This document shows, piece by piece, positions 1-64,000 of a DNA stretch of 64,000 nucleotides (positions are counted from its first letter, which is position 1; each line of letters opens with the position of its first letter). This DNA comes from Hyphomonadaceae bacterium (GTDB taxonomy: Bacteria > Pseudomonadota > Alphaproteobacteria > Caulobacterales > Hyphomonadaceae). The stretch lies in contig JAIXRO010000078.1 of NCBI GenBank assembly GCA_027485145.1, positions 1-64,000 of the forward strand. The letters run 5' to 3'. Below the pieces are notes generated by a model. The model worked only from the letters and a program-made list of their open reading frames with translations, did no database searches and was not told where the DNA came from. The position numbers were made by a program, and so were the translations under genes.

Positions 1-1
1 C

Positions 2-541
2 TACCGGCGCAACATCCACATGATCGTCCGTGCCCTGTACAATCTCGAAGTTCCGTTGATCTCGGCGATCAATGGGCCGGCGATCGGCCTTGGCTGTGAC
101 GTGGCTTGCATGGCGGATATCCGGATCGCTGCGGATACCGCCAGGATGGGCGTGACCTTCCTGAAGCTCGGCCTCATCCCCGGTGACGGCGGCGCCTGGT
201 TGCTGCCCCGCCTGATCGGCTCGTCCCGCGCCGCCGAACTTCTATTTACGGGCGATGTGATTGACGCGAAAACTGCCGCCGAGTGGGGCCTCGTGAGCCG
301 CGTGGTGCCAGCAGACCAATTGATGGACGAGGCAATGGCGCTGGCCGGCAAGATCGCGCAGCAGCCGCCGCAAGCGCTGCGGCTGGCCAAGACGCTGATG
401 CGGCATGGCGCAAATTCTTCCTACGATACGATCATGGAGTTATCGGCCGCTTCGCAGGCCTTGATGCACGAGACCGAAGACCATGTCGAAGGCGTGAACG
501 CCATCCTCGAGAAGCGCACACCCAACTTCAAAGGCAAATAG
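2..541 (+). CDS. Enoyl-CoA hydratase/isomerase family protein (5' truncated by window start)
   Basis: Crotonase-fold motifs 'AINGPAIGLGCDVACMADIRIAADTARMGVTFLKLGLIPGDGGAWLLPRLIG'; frame is open to the window edge. Confidence 0.9.
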   Translation, partial: YRRNIHMIVRALYNLEVPLISAINGPAIGLGCDVACMADIRIAADTARMGVTFLKLGLIPGDGGAWLLPRLIGSSRAAELLFTGDVIDAKTAAEWGLVSRVVPADQLMDEAMALAGKIAQQPPQALRLAKTLMRHGANSSYDTIMELSAASQALMHETEDHVEGVNAILEKRTPNFKGK

Positions 542-659
542 GGCTTCACGCGCAGTGTAATCCCGCCCGGCGCCTTGCCGGATTGGACGCGATCAAACCC
601 GGCGGCCACAGGGCAAACCACCGGGACAAGCGGGTTCTTGTGCGCCAGATTTCAGCCGG

Positions 660-1859
660 TCAGGCGACAATGCCGGCTTCGAACAACGCCTTGATGTCGG
701 CCGGACTCCGGCCGAGCGACGCGAGCACCTCGACTGTGTGCTGACCGGGTGCCGGGGACGGGCCTTTCGGTCCATCATCCGCGCCCGGAAAGCGCACAGG
801 CGAAGCTGGCGAGGCGTACGACGTGCCGTCACCCTTTGCGCTGGGCGTTTGCACGATCGCGCCGGCGGCAAAGGCCTGCGGATCGGATGCTACATCGGCA
901 AGGGACTGGACGGGTGCCCAGGCAATCGATTCCGCATCGAGGCGCGCGGCCAGCTCCGGCATCGGATAGGCGGCGAAACCGGCGTCGAGGATGGCGACAA
1001 CCTCAGCGGAGTTCGCCCGGCGGCCCTTGGAATTGTTGAACCGGGGATCGGTGATAAGCTCTTCACGCCCCACGACCCGGCAGAGCGGCGCCCAGTCCGT
1101 CTCGCCCTGACGCGCGACGATGCAGAACCACTTTCCGTCCTTGGTCTGGAAGAAGTTCGAGATCGGAACATTCTGTTCGCCCCGGCCTTTGGTCGAGGCG
1201 ACCCGGCCGAAGAAAAGCTGGATCGCGAGATCGGATCCCATGGCGTAGAGCCCTGTACGAAAGAGCGAGGCCTCAACAAGGCGTCCTTTGCCCGTGCGTG
1301 CGGCTTCCACCAGAGCGGCGCAAATACCAGCGGCTGCGGCGATGGATGTGGTGTGATCGCCAAAAGCGGTGCGCAGCGGAAACGGCTCGCCGCCTTTGGG
1401 GATCGTCAGGTTGGCAACGCCGGTGCGGCTCCAGAAGCTTGCAATGTCAAAGCCCGGACGATCCGCATCCGGACCTTCGAGGCCGTAGCCGGTGAGCGAG
1501 CAATAGACGAGCTTCGGATTCAGCGCGCGCAGCGATTCGTGATCAAGCCCCGACCGCGTCAGGCCGCCTGGACGCACGTTCGTGAGAAATACGTCAGCAT
1601 CGGCGGCCATCTCGCGGATCAGGGCCTGGCCTTCCGGCTTGCTCGTATCGATGACAACCGAGCGCTTCCCGCGATTGTCGAAGTCGAAGACCGGATTGTC
1701 CTGCAGGTCGGTACCGATGGTGCGGAAGAACATCCGGATCGGATCGCCGCCCGGCGGCTCTATCTTGGTAACGTCTGCGCCCCAGTCGCGCAGGATGCAC
1801 CCCGCACCTGGCGCAGCCATGTAGGTGGCATATTCAACGACCTTGATGCCTTCCAGCAT
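660..1859 (-). CDS. CaiB/BaiF family (class III) CoA-transferase
   Basis: 'MLEGIKVVEYATYMAAPGAGCILRDWGADVTKIEPPGGDP' and 'TNVRPGGLTRSGLDHESLRALNPKLVYCSLTGYGLEGPDADRPGFD' are typical of the family; start trimmed to the ATG at 1859. Confidence 0.9.
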   Translation of the reverse strand: MLEGIKVVEYATYMAAPGAGCILRDWGADVTKIEPPGGDPIRMFFRTIGTDLQDNPVFDFDNRGKRSVVIDTSKPEGQALIREMAADADVFLTNVRPGGLTRSGLDHESLRALNPKLVYCSLTGYGLEGPDADRPGFDIASFWSRTGVANLTIPKGGEPFPLRTAFGDHTTSIAAAAGICAALVEAARTGKGRLVEASLFRTGLYAMGSDLAIQLFFGRVASTKGRGEQNVPISNFFQTKDGKWFCIVARQGETDWAPLCRVVGREELITDPRFNNSKGRRANSAEVVAILDAGFAAYPMPELAARLDAESIAWAPVQSLADVASDPQAFAAGAIVQTPSAKGDGTSYASPASPVRFPGADDGPKGPSPAPGQHTVEVLASLGRSPADIKALFEAGIVA

Positions 1860-1932
1860 GCGCGCTCTCCCTCTTTTCTGAAGGGTGTGAACCGTTCGCT
1901 CTGGCTTGCCAAGCCTTGTCGCGGCGGTACCG

Positions 1933-3600
1933 CTAGTCGCCGGCGGGCCTCTTCCGGGATGACGGGAGAGCCGCGAGCTCACGGGACTGTCCAACCCAGT
2001 CATCGCGCTCGATACGCCCGCGGAAATGCAACAGCTTGCCATCGACATAAGAGATGTCGGCCTCCGTCCATTCCGCGATCTGCCAGAAATAGAACACGCC
2101 AATTTCGTGCAGCAGTTCGGTCAGCATCGGGCCCACACCGACAATCAACTCCAGATCGTCGCTGTCGCCGAAGGCGGCATGCGTCAGAAGGTTCGCCTGA
2201 TCATCCACGCGGCGGGCGCGGCTGATCGGATCGGCCCGGCGCGGCGCGCGCGCGACCGGCTCTGGTATGGCGCGCACGGGTCTTGGACGGGGCTCGTAAG
2301 CCGGCGCAGGTTCTGCACGGACACGCGGTTCCGGCTCAGCACGAACCGGCTCTCCACGCGAACGCAGCATGTGATGAACCGCGGTCAAACTGTACTCGAT
2401 TGCCGTGAGGCGGTCTTCAAGGGCGCCGAGGTCGAACCGGGACTCAATCGACCGAAGCGCAAGATCGATCCGGGCATAATCCGGCTGCGGAAGATTGAGC
2501 ACTGCATCCTGGAGCAGGGCAAGCCGACGGTCGAGCGCTTCGGTGCGCCCCTGACCGCGAAGTTCGGTCCGGATCGACGCGAGCGAGGCATCCAGGGCGC
2601 CCAATTGACTGTAGAGCGGATCGAGGTCGACGGGACGGCGCGAGAGGACGTCGAGATCGCTCTCGATACCCGCGAGTGTACCGATGAGCATGTCGGACGA
2701 CGGCGCCGCAGCGAGGTAAGCCTCGACCGCTGTGAGCCGGTCGACGAGGGGCGCAAGATCCGGTTCCGGAATCTGCACATCGCGGACAGCCAATTCAAGG
2801 GACGTTACCCGATCAAGAACGACCTTCAAATCAGGCTCGCGCGCCATGTTGGCAAGCGCAAGAGATTCAACCTCACTCGTAAGCCGCTGAAGATCGGGGC
2901 GGATCGCGAGTTCGTCGATTCTCTTCTGCAACGGCGCGAGGTTCGGCTCCGGCAGCTCCAGGTTCTCGACGGCCAGCTGAAGTGCGGCCAACCCGCTATG
3001 CACCGGACCCAGATTGATCTCTGGCACGCTGAAGTTCGCCATGAGTTGTTCGATACGGTCAAGGCGCGGTTCAATCGCCGCGCGAAGGTCAGGCAATCGC
3101 GACTCGCTGACATGCGAGGTCAGCGCGGTGATGCGCGTGTTGACGCCTTCGATGTCTGGCATGCGCAAGTTGTCGATGCGGGCAGAGACGCCGCGCAGAT
3201 GCTGGTCGATGGCTTCCAGATGTACCGAGCGCATCGAGGCCAGCGACGCCGCGACCGCAGAAACGGATTGCTCGAGCGCAGCCAGGCGGGCGGTCATCGC
3301 AGCGGCATTTTGATCGGGCGCGGAAACGACCGTTTCAAGATCCAGCAACTTCTGCTGCAGCGGCATCAGATCCGGTTGTGGCGGGCGATAAGCACCGAGC
3401 GCAAGCGACAGCGAGTGATCGACGTCTTCACGTGTCAACGCCTTGCCATGTTTCAAGAAAGCATCGACCTGCTTGGTAAGCTCGGCGTGCGACTCCGTAA
3501 CATCGACAAACCGGCGCCGCATCCACCACCAGGCAAACGCTGCGCCGAGCAGCGCGGCGAGGCAAAGCAGGAAGAAGATTTTGACGAGGAGAAACCACAT
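1933..3600 (-). CDS. Membrane-anchored coiled-coil protein with C-terminal helix-hairpin-helix-like domain
   Basis: N-terminal TM segment 'MWFLLVKIFFLLCLAALLGAAFAWWWMRRR', long leucine-rich repetitive region, C-terminal 'DDLELIVGVGPMLTELLHEIGVFYFWQIAEWTEADISYVDGKL' resembling flap-endonuclease-like HhH domains. Confidence 0.7.
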   Translation of the reverse strand: MWFLLVKIFFLLCLAALLGAAFAWWWMRRRFVDVTESHAELTKQVDAFLKHGKALTREDVDHSLSLALGAYRPPQPDLMPLQQKLLDLETVVSAPDQNAAAMTARLAALEQSVSAVAASLASMRSVHLEAIDQHLRGVSARIDNLRMPDIEGVNTRITALTSHVSESRLPDLRAAIEPRLDRIEQLMANFSVPEINLGPVHSGLAALQLAVENLELPEPNLAPLQKRIDELAIRPDLQRLTSEVESLALANMAREPDLKVVLDRVTSLELAVRDVQIPEPDLAPLVDRLTAVEAYLAAAPSSDMLIGTLAGIESDLDVLSRRPVDLDPLYSQLGALDASLASIRTELRGQGRTEALDRRLALLQDAVLNLPQPDYARIDLALRSIESRFDLGALEDRLTAIEYSLTAVHHMLRSRGEPVRAEPEPRVRAEPAPAYEPRPRPVRAIPEPVARAPRRADPISRARRVDDQANLLTHAAFGDSDDLELIVGVGPMLTELLHEIGVFYFWQIAEWTEADISYVDGKLLHFRGRIERDDWVGQSRELAALPSSRKRPAGD

Positions 3601-3649
3601 GGTCAGGCTCCGGGAAAAAGGAGTTCGGCAAGGGAGGGAAGGGCGCAGA

Positions 3650-4834
3650 TCATTCGTCTGTCCCCACGATACGAATTTCGATGCGGCGGTTCTGGGCGCG
3701 GCCTTCATCGGTGGCGTTGCTGCCGATGGGCCGCGACGGGCCATACCCGGCCGCGACGATACGGGCCGGTGAGACGCCGCGTTGTATGAGCGCGGCCCGG
3801 ACGGCTTCCGCCCGGCGGCGGCTGAGATCGAGATTCAGCTCTGTGCTGCCGGTGTTATCGGTATGTCCTTCGACGCGCAGAGTTCCTGGACAATCGGAGG
3901 CCGCCCGGGCGGTCAGATCGAGCAGAGCCGCTTTTGATGTCGCGATTCGGTCGCTGCCCGGATCAAACCCGATACGCGATGCCTCAAGCAAGCGGGCGAG
4001 CTCGCCTTCACAGGATTCAACAAGCTCCTTCGCCAGGATTTCCACGTCGCCGACCGATCCGAATGGCAGCGTCGCGCTCGCCATCTTGCGCACGCGTTCC
4101 GCTTCCCGCTCCGGGAGTTCGCAGCGCAGATTGAAGATTCTCGACGTGAAACTCGCAGTGCCGGCGTCGCACAGCGTCAGTGTTTCCACACCGCGCATCA
4201 TCGTCCCTCGCAATCCTTCGGGCGGCGGCGCACCGATCACTTCAAGATTGCTTTCGACAGTCTCGATCCGGCTAGGCACGGACTTGCGGGCGGCGACCAC
4301 GACGGCGTCGCGCGTCGCGATATCGGGCACGCGTCCATCGAGGGTCAGCTTGCCACCTGACAGTCGGAACAGGAATTCGGGCTCGTCGTTTTCGGCCCTC
4401 GTCACAGACTCAGTCATCGGGTTGCTTGCCTGATCGGGTCGTGTGCCTGCCGCGGCGAAATCACTGGTAACGCGTGTGGCGGGCCGCGCCGTTCCGAGCC
4501 AGGTCGGAGCTCGGGCTGTTCGGATCGCTTCAAGAACCCGTTCGCCGGCCGCCGTCGTGGGCGGAATTCCGTTCACCTTGACCCACTGGCCCGATACATC
4601 GACTTCGGCCCAATCGGCTCCCGCATCGGCAACGGCCCGTTTGGCGGCGCTTCGCACTTCGTCTTCGATGCTGTGTTTTGCGAACGAGGTCCAGGAAATC
4701 AGAGTCAGCAAGGCCAGACCAAGCAGCGGAAGCAATCCGTACGGAAAAAATGGTGTCGCATCACCAGACACCCGCCGGAAGCGGCGGACGGTCTGCGTCT
4801 TCGACTCGTTCGCTGTCTCCCAGCTGAAACTCAT
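3650..4834 (-). CDS. OmpA family protein with N-terminal TM segment and BON-like region
   Basis: C-terminal 'LRVEGHTDNTGSTELNLDLSRRRAEAVRAALIQRGVSPARIVAAGYGPSRPIGSNATDEGRAQNRRIEIRI' (OmpA peptidoglycan-binding domain). Confidence 0.88.
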   Translation of the reverse strand: MSFSWETANESKTQTVRRFRRVSGDATPFFPYGLLPLLGLALLTLISWTSFAKHSIEDEVRSAAKRAVADAGADWAEVDVSGQWVKVNGIPPTTAAGERVLEAIRTARAPTWLGTARPATRVTSDFAAAGTRPDQASNPMTESVTRAENDEPEFLFRLSGGKLTLDGRVPDIATRDAVVVAARKSVPSRIETVESNLEVIGAPPPEGLRGTMMRGVETLTLCDAGTASFTSRIFNLRCELPEREAERVRKMASATLPFGSVGDVEILAKELVESCEGELARLLEASRIGFDPGSDRIATSKAALLDLTARAASDCPGTLRVEGHTDNTGSTELNLDLSRRRAEAVRAALIQRGVSPARIVAAGYGPSRPIGSNATDEGRAQNRRIEIRIVGTDE

Positions 4835-5222
4835 CCAAATGACCCCACTCAGGACACGCCGTGCGACTGCGGGACGCCCCGATCCCGTTGTTAAGTAAAG
4901 CCATAATAGAACATACGCAGCAATACTTCGCCCCTGACAGTTGCGGGAACTGTCAAACGTTGCGCATTGCCGTTGCAGCCGGCTCAGGATCGGGGCCGCA
5001 TATTCATGGAACCTGCAGTATTTGCTGCCGTTTTTGTGCGCGCAGATCACGCAACGAGTCAGGGGCGCTTGTGTACCGGTCACTCAAGCTCGGCCCGCTT
5101 ATCGTTGCAATTGAATCCAATACTCGCGTTCAAGGCGAGCTTCGGATCAACAATTCGTCTGCTGGCACTCATGTTGAAATTGCGTCTTGATGCAGACGAT
5201 ATGCAGGGACCAATGTTGCATC

Positions 5223-5939
5223 ATGAGCAGGACGTCCTCCCAAGCGCCGCACGCACATCCGGATACCGGCGTAGATCCGTTCGCATTGGCCGGATTTGAA
5301 GGTCATCCGCAGGCGCTTGCCATGCACGGCGATCGTGCGCGTCATCGGCATGGCCCGTCTGAACTGACCGGCGAACAACACGCGCGGCTCGGCCGGCTCC
5401 GGTCCACTGCACACCGCGCCGAGATGGAGACGTCATTTCATTCGCGGAGGAATCTCGTGTCGGCGCTGACCGGTTCGGCGCCGAACAACCTCCAGATATC
5501 GCACCTGCCCGATGGCGCCCCCCGATTGATCAGGCCAGAAGGCTGGGCCATGTCACTCTCTCACAAAGGCCCGTGGACAGTGGTCGCGCTTGCGCTCGTG
5601 CCGGCAAAGATCGGTGTGGACGTTGAACTCGTTCGTGATCTCGATTGGCGCCCCATGCTGAAAATGATCTGCAGCGATCACGAACGCGAAGCGTTCGAGA
5701 CGAATGGTTTCGAGGGTCAGACCGCACTGACGAGTTTTATCCGTATGTGGACGATCAAGGAAGCAGTTCTCAAATCGACAACCCAGGGATTTCGCGCAGG
5801 CCCGAAAGGCGTCTCAACGCCGCTCGATATCCTGACAAGTCCGGGGAGGGGCGAACTGTCCGCCTTCGGGTCCGCTTATGAGTTCTGGTCTGCCGATCTC
5901 GGGGAGGCAATCTTCAGCCTCGCCCGCCAACGCCACTAG
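5223..5939 (+). CDS. 4'-phosphopantetheinyl transferase (Sfp-type), probably serving the adjacent Pfa ACPs
   Basis: 'MSLSHKGPWTVVALALVPAKIGVDVELVRDLDWRPML...SFIRMWTIKEAVLKSTTQGF' matches the PPTase motifs GVDVE and WTxKEAxLK. ORF may start upstream at 5187 or 5190. Confidence 0.85.
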   Translation: MSRTSSQAPHAHPDTGVDPFALAGFEGHPQALAMHGDRARHRHGPSELTGEQHARLGRLRSTAHRAEMETSFHSRRNLVSALTGSAPNNLQISHLPDGAPRLIRPEGWAMSLSHKGPWTVVALALVPAKIGVDVELVRDLDWRPMLKMICSDHEREAFETNGFEGQTALTSFIRMWTIKEAVLKSTTQGFRAGPKGVSTPLDILTSPGRGELSAFGSAYEFWSADLGEAIFSLARQRH

Positions 5940-8900
5940 TCCGGTTTCCGGAACGCGATCGAGAGTGGATTCGCCTCATAAATCCGCAGGCCGTCGCACC
6001 AGAGCGACCCGCGCGCGGTCGCCAGCACGCGGGCGCTCGTTTGCTCAAGGCTCAAGAGTTCGATCACTCCTGTTACCTCTCGCTTTTCCGGTGTGACCTG
6101 ACCGCGGTATGACCATTTCACGCGCTCACCTACAGCCGGGGTTTCGGCGACCAGTCCGTGAAGCTCTAGCGTGGGGACCTTCAGTAAGACCGCGCGCATG
6201 AGTAGTTGCTCGAGCGCATCCAGCCCCAGCGAACCGGGTTGTACAGGATCGTTGAAGAAGTGCGCCTTGAAGTACCAGGCGCGTGGATCAACGCTCTGCC
6301 GCCCACGGATGACGCCAAGACCGGCCGCACCACCCGCTGGGTCAAAATAGTCTGCGCTGTCGAGCATGCGGAGCTGACCCGAGGCGAGCCGGGGATCGAC
6401 GGGTGAAAGGTCTGCAGCCGAACGGGGAAGTACGAGATAGCTGCGGTCGGCTTCCGTGATCGGCAGGCCCGCCTGGCGTACCAACGCGGCTGCCGGGAAG
6501 AACCCGAACCGGGTGTTAAGCTCCATCACGGGCTCACCAGATTTCAGCTGCGCGACAACGTCGAACGCCACGATGGTCATCGGACCGACCTTCGAGAAAC
6601 TGGTCAGCGTCGTCCGGACACGGATCGTTCCGTCACGGGGGCCGATCATCCGGTGGATCTTGCCGTCACCTTCAAGATTGCGAAACCGGTCTCCGCCCTC
6701 CAGCGCGAACCCGCAATGACTGGCGAGCCAGCCGCAGGGCTGCAGGATGATTTCATTCAACACCGCAAATGGCATGAAGCCGGAGCGATTGTCAGCGAAA
6801 TACCAGGCATCCGGAGGCACATCGTATTCTGCAAGAATGCTCGCGCCGGTTTCCTGCACGCCCGGGCGCGTCGAGACATCCAACACGCGCGACATCACGT
6901 GATAGGGTGGTTGCGGAAGCCGGGGCACGCGGCCGCCGAGATCGAAGCGATTGTACATCTCTCCGAATGCTGCCGAAGGCGGACCATTTGCGCAGTCCAG
7001 CAGCGCGGCCTGATCGCCGCGGCTCTCCTTGTTCGGCCCCACACGAAGCGGCGACGCTGAGACACGGGGCGCCGGCCAATTGCGACGCAACTGAATCCCG
7101 AACCGGGGACAGTAAAAGACTTTCCGCCCATCAGATCGTGCGAGCAGCGAAGCAAACACTTTTGGCGTTTCACCGAGGATCACCTCGTCAATGAACACTT
7201 CGTAGATGATGTCGTGATCGGTGTCGGGAATGACCTGACCGCGGCAGATGAATTTGGCGGTTTCGCCCGGTATGGGCTCGAACACATAGCCATCCCGGTC
7301 CTGCGTGAGACCCAGGGCAGCGGCATAGAATTCAAGTGCCTGCACTGCCGCCTCGGCCATCAGCGTCCCGGGCATGCAGGGATCGTTGTGGAAGTGGCCC
7401 TCATAGAACCAGGCATCCGTTGGCACATGTGCATTCGCGCAAAGGTATCCGCGGCTCCACGGACCGCCAGTGGGCTCAAACGCCGTGACCGTATCGAAGA
7501 AGGTCAGCTTGCCCGCCGGCAGGTGAGGCGGGATCGAATGGGCGGCGCACAGCTCGAAACCCTTTCCGAAGCAGGCGAGGGCGTCCCCGTTCCGGAAAGC
7601 CGAAACGTCTGCCTTTGAAAAACTGCGCTTGGCGCTGGCCCGGCCGACATCAATCGGTTCGATTTCGCGCGTCGGCGGAGGCGACGTTTCTGCGTCCCAC
7701 GCAACACCTTTGCCTGAGGCGAGCTCTGCATCTGTGAAGAAGCCGGCCTGACCTTGACGCACCGAAAAGGCGGGGCGCCCATTCGCCATGCAGTCATACT
7801 GAAAGAAGAACATGCGCACACCGGCAAAAGTGGCGTGCTGGGTAATCTCGATCTGGAATTTCAGGGTCTCGCCCGCATTCGGCAAACCGCCTTCATGGAA
7901 GGTGATCTCGCACCCCAGAAGGCGGTAAACGCGTTCGCTCTGGTTCTTCAGATCCGCGCCCATCCACGCGATCAGGGTTAGGTCGGCTTGACCACACTCA
8001 ATCAGCGGACCAGGGCGCACACGGCCGTCATGCGTATACCACTCGCCAGGCGCGATATCGGTCTCGGTCCAGATCACTCCGGCGCCTTCAACGCCGGCAT
8101 CGGCGTCTATACCGGTAATGCGGTCAACCAGCAGAAGCGGCGCCGCGGGTAGCCGGCATTGGCGCTCGAATGCATCTTGCCCGAGGAACGCGGACCCGAA
8201 GAAGTCAGACATCTTCCCGCGGGCCGAGGCTTCGACTTCCGGCCGCGACCAGGATTTGCCGACAGGCGGCCGCGACGCCAGAGGCGTGCGACCCGACAGA
8301 ACACCGGTTGGAGCTGGCGACTTTTCCAACGTTTTGCCGGGCGGGGGCGGAAAGGGTATCCGACCATCCGGAACGATGGCGCGGACTTGAGGCGGATACA
8401 CCGGCGCCGGCAATCGCGGTGCCAGCGGCAAGCCGGTCGATACGGAGTCTTCGGCTGGCAGACGGGGAGACGTGTGATGCGCCGGGCGCGAGACCTTGTA
8501 GGGCGCTGCGTGATGCCACGGATGTGAGCGCGCCTCATCGAGACGCGCGGCGATCCGGTCGATCCGCACCTTGAAGCCTTCAGCATACAGACGGGCGGCG
8601 AGTTCAGCGACTTGAGCAAGTTCCGAGTTTTCAACCCGGTCCGTGGCCACAGCCAGATGCTGCTTGCCGGCCAATATCTGGCCAATACTCTGCGTGAGTG
8701 TGTCGCGCGGCCCAAGTTCGACGAAGGTGCGCACGCCATCGTCCCATGCCTGACGGATCGTGGCCGGGAAATCGACAGTCGCCACGGCCTGCTTCGTCAA
8801 CATGTCAGCCACGCGCGCCCGCGAGGGCACATAAGCGGCGTTGATGGCATTGGCATAAAGGCGCACGTTGCTCGCGCGCGACACAGGCCGCGAATGCAAT

Positions 8901-11900
8901 TCGCGCCATTTTTCCTCGAACGGCTTCATGGCATTGGCGTGAACAACGAGGTGCTGGTGCATCAGCGTCCCCGTACCGGGTCCGAATTGCTGGAAAAACG
9001 CGCGACAAGCGTCGGCCGGACCGCCGATCATCAGGTCGTCGTCGGTGTAGATGATCGTGATCTCGACATGCGGCGCGAACCGGAGTGCGTCCCGTACGCG
9101 CGCAACCGAGGCACGGACACGCCAATTGGTCCAGTCGGACGGCACGTTCGGCCCCCAGGCTTCGCCGGCTGTTTCGAATGCGCCGCCCAGATGGCGTTCG
9201 TACATCGCCGCCTTCTCGATATCATCCAGAAGGCCGCCCATGTCCTTCCAGTAGCCGAAGGCAAAGAGCGCATTGCTTTCGCCGAGCGAGAGACCGATGG
9301 CGGCGTGCGGCTCCAGTTCGAGTACGTCCCGAAGGAGAATGGCGTGCGCCTGGGTGACGAGGGAAACCGCACAAAGCTGCTCGAACTCCGAGAGCGAGGA
9401 CTTGGCAAGAAGGTGCGTCATGGCCGACGCCTTCGGGATGTCGCCGAGGCGCTCGGCGACTTCCGGAAACGCCATCAACAAGCCGCGACCCATCCGCGGA
9501 TAGGAGGCCGCCGAACCTGTCAGGGCGAAGGCCAGCTCACCCTCCGGCTCTCTCTCTCCCAGCCAGACGCCTGGCGCTTCAGCCGATCGTTTTGCTTCCA
9601 GCGCGTGGATGGCCGTCTGGATTTTCGCCGTCAGGTCAGCTTCGTCTTTCGCGAGAATGGCAATACGGACCCGGCCCGCTCCTCCGGTCCTTCCGGCTTT
9701 CAACTTGGCGGCAAGCGCAGCGCGGTTGGCGGCTGCAGCGAACACAAGGCGCGGCGTTGGGCGGAGCATATCCGGCGCTGGTGCCGGCGGGGCGGCGACC
9801 ACGGTCACTTGTAAAGGTTGGGACGTCACGGAGTTGCCAGACGCGACTTGAATTCTCCGCGCAGACGCATCGAGGGCTACGGCGCCGCCTTCGTCCTGCA
9901 AGACGTGCGAACGGACAGCAAGCGAGAGACCGACCGCGAGGTCAAACAAACCGGAAGACGCGCCAGCTTCGCCATAAACGGATTGAAGGGCTGCAACTCG
10001 GCTTTGGCCTGCACCAGACCACGAAATGTTCGTAACGGTGCCCTTGATCTGATCTCCCGCAGCTTCTGCTTCTGACTTGCGCTTCAGCACAAGCGCAACG
10101 GCCAAGTCCGCGGCATCTCCGGCGGGAAAAACAGCGCCCGCAAAGTCCGCACTAGTCACGATCGCAAGATCAAGCGTGCCCGCCTGCAGCGCGGCAACGG
10201 CCGCGTCGAACGCGGCGAGACCCGAGCTTTCTTCAGCCGCGATGGCGAAGCCCTGTCCACGAAAATCTTCGCAGGACGTGATCCTGTTTGCGGCCATGTT
10301 CGCCATGGCGCCAAGCACGTCGGCGGCGACGAGAGCCGGCGCAACGGCGTCAAGCTCGGCTTCGATGTCGTTGCGCCCCTCGGAGATCAGCTTGGCTTTC
10401 AGGCGCTCGCGTATCGGCCAGCGGGCGGAATCGTCAGCGCAGCGAATACCGGCGAACACGCCGCTACGCTCGGCGGAAACAGGCGTGACGCCGTAAAGCG
10501 CCATCTGTGAAACATCCAGGACCGCCAGCTGATGCGCTTCGGCCCTCAGAAGGTCAGACGGCGGAATCCGGCTCTTGACGGGATCGGCGCCAACAAGCTC
10601 GGCGCGCCGGACAGGTGTCGCGGGCGAATTGATCAGTCGGCGGATGACACTGCGCTCACCGCGATCTGTCCCGGCCTTCATACCGATGCCAACGATCACG
10701 ATGTCGTCCGGCTCCGGCGCGGCGTCCGTTGCATGGCCATTGATGTAGCCGCGCACTGGCTCGTACGCCTCAAGGATCAGGTGGGAATTGTTGCCGCCGA
10801 AGCCAAAATTGCTGATCGCGGCGCGGCGCGGCCTATCATGGCTTCTTTTCCATGCCTGCACGTCTGTCAGCGGCAAGAGACCGGTCTCAGCCAGTGGTGC
10901 GATCAACGTCCCATCCAGCGGCATGGGCGGCAGTTCTTCCGCTTCCATCGCCGCCGTCAACTTGAGGACACTGGCGAGGCCAGCCGCCGTGATCAGATGG
11001 CCAGTGTTGGCCTTCAATGATCCGATGGGGAGTTCGCGGCGCGATCCGAAGACCGCAACAGCCGACTGGATTTCAACACTGTCGCCGACTGGCGTTCCCG
11101 TCGCGTGGCATTCGAGAAAATCGACCGAACCGGGCTCGATTTGCGCCATTTGATAGGCGCGGTTCATCGCCTCGGCCTGGCCTCCCGAATCCGGAGCCAG
11201 AAAGCCCTTGCGCCGGCCGTCATTGGAGAGGCCGATGCCGCGGATAACGGCGCGTACGCGATCACTTTTCTTGACGTCCGAGAGACGTTTCAACACGACA
11301 GCCGCAGCGCCCTCGGACGGCACCAGTCCATCCGCACCCTGAATGAATGGGCGGGACCGTCCAGACGGGCTAAGCGCTTTCAGCGCATCAAATCCGATGT
11401 GCAGGATCAGATTGTCAGCGGCGTTGACCGCGCCGACCAGCGCGATGTCGATCTGACCGATGGCCAGTTTCCGGCACGCAATCTCCAACGCGTACAAGGA
11501 GGAAGCGCAGGCTGCATCAAGCGCAAGCGCAGGGCCCTCCGCTCCGATCATCCGGGCGATGAGGTGGGCGGGCATGCCTGAATTCAAAGTATCTGAAAGC
11601 GGGCGCTGCGTCCGGCCGGTGCGCCAGACCTCTTCCGCATAGTCCACCTTGGCGTGGCTGGGGTAGCAAAGATTGGCAAGGAAAACGCCGCGTTTTGCGG
11701 GCGCCGTCTTTTCGGCACCGGGGACATTCGACCACGCGTCCCAAGCGGCTTGCAAAGGCCAACGGTGAACCGGATCGAGCTCGGGGGCCGTCATGCCATC
11801 AAGCCGTCTATAGCCTTCGTGCTGCGTCGCCACCTGATCCACCCGGCCAGAGACGTAGCGGGCCGGTGAAGACGCTGTCCCCGCAAGGCCGAGTTCCGAC

Positions 11901-12022
11901 GGTTCCACGGGCCGCGTGACAACGCGTTTTTCGCGGACAACGCTCCAGAGTTCGCTTGGCGTCGCGGCGCCCGGCAAGACGCAAGCTTCGGAAACGATGG
12001 CGATTGGTGCAAACGCGCTCAT
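5936..12022 (-). CDS. Pfa-type synthase subunit: KS-CLF-AT-DH-DH (PfaC-like with an embedded AT)
   Basis: KS 'LDAACASSLYALEIACRKL', 'ECHATGTPVGD', 'GSLKANTGHLITAAG'; second KS-like domain without catalytic Cys (CLF); AT-like 'AIGLSLGESNALFAFGYW'; FabA-like hotdog motifs 'WFYEGHFHNDPCMPGTLMAEAAVQALEFY' and 'WYFKAHFFNDPVQPGSLGLDALEQLLM'. ATG at 12022 overlaps the KR stop (ATGA). Confidence 0.9.
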   Translation of the reverse strand: MSAFAPIAIVSEACVLPGAATPSELWSVVREKRVVTRPVEPSELGLAGTASSPARYVSGRVDQVATQHEGYRRLDGMTAPELDPVHRWPLQAAWDAWSNVPGAEKTAPAKRGVFLANLCYPSHAKVDYAEEVWRTGRTQRPLSDTLNSGMPAHLIARMIGAEGPALALDAACASSLYALEIACRKLAIGQIDIALVGAVNAADNLILHIGFDALKALSPSGRSRPFIQGADGLVPSEGAAAVVLKRLSDVKKSDRVRAVIRGIGLSNDGRRKGFLAPDSGGQAEAMNRAYQMAQIEPGSVDFLECHATGTPVGDSVEIQSAVAVFGSRRELPIGSLKANTGHLITAAGLASVLKLTAAMEAEELPPMPLDGTLIAPLAETGLLPLTDVQAWKRSHDRPRRAAISNFGFGGNNSHLILEAYEPVRGYINGHATDAAPEPDDIVIVGIGMKAGTDRGERSVIRRLINSPATPVRRAELVGADPVKSRIPPSDLLRAEAHQLAVLDVSQMALYGVTPVSAERSGVFAGIRCADDSARWPIRERLKAKLISEGRNDIEAELDAVAPALVAADVLGAMANMAANRITSCEDFRGQGFAIAAEESSGLAAFDAAVAALQAGTLDLAIVTSADFAGAVFPAGDAADLAVALVLKRKSEAEAAGDQIKGTVTNISWSGAGQSRVAALQSVYGEAGASSGLFDLAVGLSLAVRSHVLQDEGGAVALDASARRIQVASGNSVTSQPLQVTVVAAPPAPAPDMLRPTPRLVFAAAANRAALAAKLKAGRTGGAGRVRIAILAKDEADLTAKIQTAIHALEAKRSAEAPGVWLGEREPEGELAFALTGSAASYPRMGRGLLMAFPEVAERLGDIPKASAMTHLLAKSSLSEFEQLCAVSLVTQAHAILLRDVLELEPHAAIGLSLGESNALFAFGYWKDMGGLLDDIEKAAMYERHLGGAFETAGEAWGPNVPSDWTNWRVRASVARVRDALRFAPHVEITIIYTDDDLMIGGPADACRAFFQQFGPGTGTLMHQHLVVHANAMKPFEEKWRELHSRPVSRASNVRLYANAINAAYVPSRARVADMLTKQAVATVDFPATIRQAWDDGVRTFVELGPRDTLTQSIGQILAGKQHLAVATDRVENSELAQVAELAARLYAEGFKVRIDRIAARLDEARSHPWHHAAPYKVSRPAHHTSPRLPAEDSVSTGLPLAPRLPAPVYPPQVRAIVPDGRIPFPPPPGKTLEKSPAPTGVLSGRTPLASRPPVGKSWSRPEVEASARGKMSDFFGSAFLGQDAFERQCRLPAAPLLLVDRITGIDADAGVEGAGVIWTETDIAPGEWYTHDGRVRPGPLIECGQADLTLIAWMGADLKNQSERVYRLLGCEITFHEGGLPNAGETLKFQIEITQHATFAGVRMFFFQYDCMANGRPAFSVRQGQAGFFTDAELASGKGVAWDAETSPPPTREIEPIDVGRASAKRSFSKADVSAFRNGDALACFGKGFELCAAHSIPPHLPAGKLTFFDTVTAFEPTGGPWSRGYLCANAHVPTDAWFYEGHFHNDPCMPGTLMAEAAVQALEFYAAALGLTQDRDGYVFEPIPGETAKFICRGQVIPDTDHDIIYEVFIDEVILGETPKVFASLLARSDGRKVFYCPRFGIQLRRNWPAPRVSASPLRVGPNKESRGDQAALLDCANGPPSAAFGEMYNRFDLGGRVPRLPQPPYHVMSRVLDVSTRPGVQETGASILAEYDVPPDAWYFADNRSGFMPFAVLNEIILQPCGWLASHCGFALEGGDRFRNLEGDGKIHRMIGPRDGTIRVRTTLTSFSKVGPMTIVAFDVVAQLKSGEPVMELNTRFGFFPAAALVRQAGLPITEADRSYLVLPRSAADLSPVDPRLASGQLRMLDSADYFDPAGGAAGLGVIRGRQSVDPRAWYFKAHFFNDPVQPGSLGLDALEQLLMRAVLLKVPTLELHGLVAETPAVGERVKWSYRGQVTPEKREVTGVIELLSLEQTSARVLATARGSLWCDGLRIYEANPLSIAFRKPD

Positions 12023-13368
12023 GCCGTCGCCCAAGATTTGCCGACGACGAGTTCGATCTGGCTTTTGTCACCTGCCAGCAGCTCGTTCGCAAAAATACGC
12101 GCGCCTTCACGGATCGGGATCAATGGAATGCCTTGTGTTTCAAAATGACTGGCAAGGGCGCCGTCCACCATTCCGCCCGCCCACGGGCCCCAATGGAAAA
12201 CCTTCACGCGCGCCGATGGGTAAGACTGTGCAAGCGAGCGGCCTGCGCTTGCAAGCAACGCGTTGGCCATCGCGTAATCCGATTGCCCCTTGTTTCCGAA
12301 GAATGCGGCGGCGGAGGAAAAAAACGCGATATGACTTAGCTTTGCCGGATCAAGCGTGGCCAGAATGTTCATCAGCCCGTCCACCTTCGGCGCGAACACG
12401 CGGCGCAATTCAGCCTCGGTCTTGTCGTTGGCCAGTCGATCTGCCAGCACGCCGGCGCCGTGGACGAGACCGGTGATCTTGCCATACTTCTTTTGCGCCT
12501 GATCCAGTGCCTCCGACACTGCCGTCGCGTTGCCGGCATCCAGCGCAATGTACTGCGCATCCGCGCCCGTCTCACGGATCGCGGCGAGCGTTTCCCGGAT
12601 CTCGGCACCGGCGAGCAGGCCTCGGGCCGTCTGATCGATGGCCGCCGGTGTGACGCGTTCCCCGGCCTCGCGGGCGCGCTCCACGAGCAGGCCACGCAGC
12701 GCTTTCAGGTCTGAGACAGATGGCAGATCATCCGGCCACGGTGTTTCAGCTGACCGCCCGGCTAGCCATATCCTGCCGCCTGCTACCCGCGCCAGCTCAA
12801 TGGCGCAGGCGGCGGTAACGCCGCGAGCGCCGCCCGTGACCAGCCAGACGCCGGGATCGGCATCCGGCACACCGTTCGGCGGCAAAAGCGAAGCGCCAGG
12901 TTCCGCCGCAAGCAACGTGCCGTCAGCCGAAATCGCCCCATCGCCATACCCGCGGGCAATCCCTGCGGCTACTGCGTCCGCGACTTTGCCGGTCACGGTC
13001 CAGGCGACTGTCTGCGTACTGATCCATTCCTTCCGGAGGGTACGGCTAAGACCTTCGAGCCCCGAGAGCGACCCGGCGCGCTGGAGAATGACAACTACGC
13101 CGTCATCCCGGCGCGCCGCCTTGGCCGCTTGCAACACAGCCCAGTGACGCGCGGCAGGTTCGTCAGAGCGGAGACCTTCGGTGACGACCACCGCGTCAGC
13201 CGAGTGCGAGGGCTGCGCAACAATGCGAGCCGCAAATCCTTGAGCTGACAAAACCTGTTCCAGCGCGCTCGCGGCTGACGGGTCCGCGTTCGTGATCTCG
13301 ATGACTGCGCCCGGTGGCAGGCGTAACACCGGCGTTGCGGCTCCTTCGGACCAGATGACGGGCCGCAC
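12019..13368 (-). CDS. Ketoreductase ORF corresponding to the C-terminal KR domain of PfaA
   Basis: 'VWLVTGGARGVTAACAIELARVAGG' and 'LVHGAGVLADRLANDKTEAELRRVFAPKVDGLMNIL...FFSSAAAFFGNKGQSDYAMANALL' (PKS-type KR). Only a GTG start without clear SD; probably expressed at least partly by fusion, see findings. Confidence 0.85.
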   Translation of the reverse strand: MRPVIWSEGAATPVLRLPPGAVIEITNADPSAASALEQVLSAQGFAARIVAQPSHSADAVVVTEGLRSDEPAARHWAVLQAAKAARRDDGVVVILQRAGSLSGLEGLSRTLRKEWISTQTVAWTVTGKVADAVAAGIARGYGDGAISADGTLLAAEPGASLLPPNGVPDADPGVWLVTGGARGVTAACAIELARVAGGRIWLAGRSAETPWPDDLPSVSDLKALRGLLVERAREAGERVTPAAIDQTARGLLAGAEIRETLAAIRETGADAQYIALDAGNATAVSEALDQAQKKYGKITGLVHGAGVLADRLANDKTEAELRRVFAPKVDGLMNILATLDPAKLSHIAFFSSAAAFFGNKGQSDYAMANALLASAGRSLAQSYPSARVKVFHWGPWAGGMVDGALASHFETQGIPLIPIREGARIFANELLAGDKSQIELVVGKSWATA

Positions 13369-13407
13369 GTCGCACGTGTAAGGTGCGGCGTCAGCTCGGG
13401 GCAGGTG

Positions 13408-13455
13408 GGGACGATGGGAAGCCCGTACCTCCCCGTCATCCCTCAGCCGAAAAAA
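13408..13455 (-). promoter_or_regulatory. Candidate programmed -1 ribosomal frameshift element (slippery T_TTT_TTC, 6-nt spacer, stem-loop)
   Basis: Minus strand GAT TTT TTC GGC TGA followed by GGGATGACGGGGA-(GGTACGGGC)-TTCCCATCGTCCC. Heptamer at 13455-13449, stem arms at 13442-13430 and 13420-13408. Confidence 0.55.
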
Positions 13456-16400
13456 TCGGCGATTTTCCGGATCGTGCGAAGCTCGGCAAGGTGTTCGGGA
13501 TCTACTTCCGGCAAGGATGGATACTTGTCGCGCAGCGAGGACAGAATCTCTACCTGCTTGATGGAATCCACACCCAATTCGCCTTCAAGGTCCATGTCGT
13601 CTTCCAGCATGTCAGGCGGATAGCCGGTCTTTTCAGCAATCAGGGCACGGATCACATCCGGCGAAACAGTCAGGCTGGAGGCCGGAGGCGCGCTCACCGC
13701 TTTGACTTCAACTTTCACAGGCGCGGCGGCCGCTTTCGCTGCGCCCGGCGTAGCCGCCGCAATCATGGCGGCGATAGCTGCGATCGTGCGCAGTTCCACG
13801 AGGCGTTCGGGTTCGATTTCCGGCAGATGCGGAAGCCGGTCGCGCAGCGAGGACAGGATTTCGACCTGCTTGATCGAATCCACGCCGAGTTCGCCTTCAA
13901 GATCCATATCGGCATCAAGCATATCGGGCGGATAACCGGTTTTCTCAGAAACGATCGCGCGCACGATCGCGGCTGCGTCCATGTCTGGCGCTGCGGCTTG
14001 CGCCTTCGGCGCGCCAGGCACGGGAACAGGTGCGGGCGGCGCCGCAGCTTTTGGCGGCTCGGGCACAAAGGCGTGCGCGCCGCCGGCGCCGTTGGCTTTC
14101 GGCTTCGGAGATTCGGGCGGTGCGGATGGCGCGGCCGACGCTGCAGGCGCATGGGCCGCCGGTTGCGCAACCGGGACAGGGGCTGCAGCACGCGGCGCCG
14201 GAAGACGCTGTGGCTCCTGGGAAATGCTGCCGGCCTGCCCGAGGAGCGCCGCCGCGGCATTCAGGTAGGCTTTGTGGCCCTCGGCAAGTGCATTCAGGTA
14301 ATCTGAATGGCGAAGCGAGACTTCCTGCCAGATTCGTTCGACCGGCGACGAGATTTCGATGGGCCCACTCGCTGGCGGAACCGAAAGTTGGGATGCCGGA
14401 GCGGCGTGCCGGTCGTTCTGATCGGACATGGAGGGTTCGTTCCTTTGAGACTTGGGGGATGCAGATGGCGAAAGGCTGGCCGAGGCGGGTTGAGCCGTTG
14501 TGTTCGGAGGCGCGCGGCCGGCTGCGCCGTTCTTCGGCGGGTAGGGCCTGTCGTGATTTGCGCCCGTAAGGAACACGGCATGCCGCGAGGGCGCAGGCTT
14601 GGGTTCAGGCGCAGGGCAATCGGCGTAAAGCGCGGCAAGATCCAGTTTCAGTCCGGACACGGACAAGGCACCCAGCACTGATAGGAACTGCGCCACACCG
14701 TTGGTGCGCTTGTTGTCGAGAGACAGTGCGACGTAGTCACGGCCCGCGAGCGTGTCCGACACCAGGCCCGACACGACATTGCCGGGCCCGACTTCCACGA
14801 AGCAGCGGGCCCCCGCTGCATACATGGCTTCGACCTGTTCGCGGAAACGCACAGGCGAGGCAATCTGGGAGGCCAAGGCGCTGGCGAGATCTTTTGACGC
14901 CGCCTTGTAGGGCTGCGCCGTCGCGTTCGCGTACACCGGAAGGGCGGGACGTTTCAGGCGCAAGTCTTCGAGCGCTTTTCGGAAGGGGGCAACCGCGGGT
15001 TCGACGATGGATGAATGGAAGGCCGTCGCGACCGGCAGTTTACGCGCCTTGATACCTTCTTCGGCACAGCGTTGCTCCGCCAATTGGATGACATCAACAG
15101 CGCCAGAGAGCACGACCTGGCTGGGCCCATTGTCATTGGCAATCACGAGTCCCCCGCCGATCGATCGCACCAACGGCTCGATCCGGCTAGCGGGCGCCTG
15201 TACCGCCAGCATGGCGCCTTGGGTCGTCTGCGCGGCACGTGCCATCTCGCGGCCTCGCGCGGCGGCGATGGTGAGTGCGGCGTCTCGGTCAACGGCGCCC
15301 GCATAATGCAGCGCCATGATTTCACCGAAGCTGTGCCCGCCGGTCATTTCGGCTTCGAGGCCGAGCGCTTCGAGCAACGCCAGATGCGAAAGCGCCACGG
15401 CCGCAATCGACGGCTGAGCGTTTTCCATCTGGGTCAGGCGCTGTTGCTGACTACCAAACTCGACCTGATCAAACGCCGCGGGCGGGAACGCCAGCTTGTG
15501 GAGCTTCAGCGGGCCGGTAACCGGATGGCTCGCCGCCAGGTCCCAGACCGCGCGGGCCGCGGGGAACGCAAGGGCCAGGTCAGATCCCATACCCGGATAC
15601 TGACTGCCCTGACCCGAAAACAGGAAAGCAATCTTTCCAGCGTCGGGCGTTCTAACAGAGGCCGAGCAACCTTGCGGCAGCGGCGCGGTGCCAAGGGACC
15701 CATCCTTCAGTTGCGCAGCGAGCTTTGAGGCCTTCGCAGCAAGTTCGTCCGAATTGGCAGCCACGATGGCGGCGCGCGCCGGTGCCTTGGCGTCGAAGGC
15801 CGCATGAGAAGCCGCGGCTTCAAAGGCGAAGGCATCCTCCGGCGGAGGCGCGTCGCCGTGTCCGGCGAGTCTGGATGCCAACTCTTCCGCGTTTGGAGCC
15901 GAATACAGAAACAGCTCTGCGGGATGCACGCGGGCGGGATGCGCTGCCGTGGCGCCTGTGTATTCCTCGAGCGTGACGTGGAAGTTGCTGCCACCGAATC
16001 CGAACGAGCTGACGGAGGCGCGGCGCGGGCGAGAAGATGCCGTGATCCAGGGCCGTGCTTCTGTGTTGACATAGAAGCAGGCGCTGTCGCGGATCGCGTC
16101 TGCTGGCTCCTCGATCTTGATCGTTGGCGGCAAGACTTTGCGGCGCAGAGATTCAACCGCCTTCAGGAGGCTCGCGGCGCCGGCGGCGGCTTTCGTGTGG
16201 CCGATCTGCGACTTGACGGATCCAACCGCGCACCAGGGGCCTTCACCGGCGTCCGCTTCACTGAATACGAGGTGCAGGCCTTCGATTTCGGCCTTGTCGC
16301 CGGCGCGCGTACCCGTGCCGTGCGCTTCCACAAGATCGACCGAATCCGGACCATAGCCAGCCTGTTCATAGGCCCGCCGCAAGGCGCGCGCCTGACCAGA

Positions 16401-17369
16401 CGGGAGCGGCGTGTAGATCGCCGTTCCCTTGCCGTCCGAGCCGCCGCCGATACCACGGATCAAGGCGTGGATCGTGTTGCCGTCGCGTTCGGCATCCTCA
16501 AGCCGGCGCAGCGCCAGCATGCCAATGCCTTCGCCCAGCATCGTGCCGTCAGAATTGTTCGAGAACGGACGGCAATCGCCCGTCGGCGAAAGGGCGGGCG
16601 TCTTCGAGAAGCACATGAACATCAGGATGTCGTTCAGCGCGTCCACGCCGCCGGTCAGCACCATGTCGGAGTCGCCCGCGCGCAGTTCGTGCATGGCGAT
16701 ATGAAGCGCCGACAGGCTCGAGGCACACGCCGCATCTGTCACATAGTTGCTGCCGCCCAGATCGAGGCGGTTCGCGATGCGGCCCGCCACCACGTTGCCG
16801 AGCAGTCCCGGAAACGTGCTCTCTTTCCACTCGGCGTAATGATTCTCGATCCGCTTGGCGATCGCCTGAACATCGCTCTCTGCGAGACCGGACTGGCGCA
16901 GGCCATTCACCCAGGCGGGGCGTTGCAACCGGCCCGCCATATGCGCGGTAAGCTCGGTCGCCGAGGCCACGCCGAGGATCACGCTCGTGCGCGACCGGTC
17001 GATCTTGCCGCCACTGCCGCGCTCCGCATCGTCAAGCGTCATTTTCGCGGCGACGAGCGCCAGCAATTGCGCAGAGTCTGTCGTCTGCAGCTGCGCAGGC
17101 GGAATGCCGAACGCGAGCGGATCAAAAGCGACGGGCGACAGGAACCCGCCGCGCCGGCCGTAAGTCTTGTCCGGCGTCAAGGGATTGGCGTCGTAGTAGT
17201 CGTCGATGAGCCAGTGCGTCTCCGGCGTATCGCTCAGCAGATCGCGCGCCTCGAAGATATCCCGCCAGAAACCAGTTGTGTCTCCGCGTCCTGGAAATAT
17301 GGCCCCCATGCCGACGATGGCAATCGGTTCGGCGGCGCGCTTGGGCGTGGCGTTTCGGCGTTCGGTCAT
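13443..17369 (-). CDS. Pfa-type synthase subunit: KS-AT-ACP-ACP (PfaA-like, KR in the next ORF)
   Basis: KS 'VTDAACASSLSALHIAMHELRAGDSDMVLTGG', 'EAHGTGTRAGD', 'SVKSQIGHTKAAAGAASL'; AT 'FLFSGQGSQYPGMGS', 'MTGGHSFGEIMALHYAG'; two 'GELGVDSIKQVEILSSLRD' ACP motifs. Confidence 0.92.
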   Translation of the reverse strand: MTERRNATPKRAAEPIAIVGMGAIFPGRGDTTGFWRDIFEARDLLSDTPETHWLIDDYYDANPLTPDKTYGRRGGFLSPVAFDPLAFGIPPAQLQTTDSAQLLALVAAKMTLDDAERGSGGKIDRSRTSVILGVASATELTAHMAGRLQRPAWVNGLRQSGLAESDVQAIAKRIENHYAEWKESTFPGLLGNVVAGRIANRLDLGGSNYVTDAACASSLSALHIAMHELRAGDSDMVLTGGVDALNDILMFMCFSKTPALSPTGDCRPFSNNSDGTMLGEGIGMLALRRLEDAERDGNTIHALIRGIGGGSDGKGTAIYTPLPSGQARALRRAYEQAGYGPDSVDLVEAHGTGTRAGDKAEIEGLHLVFSEADAGEGPWCAVGSVKSQIGHTKAAAGAASLLKAVESLRRKVLPPTIKIEEPADAIRDSACFYVNTEARPWITASSRPRRASVSSFGFGGSNFHVTLEEYTGATAAHPARVHPAELFLYSAPNAEELASRLAGHGDAPPPEDAFAFEAAASHAAFDAKAPARAAIVAANSDELAAKASKLAAQLKDGSLGTAPLPQGCSASVRTPDAGKIAFLFSGQGSQYPGMGSDLALAFPAARAVWDLAASHPVTGPLKLHKLAFPPAAFDQVEFGSQQQRLTQMENAQPSIAAVALSHLALLEALGLEAEMTGGHSFGEIMALHYAGAVDRDAALTIAAARGREMARAAQTTQGAMLAVQAPASRIEPLVRSIGGGLVIANDNGPSQVVLSGAVDVIQLAEQRCAEEGIKARKLPVATAFHSSIVEPAVAPFRKALEDLRLKRPALPVYANATAQPYKAASKDLASALASQIASPVRFREQVEAMYAAGARCFVEVGPGNVVSGLVSDTLAGRDYVALSLDNKRTNGVAQFLSVLGALSVSGLKLDLAALYADCPAPEPKPAPSRHAVFLTGANHDRPYPPKNGAAGRAPPNTTAQPASASLSPSASPKSQRNEPSMSDQNDRHAAPASQLSVPPASGPIEISSPVERIWQEVSLRHSDYLNALAEGHKAYLNAAAALLGQAGSISQEPQRLPAPRAAAPVPVAQPAAHAPAASAAPSAPPESPKPKANGAGGAHAFVPEPPKAAAPPAPVPVPGAPKAQAAAPDMDAAAIVRAIVSEKTGYPPDMLDADMDLEGELGVDSIKQVEILSSLRDRLPHLPEIEPERLVELRTIAAIAAMIAAATPGAAKAAAAPVKVEVKAVSAPPASSLTVSPDVIRALIAEKTGYPPDMLEDDMDLEGELGVDSIKQVEILSSLRDKYPSLPEVDPEHLAELRTIRKIADFFG
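13446..13970 (-). repeat. Tandem ACP domains (ACP1 about 13761-13970, ACP2 about 13446-13655) with an Ala/Pro-rich linker
   Basis: Nearly identical 'EKTGYPPDMLxxDMDLEGELGVDSIKQVEILSSLRD' in two 70-aa units separated by 35 aa. Confidence 0.92.
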
Positions 17370-17372
17370 CGG

Positions 17373-18956
17373 TTACTCAAATAGACGGGGTGTGTAGGAA
17401 AAAAACTGCGACGGCACGGCAAGGCCCGCAGACCGGAGCTGTGCCGCGCGCGTGACGCGCGCCGCGCCTTCCAGCAGATTTAATGCGATCTGACGCACCG
17501 TGCGGTTCTCGACCGGCTCGAGCGGCGTTCCGGCCACCCATTCGTTGAACGCGCCCATCGCCGGTCCGCACCAGATCTGATAATCAGCGGTGCGCCCCGG
17601 TTCGCCCTCCCGCGCCCATTGAGCGCCCTGAAACAGGTAGCGCCGGGCAACGAGCGCGAGGCGCTTGTTGCCGTCAGATTCGGCTTTCTTGGCTTCGGCC
17701 GGATTGACGCGCCGAATGTAAGTTTGGGTCGCAGACCAGGCCGACTCGAAGGGTTCGCCGAGAACGTCATCGATCCATTTGCGGTCGGCAGCGGACACGC
17801 TCTCATAGCTTGCGCCGCTGCGATAAAACCCGTGCAGCTTTTTCCCCCGCATCGCGAACAGCGTGCCACGCTTCAGCACCTGCACCTCAACGCCTTGTTC
17901 GAACATGTCGGCGGCAGGCGCCATCGCCACATCGGCCGGCCCAGCCTTGGCAAGCAGCCTACGCCCGGCTTCCGACAGTCCGGATTCCACCGCACTTTGA
18001 TTGACCGAGCCTGTCAGCACGTAAGCGGCGCCCATCTGGAAAGCCGCAGCAACAGACGACGGGGTCGCGATACCGCCGGCCAATCCGATCCGGATCGCCG
18101 TCTCGTCAATTCCATGCCGGGCGCAGACCCTCGCGCGCGCAGCGCTGAGTGAACTGAATAGGACGGATGCGGGGCGATTGTCGGTATGGCCACCGGAATC
18201 GGATTCCGCGGTGATCTCGGCCGCGACCGGCACTTGGGCGGCAAGGTCTGCCTGCGCCTGCGTGATCTTGCCGGCATCCACCAGCTCTCGCAGCATCTTC
18301 TCGGGAGCAGGCGCCATGAACGGTTCGGCGACTTCGGCGCGAGACACCTTTGCGAACAGGTGATTGCGCCGCTCGATCCCGCCATCGGCGCGCCGCGAGA
18401 GTCCAAGCGCGGTGTAGCGAACGACGTCCGGCGTAAGACGCATGAACGCCGACGCCGAGACACGGCGCACGCCTTCGGCCAGGAACAGGTCAACGACCGC
18501 GGCTTCCTGCCCCGGTTCCTGCGGTGAATGGATCAGATTCGCGCCCCAGGCGTGATCACCGGGTCCCAGCGCAGCGCGGATCTCGCGTACACCGGCGCGG
18601 ATCTCATCCAGCGGCAATCCAGCGCTCCCATAGAATCCGATGCACCCGGCGCGAACCGCTTCGATCACCATCCTGGGCGTGGCGATACCGCGGGCCATTT
18701 CGCCGACCACATAGCAGAATCTTGCGGGATGCTCTGACAGCAGCGCCCGGTCACCCAGCCACTCGGGATAGATCGGTGGCAGCCGGCACGCGTTCACCGA
18801 TTTTGGCAGGTCTTCGCCGATCGCCACCAATGCCGGCGGTTTCGCCAGATCGGCGGTAAGCCAAACAGGAGCGCGCGGTGTTTCCACGGCGCTTTTGATC
18901 AGATCCGGCACGCGATGTCTGCCCTTCTGGCTAGGCCCGTTCCGAGCGCCCATCAT
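17373..18956 (-). CDS. PfaD-type enoyl reductase / nitronate monooxygenase-like FMN protein
   Basis: 'FCYVVGEMARGIATPRMVIEAVRAGCIGFYGSAGLPLDEI', 'GLAGGIATPSSVAAAFQMGAAYVLTGSVNQSAVESG', 'MFEQGVEVQVLKRGTLFAMRGKKLHGFYRSGASYE'. Confidence 0.9.
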   Translation of the reverse strand: MMGARNGPSQKGRHRVPDLIKSAVETPRAPVWLTADLAKPPALVAIGEDLPKSVNACRLPPIYPEWLGDRALLSEHPARFCYVVGEMARGIATPRMVIEAVRAGCIGFYGSAGLPLDEIRAGVREIRAALGPGDHAWGANLIHSPQEPGQEAAVVDLFLAEGVRRVSASAFMRLTPDVVRYTALGLSRRADGGIERRNHLFAKVSRAEVAEPFMAPAPEKMLRELVDAGKITQAQADLAAQVPVAAEITAESDSGGHTDNRPASVLFSSLSAARARVCARHGIDETAIRIGLAGGIATPSSVAAAFQMGAAYVLTGSVNQSAVESGLSEAGRRLLAKAGPADVAMAPAADMFEQGVEVQVLKRGTLFAMRGKKLHGFYRSGASYESVSAADRKWIDDVLGEPFESAWSATQTYIRRVNPAEAKKAESDGNKRLALVARRYLFQGAQWAREGEPGRTADYQIWCGPAMGAFNEWVAGTPLEPVENRTVRQIALNLLEGAARVTRAAQLRSAGLAVPSQFFSYTPRLFE

Positions 18957-19183
18957 CCGACTTCACTTAAGTGCGCAATGACGTCCAACTCAACGAAAAA
19001 TACCTGATTCCGGATCAATCAATATCGGCCGTTCGGACCGCGCACAACTTTTAATCGCAACGCGCGGGTTAACACCCAGGCGTTGAGCCGCATGGCGATC
19101 ATCATCTCTGATCAAGGCACCCGCGCATCACAAATTGCGTTGCTTCCATTGCTCCGCGCGAGCACGGCGCGTATGGCAGAGGC

Positions 19184-19294
19184 GTCACTGGGGAGTAGCC
19201 AGTCGTCCTTCGGGGCGAGCCACCGTGTCAACATGCTCGGCTGAGAGGCCGTGGTGCGATGGAAGCGGAACACCGCTTGGGCGAGACCAATGGC
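19184..19294 (+). ncRNA. yybP-ykoY-type manganese riboswitch
   Basis: Conserved elements GGGGAGTAGCC, GTGTCAACATGCTCGGC and GAGACC in order. P1 helix GTCACTGG/CCAATGGC (7 of 8 pairs) closes the element. Located upstream of a UPF0016 transporter gene. Confidence 0.85.
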
Positions 19295-19373
19295 ATCACT
19301 TCCTCGCCCGGGGCCGGGCGGCGGAGATGATGTCGTTTGGTTCTCATCGTCGCCCGGCCCCCGGAATGCACTC

Positions 19374-19946
19374 ATGGAAGCTCTTCTCACTTCAATCGCC
19401 GTCGTTGCGCTCGCGGAAATCGGCGACAAGACACAGCTGCTCGCGATTGTGCTGGCCGCGCGCTTCAAGCAGCCGCTGGCCATCATCGCCGGGATATTTG
19501 CAGCCACGGTAGCCAATCATTTCCTGGCCGCCCTCGTCGGCTCGCAGGTCGCCAACCTTCTCGACGGACCCACTTTCCGGCTGGCGATCGCGGCGTCCTT
19601 CATTGCAATGGCCGCCTGGACGCTTGTGCCTGACAAGCTGGACGACGATCCACAGCCGAAGCCGGCCCGGTTCGGTGCTTTCCTGGCGACCACGATTGCC
19701 TTCTTCCTCGTGGAAATGGGTGACAAGACCCAGATCGCGACCGTTGCCCTCGGCGCGCGGTTTCACGACGTCATCGCGGTCACCATCGGCACGACGCTGG
19801 GGATGATGATTGCCAACGTGCCGGCGGTGTTCCTCGGCAATGCGCTGCTGGAACGCGTACCGCTCAAGATCGTGCGATGGGTCGCGGCGGGATTGTTCCT
19901 GGTGATCGGCCTCTGGCTGCTCGCCCAGACGCTTGTGCAGTTCTAG
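19374..19946 (+). CDS. UPF0016/TMEM165-GDT1 family membrane transporter (probable Mn exporter)
   Basis: Two 'E-x-G-D-K-T-Q' motifs: 'ALAEIGDKTQLLAIVLAARF' and 'FLVEMGDKTQIATVALGARF'. Confidence 0.9.
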   Translation: MEALLTSIAVVALAEIGDKTQLLAIVLAARFKQPLAIIAGIFAATVANHFLAALVGSQVANLLDGPTFRLAIAASFIAMAAWTLVPDKLDDDPQPKPARFGAFLATTIAFFLVEMGDKTQIATVALGARFHDVIAVTIGTTLGMMIANVPAVFLGNALLERVPLKIVRWVAAGLFLVIGLWLLAQTLVQF

Positions 19947-19961
19947 GCAATGGAACCGGTG

Positions 19962-20052
<91 letters not shown>

Positions 20053-20268
20053 GCAGCGTGCGCTGTTTGTGGGAACGCGGCCCGCCGCGCAAGTCCCCAC
20101 AACGGGCGAAAGCGTGAATCGATCCTTAAGCCAGGCTGTTGGACTTTCTTCCGGGTTTGACTGGGTGGCGATACCTGCGTGATACACCAATCCATGAAAC
20201 GGCCAGAAGGCCACCGGTTCAGCCCCCAAGGCGGAGCCGGTTTCTCAGAAAGAGGAGATTTGCGGCTC

Positions 20269-21381
20269 ATGCCGTTTGCGCACGCCTGGCCCAAGGGCCG
20301 ACTCATCGTCGCCGCGTCAGTATTGGCCATCGCGGCCGCCGTGCTGCCGGCGTCCGCCGATACGCGGGCGCCAATCGTTTACGCCATGCAACCCGGTGCA
20401 CCTGCCAAGGCCGCTTCGAAAGCGGCGGTTGTGCCGCTCGTGCCGGACAAGGCGACCCAGCGTATCGCGTTCCGCTATCCGGGGTCGGGGGAGGCGCCGC
20501 CAGCCGTGAGTCCGGCGCCGCAAACCGTATGGACCAGTCCGAAGCCGCTTGCGCCGGTCGCCGCGGCGCCCGTCGTCGAAACCGTCGCACTTCAGCCAGT
20601 GGGGGTTGCGAAGCCCGTGCAGGCCGCCGCCGTCCTGACCACGAGCGCTTCCGAGACCGGGCTTGCCATCGTCTACGGTGACGAATTTGACGGCCTGCCG
20701 ACATCGAATGGGGAAATCTTCGACCAGAATGCCCTGACAGCCGCGCATCCGTCCTTGCCATTGCCAAGCGTGATCACGGTCCGAAATCCGCAGACGGGAA
20801 GGGAAGTGACGCTGCGCGTCAATGACCGGGGACCGTTTGAAGAGGGCGCCGTGCTGCAGGTATCGCGGAAGGCGGCGCAGGAGCTCGGCATGTCCGGGGC
20901 AGGGCGGTCGGAGTTGACGTTCTTTGTCGCTGGACAGTCGCCTGCTCCGGTTTCAAGGCCCGCCGCCGGACCAAAGCCGCTGCTGCGCGAAGCCACCGTG
21001 CGCGCCCAGCCTGCGGATGAACTGCTCGGCGGCGACGAGCTGGCAGGGGCTCCGGCACCGGCAAAACAGCGCGCCGCCGTGGTCTGGCCGGAGCCGCCGG
21101 CCGAATGGGGCGTTGGCCCGCGAACAACCAAGATAAGCGCATCCTCCTCGGGGTCGCTTTATGTCCAGCTGGCCTCGTTCGCGGATATCAACAATGCGGA
21201 AGCGCTTTACCGCGGCCTTCGCTCCGATCTGCCTGTGGAAATCGTGCCCGCCCGCGTCAATGGCTCCGAGTACTTCCGCGTCCGCGTCGGGCCGCTGACC
21301 GACCGCGCGTCAGCCCAAGATCTCCGTGACCGCCTGAATGCAGAAGGCAAGGGCGACGGACGGGTGGTCACTGCGGAGTAG
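20269..21381 (+). CDS. rlpA: Septal ring lytic transglycosylase RlpA-like protein with SPOR domain
   Basis: 'GLAIVYGDEFDGLPTSNGEIFDQNALTAAHPSLPLPSVITVRNPQTGREVTLRVNDRGPF' (RlpA double-psi beta-barrel) and C-terminal SPOR 'YVQLASFADINNAEALYRGL'. Confidence 0.9.
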   Translation: MPFAHAWPKGRLIVAASVLAIAAAVLPASADTRAPIVYAMQPGAPAKAASKAAVVPLVPDKATQRIAFRYPGSGEAPPAVSPAPQTVWTSPKPLAPVAAAPVVETVALQPVGVAKPVQAAAVLTTSASETGLAIVYGDEFDGLPTSNGEIFDQNALTAAHPSLPLPSVITVRNPQTGREVTLRVNDRGPFEEGAVLQVSRKAAQELGMSGAGRSELTFFVAGQSPAPVSRPAAGPKPLLREATVRAQPADELLGGDELAGAPAPAKQRAAVVWPEPPAEWGVGPRTTKISASSSGSLYVQLASFADINNAEALYRGLRSDLPVEIVPARVNGSEYFRVRVGPLTDRASAQDLRDRLNAEGKGDGRVVTAE

Positions 21382-21494
21382 AATGCCCGCAGCCTGCCCA
21401 TTGACGCTGACCACAAACCGGCCCTTTTTCCCGGATAGCCGGGAAAAGGGGCCGCGTGTGCATGCGGCCGTTCCGGACTAGGGAGACACACATC

Positions 21495-22685
21495 GTGAAG
21501 TTTTGGCGTGGGATCGTTCTGGCGGCAGCTGTCGGCATCGGAGCTGCGCTTCCTGGTTTGGCGCAGGTGATCGATACACCGGCGGAATTCGCCGTTATCA
21601 TGGATCACGAGACCGGGCAGATCCTGTATTCCAAGCGCGGCGAAGAAGCGATGACGCCGGCGTCCATGACCAAGATGATGACGGCTTTTGTCGTCTTCGA
21701 ACTGATCGAGCGAGGCGAAATCGCACTGACCGACAAGTTCACGGTCAGCGAGGATGCCTGGCGCCGCGGGGGCTTCCCTTCCGGCACGTCGACCATGGGG
21801 CTCGTACCCAAGGATACGCCCACGGTGGAAGAACTGCTGCACGGCGTGATCACGATGTCCGGAAACGATGCCTGCATTGTGCTGGCGGAAGGCATTTCAG
21901 GTTCAGAGCCTGCCTTCGCGGCCCGCATGACGGAGATCGCACACGAACTCGGCCTCAAATCGGTGAACTTCGTCAACACGACGGGCCTTGAAGGCGAAGG
22001 TCATGTCGTCTCCGCAGTCGATCTCGCGAAGCTCGCGAAGATGACCATCGACAAGTATCCGCAATATTATGGCTGGTATTCCCTCCCGTCCTACACCTGG
22101 CGTGAATACACACAAGTCAACCGCAACCCCCTGCTCGAAGTTGAAGGCGCCGACGGCCTGAAGACCGGACACCTGGAATCCTCAGGCTACGGACTGACCG
22201 CTTCTGCGGTGCGCGACGGCGTTCGCCGCACGATCGTCATCAACGGTCTGCCGACCATGGCGGCACGCGCACAGGAAGCCGAACGCCTGATGCGTGTCGC
22301 GATCCAGAGCTTCGAACTCAAGACAATCGGCCCTGAAACCGTGACCCTGCCCGACGTCGATGTCTGGCTTGGCGAACAGCGCACCGTGCCGGTTTCGCTG
22401 GCCGAGCCTGTGAAAGTCGTCGGTCACAAGGCCGCGTTCTCGAAAGCCAAGGCCGAGCTGGTGCTGGACAAGACGGTCAAGGCCCCGGTCAAGAAGGGCG
22501 ACAAGGTCGGCATGTTCGTGGTGACGCTGGAAGGCCAGGCGCCTGTCAGCGCGCCGGTGATCGCCGAGGCCGACGTCAAGAAACTCGGCTTCTTCGGCCA
22601 GGCGATCGAAGGCGTCAGCACGCTCATGCGGGGTGAAAGCACACCGAAGCCTACCGATGAACCGGCGACGGGCGGTGATGAATAG
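21495..22685 (+). CDS. D-alanyl-D-alanine carboxypeptidase (penicillin-binding protein 5/6 family)
   Basis: Signal peptide; 'EEAMTPASMTKMMTAFVVFE' (SxxK), 'GNDACIVLAEGISG', 'DGLKTGHLESSGYGLTASA' (KTG). Confidence 0.93.
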   Translation: MKFWRGIVLAAAVGIGAALPGLAQVIDTPAEFAVIMDHETGQILYSKRGEEAMTPASMTKMMTAFVVFELIERGEIALTDKFTVSEDAWRRGGFPSGTSTMGLVPKDTPTVEELLHGVITMSGNDACIVLAEGISGSEPAFAARMTEIAHELGLKSVNFVNTTGLEGEGHVVSAVDLAKLAKMTIDKYPQYYGWYSLPSYTWREYTQVNRNPLLEVEGADGLKTGHLESSGYGLTASAVRDGVRRTIVINGLPTMAARAQEAERLMRVAIQSFELKTIGPETVTLPDVDVWLGEQRTVPVSLAEPVKVVGHKAAFSKAKAELVLDKTVKAPVKKGDKVGMFVVTLEGQAPVSAPVIAEADVKKLGFFGQAIEGVSTLMRGESTPKPTDEPATGGDE

Positions 22686-23334
22686 TCCAGTCCGGGGACG
22701 GTTCATCACGCTGGAAGGCGGCGAAGGGACAGGCAAGTCCACCCTGCAGCGGGCCTTGCAGGGGCAACTGGCCGAGCAGGGTATCAAGACCCTTCTGACG
22801 CGTGAGCCGGGGGGTAGCCCACGCGCCGAAGCCGTTCGCGCGCTCGTGCTAAACCCGCCCGGCGACACATCCTTCTCCCCTCTGGCCGAAGCCCTGCTCA
22901 TGAATGCGGCGCGCAGCGATCATCTTGATCAACTCATCCGGCCCGCCCTGGCGGCTGGACAATGGGTGATCTGCGACCGGTTCAGCGATTCAACCCGCGT
23001 CTATCAGGGCGTGACGGGTGCGGTCTCACCGGACGTACTTCTTGACATGGAACGTCACGTCGTGGCGGACACCCGGCCGGACCTCACGCTCATTCTCGAT
23101 GCGCCCGTGACTCTCGCCCTCGAACGCCGCGCGGCACGCGGCGGTAAACTGGATGTCTTCGAGGCCCGCGGCCTCGCCTTTCACGAAGCGGTGCGAGCCG
23201 CTTTCGCGGACATAGCCCGGCACGAACCCGGTCGCTGCACCTTGATCGATGCGAGCCTGCCCCCGGCAGACGTCGCGCATCTCGCCTGGGCCGCAATCGC
23301 GGCACGCTTTGCCGACGTCCTTGCCCGGCCATGA
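22678..23334 (+). CDS. tmk: Thymidylate kinase
   Basis: 'RGRFITLEGGEGTGKSTLQRALQ', 'LLTREPGGSP', 'WVICDRFSDSTRVYQG'. Confidence 0.95.
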   Translation: MNSPVRGRFITLEGGEGTGKSTLQRALQGQLAEQGIKTLLTREPGGSPRAEAVRALVLNPPGDTSFSPLAEALLMNAARSDHLDQLIRPALAAGQWVICDRFSDSTRVYQGVTGAVSPDVLLDMERHVVADTRPDLTLILDAPVTLALERRAARGGKLDVFEARGLAFHEAVRAAFADIARHEPGRCTLIDASLPPADVAHLAWAAIAARFADVLARP

Positions 23335-24266
23335 GCATAGGCTGGCCCCTCTTCGGTCATGCGCCGGCGCAGCAGCGCTTCCTTGACGCTTATGCGCAAG
23401 GCCGGCTTCACCATGCATGGCTGATCGAGGGACCTGAAGGCATCGGCAAATCTCGGCTCGCCCATCGTCTCGCGGCTTTCCTGCTCGGCGCGCGAGGCCC
23501 TGCCGGCCAACCGCTCGATGCTCCGGAGACGGACGAGGTGTGGCGGGCGTGCGCCGCCGGTAGCCACCCGGATTTTCGCCTGCTGAAGCGAGAGCTGAAC
23601 GACAAGGGCAAGCTCACCCAGGATATCAGCGTCCATCAGATCCGGGAGCTCACCCAATTTTTCACCATGAAGGCCGCGCTTGGTGGATGGCGAACCGGGA
23701 TCATAGATGCCATCGACGAAACCAACCGGAATGGTGCGAACGCGCTTCTCAAGACGCTCGAAGAACCGCCCCCAAAGTGCGTACTTTTTCTGGTCAATCA
23801 CGGACGGGAGCCGATCCTGCCGACCATCCGGTCGCGGTGCCGCGTGCTGCGCCTTTCGGCGCTGTCGGAGGCAGACTGCCTGACCGCGCTTGAAGCCGCC
23901 GGTGCGCCTCCGCAGGCCGCGCGCATCGCCCGCGGAAGGCCGGGCAGGGGCATCCGGCTATCGTCGCCTTCCGCGCTTGCCGCCGCAGACGCCGCTCGCG
24001 CCCTGCTCCGTTCGGCGCCTAGAATTCCTGACAAGCTGGCCATGGCTGCCCTGTCCTCCGCCTCGGCGGATGAGCGGGCGATGGAGGCCTTCCGGGCGGA
24101 AATCAGTGAGTGGCTGGCAGAGCGCGCCGAGACCCAACCGGCGGCGGCGCGGCTCTGGTTGCAGCAGGCGCGCCTGGCGGGGGATGCTGAACGTCTGAAC
24201 ATGGACGCCGCGCAAGTCGCGTCAAAGCTGATCGCGGGGCTTTATGAATTGGCGCAGCCCGTCTAA
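23331..24266 (+). CDS. holB: DNA polymerase III subunit delta'
   Basis: 'LHHAWLIEGPEGIGKSRLAHRLAAFLL' and 'IIDAIDETNRNGANALLKTLEEPPPKCVLFLVNH'; follows tmk. Confidence 0.93.
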   Translation: MSIGWPLFGHAPAQQRFLDAYAQGRLHHAWLIEGPEGIGKSRLAHRLAAFLLGARGPAGQPLDAPETDEVWRACAAGSHPDFRLLKRELNDKGKLTQDISVHQIRELTQFFTMKAALGGWRTGIIDAIDETNRNGANALLKTLEEPPPKCVLFLVNHGREPILPTIRSRCRVLRLSALSEADCLTALEAAGAPPQAARIARGRPGRGIRLSSPSALAAADAARALLRSAPRIPDKLAMAALSSASADERAMEAFRAEISEWLAERAETQPAAARLWLQQARLAGDAERLNMDAAQVASKLIAGLYELAQPV

Positions 24267-24277
24267 ACGCCCCCGAG

Positions 24278-25051
24278 ATGTTTGATACACACGTCAATCT
24301 GCACGGTGAGGCCTTTGCCGAAGACCTCGAAGACGTGCTCGCGCGCGCCCGGGAGAGCGGTGTCGAGCGCTTTCTCGCCATATGTGACCGCTACGATAAC
24401 TTCCCGGCTGTGCGGGCGATCGCTGAAGCGCACGCGGACATCTGGTGCTCGGTCGGCGTGCATCCGCATCACGCGAAAGATTTCACCTCACTCATGGCTT
24501 CGACCCTCATCGCCGAAGCCACGCACCCGAAAGTCGTAGCGATCGGCGAAACCGGCCTCGATTTCCATTATGGCTACAGCGCCGAAGCCGACCAGGTGCG
24601 CAGCGTGCGCGAGCACATCGCGGCGGCGCGCGAAACAGGCTTGCCGCTGATCCTTCACACACGCGAGGCCGACAGCCTGATGGCGGATATCCTTGAGGAG
24701 GAATTCGCAAAAGGGTCGTTCCAGCCCTTGCTGCATTGCTACACCGGCGGGGCAGACCTTTGCCAACGCGCACTGGCGCTGGGCGCCTATGTGTCAGTGT
24801 CCGGGATCCTGTCGTTCAAAAGCGCAAGGGACGTGCGCGCGGTCATCGCCGATGTGCCGCTCGAGCGCCTGATCCTCGAAACGGACTGTCCTTACCTCGC
24901 GCCCGTGCCGATGCGCGGCCGCCGGAACGAACCCGCCTATCTCGTGCACGTCGCCGAAGCGCTCAGCGCGCTGAAGGGCGTCGATACAGAAACGGTGAAA
25001 CGCATGACGACCGAAAATGCCGCGCGCCTGTTTTCGAAGGCGAGGCGCTGA
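24278..25051 (+). CDS. TatD family hydrolase/DNase
   Basis: 'MFDTHVNLH', 'VGVHPHHAKDF', 'AIGETGLDFHY', 'LETDCPYLAPVPMRGRRNEPAYL'. Confidence 0.95.
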   Translation: MFDTHVNLHGEAFAEDLEDVLARARESGVERFLAICDRYDNFPAVRAIAEAHADIWCSVGVHPHHAKDFTSLMASTLIAEATHPKVVAIGETGLDFHYGYSAEADQVRSVREHIAAARETGLPLILHTREADSLMADILEEEFAKGSFQPLLHCYTGGADLCQRALALGAYVSVSGILSFKSARDVRAVIADVPLERLILETDCPYLAPVPMRGRRNEPAYLVHVAEALSALKGVDTETVKRMTTENAARLFSKARR

Positions 25052-25854
25052 TGGCCCGCGCGCGGTTCGTTCTCCTCGGCACAGGCTCATCCGGCGGCGT
25101 ACCGCGCGTCGGCGGCGACTGGGGCGCGTGCGATCCGGCCGAGCCCCGCAACCGCCGCACGCGCTGCAGCGCGCTGCTGGAGCGCGAGGGTGAGGCGGGA
25201 GAGGTGACACGCATTCTCATCGACACGTCGCCGGACCTGCGCGAACAGCTGCTCGCTCAAGGCACTACGCATCTCGACGCTGTCCTTTACACGCACGATC
25301 ACGCTGACCAGGCGCACGGAATCGATGACGTCCGCGCCCTCGCGATCCGTCAACGCGCGCCGCTGCCCGTGTACTTCGACGCGTACACCCGGCGCAGTCT
25401 CGAAGGCCGTTTCGATTACATCTTCAACGGCGCCGGCGGGTATCCGCCAATTCTCGCGTCGCAGCCGGCCATTGTGCCTTACGTGACCTTGACCATTCCC
25501 GGCCGCGGCGGCCCCATCGATCTTCTGCCGCTCGATATGGAGCACGGACGTATCCGGTGCCTCGGTTTCCGGATCGGAGATCTGGCCTATTGCAATGACG
25601 TGAACGGATTGCCGTCCCCGACGATGGACGCGCTGAGCGGGCTCGACACATTGATCATTGATGCGCTGCGTTACACGCCGCACCCATCTCACGCGCACCT
25701 GGAGTTAACACTGTCCTGGATCGCCGCGCTGAAGCCGCGCAGGGCGATCCTGACCAACCTTCATGTCGATCTCGATTACCGGACGCTGCTGCGCGATTTG
25801 CCCGCGGGCGTGGAGCCGGCGTATGACGGGCTGGTCGTGGAGTTTGCTGCCTGA
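25051..25854 (+). CDS. MBL-fold metallohydrolase (PhnP-like)
   Basis: 'LLGTGSSGGVPRVGGDWGACDP', 'DAVLYTHDHADQAHGIDDVRAL', 'LDTLIIDALRYTPHPSHAHLE'; start overlaps tatD stop. Confidence 0.92.
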   Translation: MARARFVLLGTGSSGGVPRVGGDWGACDPAEPRNRRTRCSALLEREGEAGEVTRILIDTSPDLREQLLAQGTTHLDAVLYTHDHADQAHGIDDVRALAIRQRAPLPVYFDAYTRRSLEGRFDYIFNGAGGYPPILASQPAIVPYVTLTIPGRGGPIDLLPLDMEHGRIRCLGFRIGDLAYCNDVNGLPSPTMDALSGLDTLIIDALRYTPHPSHAHLELTLSWIAALKPRRAILTNLHVDLDYRTLLRDLPAGVEPAYDGLVVEFAA

Positions 25855-25942
25855 GGGGACAGGCGCGAGGGGGCGTTCCGCAGAGCCAAAACCCTGAAAA
25901 CGCTACGCATTTCTGGCTTTGCGCCATTCCGGCCAAACTCCT

Positions 25943-25970
25943 ATTTCCCATAATATTGATTATACGAATG
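25943..25970. other. Candidate dif-like XerCD site
   Basis: ATTTCCCATAA-TATTGA-TTATACGAATG: 11-6-11 layout with CATAA/TTAT inner arms in an AT-rich island between convergent genes. Confidence 0.35.
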
Positions 25971-26155
25971 GCGGCATACCCAGATGGGATGCTTGGCCCG
26001 TAGCACGGGTCGAAGGTTTTCCGTCTGTCCGCCATTTCGACGAAGACGTGATCAGCGGACCCTTGGTCTGGTCTCCGGCCCACCACGCCGCATTTACCCC
26101 CGATTCACGTTTGGAAGCGCCCCCTTCCCCGATCGAAGTGCTGCCGATCGCGGCG

Positions 26156-27715
26156 CTATTCCCACTCGATCGTGCCGGGCGGCTTCGACGTGATGTCGTA
26201 CACGACGCGGTTGACGCCCTTCACCTCGTTGATGATCCGGGTCGCCACACGGCCCAGGAAGGCGTGATCATACGGATAGTAGTCAGCCGTCATGCCATCG
26301 ACACTGGTCACGGCGCGCAGGGCCAGCACAGCCTCATACGTACGCACATCCCCCATCACACCGACGGTGTTGACCGGCAACAGCACGCTGAACGCCTGCC
26401 AGATCTTGTCGTACAGACCGGCCTTCCTGATCTCGTCGATGTAGATGGCATCCGCCTTGCGCAGCGTGTCCGCCTTCTCGCGTGTGATCGCGCCCGGAAT
26501 GCGGATCGCGAGGCCCGGCCCCGGAAATGGATGCCGCCCGACGAACGCTTCCGGCAAGCCCAGCTCGCGGCCGAGGGCGCGCACTTCATCCTTGAACAAC
26601 TCGCGCAGCGGCTCGACCAGCTTCATCTTCATGCGCGCCGGCAGACCGCCGACATTGTGGTGGCTCTTGATCGTCATGCTCGGCCCGCCGCTGACGGATA
26701 CGCTTTCGATGACGTCCGGATAGAGCGTGCCCTGCGCCAGGAAATCCGCCCCGCCGATCTTCTTCGCCTCTTCGTCGAATACGTCGATGAACAGGCCACC
26801 GATGATCTTGCGCTTCTGCTCCGGGTCCGAGACCCCTGCCAGCTTGCCAAGGAACAGCTCGGACGCATCCACGTGCACCAGCGGAATGTTGTAATGCTCG
26901 CGGAACAGGCCGACGACCTGTTCGCTCTCGCCGGCGCGCATCAGCCCGTGATCGACATAGACGCATGTCAACTGGTCACCGATCGCTTCGTGGATCAGCA
27001 CGGCGGCCACCGAGGAATCGACGCCGCCGGACAGCCCGCAGATCACCCGGCCCTTGCCCGCCTGCGCACGGATCTTCGCAATCGCTTCGGCCTTGTAGGC
27101 CGCCATCGTCCAGTCACCCGTGAAGCCCGCGACGCCGTGAATGAAATTGCGCAGCAGCTTGGCGCCATTCGCCGTGTGCACGACTTCCGGATGGAACTGC
27201 GTGCCGTAGAAACGCCGCGCCGGATCGGCAATCACCGCATAGGGCGCGCCCGGAGATTTCGCGATCACAGTGAAGCCGGGTGCCATCTCCGCCACGTGAT
27301 CTCCGTGGCTCATCCACACCTGTTCGTCTTCGCCCTCGAACAGGCCGTCGAGCAAGGGATCGCTCTGCACGCGCTCGATGAAGGCGCGGCCGAACTCGCG
27401 GCTCGTGCCGCCTTCAATCCGCCCGCCAAGCTGGTGCATCATCACCTGCTGGCCATAGCAGATGCCGAGCACCGGAATGCCGGCCTCGAAAATGGCCTTG
27501 TCCGCCATCGGGGCGTCGTCCCAATAGACGCTGGACGGCCCACCCGACAGGATGATCGCCTGCGGGCCATACGCCTCGAGGAAAGCCGCATCGACCTTGT
27601 TGAAGGCGTGAATTTCGCAATAGACGCTGCTCTCGCGCAGGCGTCTCGCAATCAGCTGCGTCACCTGGCTGCCGAAGTCGACGATCAGGGCGCGTTGGTG
27701 TCTTTGGTCTGTCAT
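26156..27715 (-). CDS. guaA: GMP synthase (glutamine-hydrolyzing)
   Basis: '[20 protein letters not shown]', '[17 protein letters not shown]', '[23 protein letters not shown]', C-terminal 'PPGTIEWE'. Confidence 0.98.
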
Positions 27716-27765
27716 GGCGCCGCTTAGCGGACGGGGGCAGATTCGTCCAGATGGCCCCGGCGCGG

Positions 27766-28383
27766 TCAGGTGTGCGGCCAGCCTTTGGTCTGGCGCGCCC
27801 GGGAGCGGCTGTCCACAACCAGCTCAACCGGCTTCTGGACCGTCACTTTCGCCATGACGGGCTGGCGGGCCGGCTTCGGCGCCGGTTGGGAGCGCTCCGG
27901 TCTGGGACGCGGCGCGGCTTTGGGCTGGGCGGCGGGTTCCAGATGCGCACCGTGCCCGGAGTAAAGCGAGATCAGCTCGAGCAGCTTCTCTGGCGCGATC
28001 CCAATCGCCGGCATCGACTGCGTGCCACCTGCGACAGCGCGCGAGAATTTTCCGTACAGCGTATCGCGGCGCGCGACCTCGGAGAACGTGATAAGCTTGG
28101 CCGCAGAGATAAAATTCGAGCGATAAACCCGGACGCCGAAGTCAGACACCTCGCTCCAGGCAAAACGCTTGTGAACCCAGTAATTGCGGTACTCCAGACC
28201 GTTCACGGTCAGCACGATGCGATTGACGGCGCCAGTGCCGGTCAGGGCGAGGAAAGCCGCGGGCACAAGACCCACCGGGGCCCCGCCCGCGAGGCTGATC
28301 AGCGCCAGGAACCCGGCCCCCGTGTACCAACGCCCGGATGTCGGCGTGATCACTGCGCCGTTGGCGTCAATCTTGATGGCCAT
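27766..28383 (-). CDS. Hypothetical membrane protein with possible PH-like domain
   Basis: ORF with hydrophobic segments '[31 protein letters not shown]' and '[27 protein letters not shown]'. Confidence 0.5.
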
Positions 28384-28470
28384 GTCCGCTCCCCGCATCC
28401 ACGGCGCAAACCATGACACGTTCCGGCTAAGGTCCGTGAAAGCGATCCGGTCGAATCTTGGCCGCGACGC

Positions 28471-29778
28471 TTAAGGCTTGTGAACCATAAGCGCGAAGAA
28501 GAACCCGTCCGTGCCTGCCCGGCGCGGCGTGAGGCGCACGCTGCCCGTTGGCCCGCGAAACCGGCGCACGATGTCCGCGCCGTGCGCCGTCAGCGCGCCG
28601 GAAGCGATGGCCGCTTCGGCGGCGTCCTGCTCCACGAAATGCGGCGCACCGGCGAGGAACTCGGCCACCCTGTCCTCGTCTTCCTCGATCAGGAAGCTGC
28701 ACGTCGCATAGAGGAGCCGCCCGCCCGGCTTCACGTAGGTCGAGGCCGCCTGCAGGATTTCCCGCTGGTCCTGCATCCGCTTCTGCAGCTGGGCCGGTTT
28801 CACCCGCCACTTGGAATCCGGTTTCCGCCGCCAGGTGCCGGTGCCCGTGCACGGCGCATCGACAAAGACGAGGTCCATCTGCCCTACGAGAGGCTCAAGC
28901 GCATTGCCTTCGCTCGGGTGCACCAGTTGTACATTGTGCGCGCCCGAACGCTTCAGGCGCGGCACCAGCGCGGAGAGGCGCTTGCCGTCGATGTCGTAGG
29001 CGTGGATCTGGCCTTGGCCCTGCATCTGCGCCGCCAGAGCCAGCGTCTTGCCGCCGCCGCCTGCGCAATAGTCCATGACCTGCTCGTCCGGCTTGGCGTT
29101 GGCCGCCGCGGCCGCGATCTGGCTGCCGGCATCCTGCACTTCCACCCAGCCCTTCGAGAACGCCGGAATGCCCTCGATGCTGTCCTCGCGCTCGGTCGGG
29201 TCCCGCGCCGGGATATGGTAGGCGTTCTTGAGCAGGCGCGACGGCTCCGCTTTGACGGACTTGAGCGGCAACGCCGCCTTCTCGGCATCGGACTTGAGCG
29301 TGTTGACGCGCAGGTCCACGTCTGCCCGCACGGCCATCATCTGCGCCTCGATCACGGCTTCAGGGCCGAACACGCGCTGCATGTGCGGCGTCAGCCACTC
29401 GGGATAATCGCCCTGCACGTGCGGCGCAGCCGAAGGGTCCGGCGCAAGGATAAGGCGGCTGCGCTCATCATTCGTCAGCGGCGTGGGGCCGTGGTCGTCA
29501 TAGCAGGCCTCCTCGATATCCCGGGCGTTCCAGTCCCAGGCGATGCGCAGCGCACCGAGGATCAGCGCGCGCGGATCGTTGTGACCCATGTGGTGCGCGA
29601 TGGAATTGCGCTTGCGCAGCGCGTCGAGGACCAGCCCGGACACCCAGGCGCGGTCCTTGGAGCCGGCATAGCGCGCGCGCTTACCCCAGTCGCGCAGCGC
29701 GATCTTGATCGGCTGGTGACGGTCCAGCACATCGCGCAGGACTTCGATCGCCGCGCTGATCTTGCCGCCCGTACGCAT
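28471..29778 (-). CDS. RsmB/NOP-family RNA (cytosine-C5)-methyltransferase
   Basis: 'VMDYCAGGGGKTLALAAQMQGQGQIHAYDID', 'FVDAPCTGTGTWRRKPDSKWR', 'GGRLLYATCSFLIEEDEDRV'. Confidence 0.93.
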   Translation of the reverse strand: MRTGGKISAAIEVLRDVLDRHQPIKIALRDWGKRARYAGSKDRAWVSGLVLDALRKRNSIAHHMGHNDPRALILGALRIAWDWNARDIEEACYDDHGPTPLTNDERSRLILAPDPSAAPHVQGDYPEWLTPHMQRVFGPEAVIEAQMMAVRADVDLRVNTLKSDAEKAALPLKSVKAEPSRLLKNAYHIPARDPTEREDSIEGIPAFSKGWVEVQDAGSQIAAAAANAKPDEQVMDYCAGGGGKTLALAAQMQGQGQIHAYDIDGKRLSALVPRLKRSGAHNVQLVHPSEGNALEPLVGQMDLVFVDAPCTGTGTWRRKPDSKWRVKPAQLQKRMQDQREILQAASTYVKPGGRLLYATCSFLIEEDEDRVAEFLAGAPHFVEQDAAEAAIASGALTAHGADIVRRFRGPTGSVRLTPRRAGTDGFFFALMVHKP

Positions 29779-29897
29779 GCTGGATCCTTTCAACTGGCCG
29801 CCCTGCACGCCATAGCCGCGCCAGTCCGGCAATGAAACCGTTGGACACCGCAATACTCCAAGTTTTACAGTCTCCAAGCCGCTGGAGACGCCTCGTC

Positions 29898-30200
29898 ATG
29901 ACTGCCTATGTCGTCGCAAAACTCACCATCACCGACCGCAACACATACGCCCATTACGGCAACGGGTTCATGGCGGCGTTCACCCCGTTTGGAGGCAGGC
30001 TGCTCTCGGTGGACGAGGCCCCCGAGGTGATTGAGGGCGAATGGCGCTGCACGCGCACGGTTCTTCTGGAATTCCCCTCTAAGGACGTGATGCGGGCGTG
30101 GTACGCGTCTGAGGCCTATCAGAATCTCGTCCAGCACCGCTTCGCGGCCTCCACCGCGGATATCGTGCTGCTCGAGGGTTTCGCTCCGCCAGCTGCGTAG
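29898..30200 (+). CDS. DUF1330 domain protein
   Basis: 'MTAYVVAKLTITDRNTYAHYGNGFMAAFTPFGGRLLSVDEAPEVIEGEW...YQNLVQHRFAASTADIVLLEGF'. Confidence 0.85.
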   Translation: MTAYVVAKLTITDRNTYAHYGNGFMAAFTPFGGRLLSVDEAPEVIEGEWRCTRTVLLEFPSKDVMRAWYASEAYQNLVQHRFAASTADIVLLEGFAPPAA

Positions 30201-30211
30201 GGACACGCTCC

Positions 30212-32289
<2,078 letters not shown>

Positions 32290-32406
32290 CTAGTAAGGGA
32301 GTCGCGGGGTGTTGTGAAGCCCCTTCCCCACCTCGCCCTTGCCGGTCAGGCGTTACCTGAAGAAACACCGCGACGAAGCCAAAGTGCCCCTGCCGCATCC
32401 GCGCGC

Positions 32407-32787
32407 TCAATCCACGCACAAAACCGGGCTGACAATGCCGCCTTCCACCATCGCATAACACCCGAAGGGAACGTCGGTGACCTGGCACGTCCCGGTCGCC
32501 GTCTTTCCCTTCGCGGTTCCATCGGCTTCATACCGGCACGTACCCACGCAGTCGCTTTCGCCACTGCAGATTTTGCCGGCGTCGGGGTAGGTCTGGAGAC
32601 AATGCTCGCGGCCGAGGAGGCCCTGGCGGCTGATGGATCCGCCGACGGCGTCGCAGGCGGCGCGCTCGGCTGCGGTGGCTGTTTCGCCGGCGATGTCGAC
32701 GCGCTGATACGCCGGAGCCTCAGGCGAGGGCAGAAAGGCGCAGGCGGACAGGGCCAAGGCGCAGGCAACAGGGAGCAGGAATTTCAT
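32407..32787 (-). CDS. Putative Cys-rich lipoprotein (paralog of the next ORF)
   Basis: Lipobox-like 'LALSACAF'; eight further Cys matching the neighbouring ORF; ends 'LCVD'. Confidence 0.7.
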   Translation of the reverse strand: MKFLLPVACALALSACAFLPSPEAPAYQRVDIAGETATAAERAACDAVGGSISRQGLLGREHCLQTYPDAGKICSGESDCVGTCRYEADGTAKGKTATGTCQVTDVPFGCYAMVEGGIVSPVLCVD

Positions 32788-32838
32788 GGAGTCTCCATCT
32801 CAAATACCGTCCACAAACCGTCCACACGTCCGTGTGGA

Positions 32839-33249
32839 CTAGTCCACGCAGAGTGTGCGGGCGATCTGACCGTTTTCGACGGTCGTGGTGCACCCGAAAC
32901 GGGCGTCTGTCGTCTGACAGGTACCAGTCACCGATGCGCCGGGCGGAAGCTCAACGTCACCTTCGTATCGGCATTCGCCGACGCAATCGGCGTTGCCCGA
33001 ACAGGCTTTTCCGGCATCAGCGAAAGGCTGGACGCAGTTTTCCCATTGCAGCTTGCCGCTGGGCTGGACTGCGCCGCCCACAGCTTCGCAGGCAGCGCGT
33101 TCGGCCGGTGTCGCCTTCGACGCGGCGAACTCGATGCGCGTATAGGAAGGCGGTGCAGCTTCGGGTGAGGCTCCCTGCCCTTTCGCCGGGTGAAACAGCG
33201 AACATGCGGGCAGGGCGAGGAGGGCGAAGCAAACGAGGGCGATTTTCAT
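32839..33249 (-). CDS. Putative Cys-rich lipoprotein (paralog of 32407..32787)
   Basis: Lipobox-like 'LALPACSL'; same 8-Cys framework 'ERAACEAVGGAVQ...ENCVQPFADAGKACSGNADCVGECRYEG...GTCQTTDARFGC...TLCVD'. Confidence 0.7.
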   Translation of the reverse strand: MKIALVCFALLALPACSLFHPAKGQGASPEAAPPSYTRIEFAASKATPAERAACEAVGGAVQPSGKLQWENCVQPFADAGKACSGNADCVGECRYEGDVELPPGASVTGTCQTTDARFGCTTTVENGQIARTLCVD

Positions 33250-33653
33250 GCTGGAAACCTTGGAAAGGCCGGAACACCATCCGGCAGCAAATGGAAGGGG
33301 TGGGCGTCGGCAGTCTGGAGGATGACCTGCGGACCTTCGAAGAGTTTGGGATCGTCGAGCGATCCGACCTTCAGGATCACGGCAATCGGCAAGGCCGGTG
33401 ATTTGGTCAGCAGCGGCGTGCCACAGTCCGGGCAGAACTGGCGCGTTGCTGCGCCCTTCAGGTCCGGCCGCGTGTAGGATTTCGGCTCACCTTTGACGAA
33501 CCGGAATCCGGCAACAGGCATGGCGATGAAATCATTGCCTTCACCGCCCGTGAAGTACTGGCACTCGCGGCAATGGCAGCGCGCTTTCATGATCGGCTCG
33601 CCTTCGGCTTCGTAGCGGACCGCGCCGCAATAGCATCCCCCGGTGATGGTCAT
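33246..33653 (-). CDS. GFA (glutathione-dependent formaldehyde-activating enzyme-like) family protein
   Basis: 'GGCYCGAVRYEAEGEPIMKARCHCRECQYFTGG' and 'RQFCPDCGTPLLTKS' zinc-binding Cys pattern. Confidence 0.9.
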   Translation of the reverse strand: MTITGGCYCGAVRYEAEGEPIMKARCHCRECQYFTGGEGNDFIAMPVAGFRFVKGEPKSYTRPDLKGAATRQFCPDCGTPLLTKSPALPIAVILKVGSLDDPKLFEGPQVILQTADAHPFHLLPDGVPAFPRFPA

Positions 33654-34381
33654 CCGTTTTCTCCTCTGCGGACGTTTGCGCCCTTGAAGCCTTTGGCGAC
33701 AACAAAGATTTCGGGACTGCCAGACCGGCTGGCGGGCGGCTTGATGTGTTTCACGGTCTTGAAGTGCGTCTTGAGCGTCACGAGCAGTTCCTGGGTCGTG
33801 CCACCCTGGAAAACCTTGGAGCAGAACGCGCCGCCGGGCGCGAGGTGCGCGATGGCAAAGTCCACCGCAAGTTCGACGAGTGTCACGGTGCGCAAGTGAT
33901 CGGTCTGCTTGTGGCCGGTGGTGTTGGCCGCCATGTCCGACAAGACGAGATCCGGCGGGCCGCCCAGCGCGGCGAGCACAGCGCGGACGTCCTCCGGATT
34001 ATTCACGTCGCCTTCGAAAATCGTTGCGCCGTCGATCGTCTGTACCGGGAGCAGGTCGATGCCGACCACTTCGGCGGCGCCCTTCAGGAGCGCCACCTGA
34101 ATCCAGCCGCCGGGCGCGCAGCCAAGATCGATGATACGCTGGCCGCGCTTGAGGATATGCGCCTCCTCGTCGATCTCGAGCAGCTTGTACGCGGCGCGGG
34201 AGCGGTAGCCGGCATCAATTGCCTTGCGGACGTAGGGATCCTGCAGCTGGCGCTCGATCCACTTTTTCGAGCTCTCGGTGCGTGCGTTGCGCGCGATGAC
34301 CTTGCGCTCCGTAACGCTGCGGCCAGAGCCGGTCTTCTCGGTTGCGGGCTTTTTCCAGCGGCGCTTTTCTTCATCCGACAT
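33650..34381 (-). CDS. rlmE: 23S rRNA (uridine-2'-O)-methyltransferase, RlmE/RrmJ family
   Basis: 'YRSRAAYKLLEIDE', 'IIDLGCAPGGWIQVAL', 'LVLSDMAANTTGHKQTDHLR'. Confidence 0.93.
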   Translation of the reverse strand: MSDEEKRRWKKPATEKTGSGRSVTERKVIARNARTESSKKWIERQLQDPYVRKAIDAGYRSRAAYKLLEIDEEAHILKRGQRIIDLGCAPGGWIQVALLKGAAEVVGIDLLPVQTIDGATIFEGDVNNPEDVRAVLAALGGPPDLVLSDMAANTTGHKQTDHLRTVTLVELAVDFAIAHLAPGGAFCSKVFQGGTTQELLVTLKTHFKTVKHIKPPASRSGSPEIFVVAKGFKGANVRRGENG

Positions 34382-35480
34382 TGTCGCCTCCAGAGGTTTC
34401 AGCTGGCCGCGCGGGCCGCTTCGGCCGGCGGCGGCGCGAAGACCGTTTCCCGTGCATCATAGACAGCAAAACGCCTTCGCGCAGTCCGCGATCTGCAACC
34501 CGCAGCTTGTGGGCCTCGAACCGCTCCCAAACGGCTTCCATGATGGCGCAGCCGGCCAGCATCAGCGGCGCGCGCTCCTCGCCAATGGTGGGCAGGCGCG
34601 ATCGGCCGGATACGCCCAGCGTTCGCAGCAGCTCCATCGTTGCCCGGCCATCTTCGCGCGACAGCCAGCTGCCATCAACCTTGTCGCGCCGGTAGCGGTC
34701 GAGCTTGAGATGCACACCTGCGAGGCAGGTCACCGTGCCGGAGGTACCGATGAGGTAGCCCTCGTCTGCCGCCAGCTTCTCCGCGACCCGGCCGACACCG
34801 GGCCAGGCGTCGAGTGCGGCGCGGGCGCGGTCGAGCATCACGGGCCAGGCTGCGGTCTCATCCGCCAGATCGACCGCTTCGGAGAGCGTCACGACGCCGA
34901 GCTTGAGGCTTGTCCAGTCGAGGATCGGGGCCGAACGCAGGACACCCGCCAAGCCGCCCGAGCGAATGGCGCTGGCATCAACGTGCGACAGCTCCGTTGA
35001 GCCGCCGCCCACATCGACGACGAGGACAGACTTCACTTCAGGCGTGATCAGGTCGTAGCAACCGATCGTGGCCAGCCGGGCCTCTTCCTTGGCGCCGATC
35101 ACCTTGAAGGTGAGTCCGGTTTCGGATTGCACCCTGTTGATGAATTCGGCGCCATTTGCGGCCTTGCGGCACGCTTCCGTCGCAATGCACCGGACCCGCC
35201 CGACACCGTGATGGCGGAGTTTGCCGCGGATGGTGTGGAGCGCGCTCATCGCGCGCTCGACGGCGGCGTCCGACAAACGGCCTGAATCGTGCAAGCCTTC
35301 GCCCAGCCGTGCAATCTGGGAATAGGAATCGACAACGCGGAAAGACTGGCCGCGGGGTTCCGCGACCAGCAACCTGCAATTGTTCGTACCGAGGTCCACC
35401 GCTGCAAACAGCGGCTTTCCTCGCTGGGGACCTGAACCGGCGCCTTTGCGGCGGCCAGCCCCCTCTTTTTTGTCAGCCAT
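34371..35480 (-). CDS. Ppx/GppA phosphatase family protein
   Basis: 'LFAAVDLGTNNCRLLVAEP', 'VLVVDVGGGSTELSHV', 'IGTSGTVTCLAGVHLKL'. Confidence 0.93.
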   Translation of the reverse strand: MADKKEGAGRRKGAGSGPQRGKPLFAAVDLGTNNCRLLVAEPRGQSFRVVDSYSQIARLGEGLHDSGRLSDAAVERAMSALHTIRGKLRHHGVGRVRCIATEACRKAANGAEFINRVQSETGLTFKVIGAKEEARLATIGCYDLITPEVKSVLVVDVGGGSTELSHVDASAIRSGGLAGVLRSAPILDWTSLKLGVVTLSEAVDLADETAAWPVMLDRARAALDAWPGVGRVAEKLAADEGYLIGTSGTVTCLAGVHLKLDRYRRDKVDGSWLSREDGRATMELLRTLGVSGRSRLPTIGEERAPLMLAGCAIMEAVWERFEAHKLRVADRGLREGVLLSMMHGKRSSRRRRPKRPARPAETSGGDNVG

Positions 35481-35531
35481 AGTGTGGCCCGAAGCTCAAA
35501 CTTAAGGCATTCTGTAACACAGGAGCGACAA

Positions 35532-35981
35532 ATGACCAGTAGACGAGGATCCGGAGGCTGGTTGCGCGGCCTTTTTGGTGGCGCCAGAAAGCGCCAGCGG
35601 GAACCTCTGATCCTGACCGACAGGGTCGATGAGCGCTACCATTACGGCTCAATCTCCAAGCACATTGCCAAGTTCCAGATCGGCCAGGTGGTCCGGCACC
35701 GCGTTTTCGCGTTCCGCGGCGTGATTTTCGACGTCGATCCGCAATTTGCGAACACCGACGAATGGTACGAATCAATCCCCGAGGAAGTGCGGCCTCGCAA
35801 GGACCAGCCGTTCTACCACCTCTTCGCGGAAAACGAGCGGACGCACTACATTGCCTACGTATCGGAGCAGAACCTGCTGCCGGACGATTCCGAACTGCCG
35901 TTGAGCCATCCTGACATCCCGGACTGGTTCGATATCACCGGCGTTGGCACGTACGAGTTGAAGAAGCACTCGACGAACTGA
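35532..35981 (+). CDS. hspQ: HspQ family heat shock protein
   Basis: 'KFQIGQVVRHRVFAFRGVIFDVDPQFANTDEWYESIPEEVRPRKDQPFYHLFAENERTHYIAYVSEQNLLPDDS'. Confidence 0.9.
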   Translation: MTSRRGSGGWLRGLFGGARKRQREPLILTDRVDERYHYGSISKHIAKFQIGQVVRHRVFAFRGVIFDVDPQFANTDEWYESIPEEVRPRKDQPFYHLFAENERTHYIAYVSEQNLLPDDSELPLSHPDIPDWFDITGVGTYELKKHSTN

Positions 35982-36029
35982 CACATCCCGTATCTGTGGC
36001 GGGGCAGGGCCCCTGCCCTCGCCCAGCCG

Positions 36030-36209
36030 TTAGTTTGCCGGTCCGCTATCGGCTTCGCCGAGGAGGATCGCGGCGACCTCATCCCAATGGGCCAGCGCTT
36101 CGGTATCGCCCAGAGCCGCAACTTCAGCCGCACGCAGAGTAGCTATAACGACGGCATCTTCGCCATACTGGCGCCAGAGCGCCGCTGCGGTCTGGGCGGC
36201 CTGTGTCAT
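36030..36209 (-). CDS. Small hypothetical protein (59 aa), translationally coupled to the upstream hldE
   Basis: Start overlaps the hldE stop (ATGA); 'MTQAAQTAAALWRQYGEDAVVIATLRAAEVAALGDTEALAHWDEVAAILLGEADSGPAN'. Confidence 0.6.
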   Translation of the reverse strand: MTQAAQTAAALWRQYGEDAVVIATLRAAEVAALGDTEALAHWDEVAAILLGEADSGPAN

Positions 36210-37669
36210 GCGCCGCTCCGTGAGCGCGCGATGATCGACGTGGTCGATTGGCCCGGCACGAGCGGCACGATCACGATTTCGCCGCCGCGCGCTTCCACGA
36301 GATCGGCGCCGACAATCGACTCCCGGGTATAGTCGCCGCCCTTGACCAGAACGTCCGGCTTCAGCGCCGTGATGACTTCGAGCGGCGTATCCTCTTCGAA
36401 GATGACCACGCCGTCCACAGCCGAGAGGCTGGCGAGCACGCTGGCGCGCGCGGCCTGAGCGTTGACCGGGCGCTCGGGACCTTTGAGCCGGCGGACGGAG
36501 GCGTCCGAGTTCAGGCCGACGATCAGACGGTCGCAGCGGGCCCTTGCTTCTTCGAGGACACGGATATGGCCCGGGTGCAGGATGTCGAAGCAGCCATTGG
36601 TGAAACCGATGCGCAGGCCCCCTTCCCGCCAGCGTTCGATCTGGCCGACCATGGCGTCCACCGACAGCGTGCCGGCCTTGGGCGCCCAATGGGGCAGTTC
36701 GGCGGCGTCCAGAAGTTCAGCGACCGCGACGGTGGCCGTTCCCGATTTGCCAACGGCAATGCCGGACGCGAGGATGGCGACTTCGACCGCTTCTTCGAGG
36801 CTCGCGCCTGCGACGATTGCCGCCGCCAGGGCCGCAAGGCTGGTGTCGCCGGCGCCAGAGACGTCGAAGACTTCGCGCGCCTTGCCTGTGACATGTCGAG
36901 GCCGTTCACGGGCGGCGATAAAGGACATCCCCTGCGCGGCCCGGGTAACGACGATGGCGGCGGCGGGGAGCCGGTCGAGGGCCGCGCTCAAGGCGCTTTC
37001 GATTTCGGTCGTGCTCGAAACAGGCAGCGACATTGCGGCGCCAAGCTCGCCGGCGTTCGGCTTCAGGATGGTGGCCGCGCCGTACCGGGCGAAATCCGTG
37101 CCCTTTGGATCGACGATGACCGGAATGGCGTTCGCCTTTGCGGCCGCGAGCGCGGCCGACAGCACGGCGTCGGTCAGGAGGCCCTTGGCGTAGTCGGATA
37201 TGAGGATCGCCGAGACGGCCGGTGCCAGTTCATGGATTGCGGCGATGATGGCGGCCTCGCTGGCGGCGTCGGGCGGGCCCGCCTGCTCGGCGTCGAGCCG
37301 GAGCAGTTGCTGGCTGCCTGCCACGAGCCGGGTCTTGAGGGTGGTTGGCCGGTCCTTGAGCGGGACGAGACGGGCGGAGATGCCCGGGGCATTTTCCAGG
37401 AGGTCGTTCAGCTCCATGCCGGCTTCATCGGCGCCGACCGCGCCGACGATCACGGCGTGCAGGCCGAGGGAGGCCAGATTGCGAGCGACATTCGCAGCGC
37501 CGCCCGCCATGCTGGCGGCGCGGGTTTGCCGGAGCACAGGCACAGGGGCTTCCGGGGAGATGCGGTTGACGACGCCGTAGACGAAGCGGTCCAGCATCAC
37601 ATCGCCGACACACAGGATGCGCTTATCCCGAGCCGTTTCAACGATCTGGCGAAGGCGCGCGGGCAGCAT
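36206..37669 (-). CDS. hldE: Bifunctional D-glycero-beta-D-manno-heptose-7-phosphate kinase / 1-phosphate adenylyltransferase
   Basis: 'ILCVGDVMLDRFVYGVVNRISPEAPVPVL', 'DVSGAGDTSLAALAAAI', 'IGFTNGCFDILHPGHIRVLEEARARCDRLIVGLNSDASVRRLKG'. Confidence 0.96.
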   Translation of the reverse strand: MLPARLRQIVETARDKRILCVGDVMLDRFVYGVVNRISPEAPVPVLRQTRAASMAGGAANVARNLASLGLHAVIVGAVGADEAGMELNDLLENAPGISARLVPLKDRPTTLKTRLVAGSQQLLRLDAEQAGPPDAASEAAIIAAIHELAPAVSAILISDYAKGLLTDAVLSAALAAAKANAIPVIVDPKGTDFARYGAATILKPNAGELGAAMSLPVSSTTEIESALSAALDRLPAAAIVVTRAAQGMSFIAARERPRHVTGKAREVFDVSGAGDTSLAALAAAIVAGASLEEAVEVAILASGIAVGKSGTATVAVAELLDAAELPHWAPKAGTLSVDAMVGQIERWREGGLRIGFTNGCFDILHPGHIRVLEEARARCDRLIVGLNSDASVRRLKGPERPVNAQAARASVLASLSAVDGVVIFEEDTPLEVITALKPDVLVKGGDYTRESIVGADLVEARGGEIVIVPLVPGQSTTSIIARSRSGA

Positions 37670-37745
37670 AAGGCACTTTCTTTGGGCTTTCGGGCGGTAT
37701 AGCCACCTGCTGACAGGGTTGAAAGTGCAGGCATGCAGGGGCGAT

Positions 37746-37774
37746 TGATCCAAACCTCCGAAGCGGCCGTATCC
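37746..37774 (+). promoter_or_regulatory. Candidate ECF (ECF11/RpoE-ChrR type) promoter upstream of the photolyase operon
   Basis: TGATCC, 18-nt spacer, TATCC in the intergenic region, 35 bp upstream of the photolyase ATG. Confidence 0.35.
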
Positions 37775-37808
37775 ATACCAGACAAATGACAGGATCTGGC
37801 TCAGTTTC

Positions 37809-39266
37809 ATGACCATATTGCCGCCCTCCATTGTCTGGTTCCGCGAGGATCTGAGGCTTGCCGACAATCCGGCGCTGGCGGCTGCGGTGGCGGCGGGCGG
37901 GCCGGTGATCTGCCTGTTCGTCCGGGAGACCGGCGTTGAGGGCGTGCGCCCGCTGGGCGGGGCGTCGAACTGGTGGCTCGACAAGAGCCTTCAGTCCCTG
38001 GACCGCTCGCTCTCTGGGGCCGGTGGGCGGCTGGTTCTGCGGACCGGGCACCCCAAGGCGGTGCTGTTCGACCTGATCCGGGAGACGGGCGCGAAATCGG
38101 TGGTCTGGAACCGGCGGTACGGGGAGCCGGAGAAGCACACGGACGCGGACATCAAGGCGGCGCTCAAGGATGCGGGCGTGCTGGCGCAGAGCTTCAACGG
38201 GCGGCTGCTGATGGAGCCTTGGGAGCTGAAGACGGGCTCGGGTGGCTATTACCGGGTGTTCACGCCGTTCTGGCGCGCCTTACAGGCGGCGTATGTGGCG
38301 CCTCCGGCGTTGGACGCGCCGAAGCGTATCGAGGGCGTGGACGTCGAAAGCGAGCGGCTGGCGGACTGGCCGCTGCATCCGAGCGCGCCAGATTGGTCCG
38401 CCGGACTGCGCGCCGCCTGGACCCCGGGCGAGGCCGGCGCGAAGGCGCGGCTTCTCAGGTTCCTGGAAGGCCCGGTCAATCAATACGCGGAAGATCGCAA
38501 CCGGCCAGACCTCGACACGTCGTCGTCGCAACTTTCCCCGCATCTCCGGTTTGGCGAGATCGGACCCGCGCAGATCTGGCGGGCCGTGAAGGCCGGCGTT
38601 GCGGCAGGACGCATCGATGAGCGCCCAGCCCATGTGTTCCTCTCGGAGATCGCATGGCGCGAATTCTCGAATGTCCTTCTGAGTTTCAATCAGCAGCTTG
38701 CCCGCAAGAATTACAATTCCAACTTTGACCGGATGCCCTGGCGGCAGGACACGGCGGCGCTGACAGCCTGGCAGCGCGGTGAAACCGGCTATCCGGTCGT
38801 TGACGCCGGCATGCGCCAGCTGTGGCACACCGGATGGATGCACAACCGTGTGCGGATGATCGTCGCCTCCTTCCTGACGAAGCACTTGCTGCTTCCCTGG
38901 CAGGCCGGTGAGGACTGGTTCTGGGACACGCTTGTGGACGCTGATCCGGCCATCAACGCAGCAAGCTGGCAATGGACGGCCGGCAGCGGCGCGGATGCCG
39001 CGCCATATTTCCGCGTGTTCAATCCGATCACCCAAGGCAGCAAGTTCGACGAAACGGGCGGATATGTCCGCCGGTGGTGTCCGGAACTCGCGAAGATGCC
39101 GGACAAGTTTCTTCACGCACCGTTCGAGGCGCCAGAGAGCGTGCGTTCAAAGGCTGGCGTGATCCTTGGCAGGACCTATCCGGAGCCAATCGTCGAACAC
39201 AGCGCGGCGCGTGAACGTGCGCTGGACGCATATAAGCAGACCAAAGAGGAGCAGGGGGCGGCATGA
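37809..39266 (+). CDS. phrB: Deoxyribodipyrimidine photo-lyase
   Basis: 'IVWFREDLRLADNPAL', 'DTSSSQLSPHLRFGEIGPAQIW', 'MRQLWHTGWMHNRVRMIVASFLTKHLLLPWQAGEDWFWDTLVDADPAINAASWQW'. Confidence 0.97.
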   Translation: MTILPPSIVWFREDLRLADNPALAAAVAAGGPVICLFVRETGVEGVRPLGGASNWWLDKSLQSLDRSLSGAGGRLVLRTGHPKAVLFDLIRETGAKSVVWNRRYGEPEKHTDADIKAALKDAGVLAQSFNGRLLMEPWELKTGSGGYYRVFTPFWRALQAAYVAPPALDAPKRIEGVDVESERLADWPLHPSAPDWSAGLRAAWTPGEAGAKARLLRFLEGPVNQYAEDRNRPDLDTSSSQLSPHLRFGEIGPAQIWRAVKAGVAAGRIDERPAHVFLSEIAWREFSNVLLSFNQQLARKNYNSNFDRMPWRQDTAALTAWQRGETGYPVVDAGMRQLWHTGWMHNRVRMIVASFLTKHLLLPWQAGEDWFWDTLVDADPAINAASWQWTAGSGADAAPYFRVFNPITQGSKFDETGGYVRRWCPELAKMPDKFLHAPFEAPESVRSKAGVILGRTYPEPIVEHSAARERALDAYKQTKEEQGAA

Positions 39267-40579
39267 AAAAAATCGCGGTCATCGGATCGGGCGTATCGGG
39301 TCTTGGCGCAGCCTGGGCGCTTCGAGACAAGGCGGACGTCACCGTATTCGAGAAATCTTCGCGGGCAGGCGGTCATGCGTGCACGCACAAGTTCGATTAT
39401 GATGGGAGCCCCCTCAGCGTCGATCTCGGTTTCATTGTCTATAACGGGCTCAACTATCCGAACCTGATCGGCTTCTTCGACGCACTTGGTGTCAAGACAG
39501 AAGTCTCCGACATGAGTTTTTCTGTGACCGATCCTGCGGGCTGGACATGGGCTTCGACACCGGCTGGCATCTTCGCGCAGAAGCGCAACCTGCTGAGCCT
39601 GCGGTTTCACCGGTTCTGGCGAACGATACTGAAGTTCAATGATCTCGCGCGCACGGAACTGGCCGCAGACGCGGTGCAGGATACCACGCTCGGAGCCTGG
39701 CTCGACCGGCACGGGTTCGATAACGATTTCCGCCTCAATTACATCCTCCCCATGGGCGCCGCGATCTGGTCCACGCCCGAGGACCGGATGCTGGACTATC
39801 CGGCGAAAAGCTTCTTCCAGTTTTTCGACAATCACCGCCTGATGCACAAGGAGCGCCCGCAATGGCGGACCGTGTCGGGTGGGAGCGAAAGCTACGTGAG
39901 TCAGGTCGCCGGGATTCTCGGCTCCCGGCTTCGCCTGAACACTGGCGTGACCAGGGTGCATCCTTTCGGTGGCAAGGTCGCCGTGGTTCTGGCGTCGGGC
40001 GCGACTGAAGTGTTCGACGATGTCATTCTGGCGGGTCACTCTGACGAGTCCCTGAACCTCGTGGAGCGCGATTACGAGAACGCTGCATTCTTCCTGCGCT
40101 CCGTGAGGTACCGTCCGAACACGATCTATCTTCACCGCGACCCTGCGCTCATGCCGGGTCGCAAGGCCGCCTGGGCGAGCTGGAATGTCATCAAGCAGGG
40201 GAACGGGGACATTTGCCTGACCTATTGGATGAACCGGCTGCAGAACATCGACCCAAAGATGCCGGTCTTCATCACGTTGAATCCGGAAACGCCCCCTGCC
40301 CCGGCTCTGACCTTCCACGAATACAGCTTTGACCATCCTCAATTCGACGCTGCTGCCGAAGCGGCCGTGCGATCCATCAAGCGGATTCAGGGACAGGATG
40401 GGTTGTGGTTTGCAGGTGCCTGGATGGGCCGCGGCTTCCATGAGGACGGCTTGAAATCGGGTCTCTCCCCAGCGCTGTCGCTCGGCGGGCAAGTGCCTTG
40501 GGACGCGAAGGGCGTGGACATCGTCACGGCGCAGCGCAACACTTCGGAACCTGAAGCGAAGGCCGGAGTATCCGCGTGA
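39263..40579 (+). CDS. FAD-dependent NAD(P)-binding oxidoreductase (amine oxidase-like)
   Basis: 'KIAVIGSGVSGLGAAWALRDKADVTVFEKSSRAGGHACTHKFDYDG'; typical partner of DUF1365 and CFA-synthase-like genes. Confidence 0.92.
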   Translation: MKKIAVIGSGVSGLGAAWALRDKADVTVFEKSSRAGGHACTHKFDYDGSPLSVDLGFIVYNGLNYPNLIGFFDALGVKTEVSDMSFSVTDPAGWTWASTPAGIFAQKRNLLSLRFHRFWRTILKFNDLARTELAADAVQDTTLGAWLDRHGFDNDFRLNYILPMGAAIWSTPEDRMLDYPAKSFFQFFDNHRLMHKERPQWRTVSGGSESYVSQVAGILGSRLRLNTGVTRVHPFGGKVAVVLASGATEVFDDVILAGHSDESLNLVERDYENAAFFLRSVRYRPNTIYLHRDPALMPGRKAAWASWNVIKQGNGDICLTYWMNRLQNIDPKMPVFITLNPETPPAPALTFHEYSFDHPQFDAAAEAAVRSIKRIQGQDGLWFAGAWMGRGFHEDGLKSGLSPALSLGGQVPWDAKGVDIVTAQRNTSEPEAKAGVSA

Positions 40580-41385
40580 ATCTACCGCCAATGCGGCTAT
40601 GGTGGGGGCAAACGCTGCACAAGCGCTTCCTGCCATTCGAACGCATGTTTCAATACAAGCTCGTGCTCATCGACGTGGATATCGACCGCCTCGCAGAGGC
40701 TGCACGCATGTCTGGATTGTTCACCGTCAATCGCCCCGGCCTGTTCTCGTTCTATGAAGCTGATCATGGCGGCAAGGAGCGTAAAGTCAGTCTTCGGTCC
40801 TGGGCCGAAGACCTGTTCGCAACCGCTGGCGTGAAGCTGCAATCCGGAACTATCCGGCTGGTGACGTTCCCGCGCCACTTCTTCTACAAGTTTGCGCCGC
40901 TCTCACTCTGGTACGGGTATGCCGGAGACGGACAGCTCAAAGGCATCATCTACGAAGTGCGCAACACGTTCGGCGAACGTCATTGCTACGTGGCGGCGGT
41001 CGATGCGGCGCGGTCCGTCCATACGGCCGACAAGAACTTTCATGTCTCGCCGTTTTTTGATGTGAGCGGCCAGTATCAGTTCACCTTGAGAACGCCCGGG
41101 CCAACGCTTGATGTGGTGGTCGAGAACATAAAAGACGGCACGCGCATGCACCTCGCCAACATCAAGGCCCGTATCCTTGAAGCAAGTACCGCAAACCTGC
41201 TCAAGACCGCAGTCACAAACCCCATGTCCACGATCGGTGTCACGTTTGGAATCCACTGGCAGGCGCTGCTCCTCTGGGCGCGCGGTGCGGCGTATCATTC
41301 GAAGCCGGTCCTGCCCAAATTCAACAGCACTGTTGCGGTTACTTCGATCCCGACCAAGACCATCAAACCGGAAGACCTTGTATGA
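40576..41385 (+). CDS. DUF1365 family protein
   Basis: 'LLWARGAAYHSKP', 'FAPLSLWYGYAGDGQLKGIIYEVRNTFGERHCYV', 'HVSPFFDVSGQYQFTLRTPG'. Confidence 0.9.
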   Translation: MNLPPMRLWWGQTLHKRFLPFERMFQYKLVLIDVDIDRLAEAARMSGLFTVNRPGLFSFYEADHGGKERKVSLRSWAEDLFATAGVKLQSGTIRLVTFPRHFFYKFAPLSLWYGYAGDGQLKGIIYEVRNTFGERHCYVAAVDAARSVHTADKNFHVSPFFDVSGQYQFTLRTPGPTLDVVVENIKDGTRMHLANIKARILEASTANLLKTAVTNPMSTIGVTFGIHWQALLLWARGAAYHSKPVLPKFNSTVAVTSIPTKTIKPEDLV

Positions 41386-42608
41386 GTACTGCCCTTCTCG
41401 CCACGCCCCAGATCATCCGCCAGCTGAAGAATGTGCCAGCGAGCTTTCGCATTGCGGCGATGGTCCTGTTCCGCACCAAGCACGGTGCGCTGACGTTTGT
41501 ACTGCCGGACGGAACCGAACTGCTGTTCAAGACTGAGGGTGAAGGCCCGATCGCCAGGATCAATGTTCACAACTTCCGTTTCGTGAACCGCGCGCTGGCC
41601 GGCGGTGATGTCGCGTTTGCGGAATCCTACATGGACGGCGACTGGTCGACGCCCGATCTGACCGCGGTGCTCCGCTTCTTTTCGGCGAATTTCGACGCCG
41701 CGACCAAGCTCTCGCGCGGCAATGTCTTTGTTCAGTGGATGAATATGCTGAGGCATATGTTCGGACGCCGGAACTCCAAGGCCGGCGCCCGCAAGAACAT
41801 CATGGCGCACTATGATCTTGGCAACGCGTTCTACGAGACCTGGCTCGACCCCTCGATGACCTACTCGTCAGCCTATTTCGAGAGCCCCAACCAGTCGCTC
41901 GAGCAAGGTCAGCTCAACAAGTACCGCCAGATCTGCGAACGTATCCATGCCGGTCCCGACTCCCATATCCTTGAAATCGGCTGCGGATGGGGCGGCTTCG
42001 CGGAGTATGCCGCCAAGCATTGCGGCAGCAAGGTCACCTGCCTCACAATTTCACCCGCGCAGAAAGCCTTTGCAGATGAGCGCATGCGCCGGAACGGACT
42101 GAGCGACCGGGTCGAAATCCGGCTCGAGGACTACCGGGACCATTTCGGCGAGTATGACGGGATTGCTTCGATCGAGATGTTCGAGGCAGTCGGGGAGGCC
42201 TATTGGCCGAGTTATTTTGCGAAGGTGTTTTCGTCGCTCAAGAAGGGTGGCCGCGCCGGACTGCAGATCATCACGATCAATGATGACCTGTTCCCGCGCT
42301 ACCGCGAGCGTGTCGATTTCATCCAGCAGCATATTTTTCCGGGCGGCATGCTGATCAGCGAGAAAGTGCTGAAGGAGCAACTGGCGACCGCAGGGCTGCG
42401 CCATGACGGGGTGGCCTATTTCGGACAGGACTATGCCCGAACGTGCCGCGAATGGTCGCGTGCGTTCAATGCACGCTGGGACGACATCCGGCCCCTCGGA
42501 TTTGACGAGCAGTTCCGCCGGCTCTGGAACTTCTACTTCAGCTATTGCGAAGCCGGTTTCAGCGATGGCCGGATCAATGTCGGCCAGTTCCAGCTGACGC
42601 GAAACTGA
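41382..42608 (+). CDS. Cyclopropane-fatty-acyl-phospholipid synthase family SAM methyltransferase
   Basis: 'AHYDLGNAFYETWLDPSMTYSSAYFESPNQSLEQGQLNKYRQIC', 'ILEIGCGWGGFAEYAA', 'SIEMFEAVGEAYWPSYF'. Confidence 0.95.
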   Translation: MSTALLATPQIIRQLKNVPASFRIAAMVLFRTKHGALTFVLPDGTELLFKTEGEGPIARINVHNFRFVNRALAGGDVAFAESYMDGDWSTPDLTAVLRFFSANFDAATKLSRGNVFVQWMNMLRHMFGRRNSKAGARKNIMAHYDLGNAFYETWLDPSMTYSSAYFESPNQSLEQGQLNKYRQICERIHAGPDSHILEIGCGWGGFAEYAAKHCGSKVTCLTISPAQKAFADERMRRNGLSDRVEIRLEDYRDHFGEYDGIASIEMFEAVGEAYWPSYFAKVFSSLKKGGRAGLQIITINDDLFPRYRERVDFIQQHIFPGGMLISEKVLKEQLATAGLRHDGVAYFGQDYARTCREWSRAFNARWDDIRPLGFDEQFRRLWNFYFSYCEAGFSDGRINVGQFQLTRN

Positions 42609-42615
42609 TCCAACG

Positions 42616-44259
<1,644 letters not shown>

Positions 44260-44312
44260 TTATTGCAATGATTCGAGCGGCGCGCGCGCTCGAATGCCGG
44301 GACGGATCAAAA

Positions 44313-44804
44313 TTACTGGGGAATTGGCTCGGCTGGCGCCGGCTCGGTCACGACTTCTGGCGCAGTTGTGGTCGTCGTCTCGGGCGTTGCCGTTGCGGCA
44401 GGCGGCGTCACGGTGGCAGCGGGCGCAGGAGCGGTGTCAACGGGTGCGGCCGGCGCGGCCGGAGCAGGTTCATTCTCGAGCAGGGGGACCGACGGATCAA
44501 AGAGATCGACCGGACCTTCCGGGGCTGTCGTAGGGAGCGTCTCTTCAAGCGCTCTCTCAATACCGGAAGTGCCCTCCTTGGAGCGGTTTGCAATGGAGGT
44601 CAGGGCGAGGCTGGTAGCGAAGAAGATGCCGCCGATGATGATGGTTGTGCGCACAATGGCACCCGCGGCGCCACGTCCGGACATCAGCGAGTTTGCGCCG
44701 CCGCCACCGATTCCGAGACCGCCGCCCTCCGATTTCTGGACCAGCACGAGGCCGATCATCGCCAAAGCGGCCAGAATATGGATGACGAGTATGACGTTCT
44801 GCAT
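44313..44804 (-). CDS. secG: Preprotein translocase subunit SecG
   Basis: 'VILVIHILAALAMIGLVLVQKSEGGGLGIGGG...LMSGRGAAGAIVRTTIIIGGIFFATSLAL' plus Ala/Pro-rich tail. Confidence 0.92.
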   Translation of the reverse strand: MQNVILVIHILAALAMIGLVLVQKSEGGGLGIGGGGANSLMSGRGAAGAIVRTTIIIGGIFFATSLALTSIANRSKEGTSGIERALEETLPTTAPEGPVDLFDPSVPLLENEPAPAAPAAPVDTAPAPAATVTPPAATATPETTTTTAPEVVTEPAPAEPIPQ

Positions 44805-44876
44805 GTTGGGGGCCTGGCTGACTTGGATTTTCGCGCTCGCTTATCCCGCTTATGGGCGTTCGCCAAGCCGGACCGC

Positions 44877-45635
44877 TCACTCGGACAGTGACGCAGCCGT
44901 CCGGTAGATGGCGAGGAAGTCCGCCGCCTTCAAGCTGGCACCTCCAATCAGGCCACCATCGACGTTGGAAATTGGCAGTATTTCCGGCGCATTGGCGGGG
45001 CTCAGGCTTCCGCCGTACAAAATTCGGACCTTTGCCCCGGGCGCACCGAAGCGCGCAACGAGCCTTTGGCGAACGAAATCGTGCACTTCGCTTATCTGCA
45101 CTGGGGTAGCGACCCGGCCCGTTCCGATGGCCCAAAGCGGCTCGTAGGCGACGACAACCCCGGATTCAGATGGCAAGCCGGCGAGCGAGCCCTCGATTTG
45201 GGTCTCGATCACGGACAGGGTCTCACCGGAATTGCGCTGCTCCAGCGTTTCGCCGACGCAAATGATGGGCATCAGGCCCGCGCCGAGCGCCGCGGCTGCC
45301 TGCGCGGCCACGATTGCATCGGTTTCGCCGTGCGCGGTTCGACGTTCCGAATGCCCCACGATGACATAGACCGCGCCCGCTTCTTTGAGCATCGCAGCGG
45401 AAATGTCGCCTGTGTAGGCCCCCTTCTCGAGCGCATGGCAGGTCTGGCCACCGGTCTTCAGCGATGTGCCGGCTGCCTCGCGGCTCGCTTCAGGCAGAAG
45501 CGTCGCGGGAACGCACAAAACAGCCTCCGGACCGTGTTCCGAGGGATCGATTCCGGCCGAAATGTCGCGCACGACCTGCAACTCGGCGCGCAAGCCATTC
45601 ATCTTCCAATTTCCCGCGATCAGCTTCCTGTTCAC
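44877..45635 (-). CDS. tpiA: Triosephosphate isomerase
   Basis: 'NRKLIAGNWKMNG', 'YVIVGHSERRTAHGETD', 'VVAYEPLWAIGTGRVATP', 'ILYGGSLSPANAPEIL'; GTG start. Confidence 0.97.
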   Translation of the reverse strand: MNRKLIAGNWKMNGLRAELQVVRDISAGIDPSEHGPEAVLCVPATLLPEASREAAGTSLKTGGQTCHALEKGAYTGDISAAMLKEAGAVYVIVGHSERRTAHGETDAIVAAQAAAALGAGLMPIICVGETLEQRNSGETLSVIETQIEGSLAGLPSESGVVVAYEPLWAIGTGRVATPVQISEVHDFVRQRLVARFGAPGAKVRILYGGSLSPANAPEILPISNVDGGLIGGASLKAADFLAIYRTAASLSE

Positions 45636-45721
45636 GCCGCCATCCCTATCTTGCAAGTAACCGGTCGGTCGCCTAGCAAGCTGTGAGCCAACCGGCAAAC
45701 CCAATCCAAAGAGACGTGCCC

Positions 45722-47635
45722 ATGCTTGCCCTGATGAAACGGCTGACCAACTCGGTCTTTGGCAAGCTCGTCGTGATGATTATCGTGGTCGGGATGGCGT
45801 TCTTTGGTGTGGACACCATTGTCAGCCAGATCCGCGGCGGCCTTGGTGCAAACATGGCCCAGGCAGGCTCGCGCGGCTTCGATGCGACGGACCTCGACCG
45901 GCGTGTCGAAACCGTTCTGCGAAACATGAATGCGACGTCCGAAAAACCGATCACAAAGACCGAAGCGCTCGAAAATGGCATGATCGACCAGATTTTCGAG
46001 TCCGAGTCGGCTCGCATCAACATCCTGGGCTACGGGGCGAGCCTTGGCCTGAAGCCCTCGACTGAGGCGATCCTGGCCCAAACCCGGTCGATCGAAGCGT
46101 TCCAGAACCCCCTGACCGGCGAACTGGATGGCACGATCCTGCGCCAGCGCCTGCAACAGCTGGGCTTCACGCTCAATGAGTTCGAAGAGCAGGTCGGCGA
46201 CGACCTTGCGATCCAGACGATGCAGGTCGCCGCAACTTCCGCCGTCTCGGCTCCGAAAGTCTTCTCGGACCTTCAAGTTCAATACTTCGGTGAAGCCAGA
46301 AACGTCTCGTGGTTCCTCTATGACCCGCTCAAGGACGCGCCGCCTGCCGCTCCGACCGCGGAAGAAATAAAGGCGTACTATGACGCCAATCTGGAGAAGC
46401 TGAAACAGCCGGAACGCCGCGGGATCGATCTGCTCCGCATGTCGGCCGAGGATTTCCTTGGCGAGGTCGAAGTGACCGATCAGGAAGTCGCGACAATTTA
46501 TGAAGCCACCAAGTCCGAGCGCTTTTCAGACCCGGACCAGCGAACCTATGCCGAGTTGACGTTCGATAACCGGGATGCTGCGCGCGAAGCCTTCGGACTG
46601 CTGGCGGGTGGCGGCGACCCAAGCACCGTTCGCGGCGCCGTTTCGAACCAACTCAAGACCGCACGCGCCGCAGAAGTAGCGGACGAAACGCTGCGCGATG
46701 CGATGTTTGGGGCTGGCCGGCAAAGCGGGGCGATGTACGGACCACGCGAAGTTGCTGGCCGATGGGTTGTCGCGCGCCTGATCTCGGTTCAACCCGGCCC
46801 CGTCAAACCGCTCGAAGAGGTCGCTGAAATCATCCGCGGCGAACTTGGCGGCGAGCGGGCACAGCTGGTCTTCAGCGCCAAGATGGAGCGGCTCGACGAA
46901 GTGCTGGCGGCCGGATACGACCTCGAACAGATCGCCGCGGATCTGAAGCTGCCCTTGTTCAGCTTCCTTCCGGTCGACGCCAGCGGCGCGACAGAGAACG
47001 GCCAGCGGATCGGTGCGCTCAACGAAGCGTCCGAAGCGATCGCGCAAGCCTTCCGCCTTGGCCAAGGCGAACTGACGAGCCGGTTCGACACACAGACCGG
47101 CATCGTCGTGGCATCGACGCGTGAGATCATACCTGCCTCCACGCCTGCGTTCGAAGACATCGCCGATGACGTCAAAGCCTATCTCGTTGCCGAGAAGGCG
47201 AACAGCGCCGCTCTGGAAGCGGTGAACTCGATGACAGATCGTCTGGATTCTGCTGAACTGACTCTTGAAGCGGCGGCGGCAAGTGCCGGCGCGCCGATCG
47301 AGACACTGCCTGGCGCCGTTACGCGGTCGAGCGCAAATCAAGCCGGCATTCCGGGCCCGATCCAGCAGGCCATGTTCAGCACGCCTTTGGGCAAAGTCGT
47401 CAACCTGCCGACCGGCACACCGAATGTATTCGTCGTCCTGAGAGTCGATAGCGTGGAGCGTCCAAACCCCGACTCGGTCGCCGGGATCGCGCAGGAAATC
47501 TCGGCCGCAATGTCCAACACGCTGGGTCAGGATCTCGCGCAGGCACTCCAGGCCGAGATCGCCAAAACACTCAAGGTGAGGACCAACAAAGGGTCTCTCG
47601 AGACTTACAAACGGACAATTGCGGAGCCTCAATGA
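45722..47635 (+). CDS. Peptidylprolyl isomerase, PpiD/SurA-like membrane-anchored chaperone
   Basis: N-terminal TM 'FGKLVVMIIVVGMAFFGVDTI', SurA_N-like region, C-terminal parvulin-like region. Confidence 0.85.
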   Translation: MLALMKRLTNSVFGKLVVMIIVVGMAFFGVDTIVSQIRGGLGANMAQAGSRGFDATDLDRRVETVLRNMNATSEKPITKTEALENGMIDQIFESESARINILGYGASLGLKPSTEAILAQTRSIEAFQNPLTGELDGTILRQRLQQLGFTLNEFEEQVGDDLAIQTMQVAATSAVSAPKVFSDLQVQYFGEARNVSWFLYDPLKDAPPAAPTAEEIKAYYDANLEKLKQPERRGIDLLRMSAEDFLGEVEVTDQEVATIYEATKSERFSDPDQRTYAELTFDNRDAAREAFGLLAGGGDPSTVRGAVSNQLKTARAAEVADETLRDAMFGAGRQSGAMYGPREVAGRWVVARLISVQPGPVKPLEEVAEIIRGELGGERAQLVFSAKMERLDEVLAAGYDLEQIAADLKLPLFSFLPVDASGATENGQRIGALNEASEAIAQAFRLGQGELTSRFDTQTGIVVASTREIIPASTPAFEDIADDVKAYLVAEKANSAALEAVNSMTDRLDSAELTLEAAAASAGAPIETLPGAVTRSSANQAGIPGPIQQAMFSTPLGKVVNLPTGTPNVFVVLRVDSVERPNPDSVAGIAQEISAAMSNTLGQDLAQALQAEIAKTLKVRTNKGSLETYKRTIAEPQ

Positions 47636-49056
47636 CCGCGCGCCTGATCATCCGGCGGCGGATCGGAGATATCGAAACGCCCGTCGGCGCAATGCTCAAG
47701 CTGGGCGCGGAATTGCCGGGGAGCTTCCTGTTCGAGTCCATCGCCGGCGGTGAGCGGCTGGGCCGCTATTCATTCGTCGGGATCGAGCCGGGCCTTTGGT
47801 TCCGGGTCAGGAATGGCGTGGCAGAGACCAGCCTGTCGGCTGACTTCAAGGACGCCGTCACCGAGCCGGGTTCACCCATCGAGGCCCTGAGACGTTTTGT
47901 GGCGGCGGCCCGCGCCGAAGCACCCGTCGGTATTCCGCCGATGGCGTCCGGCGCGTTTGGCTATCTGGGCTATGACATGATCCAATATGTCGAGCCTGTG
48001 GAGATTACCAAGCCCGACGTGCTTGGCGTTCCGGAAGCCTTGCTGCTCGTGCCTCGCGTGGTCGTGATCTTCGATCATCTGTATCAGGAACTCTTGCTGG
48101 TCGGGCGACAGGAGGATGACGCGGACAATTCGATCGAGGCGCTGCTGGATGATGTGGAGCGGCGACTTGAGCGGCTCGCCTCGGTGCCGCCCAAGGACAG
48201 CTCCGCGACAAGCGTGACGCTGGTTTCGGACACGACCAAGGAACGCTATTTCGAGATCGTGGAGACCTGCCGGGATTACATCAAGGCCGGCGACATATTT
48301 CAGGTCGTGCCCAGCCAGCGCTTTTCGACGCCGTTCACACGCCAGCCCATCAGCTTCTACCGCGCGCTACGGCGACTGAACCCCTCTGCGTTCATGTTCC
48401 ACATGAATCTCGGAGACGTGTGCCTGGTCGGCTCCAGTCCCGAAATCCTGGTGCGCGTCAGGAATGGCCGCGTTGCGATCCGGCCGATCGCCGGCACTCG
48501 GCCGCGCAGCGGCGATCCGGACGAAGACGTGCGGCGAGCCGAAGACCTGGTCTCGGACCCGAAGGAACGCGCTGAACATCTGATGCTGCTCGATCTCGGA
48601 CGGAACGATGTTGGCCGGGTGGCGGCCTATGGCAGTGTGACCGTGACCGAACAGTTCGTGGTCGAGCGCTACAGCCATGTGATGCATATCGTCAGCCATG
48701 TCGAAGGCGACCTGAGAGAAGGGCTCGACGCGGTCGACGCACTCCTTGCCGGTTTCCCGGCAGGCACGGTTTCGGGCGCGCCAAAAATCCGCGCGATGCA
48801 GATCATCAACGAGCTGGAAACATCGCGCCGGGGCATTTATGGTGGCGCGGTGGGATATTTCGGCTGGAACGGCGACCTCGATACCTGCATCGCCTTGCGG
48901 ACTGCGGTGATCAAGGATGGCCAGTTGCATATTCAGGCCGGCGGCGGTGTCGTGCTCGATTCCGAGCCGCAGTATGAGTATGACGAGACGGTGCATAAAT
49001 CGGGCGCGCTCCGGCGCGCGGCGGAACTGTCGGCAGCCTACGAGTTCGATCAATGA
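47632..49056 (+). CDS. trpE: Anthranilate synthase component I
   Basis: 'AGDIFQVVPSQRFSTPF', 'IAGTRPRSGDPDEDVRRAEDLVSDPKERAEHLMLLDLGRNDVGRVA', 'FPAGTVSGAPKIRAMQII'. Confidence 0.97.
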   Translation: MTARLIIRRRIGDIETPVGAMLKLGAELPGSFLFESIAGGERLGRYSFVGIEPGLWFRVRNGVAETSLSADFKDAVTEPGSPIEALRRFVAAARAEAPVGIPPMASGAFGYLGYDMIQYVEPVEITKPDVLGVPEALLLVPRVVVIFDHLYQELLLVGRQEDDADNSIEALLDDVERRLERLASVPPKDSSATSVTLVSDTTKERYFEIVETCRDYIKAGDIFQVVPSQRFSTPFTRQPISFYRALRRLNPSAFMFHMNLGDVCLVGSSPEILVRVRNGRVAIRPIAGTRPRSGDPDEDVRRAEDLVSDPKERAEHLMLLDLGRNDVGRVAAYGSVTVTEQFVVERYSHVMHIVSHVEGDLREGLDAVDALLAGFPAGTVSGAPKIRAMQIINELETSRRGIYGGAVGYFGWNGDLDTCIALRTAVIKDGQLHIQAGGGVVLDSEPQYEYDETVHKSGALRRAAELSAAYEFDQ

Positions 49057-49625
49057 TTATCGTCATCGACAACTATGACAGCTTCACCTGGAACCTCGTT
49101 CACTACGTGGAGGAACTGGGAAGCCGCACGCATGTCGTGCGCAATGATGCTTTGACGGTTGAGGAGGCACTGGCACTCAAGCCCTCCGGCATTTTGCTAT
49201 CGCCAGGGCCGTGTACGCCAAACGAAGCCGGGATTTGCCTTGATCTGATAGCTGCGGCGCCTGAGTCCCTGCCGATCCTCGGCGTCTGTCTTGGCCATCA
49301 GGCGATCGGACAGGCGTTTGGTGGGGACGTGATCGGCGCACGCGAAATCCGCCACGGCAAGATATCCCGCATTTCGCATTCCGGCGGCGCGCTGTTCGAG
49401 GGCTTGCCCTCTTCGTTCTCGGTGGTGCGGTATCATTCGCTCGCCGTGAAGACGGAAACGCTACCGGACGCGCTTCGCGCTGATGCGTATACAGACGATG
49501 GAGAGATCATGGCCTTGCATCATGTCGCCCGCCCCATCTTCGGCGTGCAATTCCATCCCGAAAGCATCCTGACCGAACACGGTCATGCCCTGCTGAGAAA
49601 CTTTCTGGCCCAGATTCCGAAATGA
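49053..49625 (+). CDS. trpG: Anthranilate synthase component II (glutamine amidotransferase)
   Basis: 'IIVIDNYDSFTWNLVHYVEELG', 'ILGVCLGHQAIGQAFGG', 'GVQFHPESILTEHG'. Confidence 0.97.
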   Translation: MIIVIDNYDSFTWNLVHYVEELGSRTHVVRNDALTVEEALALKPSGILLSPGPCTPNEAGICLDLIAAAPESLPILGVCLGHQAIGQAFGGDVIGAREIRHGKISRISHSGGALFEGLPSSFSVVRYHSLAVKTETLPDALRADAYTDDGEIMALHHVARPIFGVQFHPESILTEHGHALLRNFLAQIPK

Positions 49626-50653
49626 GCGGGAGCGGACTTTCCACGGCGCTGAAGGCGATTGCACTCGGACAGGCCCTTCCGGCTGACGTGCTGGAAAGTG
49701 CGTTTGAGGCCTTGTTGACCGGAACCGCTGCACCGGAAGAGACCGGCGCCTTCCTGATGGGTCTCGCCGTGCGCGGGGAAACAGCGGACGAGCTGATTGC
49801 CGGCGCACGCATCATGCGCGGCCATGCCCGCACCGTCGACATCGGCGGCCAGTTGCTCGACACCTGCGGCACCGGTGGCCTTCCCTGGAAGAGCCTGAAC
49901 ACTTCGACGGCGAGCGCGATCGTGATTGCAGCGGCGGGCGGACGCGTGGCCAAGCACGGCAACCGGTCGGTGCCGCCCAAGACCGGCTCTGCGGATGTTC
50001 TGGAGGCGCTGGGTGTCAACATCGAGGTCGATAACGAAACGCTGAAGCATTGCATCGAGGAGGCGAACGTCGGTTTCATGTTTGCGCGCAATCATCATAG
50101 CGCGATGCGCCATGTTGCGCCGATCCGAATGAAACTCGGGATACGGACGATCTTCAATTTGCTTGGCCCACTGACAAATCCAGCAGGCGCGCAGCATCAG
50201 ATTCTGGGTGTATTCGCGCCGGAATGGGTTCGGCCGATGGCGGACGCGCTGCACGCGCTCGGTTCGGTCCGCTCCTGGGTCGTGCATGGCCTTGACGGCG
50301 TCGATGAAATCTCGATCTCGGGTGCCACCAAAGTCTGCGAGGTGACGAGAACGGGGGTCCGCGAGTTTGTGATTGATCCTGCGACAGCCGGGCTCCCGGC
50401 CCATCCCCTTTCGACGGTCGAAGGATCGGACGTCGCTGGCAATGCGCAAGCGATCCTCGATTTGTTTGACGGCCATCAAGGGCCCTTCCGGGATATGGTT
50501 CTGCTGAATGCGGCCGCGGGCCTGCTCGTTCTGGACCGGGCGGCGGATCTCGCCGAGGGCGCGGCCATCGCAGCTCAGGCGATCGACTCCGGCAAAGCGA
50601 GAGAACATCTGGCTTTGCTCCGACGCGCCTCGCAAGGAGAGCCGCCCGAATGA
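49622..50653 (+). CDS. trpD: Anthranilate phosphoribosyltransferase
   Basis: 'DTCGTGGLPWKSLNTSTASAIVIAAAGGRVAKHGNRSV', 'RTIFNLLGPLTNPA'. Confidence 0.97.
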   Translation: MSGSGLSTALKAIALGQALPADVLESAFEALLTGTAAPEETGAFLMGLAVRGETADELIAGARIMRGHARTVDIGGQLLDTCGTGGLPWKSLNTSTASAIVIAAAGGRVAKHGNRSVPPKTGSADVLEALGVNIEVDNETLKHCIEEANVGFMFARNHHSAMRHVAPIRMKLGIRTIFNLLGPLTNPAGAQHQILGVFAPEWVRPMADALHALGSVRSWVVHGLDGVDEISISGATKVCEVTRTGVREFVIDPATAGLPAHPLSTVEGSDVAGNAQAILDLFDGHQGPFRDMVLLNAAAGLLVLDRAADLAEGAAIAAQAIDSGKAREHLALLRRASQGEPPE

Positions 50654-51444
50654 CGACGGCGCTCGACCGGATCCTCGAATACAAAGCGGATGAGGTGCGC
50701 GCCCTGAGAAGGTCGCGGACATATGGTGACCTTTGCGCAGACGCCAGAGCACAGCCGCCCGCGCGCGGCTTTGCAGCCGCGCTTTCCGCTGTCGTCGCGT
50801 CCGGCAAGAATGCGCTGATCTGTGAGATCAAGCGAAAGTCTCCGAGCGCGGGAGAAATCCTGCCGGGCGCCAATGCCGCGGACATTGCCGCAGATTATCA
50901 GCGCGGCGGCGCAGCGTGTCTGTCGGTGCTGACGGACGGGCCAAGTTTCGGCGGCAACCTCGAAGACTTTGCCGCCATTCGGGCGGCCGTTTCCATTCCG
51001 ATGTTGCGCAAAGACTTCATGATTGATCCGCTTCAGATTGCCGAATCACGCGCGCATGGCGCCGACTGCGTGCTCGTCATCATGAGCGCGGTGGACGATG
51101 CCTGCGCCGCCGAGCTCACACAAACCGCCGTTGATCTTGGCATGGATGTCCTTGTTGAAACGCATGATGAAGCAGAACTGGAGCGGGCCTTGCGTTTGCC
51201 CTCCCCGCTCGTGGGCATCAACAACCGTGACCTGAAGCGGATGGTCACCGACCTCGGGACGAGTGAACGGCTTGCACCCAAAGTGACCGGCAACAGGCAC
51301 ATCATCTCCGAAAGCGGCATTTCCGATCCCGAACATATCCACCGGCTGCGGATGTTCGGTATCCGGAGGTTCCTGATCGGAGAGAGCCTGATGAAGCGGA
51401 GCGACAGGGCCGCGTTCACAAATCAATTGCGGCAGACGCTCTGA
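50650..51444 (+). CDS. trpC: Indole-3-glycerol-phosphate synthase
   Basis: '[16 protein letters not shown]', '[15 protein letters not shown]', '[12 protein letters not shown]', '[11 protein letters not shown]', 'ISESGI'. Confidence 0.97.
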
Positions 51445-51504
51445 GCGGGACCGCCCGGCGCATCCGCAGCCAATTCGGCCTAAGGATGTCTTGACCCGAA
51501 ACGG

Positions 51505-51519
51505 GAACACACATAGAAC
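51505..51519 (+). promoter_or_regulatory. LexA (SOS) box, alphaproteobacterial type GAAC-N7-GAAC
   Basis: GAAC ACACATA GAAC, 37 bp upstream of the lexA ATG; a third GAAC half-site lies at 51526-51529. Confidence 0.8.
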
Positions 51520-51556
51520 ACAAGTGAACATAGAATCACACCGAAAGGTTCCCCAG

Positions 51557-52237
51557 ATGCTCACCAGCAAGCAAAAAGAGCTGCTTCTTTTCATCAATGA
51601 CCGCATTCGCGAGACCGGGGTGTCGCCCTCCTTTGATGAAATGAAAGAGGCGCTCGATCTTGCCTCGAAGTCGGGAATTCACAGGCTGATAACTGCCTTG
51701 GAGGAGCGCGGCTTCATCCGAAGGCTCGCGAACCGGGCGCGGGCGCTCGAAGTTCTCAAGCTGCCGGATTCGGCCGCCCCTTCGCCCGCCTCGCGTCAGC
51801 GCCGGGATTTCAAGCCCGCGCTTGTGGCAAATCAGATCCCGGACAATTATCGTCCGGGCATGATCGCGCTTGTCGGACGGATCGCGGCCGGATCGCCAAT
51901 CTCGGCAATCCAGCAGGACAACGGACACGTTCCAGCCCCCTCGGAAGTCTCCGACGCCGGCGACTATTTCGCGCTCGAGGTTCAAGGCGACTCCATGATC
52001 CAGGCCGGAATTCTGAATGGGGACATTGTCATTCTCAAACGCACAAACAGTGCCCAGACCGGCGACATCGTCGTGGCGCTGATTGACGGCGAAGAGGCAA
52101 CGCTGAAACGGCTTCGCCGCAAGGGCGCTTCCGTGGCGCTCGAGGCTGCAAACCCGGCCTATGAGACCCGTATTTTCGGACCGGACCGCGTGGAAGTTCA
52201 AGGCCGTCTGGTCTCGCTGGTGCGCAAGTACGAATAG
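51557..52237 (+). CDS. lexA: LexA repressor
   Basis: '[68 protein letters not shown]', '[13 protein letters not shown]'. Confidence 0.97.
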
Positions 52238-52255
52238 CCAGGACCACCGGGCCGG

Positions 52256-54325
52256 TTAATCGCTGTCAGCGCCCTCATGGCGAGATTCAACACTTGCTGC
52301 GCACGGCTGCCAAGGCCTGACGCCGCACGGCACGGGATGGGTCACGACAATGCCAGAACGGGTCAGGTAAGCTGTCGCGCCGCCCTTCTTCGAAATCTCT
52401 GCCCAGGTCCACGTCAGCGCGTCTGACGATCGATCCGGCAGGCAGATATTGGCTTCGCGTTTGAAGCAGACTTGCGGTTCTGCACCCGGCCGGATGTGCG
52501 TTGCGACACCCTTCGAGGCTCGAACCGAGCAGCCGGGCGGCGGGCACACTTCTGCCTCCACATCGGCAAACCGCAGCGGCGGCAGGCCATCTGCGTCCAC
52601 CAGGGCAAGCCGGGTGATGCCGTCCCTTCGGTTGGCCGCAAACAAGTCTCCCGACGGCGACCAATGCGCCAGAAACAACGGCGCGGCCCACCAGGCGGCC
52701 AGCGCCGAAATGCCGAACGCGCCGCCCAACACATAGCGTGCTGCACCTGTGGTTGCCGCGCCCGCGCCCAGTGCAAATGTCGCGAGTATCATCGCGGACG
52801 CCGGCATCAGATTCGCGGACGGCGTCACCTCGCCCTCGAAGTCCGCAAAGAAGTGGCCGATCGAGAGCACGAGCTCAAGGCTATAGCCGAAGAGTCTTAA
52901 TCCGATCTCGGACTGACCGAACGGCGCCAGAAGGAAAGCGCACGCCGCTGCGGGAGCCGACAGGAACGTGATCACCGGCGTTGCGGCCAGGTTCGCAACC
53001 AGGCCAATCGGAGAGGCGCGATCAAAGTGATAGATTGCGTAAGGCATCGTTGCCAGACCGGCGACCACCGATGTGACGATGATCGACACCCAACTGAAGG
53101 CAATCGGGCCCAGCACCGTGTCGGATCGCGACCGGCGGTTCCGCCAGACTTCGAACGCCGCAATCAAGGCGCCGGTCGCGGCAAACGACATCTGGAAGCC
53201 CGGAGACACGACGCTCTCTGGCTGAAGCAGAACGACTGCAATCATGGCAATCGCAAAAGTCCGCAGACTGATGGCTGCTCGGTCAAAGATCACGGCGCCA
53301 AAGACGATGGCCGCCATCACGAAGGATCGCTGCGTTTCAACGGCGCCGCCGGAAACGACCAGATAGGCGAGACAGGCCAGTATCGCGACGATAGCGGCCG
53401 GCTTCTGGACAGCGATCCGCAGCGCCACCGGTTCGATGAAAACCAGCGTTCGCTTTACGAGAAGAAATACGAGACCGCCGAGGATGGACAGGTGCAATCC
53501 GGAGATCGAAATGATGTGGGACAACCCGGACGCGCGAAGGGCTTCGGTATCGTCTTCGCTCATGAAACTACGATCGCCCGAAACGAGCGCAGCGGCAAAT
53601 CCGCCCGCCCGCGGCCCGGCCTGCTCGTGCACGGCGGCTGCCAGATTTCTTCGCGCGGCGCCGAGCCAGAGCTGTGCCTGCGCTCCGAGATCGCGATGTG
53701 CGCCGAGAGCCCCGCCTCGACATCGTCCCTGAACGTATCCCACAGCGCCGAGTTCGGCGAACCAGGCCTGACGCCGGAAGTCATACTCTCCGGGCATTGC
53801 GGGCCCGGGCGGCGGACGCAGCACCGACCAGCATCGCACAAACCGGCCGGGGAAAACTTCCAGCCGGCTCGTGTGTGTCAACCGCACGAACTTTGGCGTC
53901 TGTTCGGCCGCCATTCCGGCAATCGAATGTACACGGACAAGCAAGCGGACGCCGTTTCGACCGGGCTCCACGTCCTGCACCCAGCCTTCGGTCATGACCG
54001 GACCGGTTGCAGACAGAATAACAGGCGCAGCAACCTCCCGTGCGCGATGACTTGCTGCCGCCAAGCCCAAGGCTGCGCCGAGCGCAATGACGGTCAGGGT
54101 GATCGCGGTGTCCGACGTCGACCACCGCCGGGCGGCCAGCCAGATGAGCATGGATGCGCCCAGCACGCCCCAGACGTGGAGTGGATCCGGTTCAAAACGG
54201 AGCGAAAAGTAAGCCGCCGCTCCGCCACAGGTGGCGAACGCCAGCATGAGGGGTCGCGCGTCGATGCCAACCATTCCGGCGGCGCCGCGCAGCAGTCCAG
54301 ATCCGGGCAGCCCGCCCCCTTGCAC
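52256..54325 (-). CDS. ComEC/Rec2 family DNA uptake / competence membrane protein
   Basis: 'GFAAALVSGDRSFMSEDDTEALRASGLSHIISISGLHLSILGGLVFLLV' and multiple TM segments; conserved position next to lexA and gltX. Confidence 0.88.
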   Translation of the reverse strand: MQGGGLPGSGLLRGAAGMVGIDARPLMLAFATCGGAAAYFSLRFEPDPLHVWGVLGASMLIWLAARRWSTSDTAITLTVIALGAALGLAAASHRAREVAAPVILSATGPVMTEGWVQDVEPGRNGVRLLVRVHSIAGMAAEQTPKFVRLTHTSRLEVFPGRFVRCWSVLRPPPGPAMPGEYDFRRQAWFAELGAVGYVQGRCRGGALGAHRDLGAQAQLWLGAARRNLAAAVHEQAGPRAGGFAAALVSGDRSFMSEDDTEALRASGLSHIISISGLHLSILGGLVFLLVKRTLVFIEPVALRIAVQKPAAIVAILACLAYLVVSGGAVETQRSFVMAAIVFGAVIFDRAAISLRTFAIAMIAVVLLQPESVVSPGFQMSFAATGALIAAFEVWRNRRSRSDTVLGPIAFSWVSIIVTSVVAGLATMPYAIYHFDRASPIGLVANLAATPVITFLSAPAAACAFLLAPFGQSEIGLRLFGYSLELVLSIGHFFADFEGEVTPSANLMPASAMILATFALGAGAATTGAARYVLGGAFGISALAAWWAAPLFLAHWSPSGDLFAANRRDGITRLALVDADGLPPLRFADVEAEVCPPPGCSVRASKGVATHIRPGAEPQVCFKREANICLPDRSSDALTWTWAEISKKGGATAYLTRSGIVVTHPVPCGVRPWQPCAASVESRHEGADSD

Positions 54326-54396
54326 TTCGGATCATCCTCGTGTTTCTGCACCCCGTCAGCGGCGGTCGCGCCGGTTTCTCGGAGTTAGCCCTGATC

Positions 54397-55884
54397 ATGC
54401 GCGTTGTGACGCGATTTGCCCCTTCCCCAACCGGGATGCTTCACATTGGAGGGGCACGCACGGCGCTTTTCAACTACCTTTTCGCGAAAAGGCATTCCGG
54501 CCGGTTCCTGCTCAGGATCGAAGACACAGATCACGAACGCTCAACACCGGAGGCCACCGCGGCGATTCTGGATGCGATGGCGTGGCTTGGCCTCGACCCG
54601 GATGAGCCGCCGGTGATGCAATCCGCTCGCGCCCCGCGGCACGCTGACGTGGCGCGCGAGATGATCGAGCGCGGAACAGCGTTTCGCTGCTATGTCAGCG
54701 CCGACGAGCTCCAGGCGCGGCGTGATCTCGGCGAAGAGAAGCGTTTGGCGGCGCGTCAGGACGGATTGAGCGAGACCGAACGCGAGGCGCTGCTCGCTGA
54801 AGCCAATTCGTTGCTCGCACCCTTCCGGTCGCCTTGGCGAAATGGCGGAACACCGCCTTCGCCAGATGCACCTTTCACGGTTCGACTCCGGGCCCCGGAA
54901 GGCGGCGAACAGCTTGTTGAAGACGGCGTTCAGGGTCCCGTGAAGGTTCGCGCGTCGGAGATCGACGATCTCGTTCTGCTCCGCGCTGACGGATCGCCGA
55001 CTTACATGCTGGCGGTCGTGGTCGATGATCACGACATGGGGGTGACGCACGTCATTCGCGGCGACGATCACCTTCGCAACACGTTCCGCCAGATCCCAAT
55101 CTATGAAGCGATGGATTGGGACGTCCCGCACTTCTCGCATCTTCCCATGATCCACGGGAATGACGGCGCGAAGCTGTCCAAACGGCACGGCGCGCTCTCC
55201 ACGACAGCGTACCGTGACTTCGGCTATCTGCCCGAAGGCATGAAGGCCTACCTGCTGCGGCTTGGATGGAGCCACGGTGACCAGGAGATTTTCTCCGAAG
55301 CCGAAGCCATTGCGCTGTTCGATCTCGGGGGTGTCAACAAGGCCCCTGCCCGCCTCGATCTCGAAAAGCTGGGCACCGTCAACGCGCACTTCATCCGTCT
55401 TGCCGAGGACGAGCGACTGTTCGATCTGTTGACTCCCTTCCTGCAAACCGAAGGCGCGCTCGATACGGCGGCGACACACCGCATTCGCCTTGCGCTTCCG
55501 CACATGAAGGACAGGGGCTCGACCTTGGTCGAACTGGCAGAAGCGTTTCGTTTCCTGCGTTCAAATCGGCCGCTTGAGCTCAACAAGAATGCCAGAAAGG
55601 CGTTGTCCGAGGACGGTATCGCCCGGCTGTCGGGCCTGCTCGCCGAATTGTGTAAGAATGAGACTTGGACAACCGCTAGTATTTCCGAAACGATCTCGGC
55701 ATATTGCACTGCAACACAGCTCTCGATGGGCCAGGTCGGGCCACCGTTGCGGGCTGCGTTGACGGGTGGGCTTCCGGCTCCTGATCTGGCGCCGGTAATG
55801 GAGTGGCTCGGGCGCGACGAAGCGCTCGGCCGTATTGAGGACCAGATTCGGGCCGGCGCCAGGGGCGGCGCCGCGACCGGCTAA
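54397..55884 (+). CDS. gltX: Glutamate--tRNA ligase
   Basis: 'VTRFAPSPTGMLHIGGARTALFNYLFAKRHSGRFLLRIEDTDHERS' (HIGH-type) and 'GAKLSKRHGALS' (KMSKS-type). Confidence 0.97.
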   Translation: MRVVTRFAPSPTGMLHIGGARTALFNYLFAKRHSGRFLLRIEDTDHERSTPEATAAILDAMAWLGLDPDEPPVMQSARAPRHADVAREMIERGTAFRCYVSADELQARRDLGEEKRLAARQDGLSETEREALLAEANSLLAPFRSPWRNGGTPPSPDAPFTVRLRAPEGGEQLVEDGVQGPVKVRASEIDDLVLLRADGSPTYMLAVVVDDHDMGVTHVIRGDDHLRNTFRQIPIYEAMDWDVPHFSHLPMIHGNDGAKLSKRHGALSTTAYRDFGYLPEGMKAYLLRLGWSHGDQEIFSEAEAIALFDLGGVNKAPARLDLEKLGTVNAHFIRLAEDERLFDLLTPFLQTEGALDTAATHRIRLALPHMKDRGSTLVELAEAFRFLRSNRPLELNKNARKALSEDGIARLSGLLAELCKNETWTTASISETISAYCTATQLSMGQVGPPLRAALTGGLPAPDLAPVMEWLGRDEALGRIEDQIRAGARGGAATG

Positions 55885-55903
55885 CTGAACAGGAAGAGAG
55901 CTG

Positions 55904-57208
55904 ATGGAAAACAGAGTGAAAAAAGCGGGCGTCGCGAAACTTGAAGTGGCCGGCAAGGTCGTCGACCTTCCCGTATACTCAGGAACAGTCGGACCGAATG
56001 TCATCGATGTCAGCAAGCTCTACGCGCAGACTGGCCACTTCACCCTCGATCCAGGCTTTACCTCGACCGGCAGTTGCGAAAGCCAGATCACGTTCATTGA
56101 TGGCGAGCAGGGCGTCCTGTTGCATCGGGGATATCCGATCGAGCAGCTTTGCGACAAATCGAATTTCATGGAGCTTTGCTATCTGCTCCTCAACGGCAAG
56201 CTTCCCCAAAAGACAGAGTACGATGCCTTCCTGAAAGAGGTGAAGCATCACACGCTCCTGCACACTCAGCAGGACAGATTCTTCGACGGGTTCCGGCGCG
56301 ACAGCCATCCGATGGCAATGCTGACCGGCGCTGTCGGCGGCATGGCTGCCTTCTATCCCGGCGCGGTCGGCAACGAGGACCCCGCTGAACGCAAGCTCGG
56401 CTCGATCCGCCTGATCGCAAAGATGCCGACGATTGCGGCGCGCTGCATGAAGTACACGATGGGCCAGAAGTTCGTCGATCCGCTCAACAAGTTCTCCTAC
56501 TCGGAAAACTTCCTCAACATGTGCTTCTCCGTTTCGGCAGAGGAATATGAAATCAATCCGGTGCTGGCCCGGGCGATGGACCGGTTCTTCATGCTCCACG
56601 CCGATCACGAGCAGAACGAGTCGACGTCGACTGTGCGACTCGCCGCGTCTTCCGGTGCTCACCCATTTGCGGCCGTCGCAGCAGGCGTTGCCTGCCTCTG
56701 GGGCCCCAGCCATGGCGGCGCAAACGAAGCGGCTCTCCGGCAAATGCGCGCAATCGGTTCGGTCGACAATATCCCTGAGTTCGTGCGGCAAGTGAAAGAC
56801 CCGAGCAGCGATATCCGCCTGATGGGTTTCGGGCACCGCGTTTACAAGAACTACGATCCACGGGCGACCGTGATGCAAAAGACCTGTCACGAAGTTCTCG
56901 AAGCGCTCGACATGAAGGACCACCCTCAGCTGAAGGTGGCCATGGAGCTTGAGCGGATCGCGCTGCAGGACGAGTACTTCGTGAACAAGAAGCTCTATCC
57001 GAACGTGGATTTCTACTCGGGTATCATTCTTGAAGCGATGGGCTTCCCGACAACCATGTTCACCGTGCTGTTTGCGCTGGCCCGGACGGTCGGCTGGGTG
57101 TCGCAGCTCAACGAGATGCTGGACGACCCGACGCAGAAGATCGGTCGCCCTCGTCAAATCTACACCGGCGAAGCGCAGCGCGACTACGTGCCGATTTCGG
57201 CTCGCTAA
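55904..57208 (+). CDS. gltA: Citrate synthase
   Basis: '[23 protein letters not shown]', '[48 protein letters not shown]', '[13 protein letters not shown]'. Confidence 0.98.
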
Positions 57209-58347
57209 AGTTCCGACAGAATGGCATCGGCCGCGATCTCCGCGGCCGGCTGCCCGCCCCGCACGAGCGCCTTGAGCGCGTTGTTCTGCCGTTCTCGTTG
57301 CGCGATCAGCTCCGTGGGATCGTTCAGCCAGGCGTTCGCCTTGTCCGCAATCGCGTCCGCGCTGAGCCGGGTCTGGACGAATTCCGGAACGATCTCGACA
57401 TCGCCATTCAGGATGTTGAGCAAGGTGATGTGGATTTTCTTGTATAGCAGTCCACGCGCGATCGACCAGGTGATCCAACCTGTCTTGTAGGCGACAATCA
57501 TCGGTGCGCCTTGCATCGCAAGCTCGCTTGTCACCGTTCCGGAACACGCCAAGGCAAGCGTCGCGGCGGCCATCGCATCATAGCGCTCGGTCGGATCCGC
57601 ACTCACCCTCGCCCAGGTCTCAAGATCGGGATATCGGGCAGCCAACTCGGATTGGATGCTCTCGGCGGGTTGAACGACAACGGTGACCGCCGGGCGTTTC
57701 TCCTTGACGCGCCGTGCGGCCGCGATGAGCGCCGGTGCAACGTTCACAATCTCGCTGCGGCGACTACCGGGTAGCACCAGCACCACCTGCCCGTCCCGAG
57801 ATATGCCGTGTGCGGACCGGAATGCAGCGCCGTTTCCCTTGCCTGCGCGTGTCAAAGCCGGGTTGCCGATGACGGTGACCTTCAAGCCGAAGGGCTCGTA
57901 GTAAGGCACCTCGATGTCATGCATGCAGAGCAAATGATCGACGGTGGAGGCCAACGTTGCTGCACGCCCGGGCCGGGTGGCCCAGACCTGAGGTCCGATC
58001 AACTTGACGATGCGGATTGATGGATCCCAGGCGCGGACACGCTGTGCCACACGCAGCGTGAATCCCCACGAGTCCACGAGAACCAGAACCTTGGGACGTT
58101 TCTTGCAGACATCCTCTGCGGCGGCGTCGGCCAGTTCGACCACAGTCCGATACGCCTTGATGCCTTCAACAAAGCCCAGAACCGACAGGGGCGCGATATC
58201 GATCGGCGACACAATGCCGACCGACAGAAGCTCGGCTCCGCCGATCCCGTCGATGCGCGTCTGCGGGGATTTCTGCCTGATGCATTCGATCACTTCCCGC
58301 GCCAGGAGGTCGCCGGAGGATTCAGCGGCAACGAAATAGAGCGACAT
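57205..58347 (-). CDS. lpxB: Lipid-A-disaccharide synthase
   Basis: '[22 protein letters not shown]', '[19 protein letters not shown]', '[12 protein letters not shown]', '[10 protein letters not shown]'. Confidence 0.95.
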
Positions 58348-59198
58348 CAGGATTGGCTGCCGAGGTCAGGTGAAAATCCGTACAGGAACAATCCCAGCTC
58401 ATTGGCCCTTGCTTCCATCGCGGGCCGGTTGAGCATGAGCGCGCCCCCAGCTTCGACCCCGATGCCAGCAAGCCCGGCCGCGGCAGCCAGTTCAACAGTG
58501 GACACGCCCGTGGTCGGCAAATCGATCCGCCGTTCCTGAACAGGCTTGGGCCGCTTGACCAGGACACCGCGGCGGGCGCCGGCGCGGCCTCTGATGGCTT
58601 CCGGCAAGAGCGCGCAGCGGCGAAGCATTTCGTCCGTGCCTTCTTGCGCTTCAACCGCCAGAACCAATCCGTCACAGACGACGCAGGCCTGGCCAATATC
58701 GAGTGCTCCGCTTGCGGACGATACGCGGGCCGCCACAGTCAGATCGCTCATTTCGGAGTCGGACGGCGCAGGTCCCGCCATCAACCCGGCTGGGGCAAGC
58801 AGGCTTGCATGCGCCTGTTCGCTACCGATGACATTGAACCCGTTCTTTTCGAATTCGTTCACCAGCACCCGCAACAGTGCGTCATCGCCGCGCCGTGCTT
58901 CGCTGAGCACTTTTGGAAGCAATGCAGCGCCTTTCAGGTCAAGCTTGAGATCCGCAAAATTCGGACGGCTGACATTTCCGGCAAACACGAGATCCCGGCA
59001 GCCAGCCGCCTTCAGACGGCTGATGACCGCGCCAACTTCGCCAAGGCCGACAATACTGCCCGGATAAGCCGCGAGACGGGGATCCTCAAATCCCTTCAAT
59101 CTCAAGACATGCACGCCCTGCCCTGTCGCGACCGCGTTCTCGGCAATGGCGACGGGCAAGTCGCCCAATCCAGCAATCAGGCCGAGAGGTGGCGGCAT
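58347..59198 (-). CDS. lpxI: UDP-2,3-diacylglucosamine pyrophosphatase LpxI
   Basis: 'LGLIAGLGDLPVAIAENA', 'GEVGAVISRLKAAGCRDLVFAGNVSRPNF', position between lpxA and lpxB. Confidence 0.93.
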   Translation of the reverse strand: MPPPLGLIAGLGDLPVAIAENAVATGQGVHVLRLKGFEDPRLAAYPGSIVGLGEVGAVISRLKAAGCRDLVFAGNVSRPNFADLKLDLKGAALLPKVLSEARRGDDALLRVLVNEFEKNGFNVIGSEQAHASLLAPAGLMAGPAPSDSEMSDLTVAARVSSASGALDIGQACVVCDGLVLAVEAQEGTDEMLRRCALLPEAIRGRAGARRGVLVKRPKPVQERRIDLPTTGVSTVELAAAAGLAGIGVEAGGALMLNRPAMEARANELGLFLYGFSPDLGSQS

Positions 59199-59202
59199 CG
59201 GA

Positions 59203-59994
59203 TCAGCCGGGTTTGCAAATCGGGCGATCGCCGCCCTGGCGGATGAAATCGATCAGTTCCATCGCGAGCGGTTGGGCTTCGAATGTTTTCGTTGCGGCCT
59301 CCAGACGATCCTTGAAAAGACCGTTCCCTTCGAAGACCGCTTTGTACGCGGACCGGATTTCGTGCAGGTCCGCCTTCGAAAAGCCGCGCCGCTTCAGGCC
59401 CACGGTGTTGAGACCTGCAAGCTTGGCATGATTGCCGACGACCGACCCGAACGGGATCACGTCTTCAACAACGATCGCGCCCCCGCCGATGAAGGCGTTC
59501 CGGCCGATCCGGCTGAACTGGTGCACAGCTGAAAGTCCGCCGAACCAGACATTGTCGCCCACTTCGATATGACCTGCGAGCGAGACATTGTTGGCCATCA
59601 CGACATTGGCGCCGATGCGGCAATCATGGGCAATATGTGCGCCGATCATGATGTAGCAGTTCGGCCCGACCTGGGTCAGGCCACCAAATTTCGGAATCCC
59701 GGAATGCGCCGTCGCGTATTCGCGGAAAACACAATTGTCGCCGATCTCGAGCCGGGACTCGGCGCTCTCTCCCAACCCGATGACCTGGGGATTGCCGCCT
59801 ACGGCGGCGAAGGGATGCAGCGTGCAGTCTTTGCCAAGGCGTGTATTCCCACGGACACTGACGTGGGACACGAGCGTCGTTCCGGCGCCAATCTCGGCGC
59901 CGGCACCGATATGGCAGAACGGGCCGATCGAGACGCGCTCACCAAGCCGGGCGCCGGCGTCTATGACAGATGTTGGATGGACGGAGGATGTCAT
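59203..59994 (-). CDS. lpxA: UDP-N-acetylglucosamine acyltransferase
   Basis: Hexapeptide repeats; 'VHPTSVIDAGARLGERVSIGPFCHIGAGAEIG', 'GGLTQVGPNCYIMIGAHIAHDCRIG'. Confidence 0.96.
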   Translation of the reverse strand: MTSSVHPTSVIDAGARLGERVSIGPFCHIGAGAEIGAGTTLVSHVSVRGNTRLGKDCTLHPFAAVGGNPQVIGLGESAESRLEIGDNCVFREYATAHSGIPKFGGLTQVGPNCYIMIGAHIAHDCRIGANVVMANNVSLAGHIEVGDNVWFGGLSAVHQFSRIGRNAFIGGGAIVVEDVIPFGSVVGNHAKLAGLNTVGLKRRGFSKADLHEIRSAYKAVFEGNGLFKDRLEAATKTFEAQPLAMELIDFIRQGGDRPICKPG

Positions 59995-60033
59995 GGATTT
60001 CCGTTATCAGCGGATCGGCGCCTACGCCACCGT

Positions 60034-61050
60034 TCAATCACGCTTCTTGGCTGCAGTCTGTTTGTTGAGCCAGGCCACTTCCCGCATCCATTGCCGGATC
60101 GGCTTTGCTGGCGTGCCGCCCCAGGTCTCGCCCGACGCCACGTCACGGAACAACCCGGCGGACGCTGCGAGGCTCACGCCTTCGCCCACGGTGACGTGGT
60201 CTGCAATGCCGACCCTGCCCCCCAGCATTGACCCGTCCCCGACCCGGACTGAGCCGGAAATACCGCCGAAGGCGGCAACGATCACCGACCGCCCCAGAAC
60301 TACATTGTGGGCAATCTGGCAAAGGTTATCGATCTTGGTCCGTTCGCCTATGACCGTATCGGCGAAGACGCCGCGGTCGATACACGCATTTGCCCCTACA
60401 GTGACGCGGTCCTGCAGGATGACGCGCCCAAAATGCGGCGCATCCTCAAGACCTTGCGGACCCGGCATGACCCCAAAGCCGGCTTCTCCGATCCGCGCCC
60501 CGGCGAGCAATGTCACATGATCCCCGAGCAGGGCACAGTGCACGCTGGCATTCGCGCCGATCACGCAATGACGACCGATCTGCACGCCCGGACCGATAAC
60601 TGCGTTCGGACGGACCGTCGTGCCCTCGCCGATCGCAGCCCCCGGACCGATCACAGCGCCGGGCGAGATGATCGCGCTGGGGTGAACAGCAGCCGATGAT
60701 GAAATGCTGCCTCCGCTCGACGGACCTGTCTCGCGAAGCCGGAACAACGACGATGCGATCAGACTGTGCGTGTAACGCGGCAAGGAGGAAACTATTGCCG
60801 ACACGCCATCGGGCAGACGCGCGCGCGCACCTTCCGAAACCACGACGACGTCAAGCTCGGCGCTCAGCGAAGCTTGGCCTGTCCCATCCCCGTCAATAAA
60901 GGCCAGCTGACCTGCTTTGGCCGTATCGGCCGCCGCAATACCCGTTATGGCAAGCGCAGGATCGCCCGAAAAGGCCGCCCCTGACAGATGGGCAGCCGAT
61001 TCAAGCGTCAAAGCCCCCAATGACGCGTAGAACCGGCTGTCAATCGCCAC
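60034..61050 (-). CDS. lpxD: UDP-3-O-acylglucosamine N-acyltransferase
   Basis: '[45 protein letters not shown]', '[31 protein letters not shown]'; start placed at GTG 61050 (uncertain). Confidence 0.94.
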
Positions 61051-61072
61051 GGCTTCCCGGATCCCTAGCGAG

Positions 61073-61657
61073 TTACTGGGGCGCTGGTGCGCGCTGACGC
61101 ACGACGTTGATAGCAGGTGTTTTCTGGTCGAGCTTCGACACAATGAGCGCCGTCGCATCGACGGAGGCTGCCGTAAAGACGGCCTGGCTTTTCGACAGGA
61201 CGACCTGAGCGTTCTTCTCCTTGACGACTTCCATCATCACAGGTTCGAGCGCCTTGTTGAATTCCTGGAACGCCTTTTGTTCCGTCGCCGCATACTCTTG
61301 CGAAACGAGTTGGCGCTTCGCGGCAAACTCGTTCGACTTCGTCTGGAAGCCCTCGATCGATTTCACGAGCGCAGCATCGGCAACGATCGCTTCGCGGGTT
61401 TTACCCTCCAGCTTGGTAGCGAGCGCCTTGCGCTCGGTTTCGAGCGAGTCGCGGGTTGGCTTGAGCTCACCGTTGATCTGCGTTTCGATGTTCTTGAGTT
61501 TTGTGAACATGTCCTTGCCCGCCTTGCTGTCGGCAAGGATCTGGGTCTCGTCGATGACAATGACGATTGCTCCCTGAGCGAGCGCAGCGGGCGCTGCGAG
61601 GGTCATGGATGCTGAGGCCAGCGCGAGCGCGGCGAAGAGTGTCTTGTAGGTTTTCAT
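61073..61657 (-). CDS. OmpH/Skp family periplasmic chaperone
   Basis: Signal peptide; '[49 protein letters not shown]'; located between bamA and lpxD. Confidence 0.9.
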
Positions 61658-61685
61658 TTGGATTTCCTCGTGGGGGCTTGCGAGA

Positions 61686-64000
61686 TCAGAATTGGGTGGA
61701 CGTCGAGAAGCGGAAAGACTCGGTCCGGTCATATTCTTCCTTGCGAAGAATTTGGGAGAAGTCGAAGCGGATGGGGCCAAATGGCGAGTCCCAGAACACG
61801 CTGAGACCTGCCGAAGCGCGCAGGGATGCCGCGTCCTTCGGAATACGAACGGCCTGGGCGCCGGGAACGCCCAGTGAAGCTGCATCTGTGATGAACAGAG
61901 GTGTGCCCTTGTCGACGTCTTCAAGGATGCCGAGTGAGCCGACATCCACGAACACGGCGCTGCGAATGCCGTATTCTTCGGGCAGGAAGTTCGGAACGGT
62001 CAGTTCGAACGTACCCTGATAGTACGCGTTGCCGCCGAGCGAGTTGAGGCGGCGGGTCTCGACCACCTCACCGGTGTTCGGATCAAAAATGCGGAGGATC
62101 TCGCGCGGGCCAAGACCGGCCACGTCAAATCCGCGGAACGTGCTGCCACCCCGGAAGAACCGGTTGTTGATGCGCACGCCCTGCTCTTCGTCGAGCGGAA
62201 GGACGTAGCCAGCAGAGAACTTCGCGCTGGCGATGACATCTCGCCAGATGCCGCGATAGAAAGTGGCTCCCGTCTCGGTACGGATGTATTTCACGTCACC
62301 GCCGAGACCGGCGAAGTCCTGGCTGAGACGGAAGTCGAACCCGCGGGTTGGCGTTATGGGATCGTTCGTCTGATCCCAAAAGAAGTTGTATCCAACGATG
62401 CTCGAGATATCGTTCCGCTCAGACCGGCAGATCGTGTCTCGCAAGGTGTACAGGGGGTCGCAGATATCGACCAGTGTTTCACCCGGCGCCGCATCGCCGA
62501 TCTCTGGCTCTCGATAGATATCATCCGACAGGTCGTCCGGCGTACTGGTACCGGCGGTCTGCGTAAAGCTTCTGAGCAGGTTGCCGTTTTGATCGATTAT
62601 GATGTTCCGGTCGGCGATGTTCACATCATCCGTCTGCAGACGGTAGCTCAGCCCCAGCTGCATCCGGTCCGTCAGCGGGAAGGCAACGCGCAGGCCGCCA
62701 CCGATCGTTTCGCTCGTGAAGCCCGTGAACTCTTCAAAGTCCTGGCGCGTCGCAAACAGATCGACGCCGGCCGACAGGTTCCTGTCAAGGAATCTCGGCT
62801 CCGTGAAACGAAGATCGACAATCTGCTGACGGCTCGACAAAGAGGTCCGCGCGACGACCGACTGCCCGCGGCCGCGAAGGTTTCGCTGCGAGGCGCTCAG
62901 GTCAAACAGGTAAGAGTCGACCGACGAGAAGCCTGCCGCGAACGAGAGTTCTCCGGTCGATTGCTCGGTCAGCTTGATGTCTACAATCGTGCGGTCTGGC
63001 TCTTCGGCCGGTGTCTCGACGATCTCGACGTCCTTGAAGAAGCCAAGCGCCCGGATGCGGTTTCGCGACCGGTCGAGCAGGATGCGGTTGAAGGCATCGC
63101 CTTCGGCAATCCGCAACTCCCGGCGCACGACGCGGTCGAGCGTCTGGGTGTTCCCGACAATGTTGATGCGGTCGATGTAAACGCGCGGGCCTTCATCAAT
63201 CGCGAAGGTGATGTCGATCCGGCCGGTTTCTTCATTCACGGAAATCTGAGGACGGATGTCGACGAACGCATAGCCTGCTACGCCGGCTGCGTAGGTCAGG
63301 GCATCAATCGTGCCTTCGATCTGGTCGCCGCGGAAGAGTTCGCCTTCCTGGATGGGAACGACGCCCTGCAAGACACTCGCGTCCAGTTTCTCAAGCGCCG
63401 TCTCGACCTTGATGACACCGAAGTCATACTGGCGTCCCTCGTCCACGGTGAAGGTGACGTAGAAGTCCTTCTGGTCAGGCGTCAGTTCGGCGACCGCCGA
63501 CGTCACGCGGAAATCGTAATAGCCGTTGTTCTGATAGAACTCGCGCAGCTGCTCACGGTCGAACTCGAGACGTCCGGAGTCGTAGTTGTCGTTCGAGCTG
63601 AAGAAACGCCAGAGGCGGGATTGGCGGGTGACAATTTCGCTGCGCAGGCGCGAGTCTGAATACTCTTCGTTGCCGATGAAGTTGATCGCGCGCACGCCGG
63701 TCACCGGCCCTTCGGTGATCTCGAAGATCAGGTCGACCCGGTTCTGTTCGAGCGGCTTGTACTTGGGCTCGACTTTCGCCGCGAACCGGCCAGAGCGACG
63801 ATACATTTCCAGCACGCGCTGGACGTCCGTCTGGACGCGCGCGGCCGTGAACACGCCGCGCGGCGCTGCCTGGATTTCCTCGCGAAGCTTGTCGTCCTTG
63901 AGCGCGCGGTTACCCTCGAAAATGACCCGGTTGATGATCGGGTTCTCGACCACGCGCACAACGAGGTCGTCATCGCGCCGGTCAATAGAAACATCCGCGA
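61686..64000 (-). CDS. bamA: Outer membrane protein assembly factor BamA (N-terminus beyond window end)
   Basis: POTRA repeats 'IINRVIFEGNRALKDDKLREEIQAAPRGVFTAARVQTDVQRVLEMYRRSGRFAAKVEPKY' and C-terminal barrel 'FSTSTQF'; frame open to 64000. Confidence 0.96.
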   Translation of the reverse strand, partial: ADVSIDRRDDDLVVRVVENPIINRVIFEGNRALKDDKLREEIQAAPRGVFTAARVQTDVQRVLEMYRRSGRFAAKVEPKYKPLEQNRVDLIFEITEGPVTGVRAINFIGNEEYSDSRLRSEIVTRQSRLWRFFSSNDNYDSGRLEFDREQLREFYQNNGYYDFRVTSAVAELTPDQKDFYVTFTVDEGRQYDFGVIKVETALEKLDASVLQGVVPIQEGELFRGDQIEGTIDALTYAAGVAGYAFVDIRPQISVNEETGRIDITFAIDEGPRVYIDRINIVGNTQTLDRVVRRELRIAEGDAFNRILLDRSRNRIRALGFFKDVEIVETPAEEPDRTIVDIKLTEQSTGELSFAAGFSSVDSYLFDLSASQRNLRGRGQSVVARTSLSSRQQIVDLRFTEPRFLDRNLSAGVDLFATRQDFEEFTGFTSETIGGGLRVAFPLTDRMQLGLSYRLQTDDVNIADRNIIIDQNGNLLRSFTQTAGTSTPDDLSDDIYREPEIGDAAPGETLVDICDPLYTLRDTICRSERNDISSIVGYNFFWDQTNDPITPTRGFDFRLSQDFAGLGGDVKYIRTETGATFYRGIWRDVIASAKFSAGYVLPLDEEQGVRINNRFFRGGSTFRGFDVAGLGPREILRIFDPNTGEVVETRRLNSLGGNAYYQGTFELTVPNFLPEEYGIRSAVFVDVGSLGILEDVDKGTPLFITDAASLGVPGAQAVRIPKDAASLRASAGLSVFWDSPFGPIRFDFSQILRKEEYDRTESFRFSTSTQF

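Follow-up and report, generated by a model that had tools for sequence, protein, structure and literature searches.

The pfaA gene of the Hyphomonas group very probably carries a programmed -1 ribosomal frameshift signal, by which a single mRNA would give a polyunsaturated fatty acid (PUFA) synthase with and without its ketoreductase (KR) domain. In the proposed mechanism, ribosomes that stay in frame would read GAT TTT TTY NNN stop and release a KS-AT-ACP2 protein of about 1308 aa. A fraction of the ribosomes would be paused by a hairpin whose base lies 6 nt past a slippery heptamer; both tRNA-Phe would slip back by one base on U_UUU_UUY, and reading would continue in the -1 frame. The shifted ribosomes would thus make a KS-AT-ACP2-KR protein of about 1784 aa, i.e., the ancestral PfaA layout. 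By comparing genomes, we demonstrated the presence of the signal and its conservation, frozen synonymous sites, a covarying stem, a -1 frame that is already coding ahead of any start codon, and fused outgroup genes, and we regard the conserved recoding signal in pfaA as real on these grounds. The slippage itself, its rate and the product mixture, which would set the dose of KR relative to KS-AT-ACP, are what we infer from them.

The pfa operon and its split pfaA gene

In the window (i.e., the whole stretch of 64,000 nucleotides that was analyzed), the pfaA ORF contains one ketoacyl-synt, one Acyl_transf_1 and two PP-binding domains and scores above the curated cut-off of TIGR02813 (PfaA), and the KR ORF matches the KR part of the same model (Table 1). 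The pfaC-like gene contains KS, FabA-like dehydratase and weak AT domains. Judged by these matches, the two ORFs are the parts of a PfaA-type PUFA synthase with a predicted PUFA product. Indeed, KS-AT-ACPn and KR are present in an operon with PfaC and PfaD, as in this type of synthase; one chain in one frame, which is usual for the type and not defining, is replaced by a split gene in all 55 genomes compared.

Table 1. Coordinates of the pfa operon and of the elements of the candidate signal in the window.
Feature	Position	Strand	Evidence
pfaA 0-frame ORF, KS-AT-ACP-ACP, 1308 aa, stop TGA	13443..17369	minus	domain matches and TIGR02813
Slippery heptamer T_TTT_TTC, 0-frame phase X_XXY_YYZ	13449..13455	minus	TTTTTT[CT] in 55/55 genomes
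0-frame stop TGA, one codon past the heptamer	13443..13445	minus	stop in 55/55 genomes
GC-rich hairpin, 35 nt, putative frameshift stimulator, 6 nt past the heptamer	13408..13442	minus	
ORF in the -1 frame, running from the slip site through linker and KR, 476 codons and stop	12019..13449	minus	
GTG, first start codon of the KR ORF, without SD, start not conserved	13366..13368	minus	
pfaC-like gene (KS-CLF-AT-DH type)	5936..12022	minus	
pfaD (enoyl reductase), operon gene upstream of pfaA	17373..18956	minus	TIGR02814 above cut-off

Read from 13457 downwards on the minus strand, the junction is GAT TTT TTC GGC TGA GGGATGACGGGGAGGTACGGGCTTCCCATCGTCCC, with T_TTT_TTC in the 0-frame phase at the end of the pfaA ORF, as the initial annotation had described; one codon separates the heptamer from the stop, and the hairpin begins immediately behind the stop. 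The pattern TTTTTTY-NNN-TRR-GGG occurs only once in the whole 3.98-Mb genome. Two more T7C runs are found on the minus strand of the window, at 12317-12324 in the KR gene and at 17398-17405 near the end of pfaD, both in the wrong phase for tandem -1 slippage.

Using the last ACP as a query against 105 genomes of the family, we recovered 54 relatives, which belong to three genus codes and include seven single-contig genomes; together with the window genome, they form the set of 55. In 54/54 relatives, the split site is identical, the ACP ORF ending at the same codon. The initial annotation had put a sequence error (A6 instead of A7 on the forward strand) first among the things to exclude. One added T would indeed fuse the two frames, and outgroup genes are fused; however, a split shared by 54 other genomes with three different stop codons, none of them showing the A7 in-frame fusion, argues against a missing T, and the purifying selection acting on KR in the split genomes argues against a pseudogene. 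The break of a normally fused gene by assembly error or decay is hence refuted for the group, and its residual probability is negligible. Two longer ORFs, in G052 (1824 aa) and G068 (1436 aa), were considered as candidate fusions; the stop and the signal are present in each of them, and their extra length lies upstream.

Conservation of the slip site and of the hairpin

All 55 genomes keep TTTTTT[CT], exactly one sense codon, a stop and GGG. The heptamer, always in the in-phase X_XXY_YYZ register of a -1 frameshift site, is TTTTTTC in 17 genomes and TTTTTTT in 38, and no other in-phase heptamer of this type was found elsewhere in pfaA (about 68,900 codons in the 55 genomes). In E. coli, ribosomes are prone to shift on U_UUU_UUC as well as on U_UUU_UUU, and H_HH.U_UU.Y is among the most efficient heptamer classes there (PMC4066793). 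On the pfaA protein tree, the heptamer changed four times, always between these two forms, both slippery. The stop codon changed at least nine times and remained a stop every time (TGA in 21 genomes, TAG in 19, TAA in 15). Hence, the conservation on which the initial annotation had made its reading depend holds for the heptamer, for the presence of a stop and for a hairpin-forming sequence (55/55 for each), and fails for TGA itself; no relative keeps the two ORFs without heptamer and hairpin-forming sequence.

Synonymous sites at the junction are frozen. The first Phe codon of the slip site (TTT) shows 0 synonymous changes, versus 3-14 at the 21 other conserved Phe columns of the same gene and tree. 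The preceding Asp codon GAT, the T of which is the first base of the heptamer, also shows 0, the lowest value among 68 conserved two-fold columns, and the second Phe codon only alternates between TTT and TTC. For reference, TTT makes up 27% of the Phe codons in the pfaA ORFs (492/1829) and GAT 39% of the Asp codons (1526/3902).

A homopolymer run of 6-7 T as the conserved core could also suggest slippage of the RNA polymerase, which would add a U within the run, so that some mRNAs would encode the same fusion product in frame 0. However, the run stays at 6-7 T, and runs as short as these are usually poor polymerase slippage sites. Moreover, it ends in C in 17 genomes, and both the X_XXY_YYZ phase and the position of the hairpin, 6 nt downstream, are those expected for ribosomes. 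Where polymerase slippage has been described as stimulated by a stem-loop, this loop lies upstream of the site, as it is formed by the nascent RNA within the exit channel, adjacent to the hybrid (PMC5009743). Transcriptional slippage is thus highly improbable, and ribosomal frameshifting remains our preferred reading.

A stem after the stop codon had been proposed initially, with 12 of 13 positions paired around a 9-nt loop. Its position was confirmed and its detailed pairing was not, since RNAfold finds a somewhat better structure of 14 bp (7+7) with a small internal loop and a 4-nt loop (-22.3 kcal/mol). The spacing of 6 nt falls within the range of about 5-9 nt at which a downstream RNA structure is expected in -1 frameshifting, the stimulation itself being putative. 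The hairpin does not stand out from dinucleotide shuffles of the same 53 nt (z -1.1); what speaks for it is its position and its conservation. In a scan of the operon with 38-nt windows, the window after the stop is in the most stable 2% in 54/55 genomes (mean z -4.1), and the stability peaks exactly there, a displacement by 6 nt in either direction weakening the fold in almost every genome. The weakest hairpin is that of G066, in which about 10% of the operon windows fold equally well.

A hairpin-forming GC-rich sequence is present at the same place in 55/55 genomes, one of them (G048) having its 3' arm cut by a deletion. Most genomes have a hairpin of 35 nt, whereas one subgroup has 32 nt and G039, G043 and G065 have 37 nt; the 35-nt and 32-nt groups were aligned and analyzed separately. 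In the 35-nt group, two-sided changes, which the initial annotation had expected of a functional stem, occur in 10 of the 14 pairs (35 distinct rows). The covariation reaches 0.314, versus 0.190 +/- 0.016 in shuffles, and none of 500 shuffles attains this value; since the shuffles ignore relatedness, the comparison is supportive and gives no probability. Sliding the partner lowers every measure in this group, and RNAalifold recovers the outer stem unaided. The inner stem pairs imperfectly under one shared model (79% of cells paired), and the stem of the 32-nt group is nearly invariant. Substitutions in the hairpin segment show no codon-position bias, as expected where RNA structure is the constraint. 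No known structured RNA was matched in Rfam (E up to 0.5). We also considered an intrinsic terminator between pfaA and KR and rejected it, the hairpin being devoid of a U-tract and lying inside a conserved operon.

Entry into the KR frame

From the slip site, the -1 frame runs without a stop into KR, as the initial annotation had noticed; it stays open for 476 codons in the window, the open length is 467-502 codons in 52 genomes, and in two more the frame is still open where the contig ends (54/55). Upstream of the slip site, the -1 ORF contains no ATG, GTG or TTG in any of the 55 genomes, and in many of them a stop codon at the slip site itself closes it.

These observations bear on the possibility of two independent genes, in which KR would be started alone, from the GTG at 13368 or similar, or by termination-reinitiation behind the stop of pfaA, the heptamer and the hairpin being incidental. 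An ORF with a GTG start does exist, and split pfaA1/pfaA2 genes are known from Psychroflexus torquis (type D) and type H clusters (PMC3098273). However, this GTG, correctly identified in the initial annotation as the first start of the KR ORF and as lacking an SD, is not a constant feature. Indeed, the first in-frame start occurs at scattered positions between 3 and 321 nt into the -1 reading, about 20 genomes having a GTG near codon 27-28 like the window and a few an ATG near codon 17, and an SD-like 5-base run precedes it in G021 and G089 only.

More importantly, the stretch between the hairpin and the first start is already coding. In 13 non-overlapping close pairs (one skipped as too divergent; 178 codons), substitutions are distributed 12/6/26 over positions 1/2/3 of the -1-frame codons, and single changes are 22 synonymous to 10 nonsynonymous in the -1 frame, versus 4/29 and 5/26 in the two others. 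The sequence before the first KR start thus already evolves as -1-frame coding sequence. Two independent genes would leave this unexplained, as well as the frozen Phe1 and Asp codons, and we consider them very unlikely, if somewhat less so than polymerase slippage. The frozen slip codons, the codon that varies and yet stays a stop, and the coding before the start all argue for the programmed -1 frameshift that the initial annotation had put forward.

A -1 frame that is open and coding from the slip site, with no start of its own, is thus found throughout the set with one exception. In G048 (L073, junction around 4477-4529), the heptamer and the stop are kept, but the outer stem has lost its 3' part to a 32-nt deletion, which also moves KR into frame 0 behind a TAA, a situation unique among the 55 genomes. 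A ribosome that slips by -1 cannot reach KR in this arrangement. G048 represents either a decaying operon, a wrong assembly or another solution.

The frameshift may also affect the next gene. The pfaC ATG (12022-12020 in the window) overlaps the KR stop as ATGA, and an overlap of the pfaC ATG with the KR stop, usually ATGA, is present in most genomes. Because of this overlap, mainly shifted ribosomes would reach the pfaC start and re-initiate there, which suggests that PfaC translation is coupled to frameshifted ribosomes, and perhaps the shift also sets the PfaC level.

Known systems, fused relatives and possible role

The arrangement resembles that of dnaX by its X_XXY_YYZ tandem slippage followed by a simple stem-loop, and by products that differ in their C-terminal domains. 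In E. coli dnaX, the heptamer is A_AAA_AAG, an upstream Shine-Dalgarno element acts as a stimulator, and the shift gives the short form. In contrast, pfaA uses T_TTT_TTY and the shift would give the long form; no upstream SD-like stimulator of the motif set of PMC4066793 was found (0/55 genomes), this dnaX-type feature being optional and not defining. The hairpin is part of dnaX frameshifting (PMC5009743). Another likeness is with chlD of magnesium chelatase, a cellular enzyme gene with overlapping ORFs, a conserved slippery heptamer and a potential structure, from which two enzyme subunit forms are made (PMC9227772, PMC5009743); however, its heptamer is A_AAA_AAR, the enzyme is unrelated, and expression tests were done there. 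In IS3-type OrfA-OrfB, the shift also extends a protein into a downstream -1 ORF, and IS elements use U_UUU_UUC among other heptamers (PMC4066793), but these are mobile elements and not a metabolic megasynthase. Finally, in csoS2 of alpha-carboxysomes, a -1 shift is accompanied by a 3' stem-loop, a 5' Shine-Dalgarno stimulator being absent, and one large protein is made in a long and a short version (PMC5009743). In that system, a scaffold protein is truncated by the shift, whereas PfaA would gain a catalytic domain.

PfaA proteins (TIGR02813) share with the split gene the KS-AT-ACPn-KR order and the pfa operon, but elsewhere they are typically encoded by one ORF. The two-gene version of Psychroflexus torquis consists of KS-AT-ACP5 plus KR, and the paper describing it does not mention frameshifting (PMC3098273). 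In the openly accessible papers searched, we found no frameshifting described in PUFA, fatty acid or polyketide megasynthases or pfa genes, PfaA and split pfaA1/pfaA2 included, in line with what the initial annotation had supposed. The main text of a survey of prokaryotic frame transitions contains no match to fatty acid, acyl carrier or Hyphomonas (PMC3711429), and in a 2016 review we found no mention of polyketide or fatty acid. As far as we have seen, the mechanism is known and the host gene is new.

If the signal is real, a single gene yields the synthase in two forms, one of them lacking the ketoreductase, and RNA fixes their ratio. We give about even chances to the broader view that KR is an optional catalytic domain of a type I megasynthase, the shift rate setting both the share of KS-AT-ACP2 chains that bear KR and the amount of PfaC; translation would then tune the stoichiometry, and perhaps also how far the lipid product is reduced or how long its chain becomes. 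In automatic annotation, the gene would show up as a KS-AT-ACP2 protein and a KR whose start is misplaced, and expressing only one of the two in another host would not reproduce the native mixture. The subunit stoichiometry of Pfa synthases also becomes directly testable by reporter.

As the initial annotation had stated of PfaA in general, KS-AT-ACPn-KR stands on one chain in the outgroup homologues from other families of the order and class (one ORF, 1717-2130 aa), and gammaproteobacterial PfaA ORFs are fused too. Azospirillum lipoferum 4B plasmid p1 (L107) has the same operon order, pfaD - fused pfaA (1773 aa) - pfaC, and its PfaA aligns with the trans-frame product of the window through the junction (46% identity over 1805 positions). 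The fused layout looks ancestral in the lineage by this comparison. The 105 genomes of the family gave no close relative with a fused gene, and split versus fused is one change on the tree, all 55 split genes lying on one side of a single branch (support 100). A single origin of the frameshift signal, within a fused gene, is most likely, although the FastTree method and the long outgroup branches make it less certain than the other results.

A look-alike was found in Persicobacter psychrovividus plasmid pPP1 (L105, around 5330-5560), where a break separates the ACPs of pfaA from KR, which lies in a different frame. Its junction contains no TTTTTT[CT]-type slippery heptamer, and the sister strain Persicobacter sp. 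JZB09 (L106) has a fused ORF of 2519 aa; we consider this split as an unrelated break. Two MAG records titled Sulfopaludibacter and Acidobacteria (L032, L035) carry pfa operons of the Hyphomonas type, and their titles look wrong.
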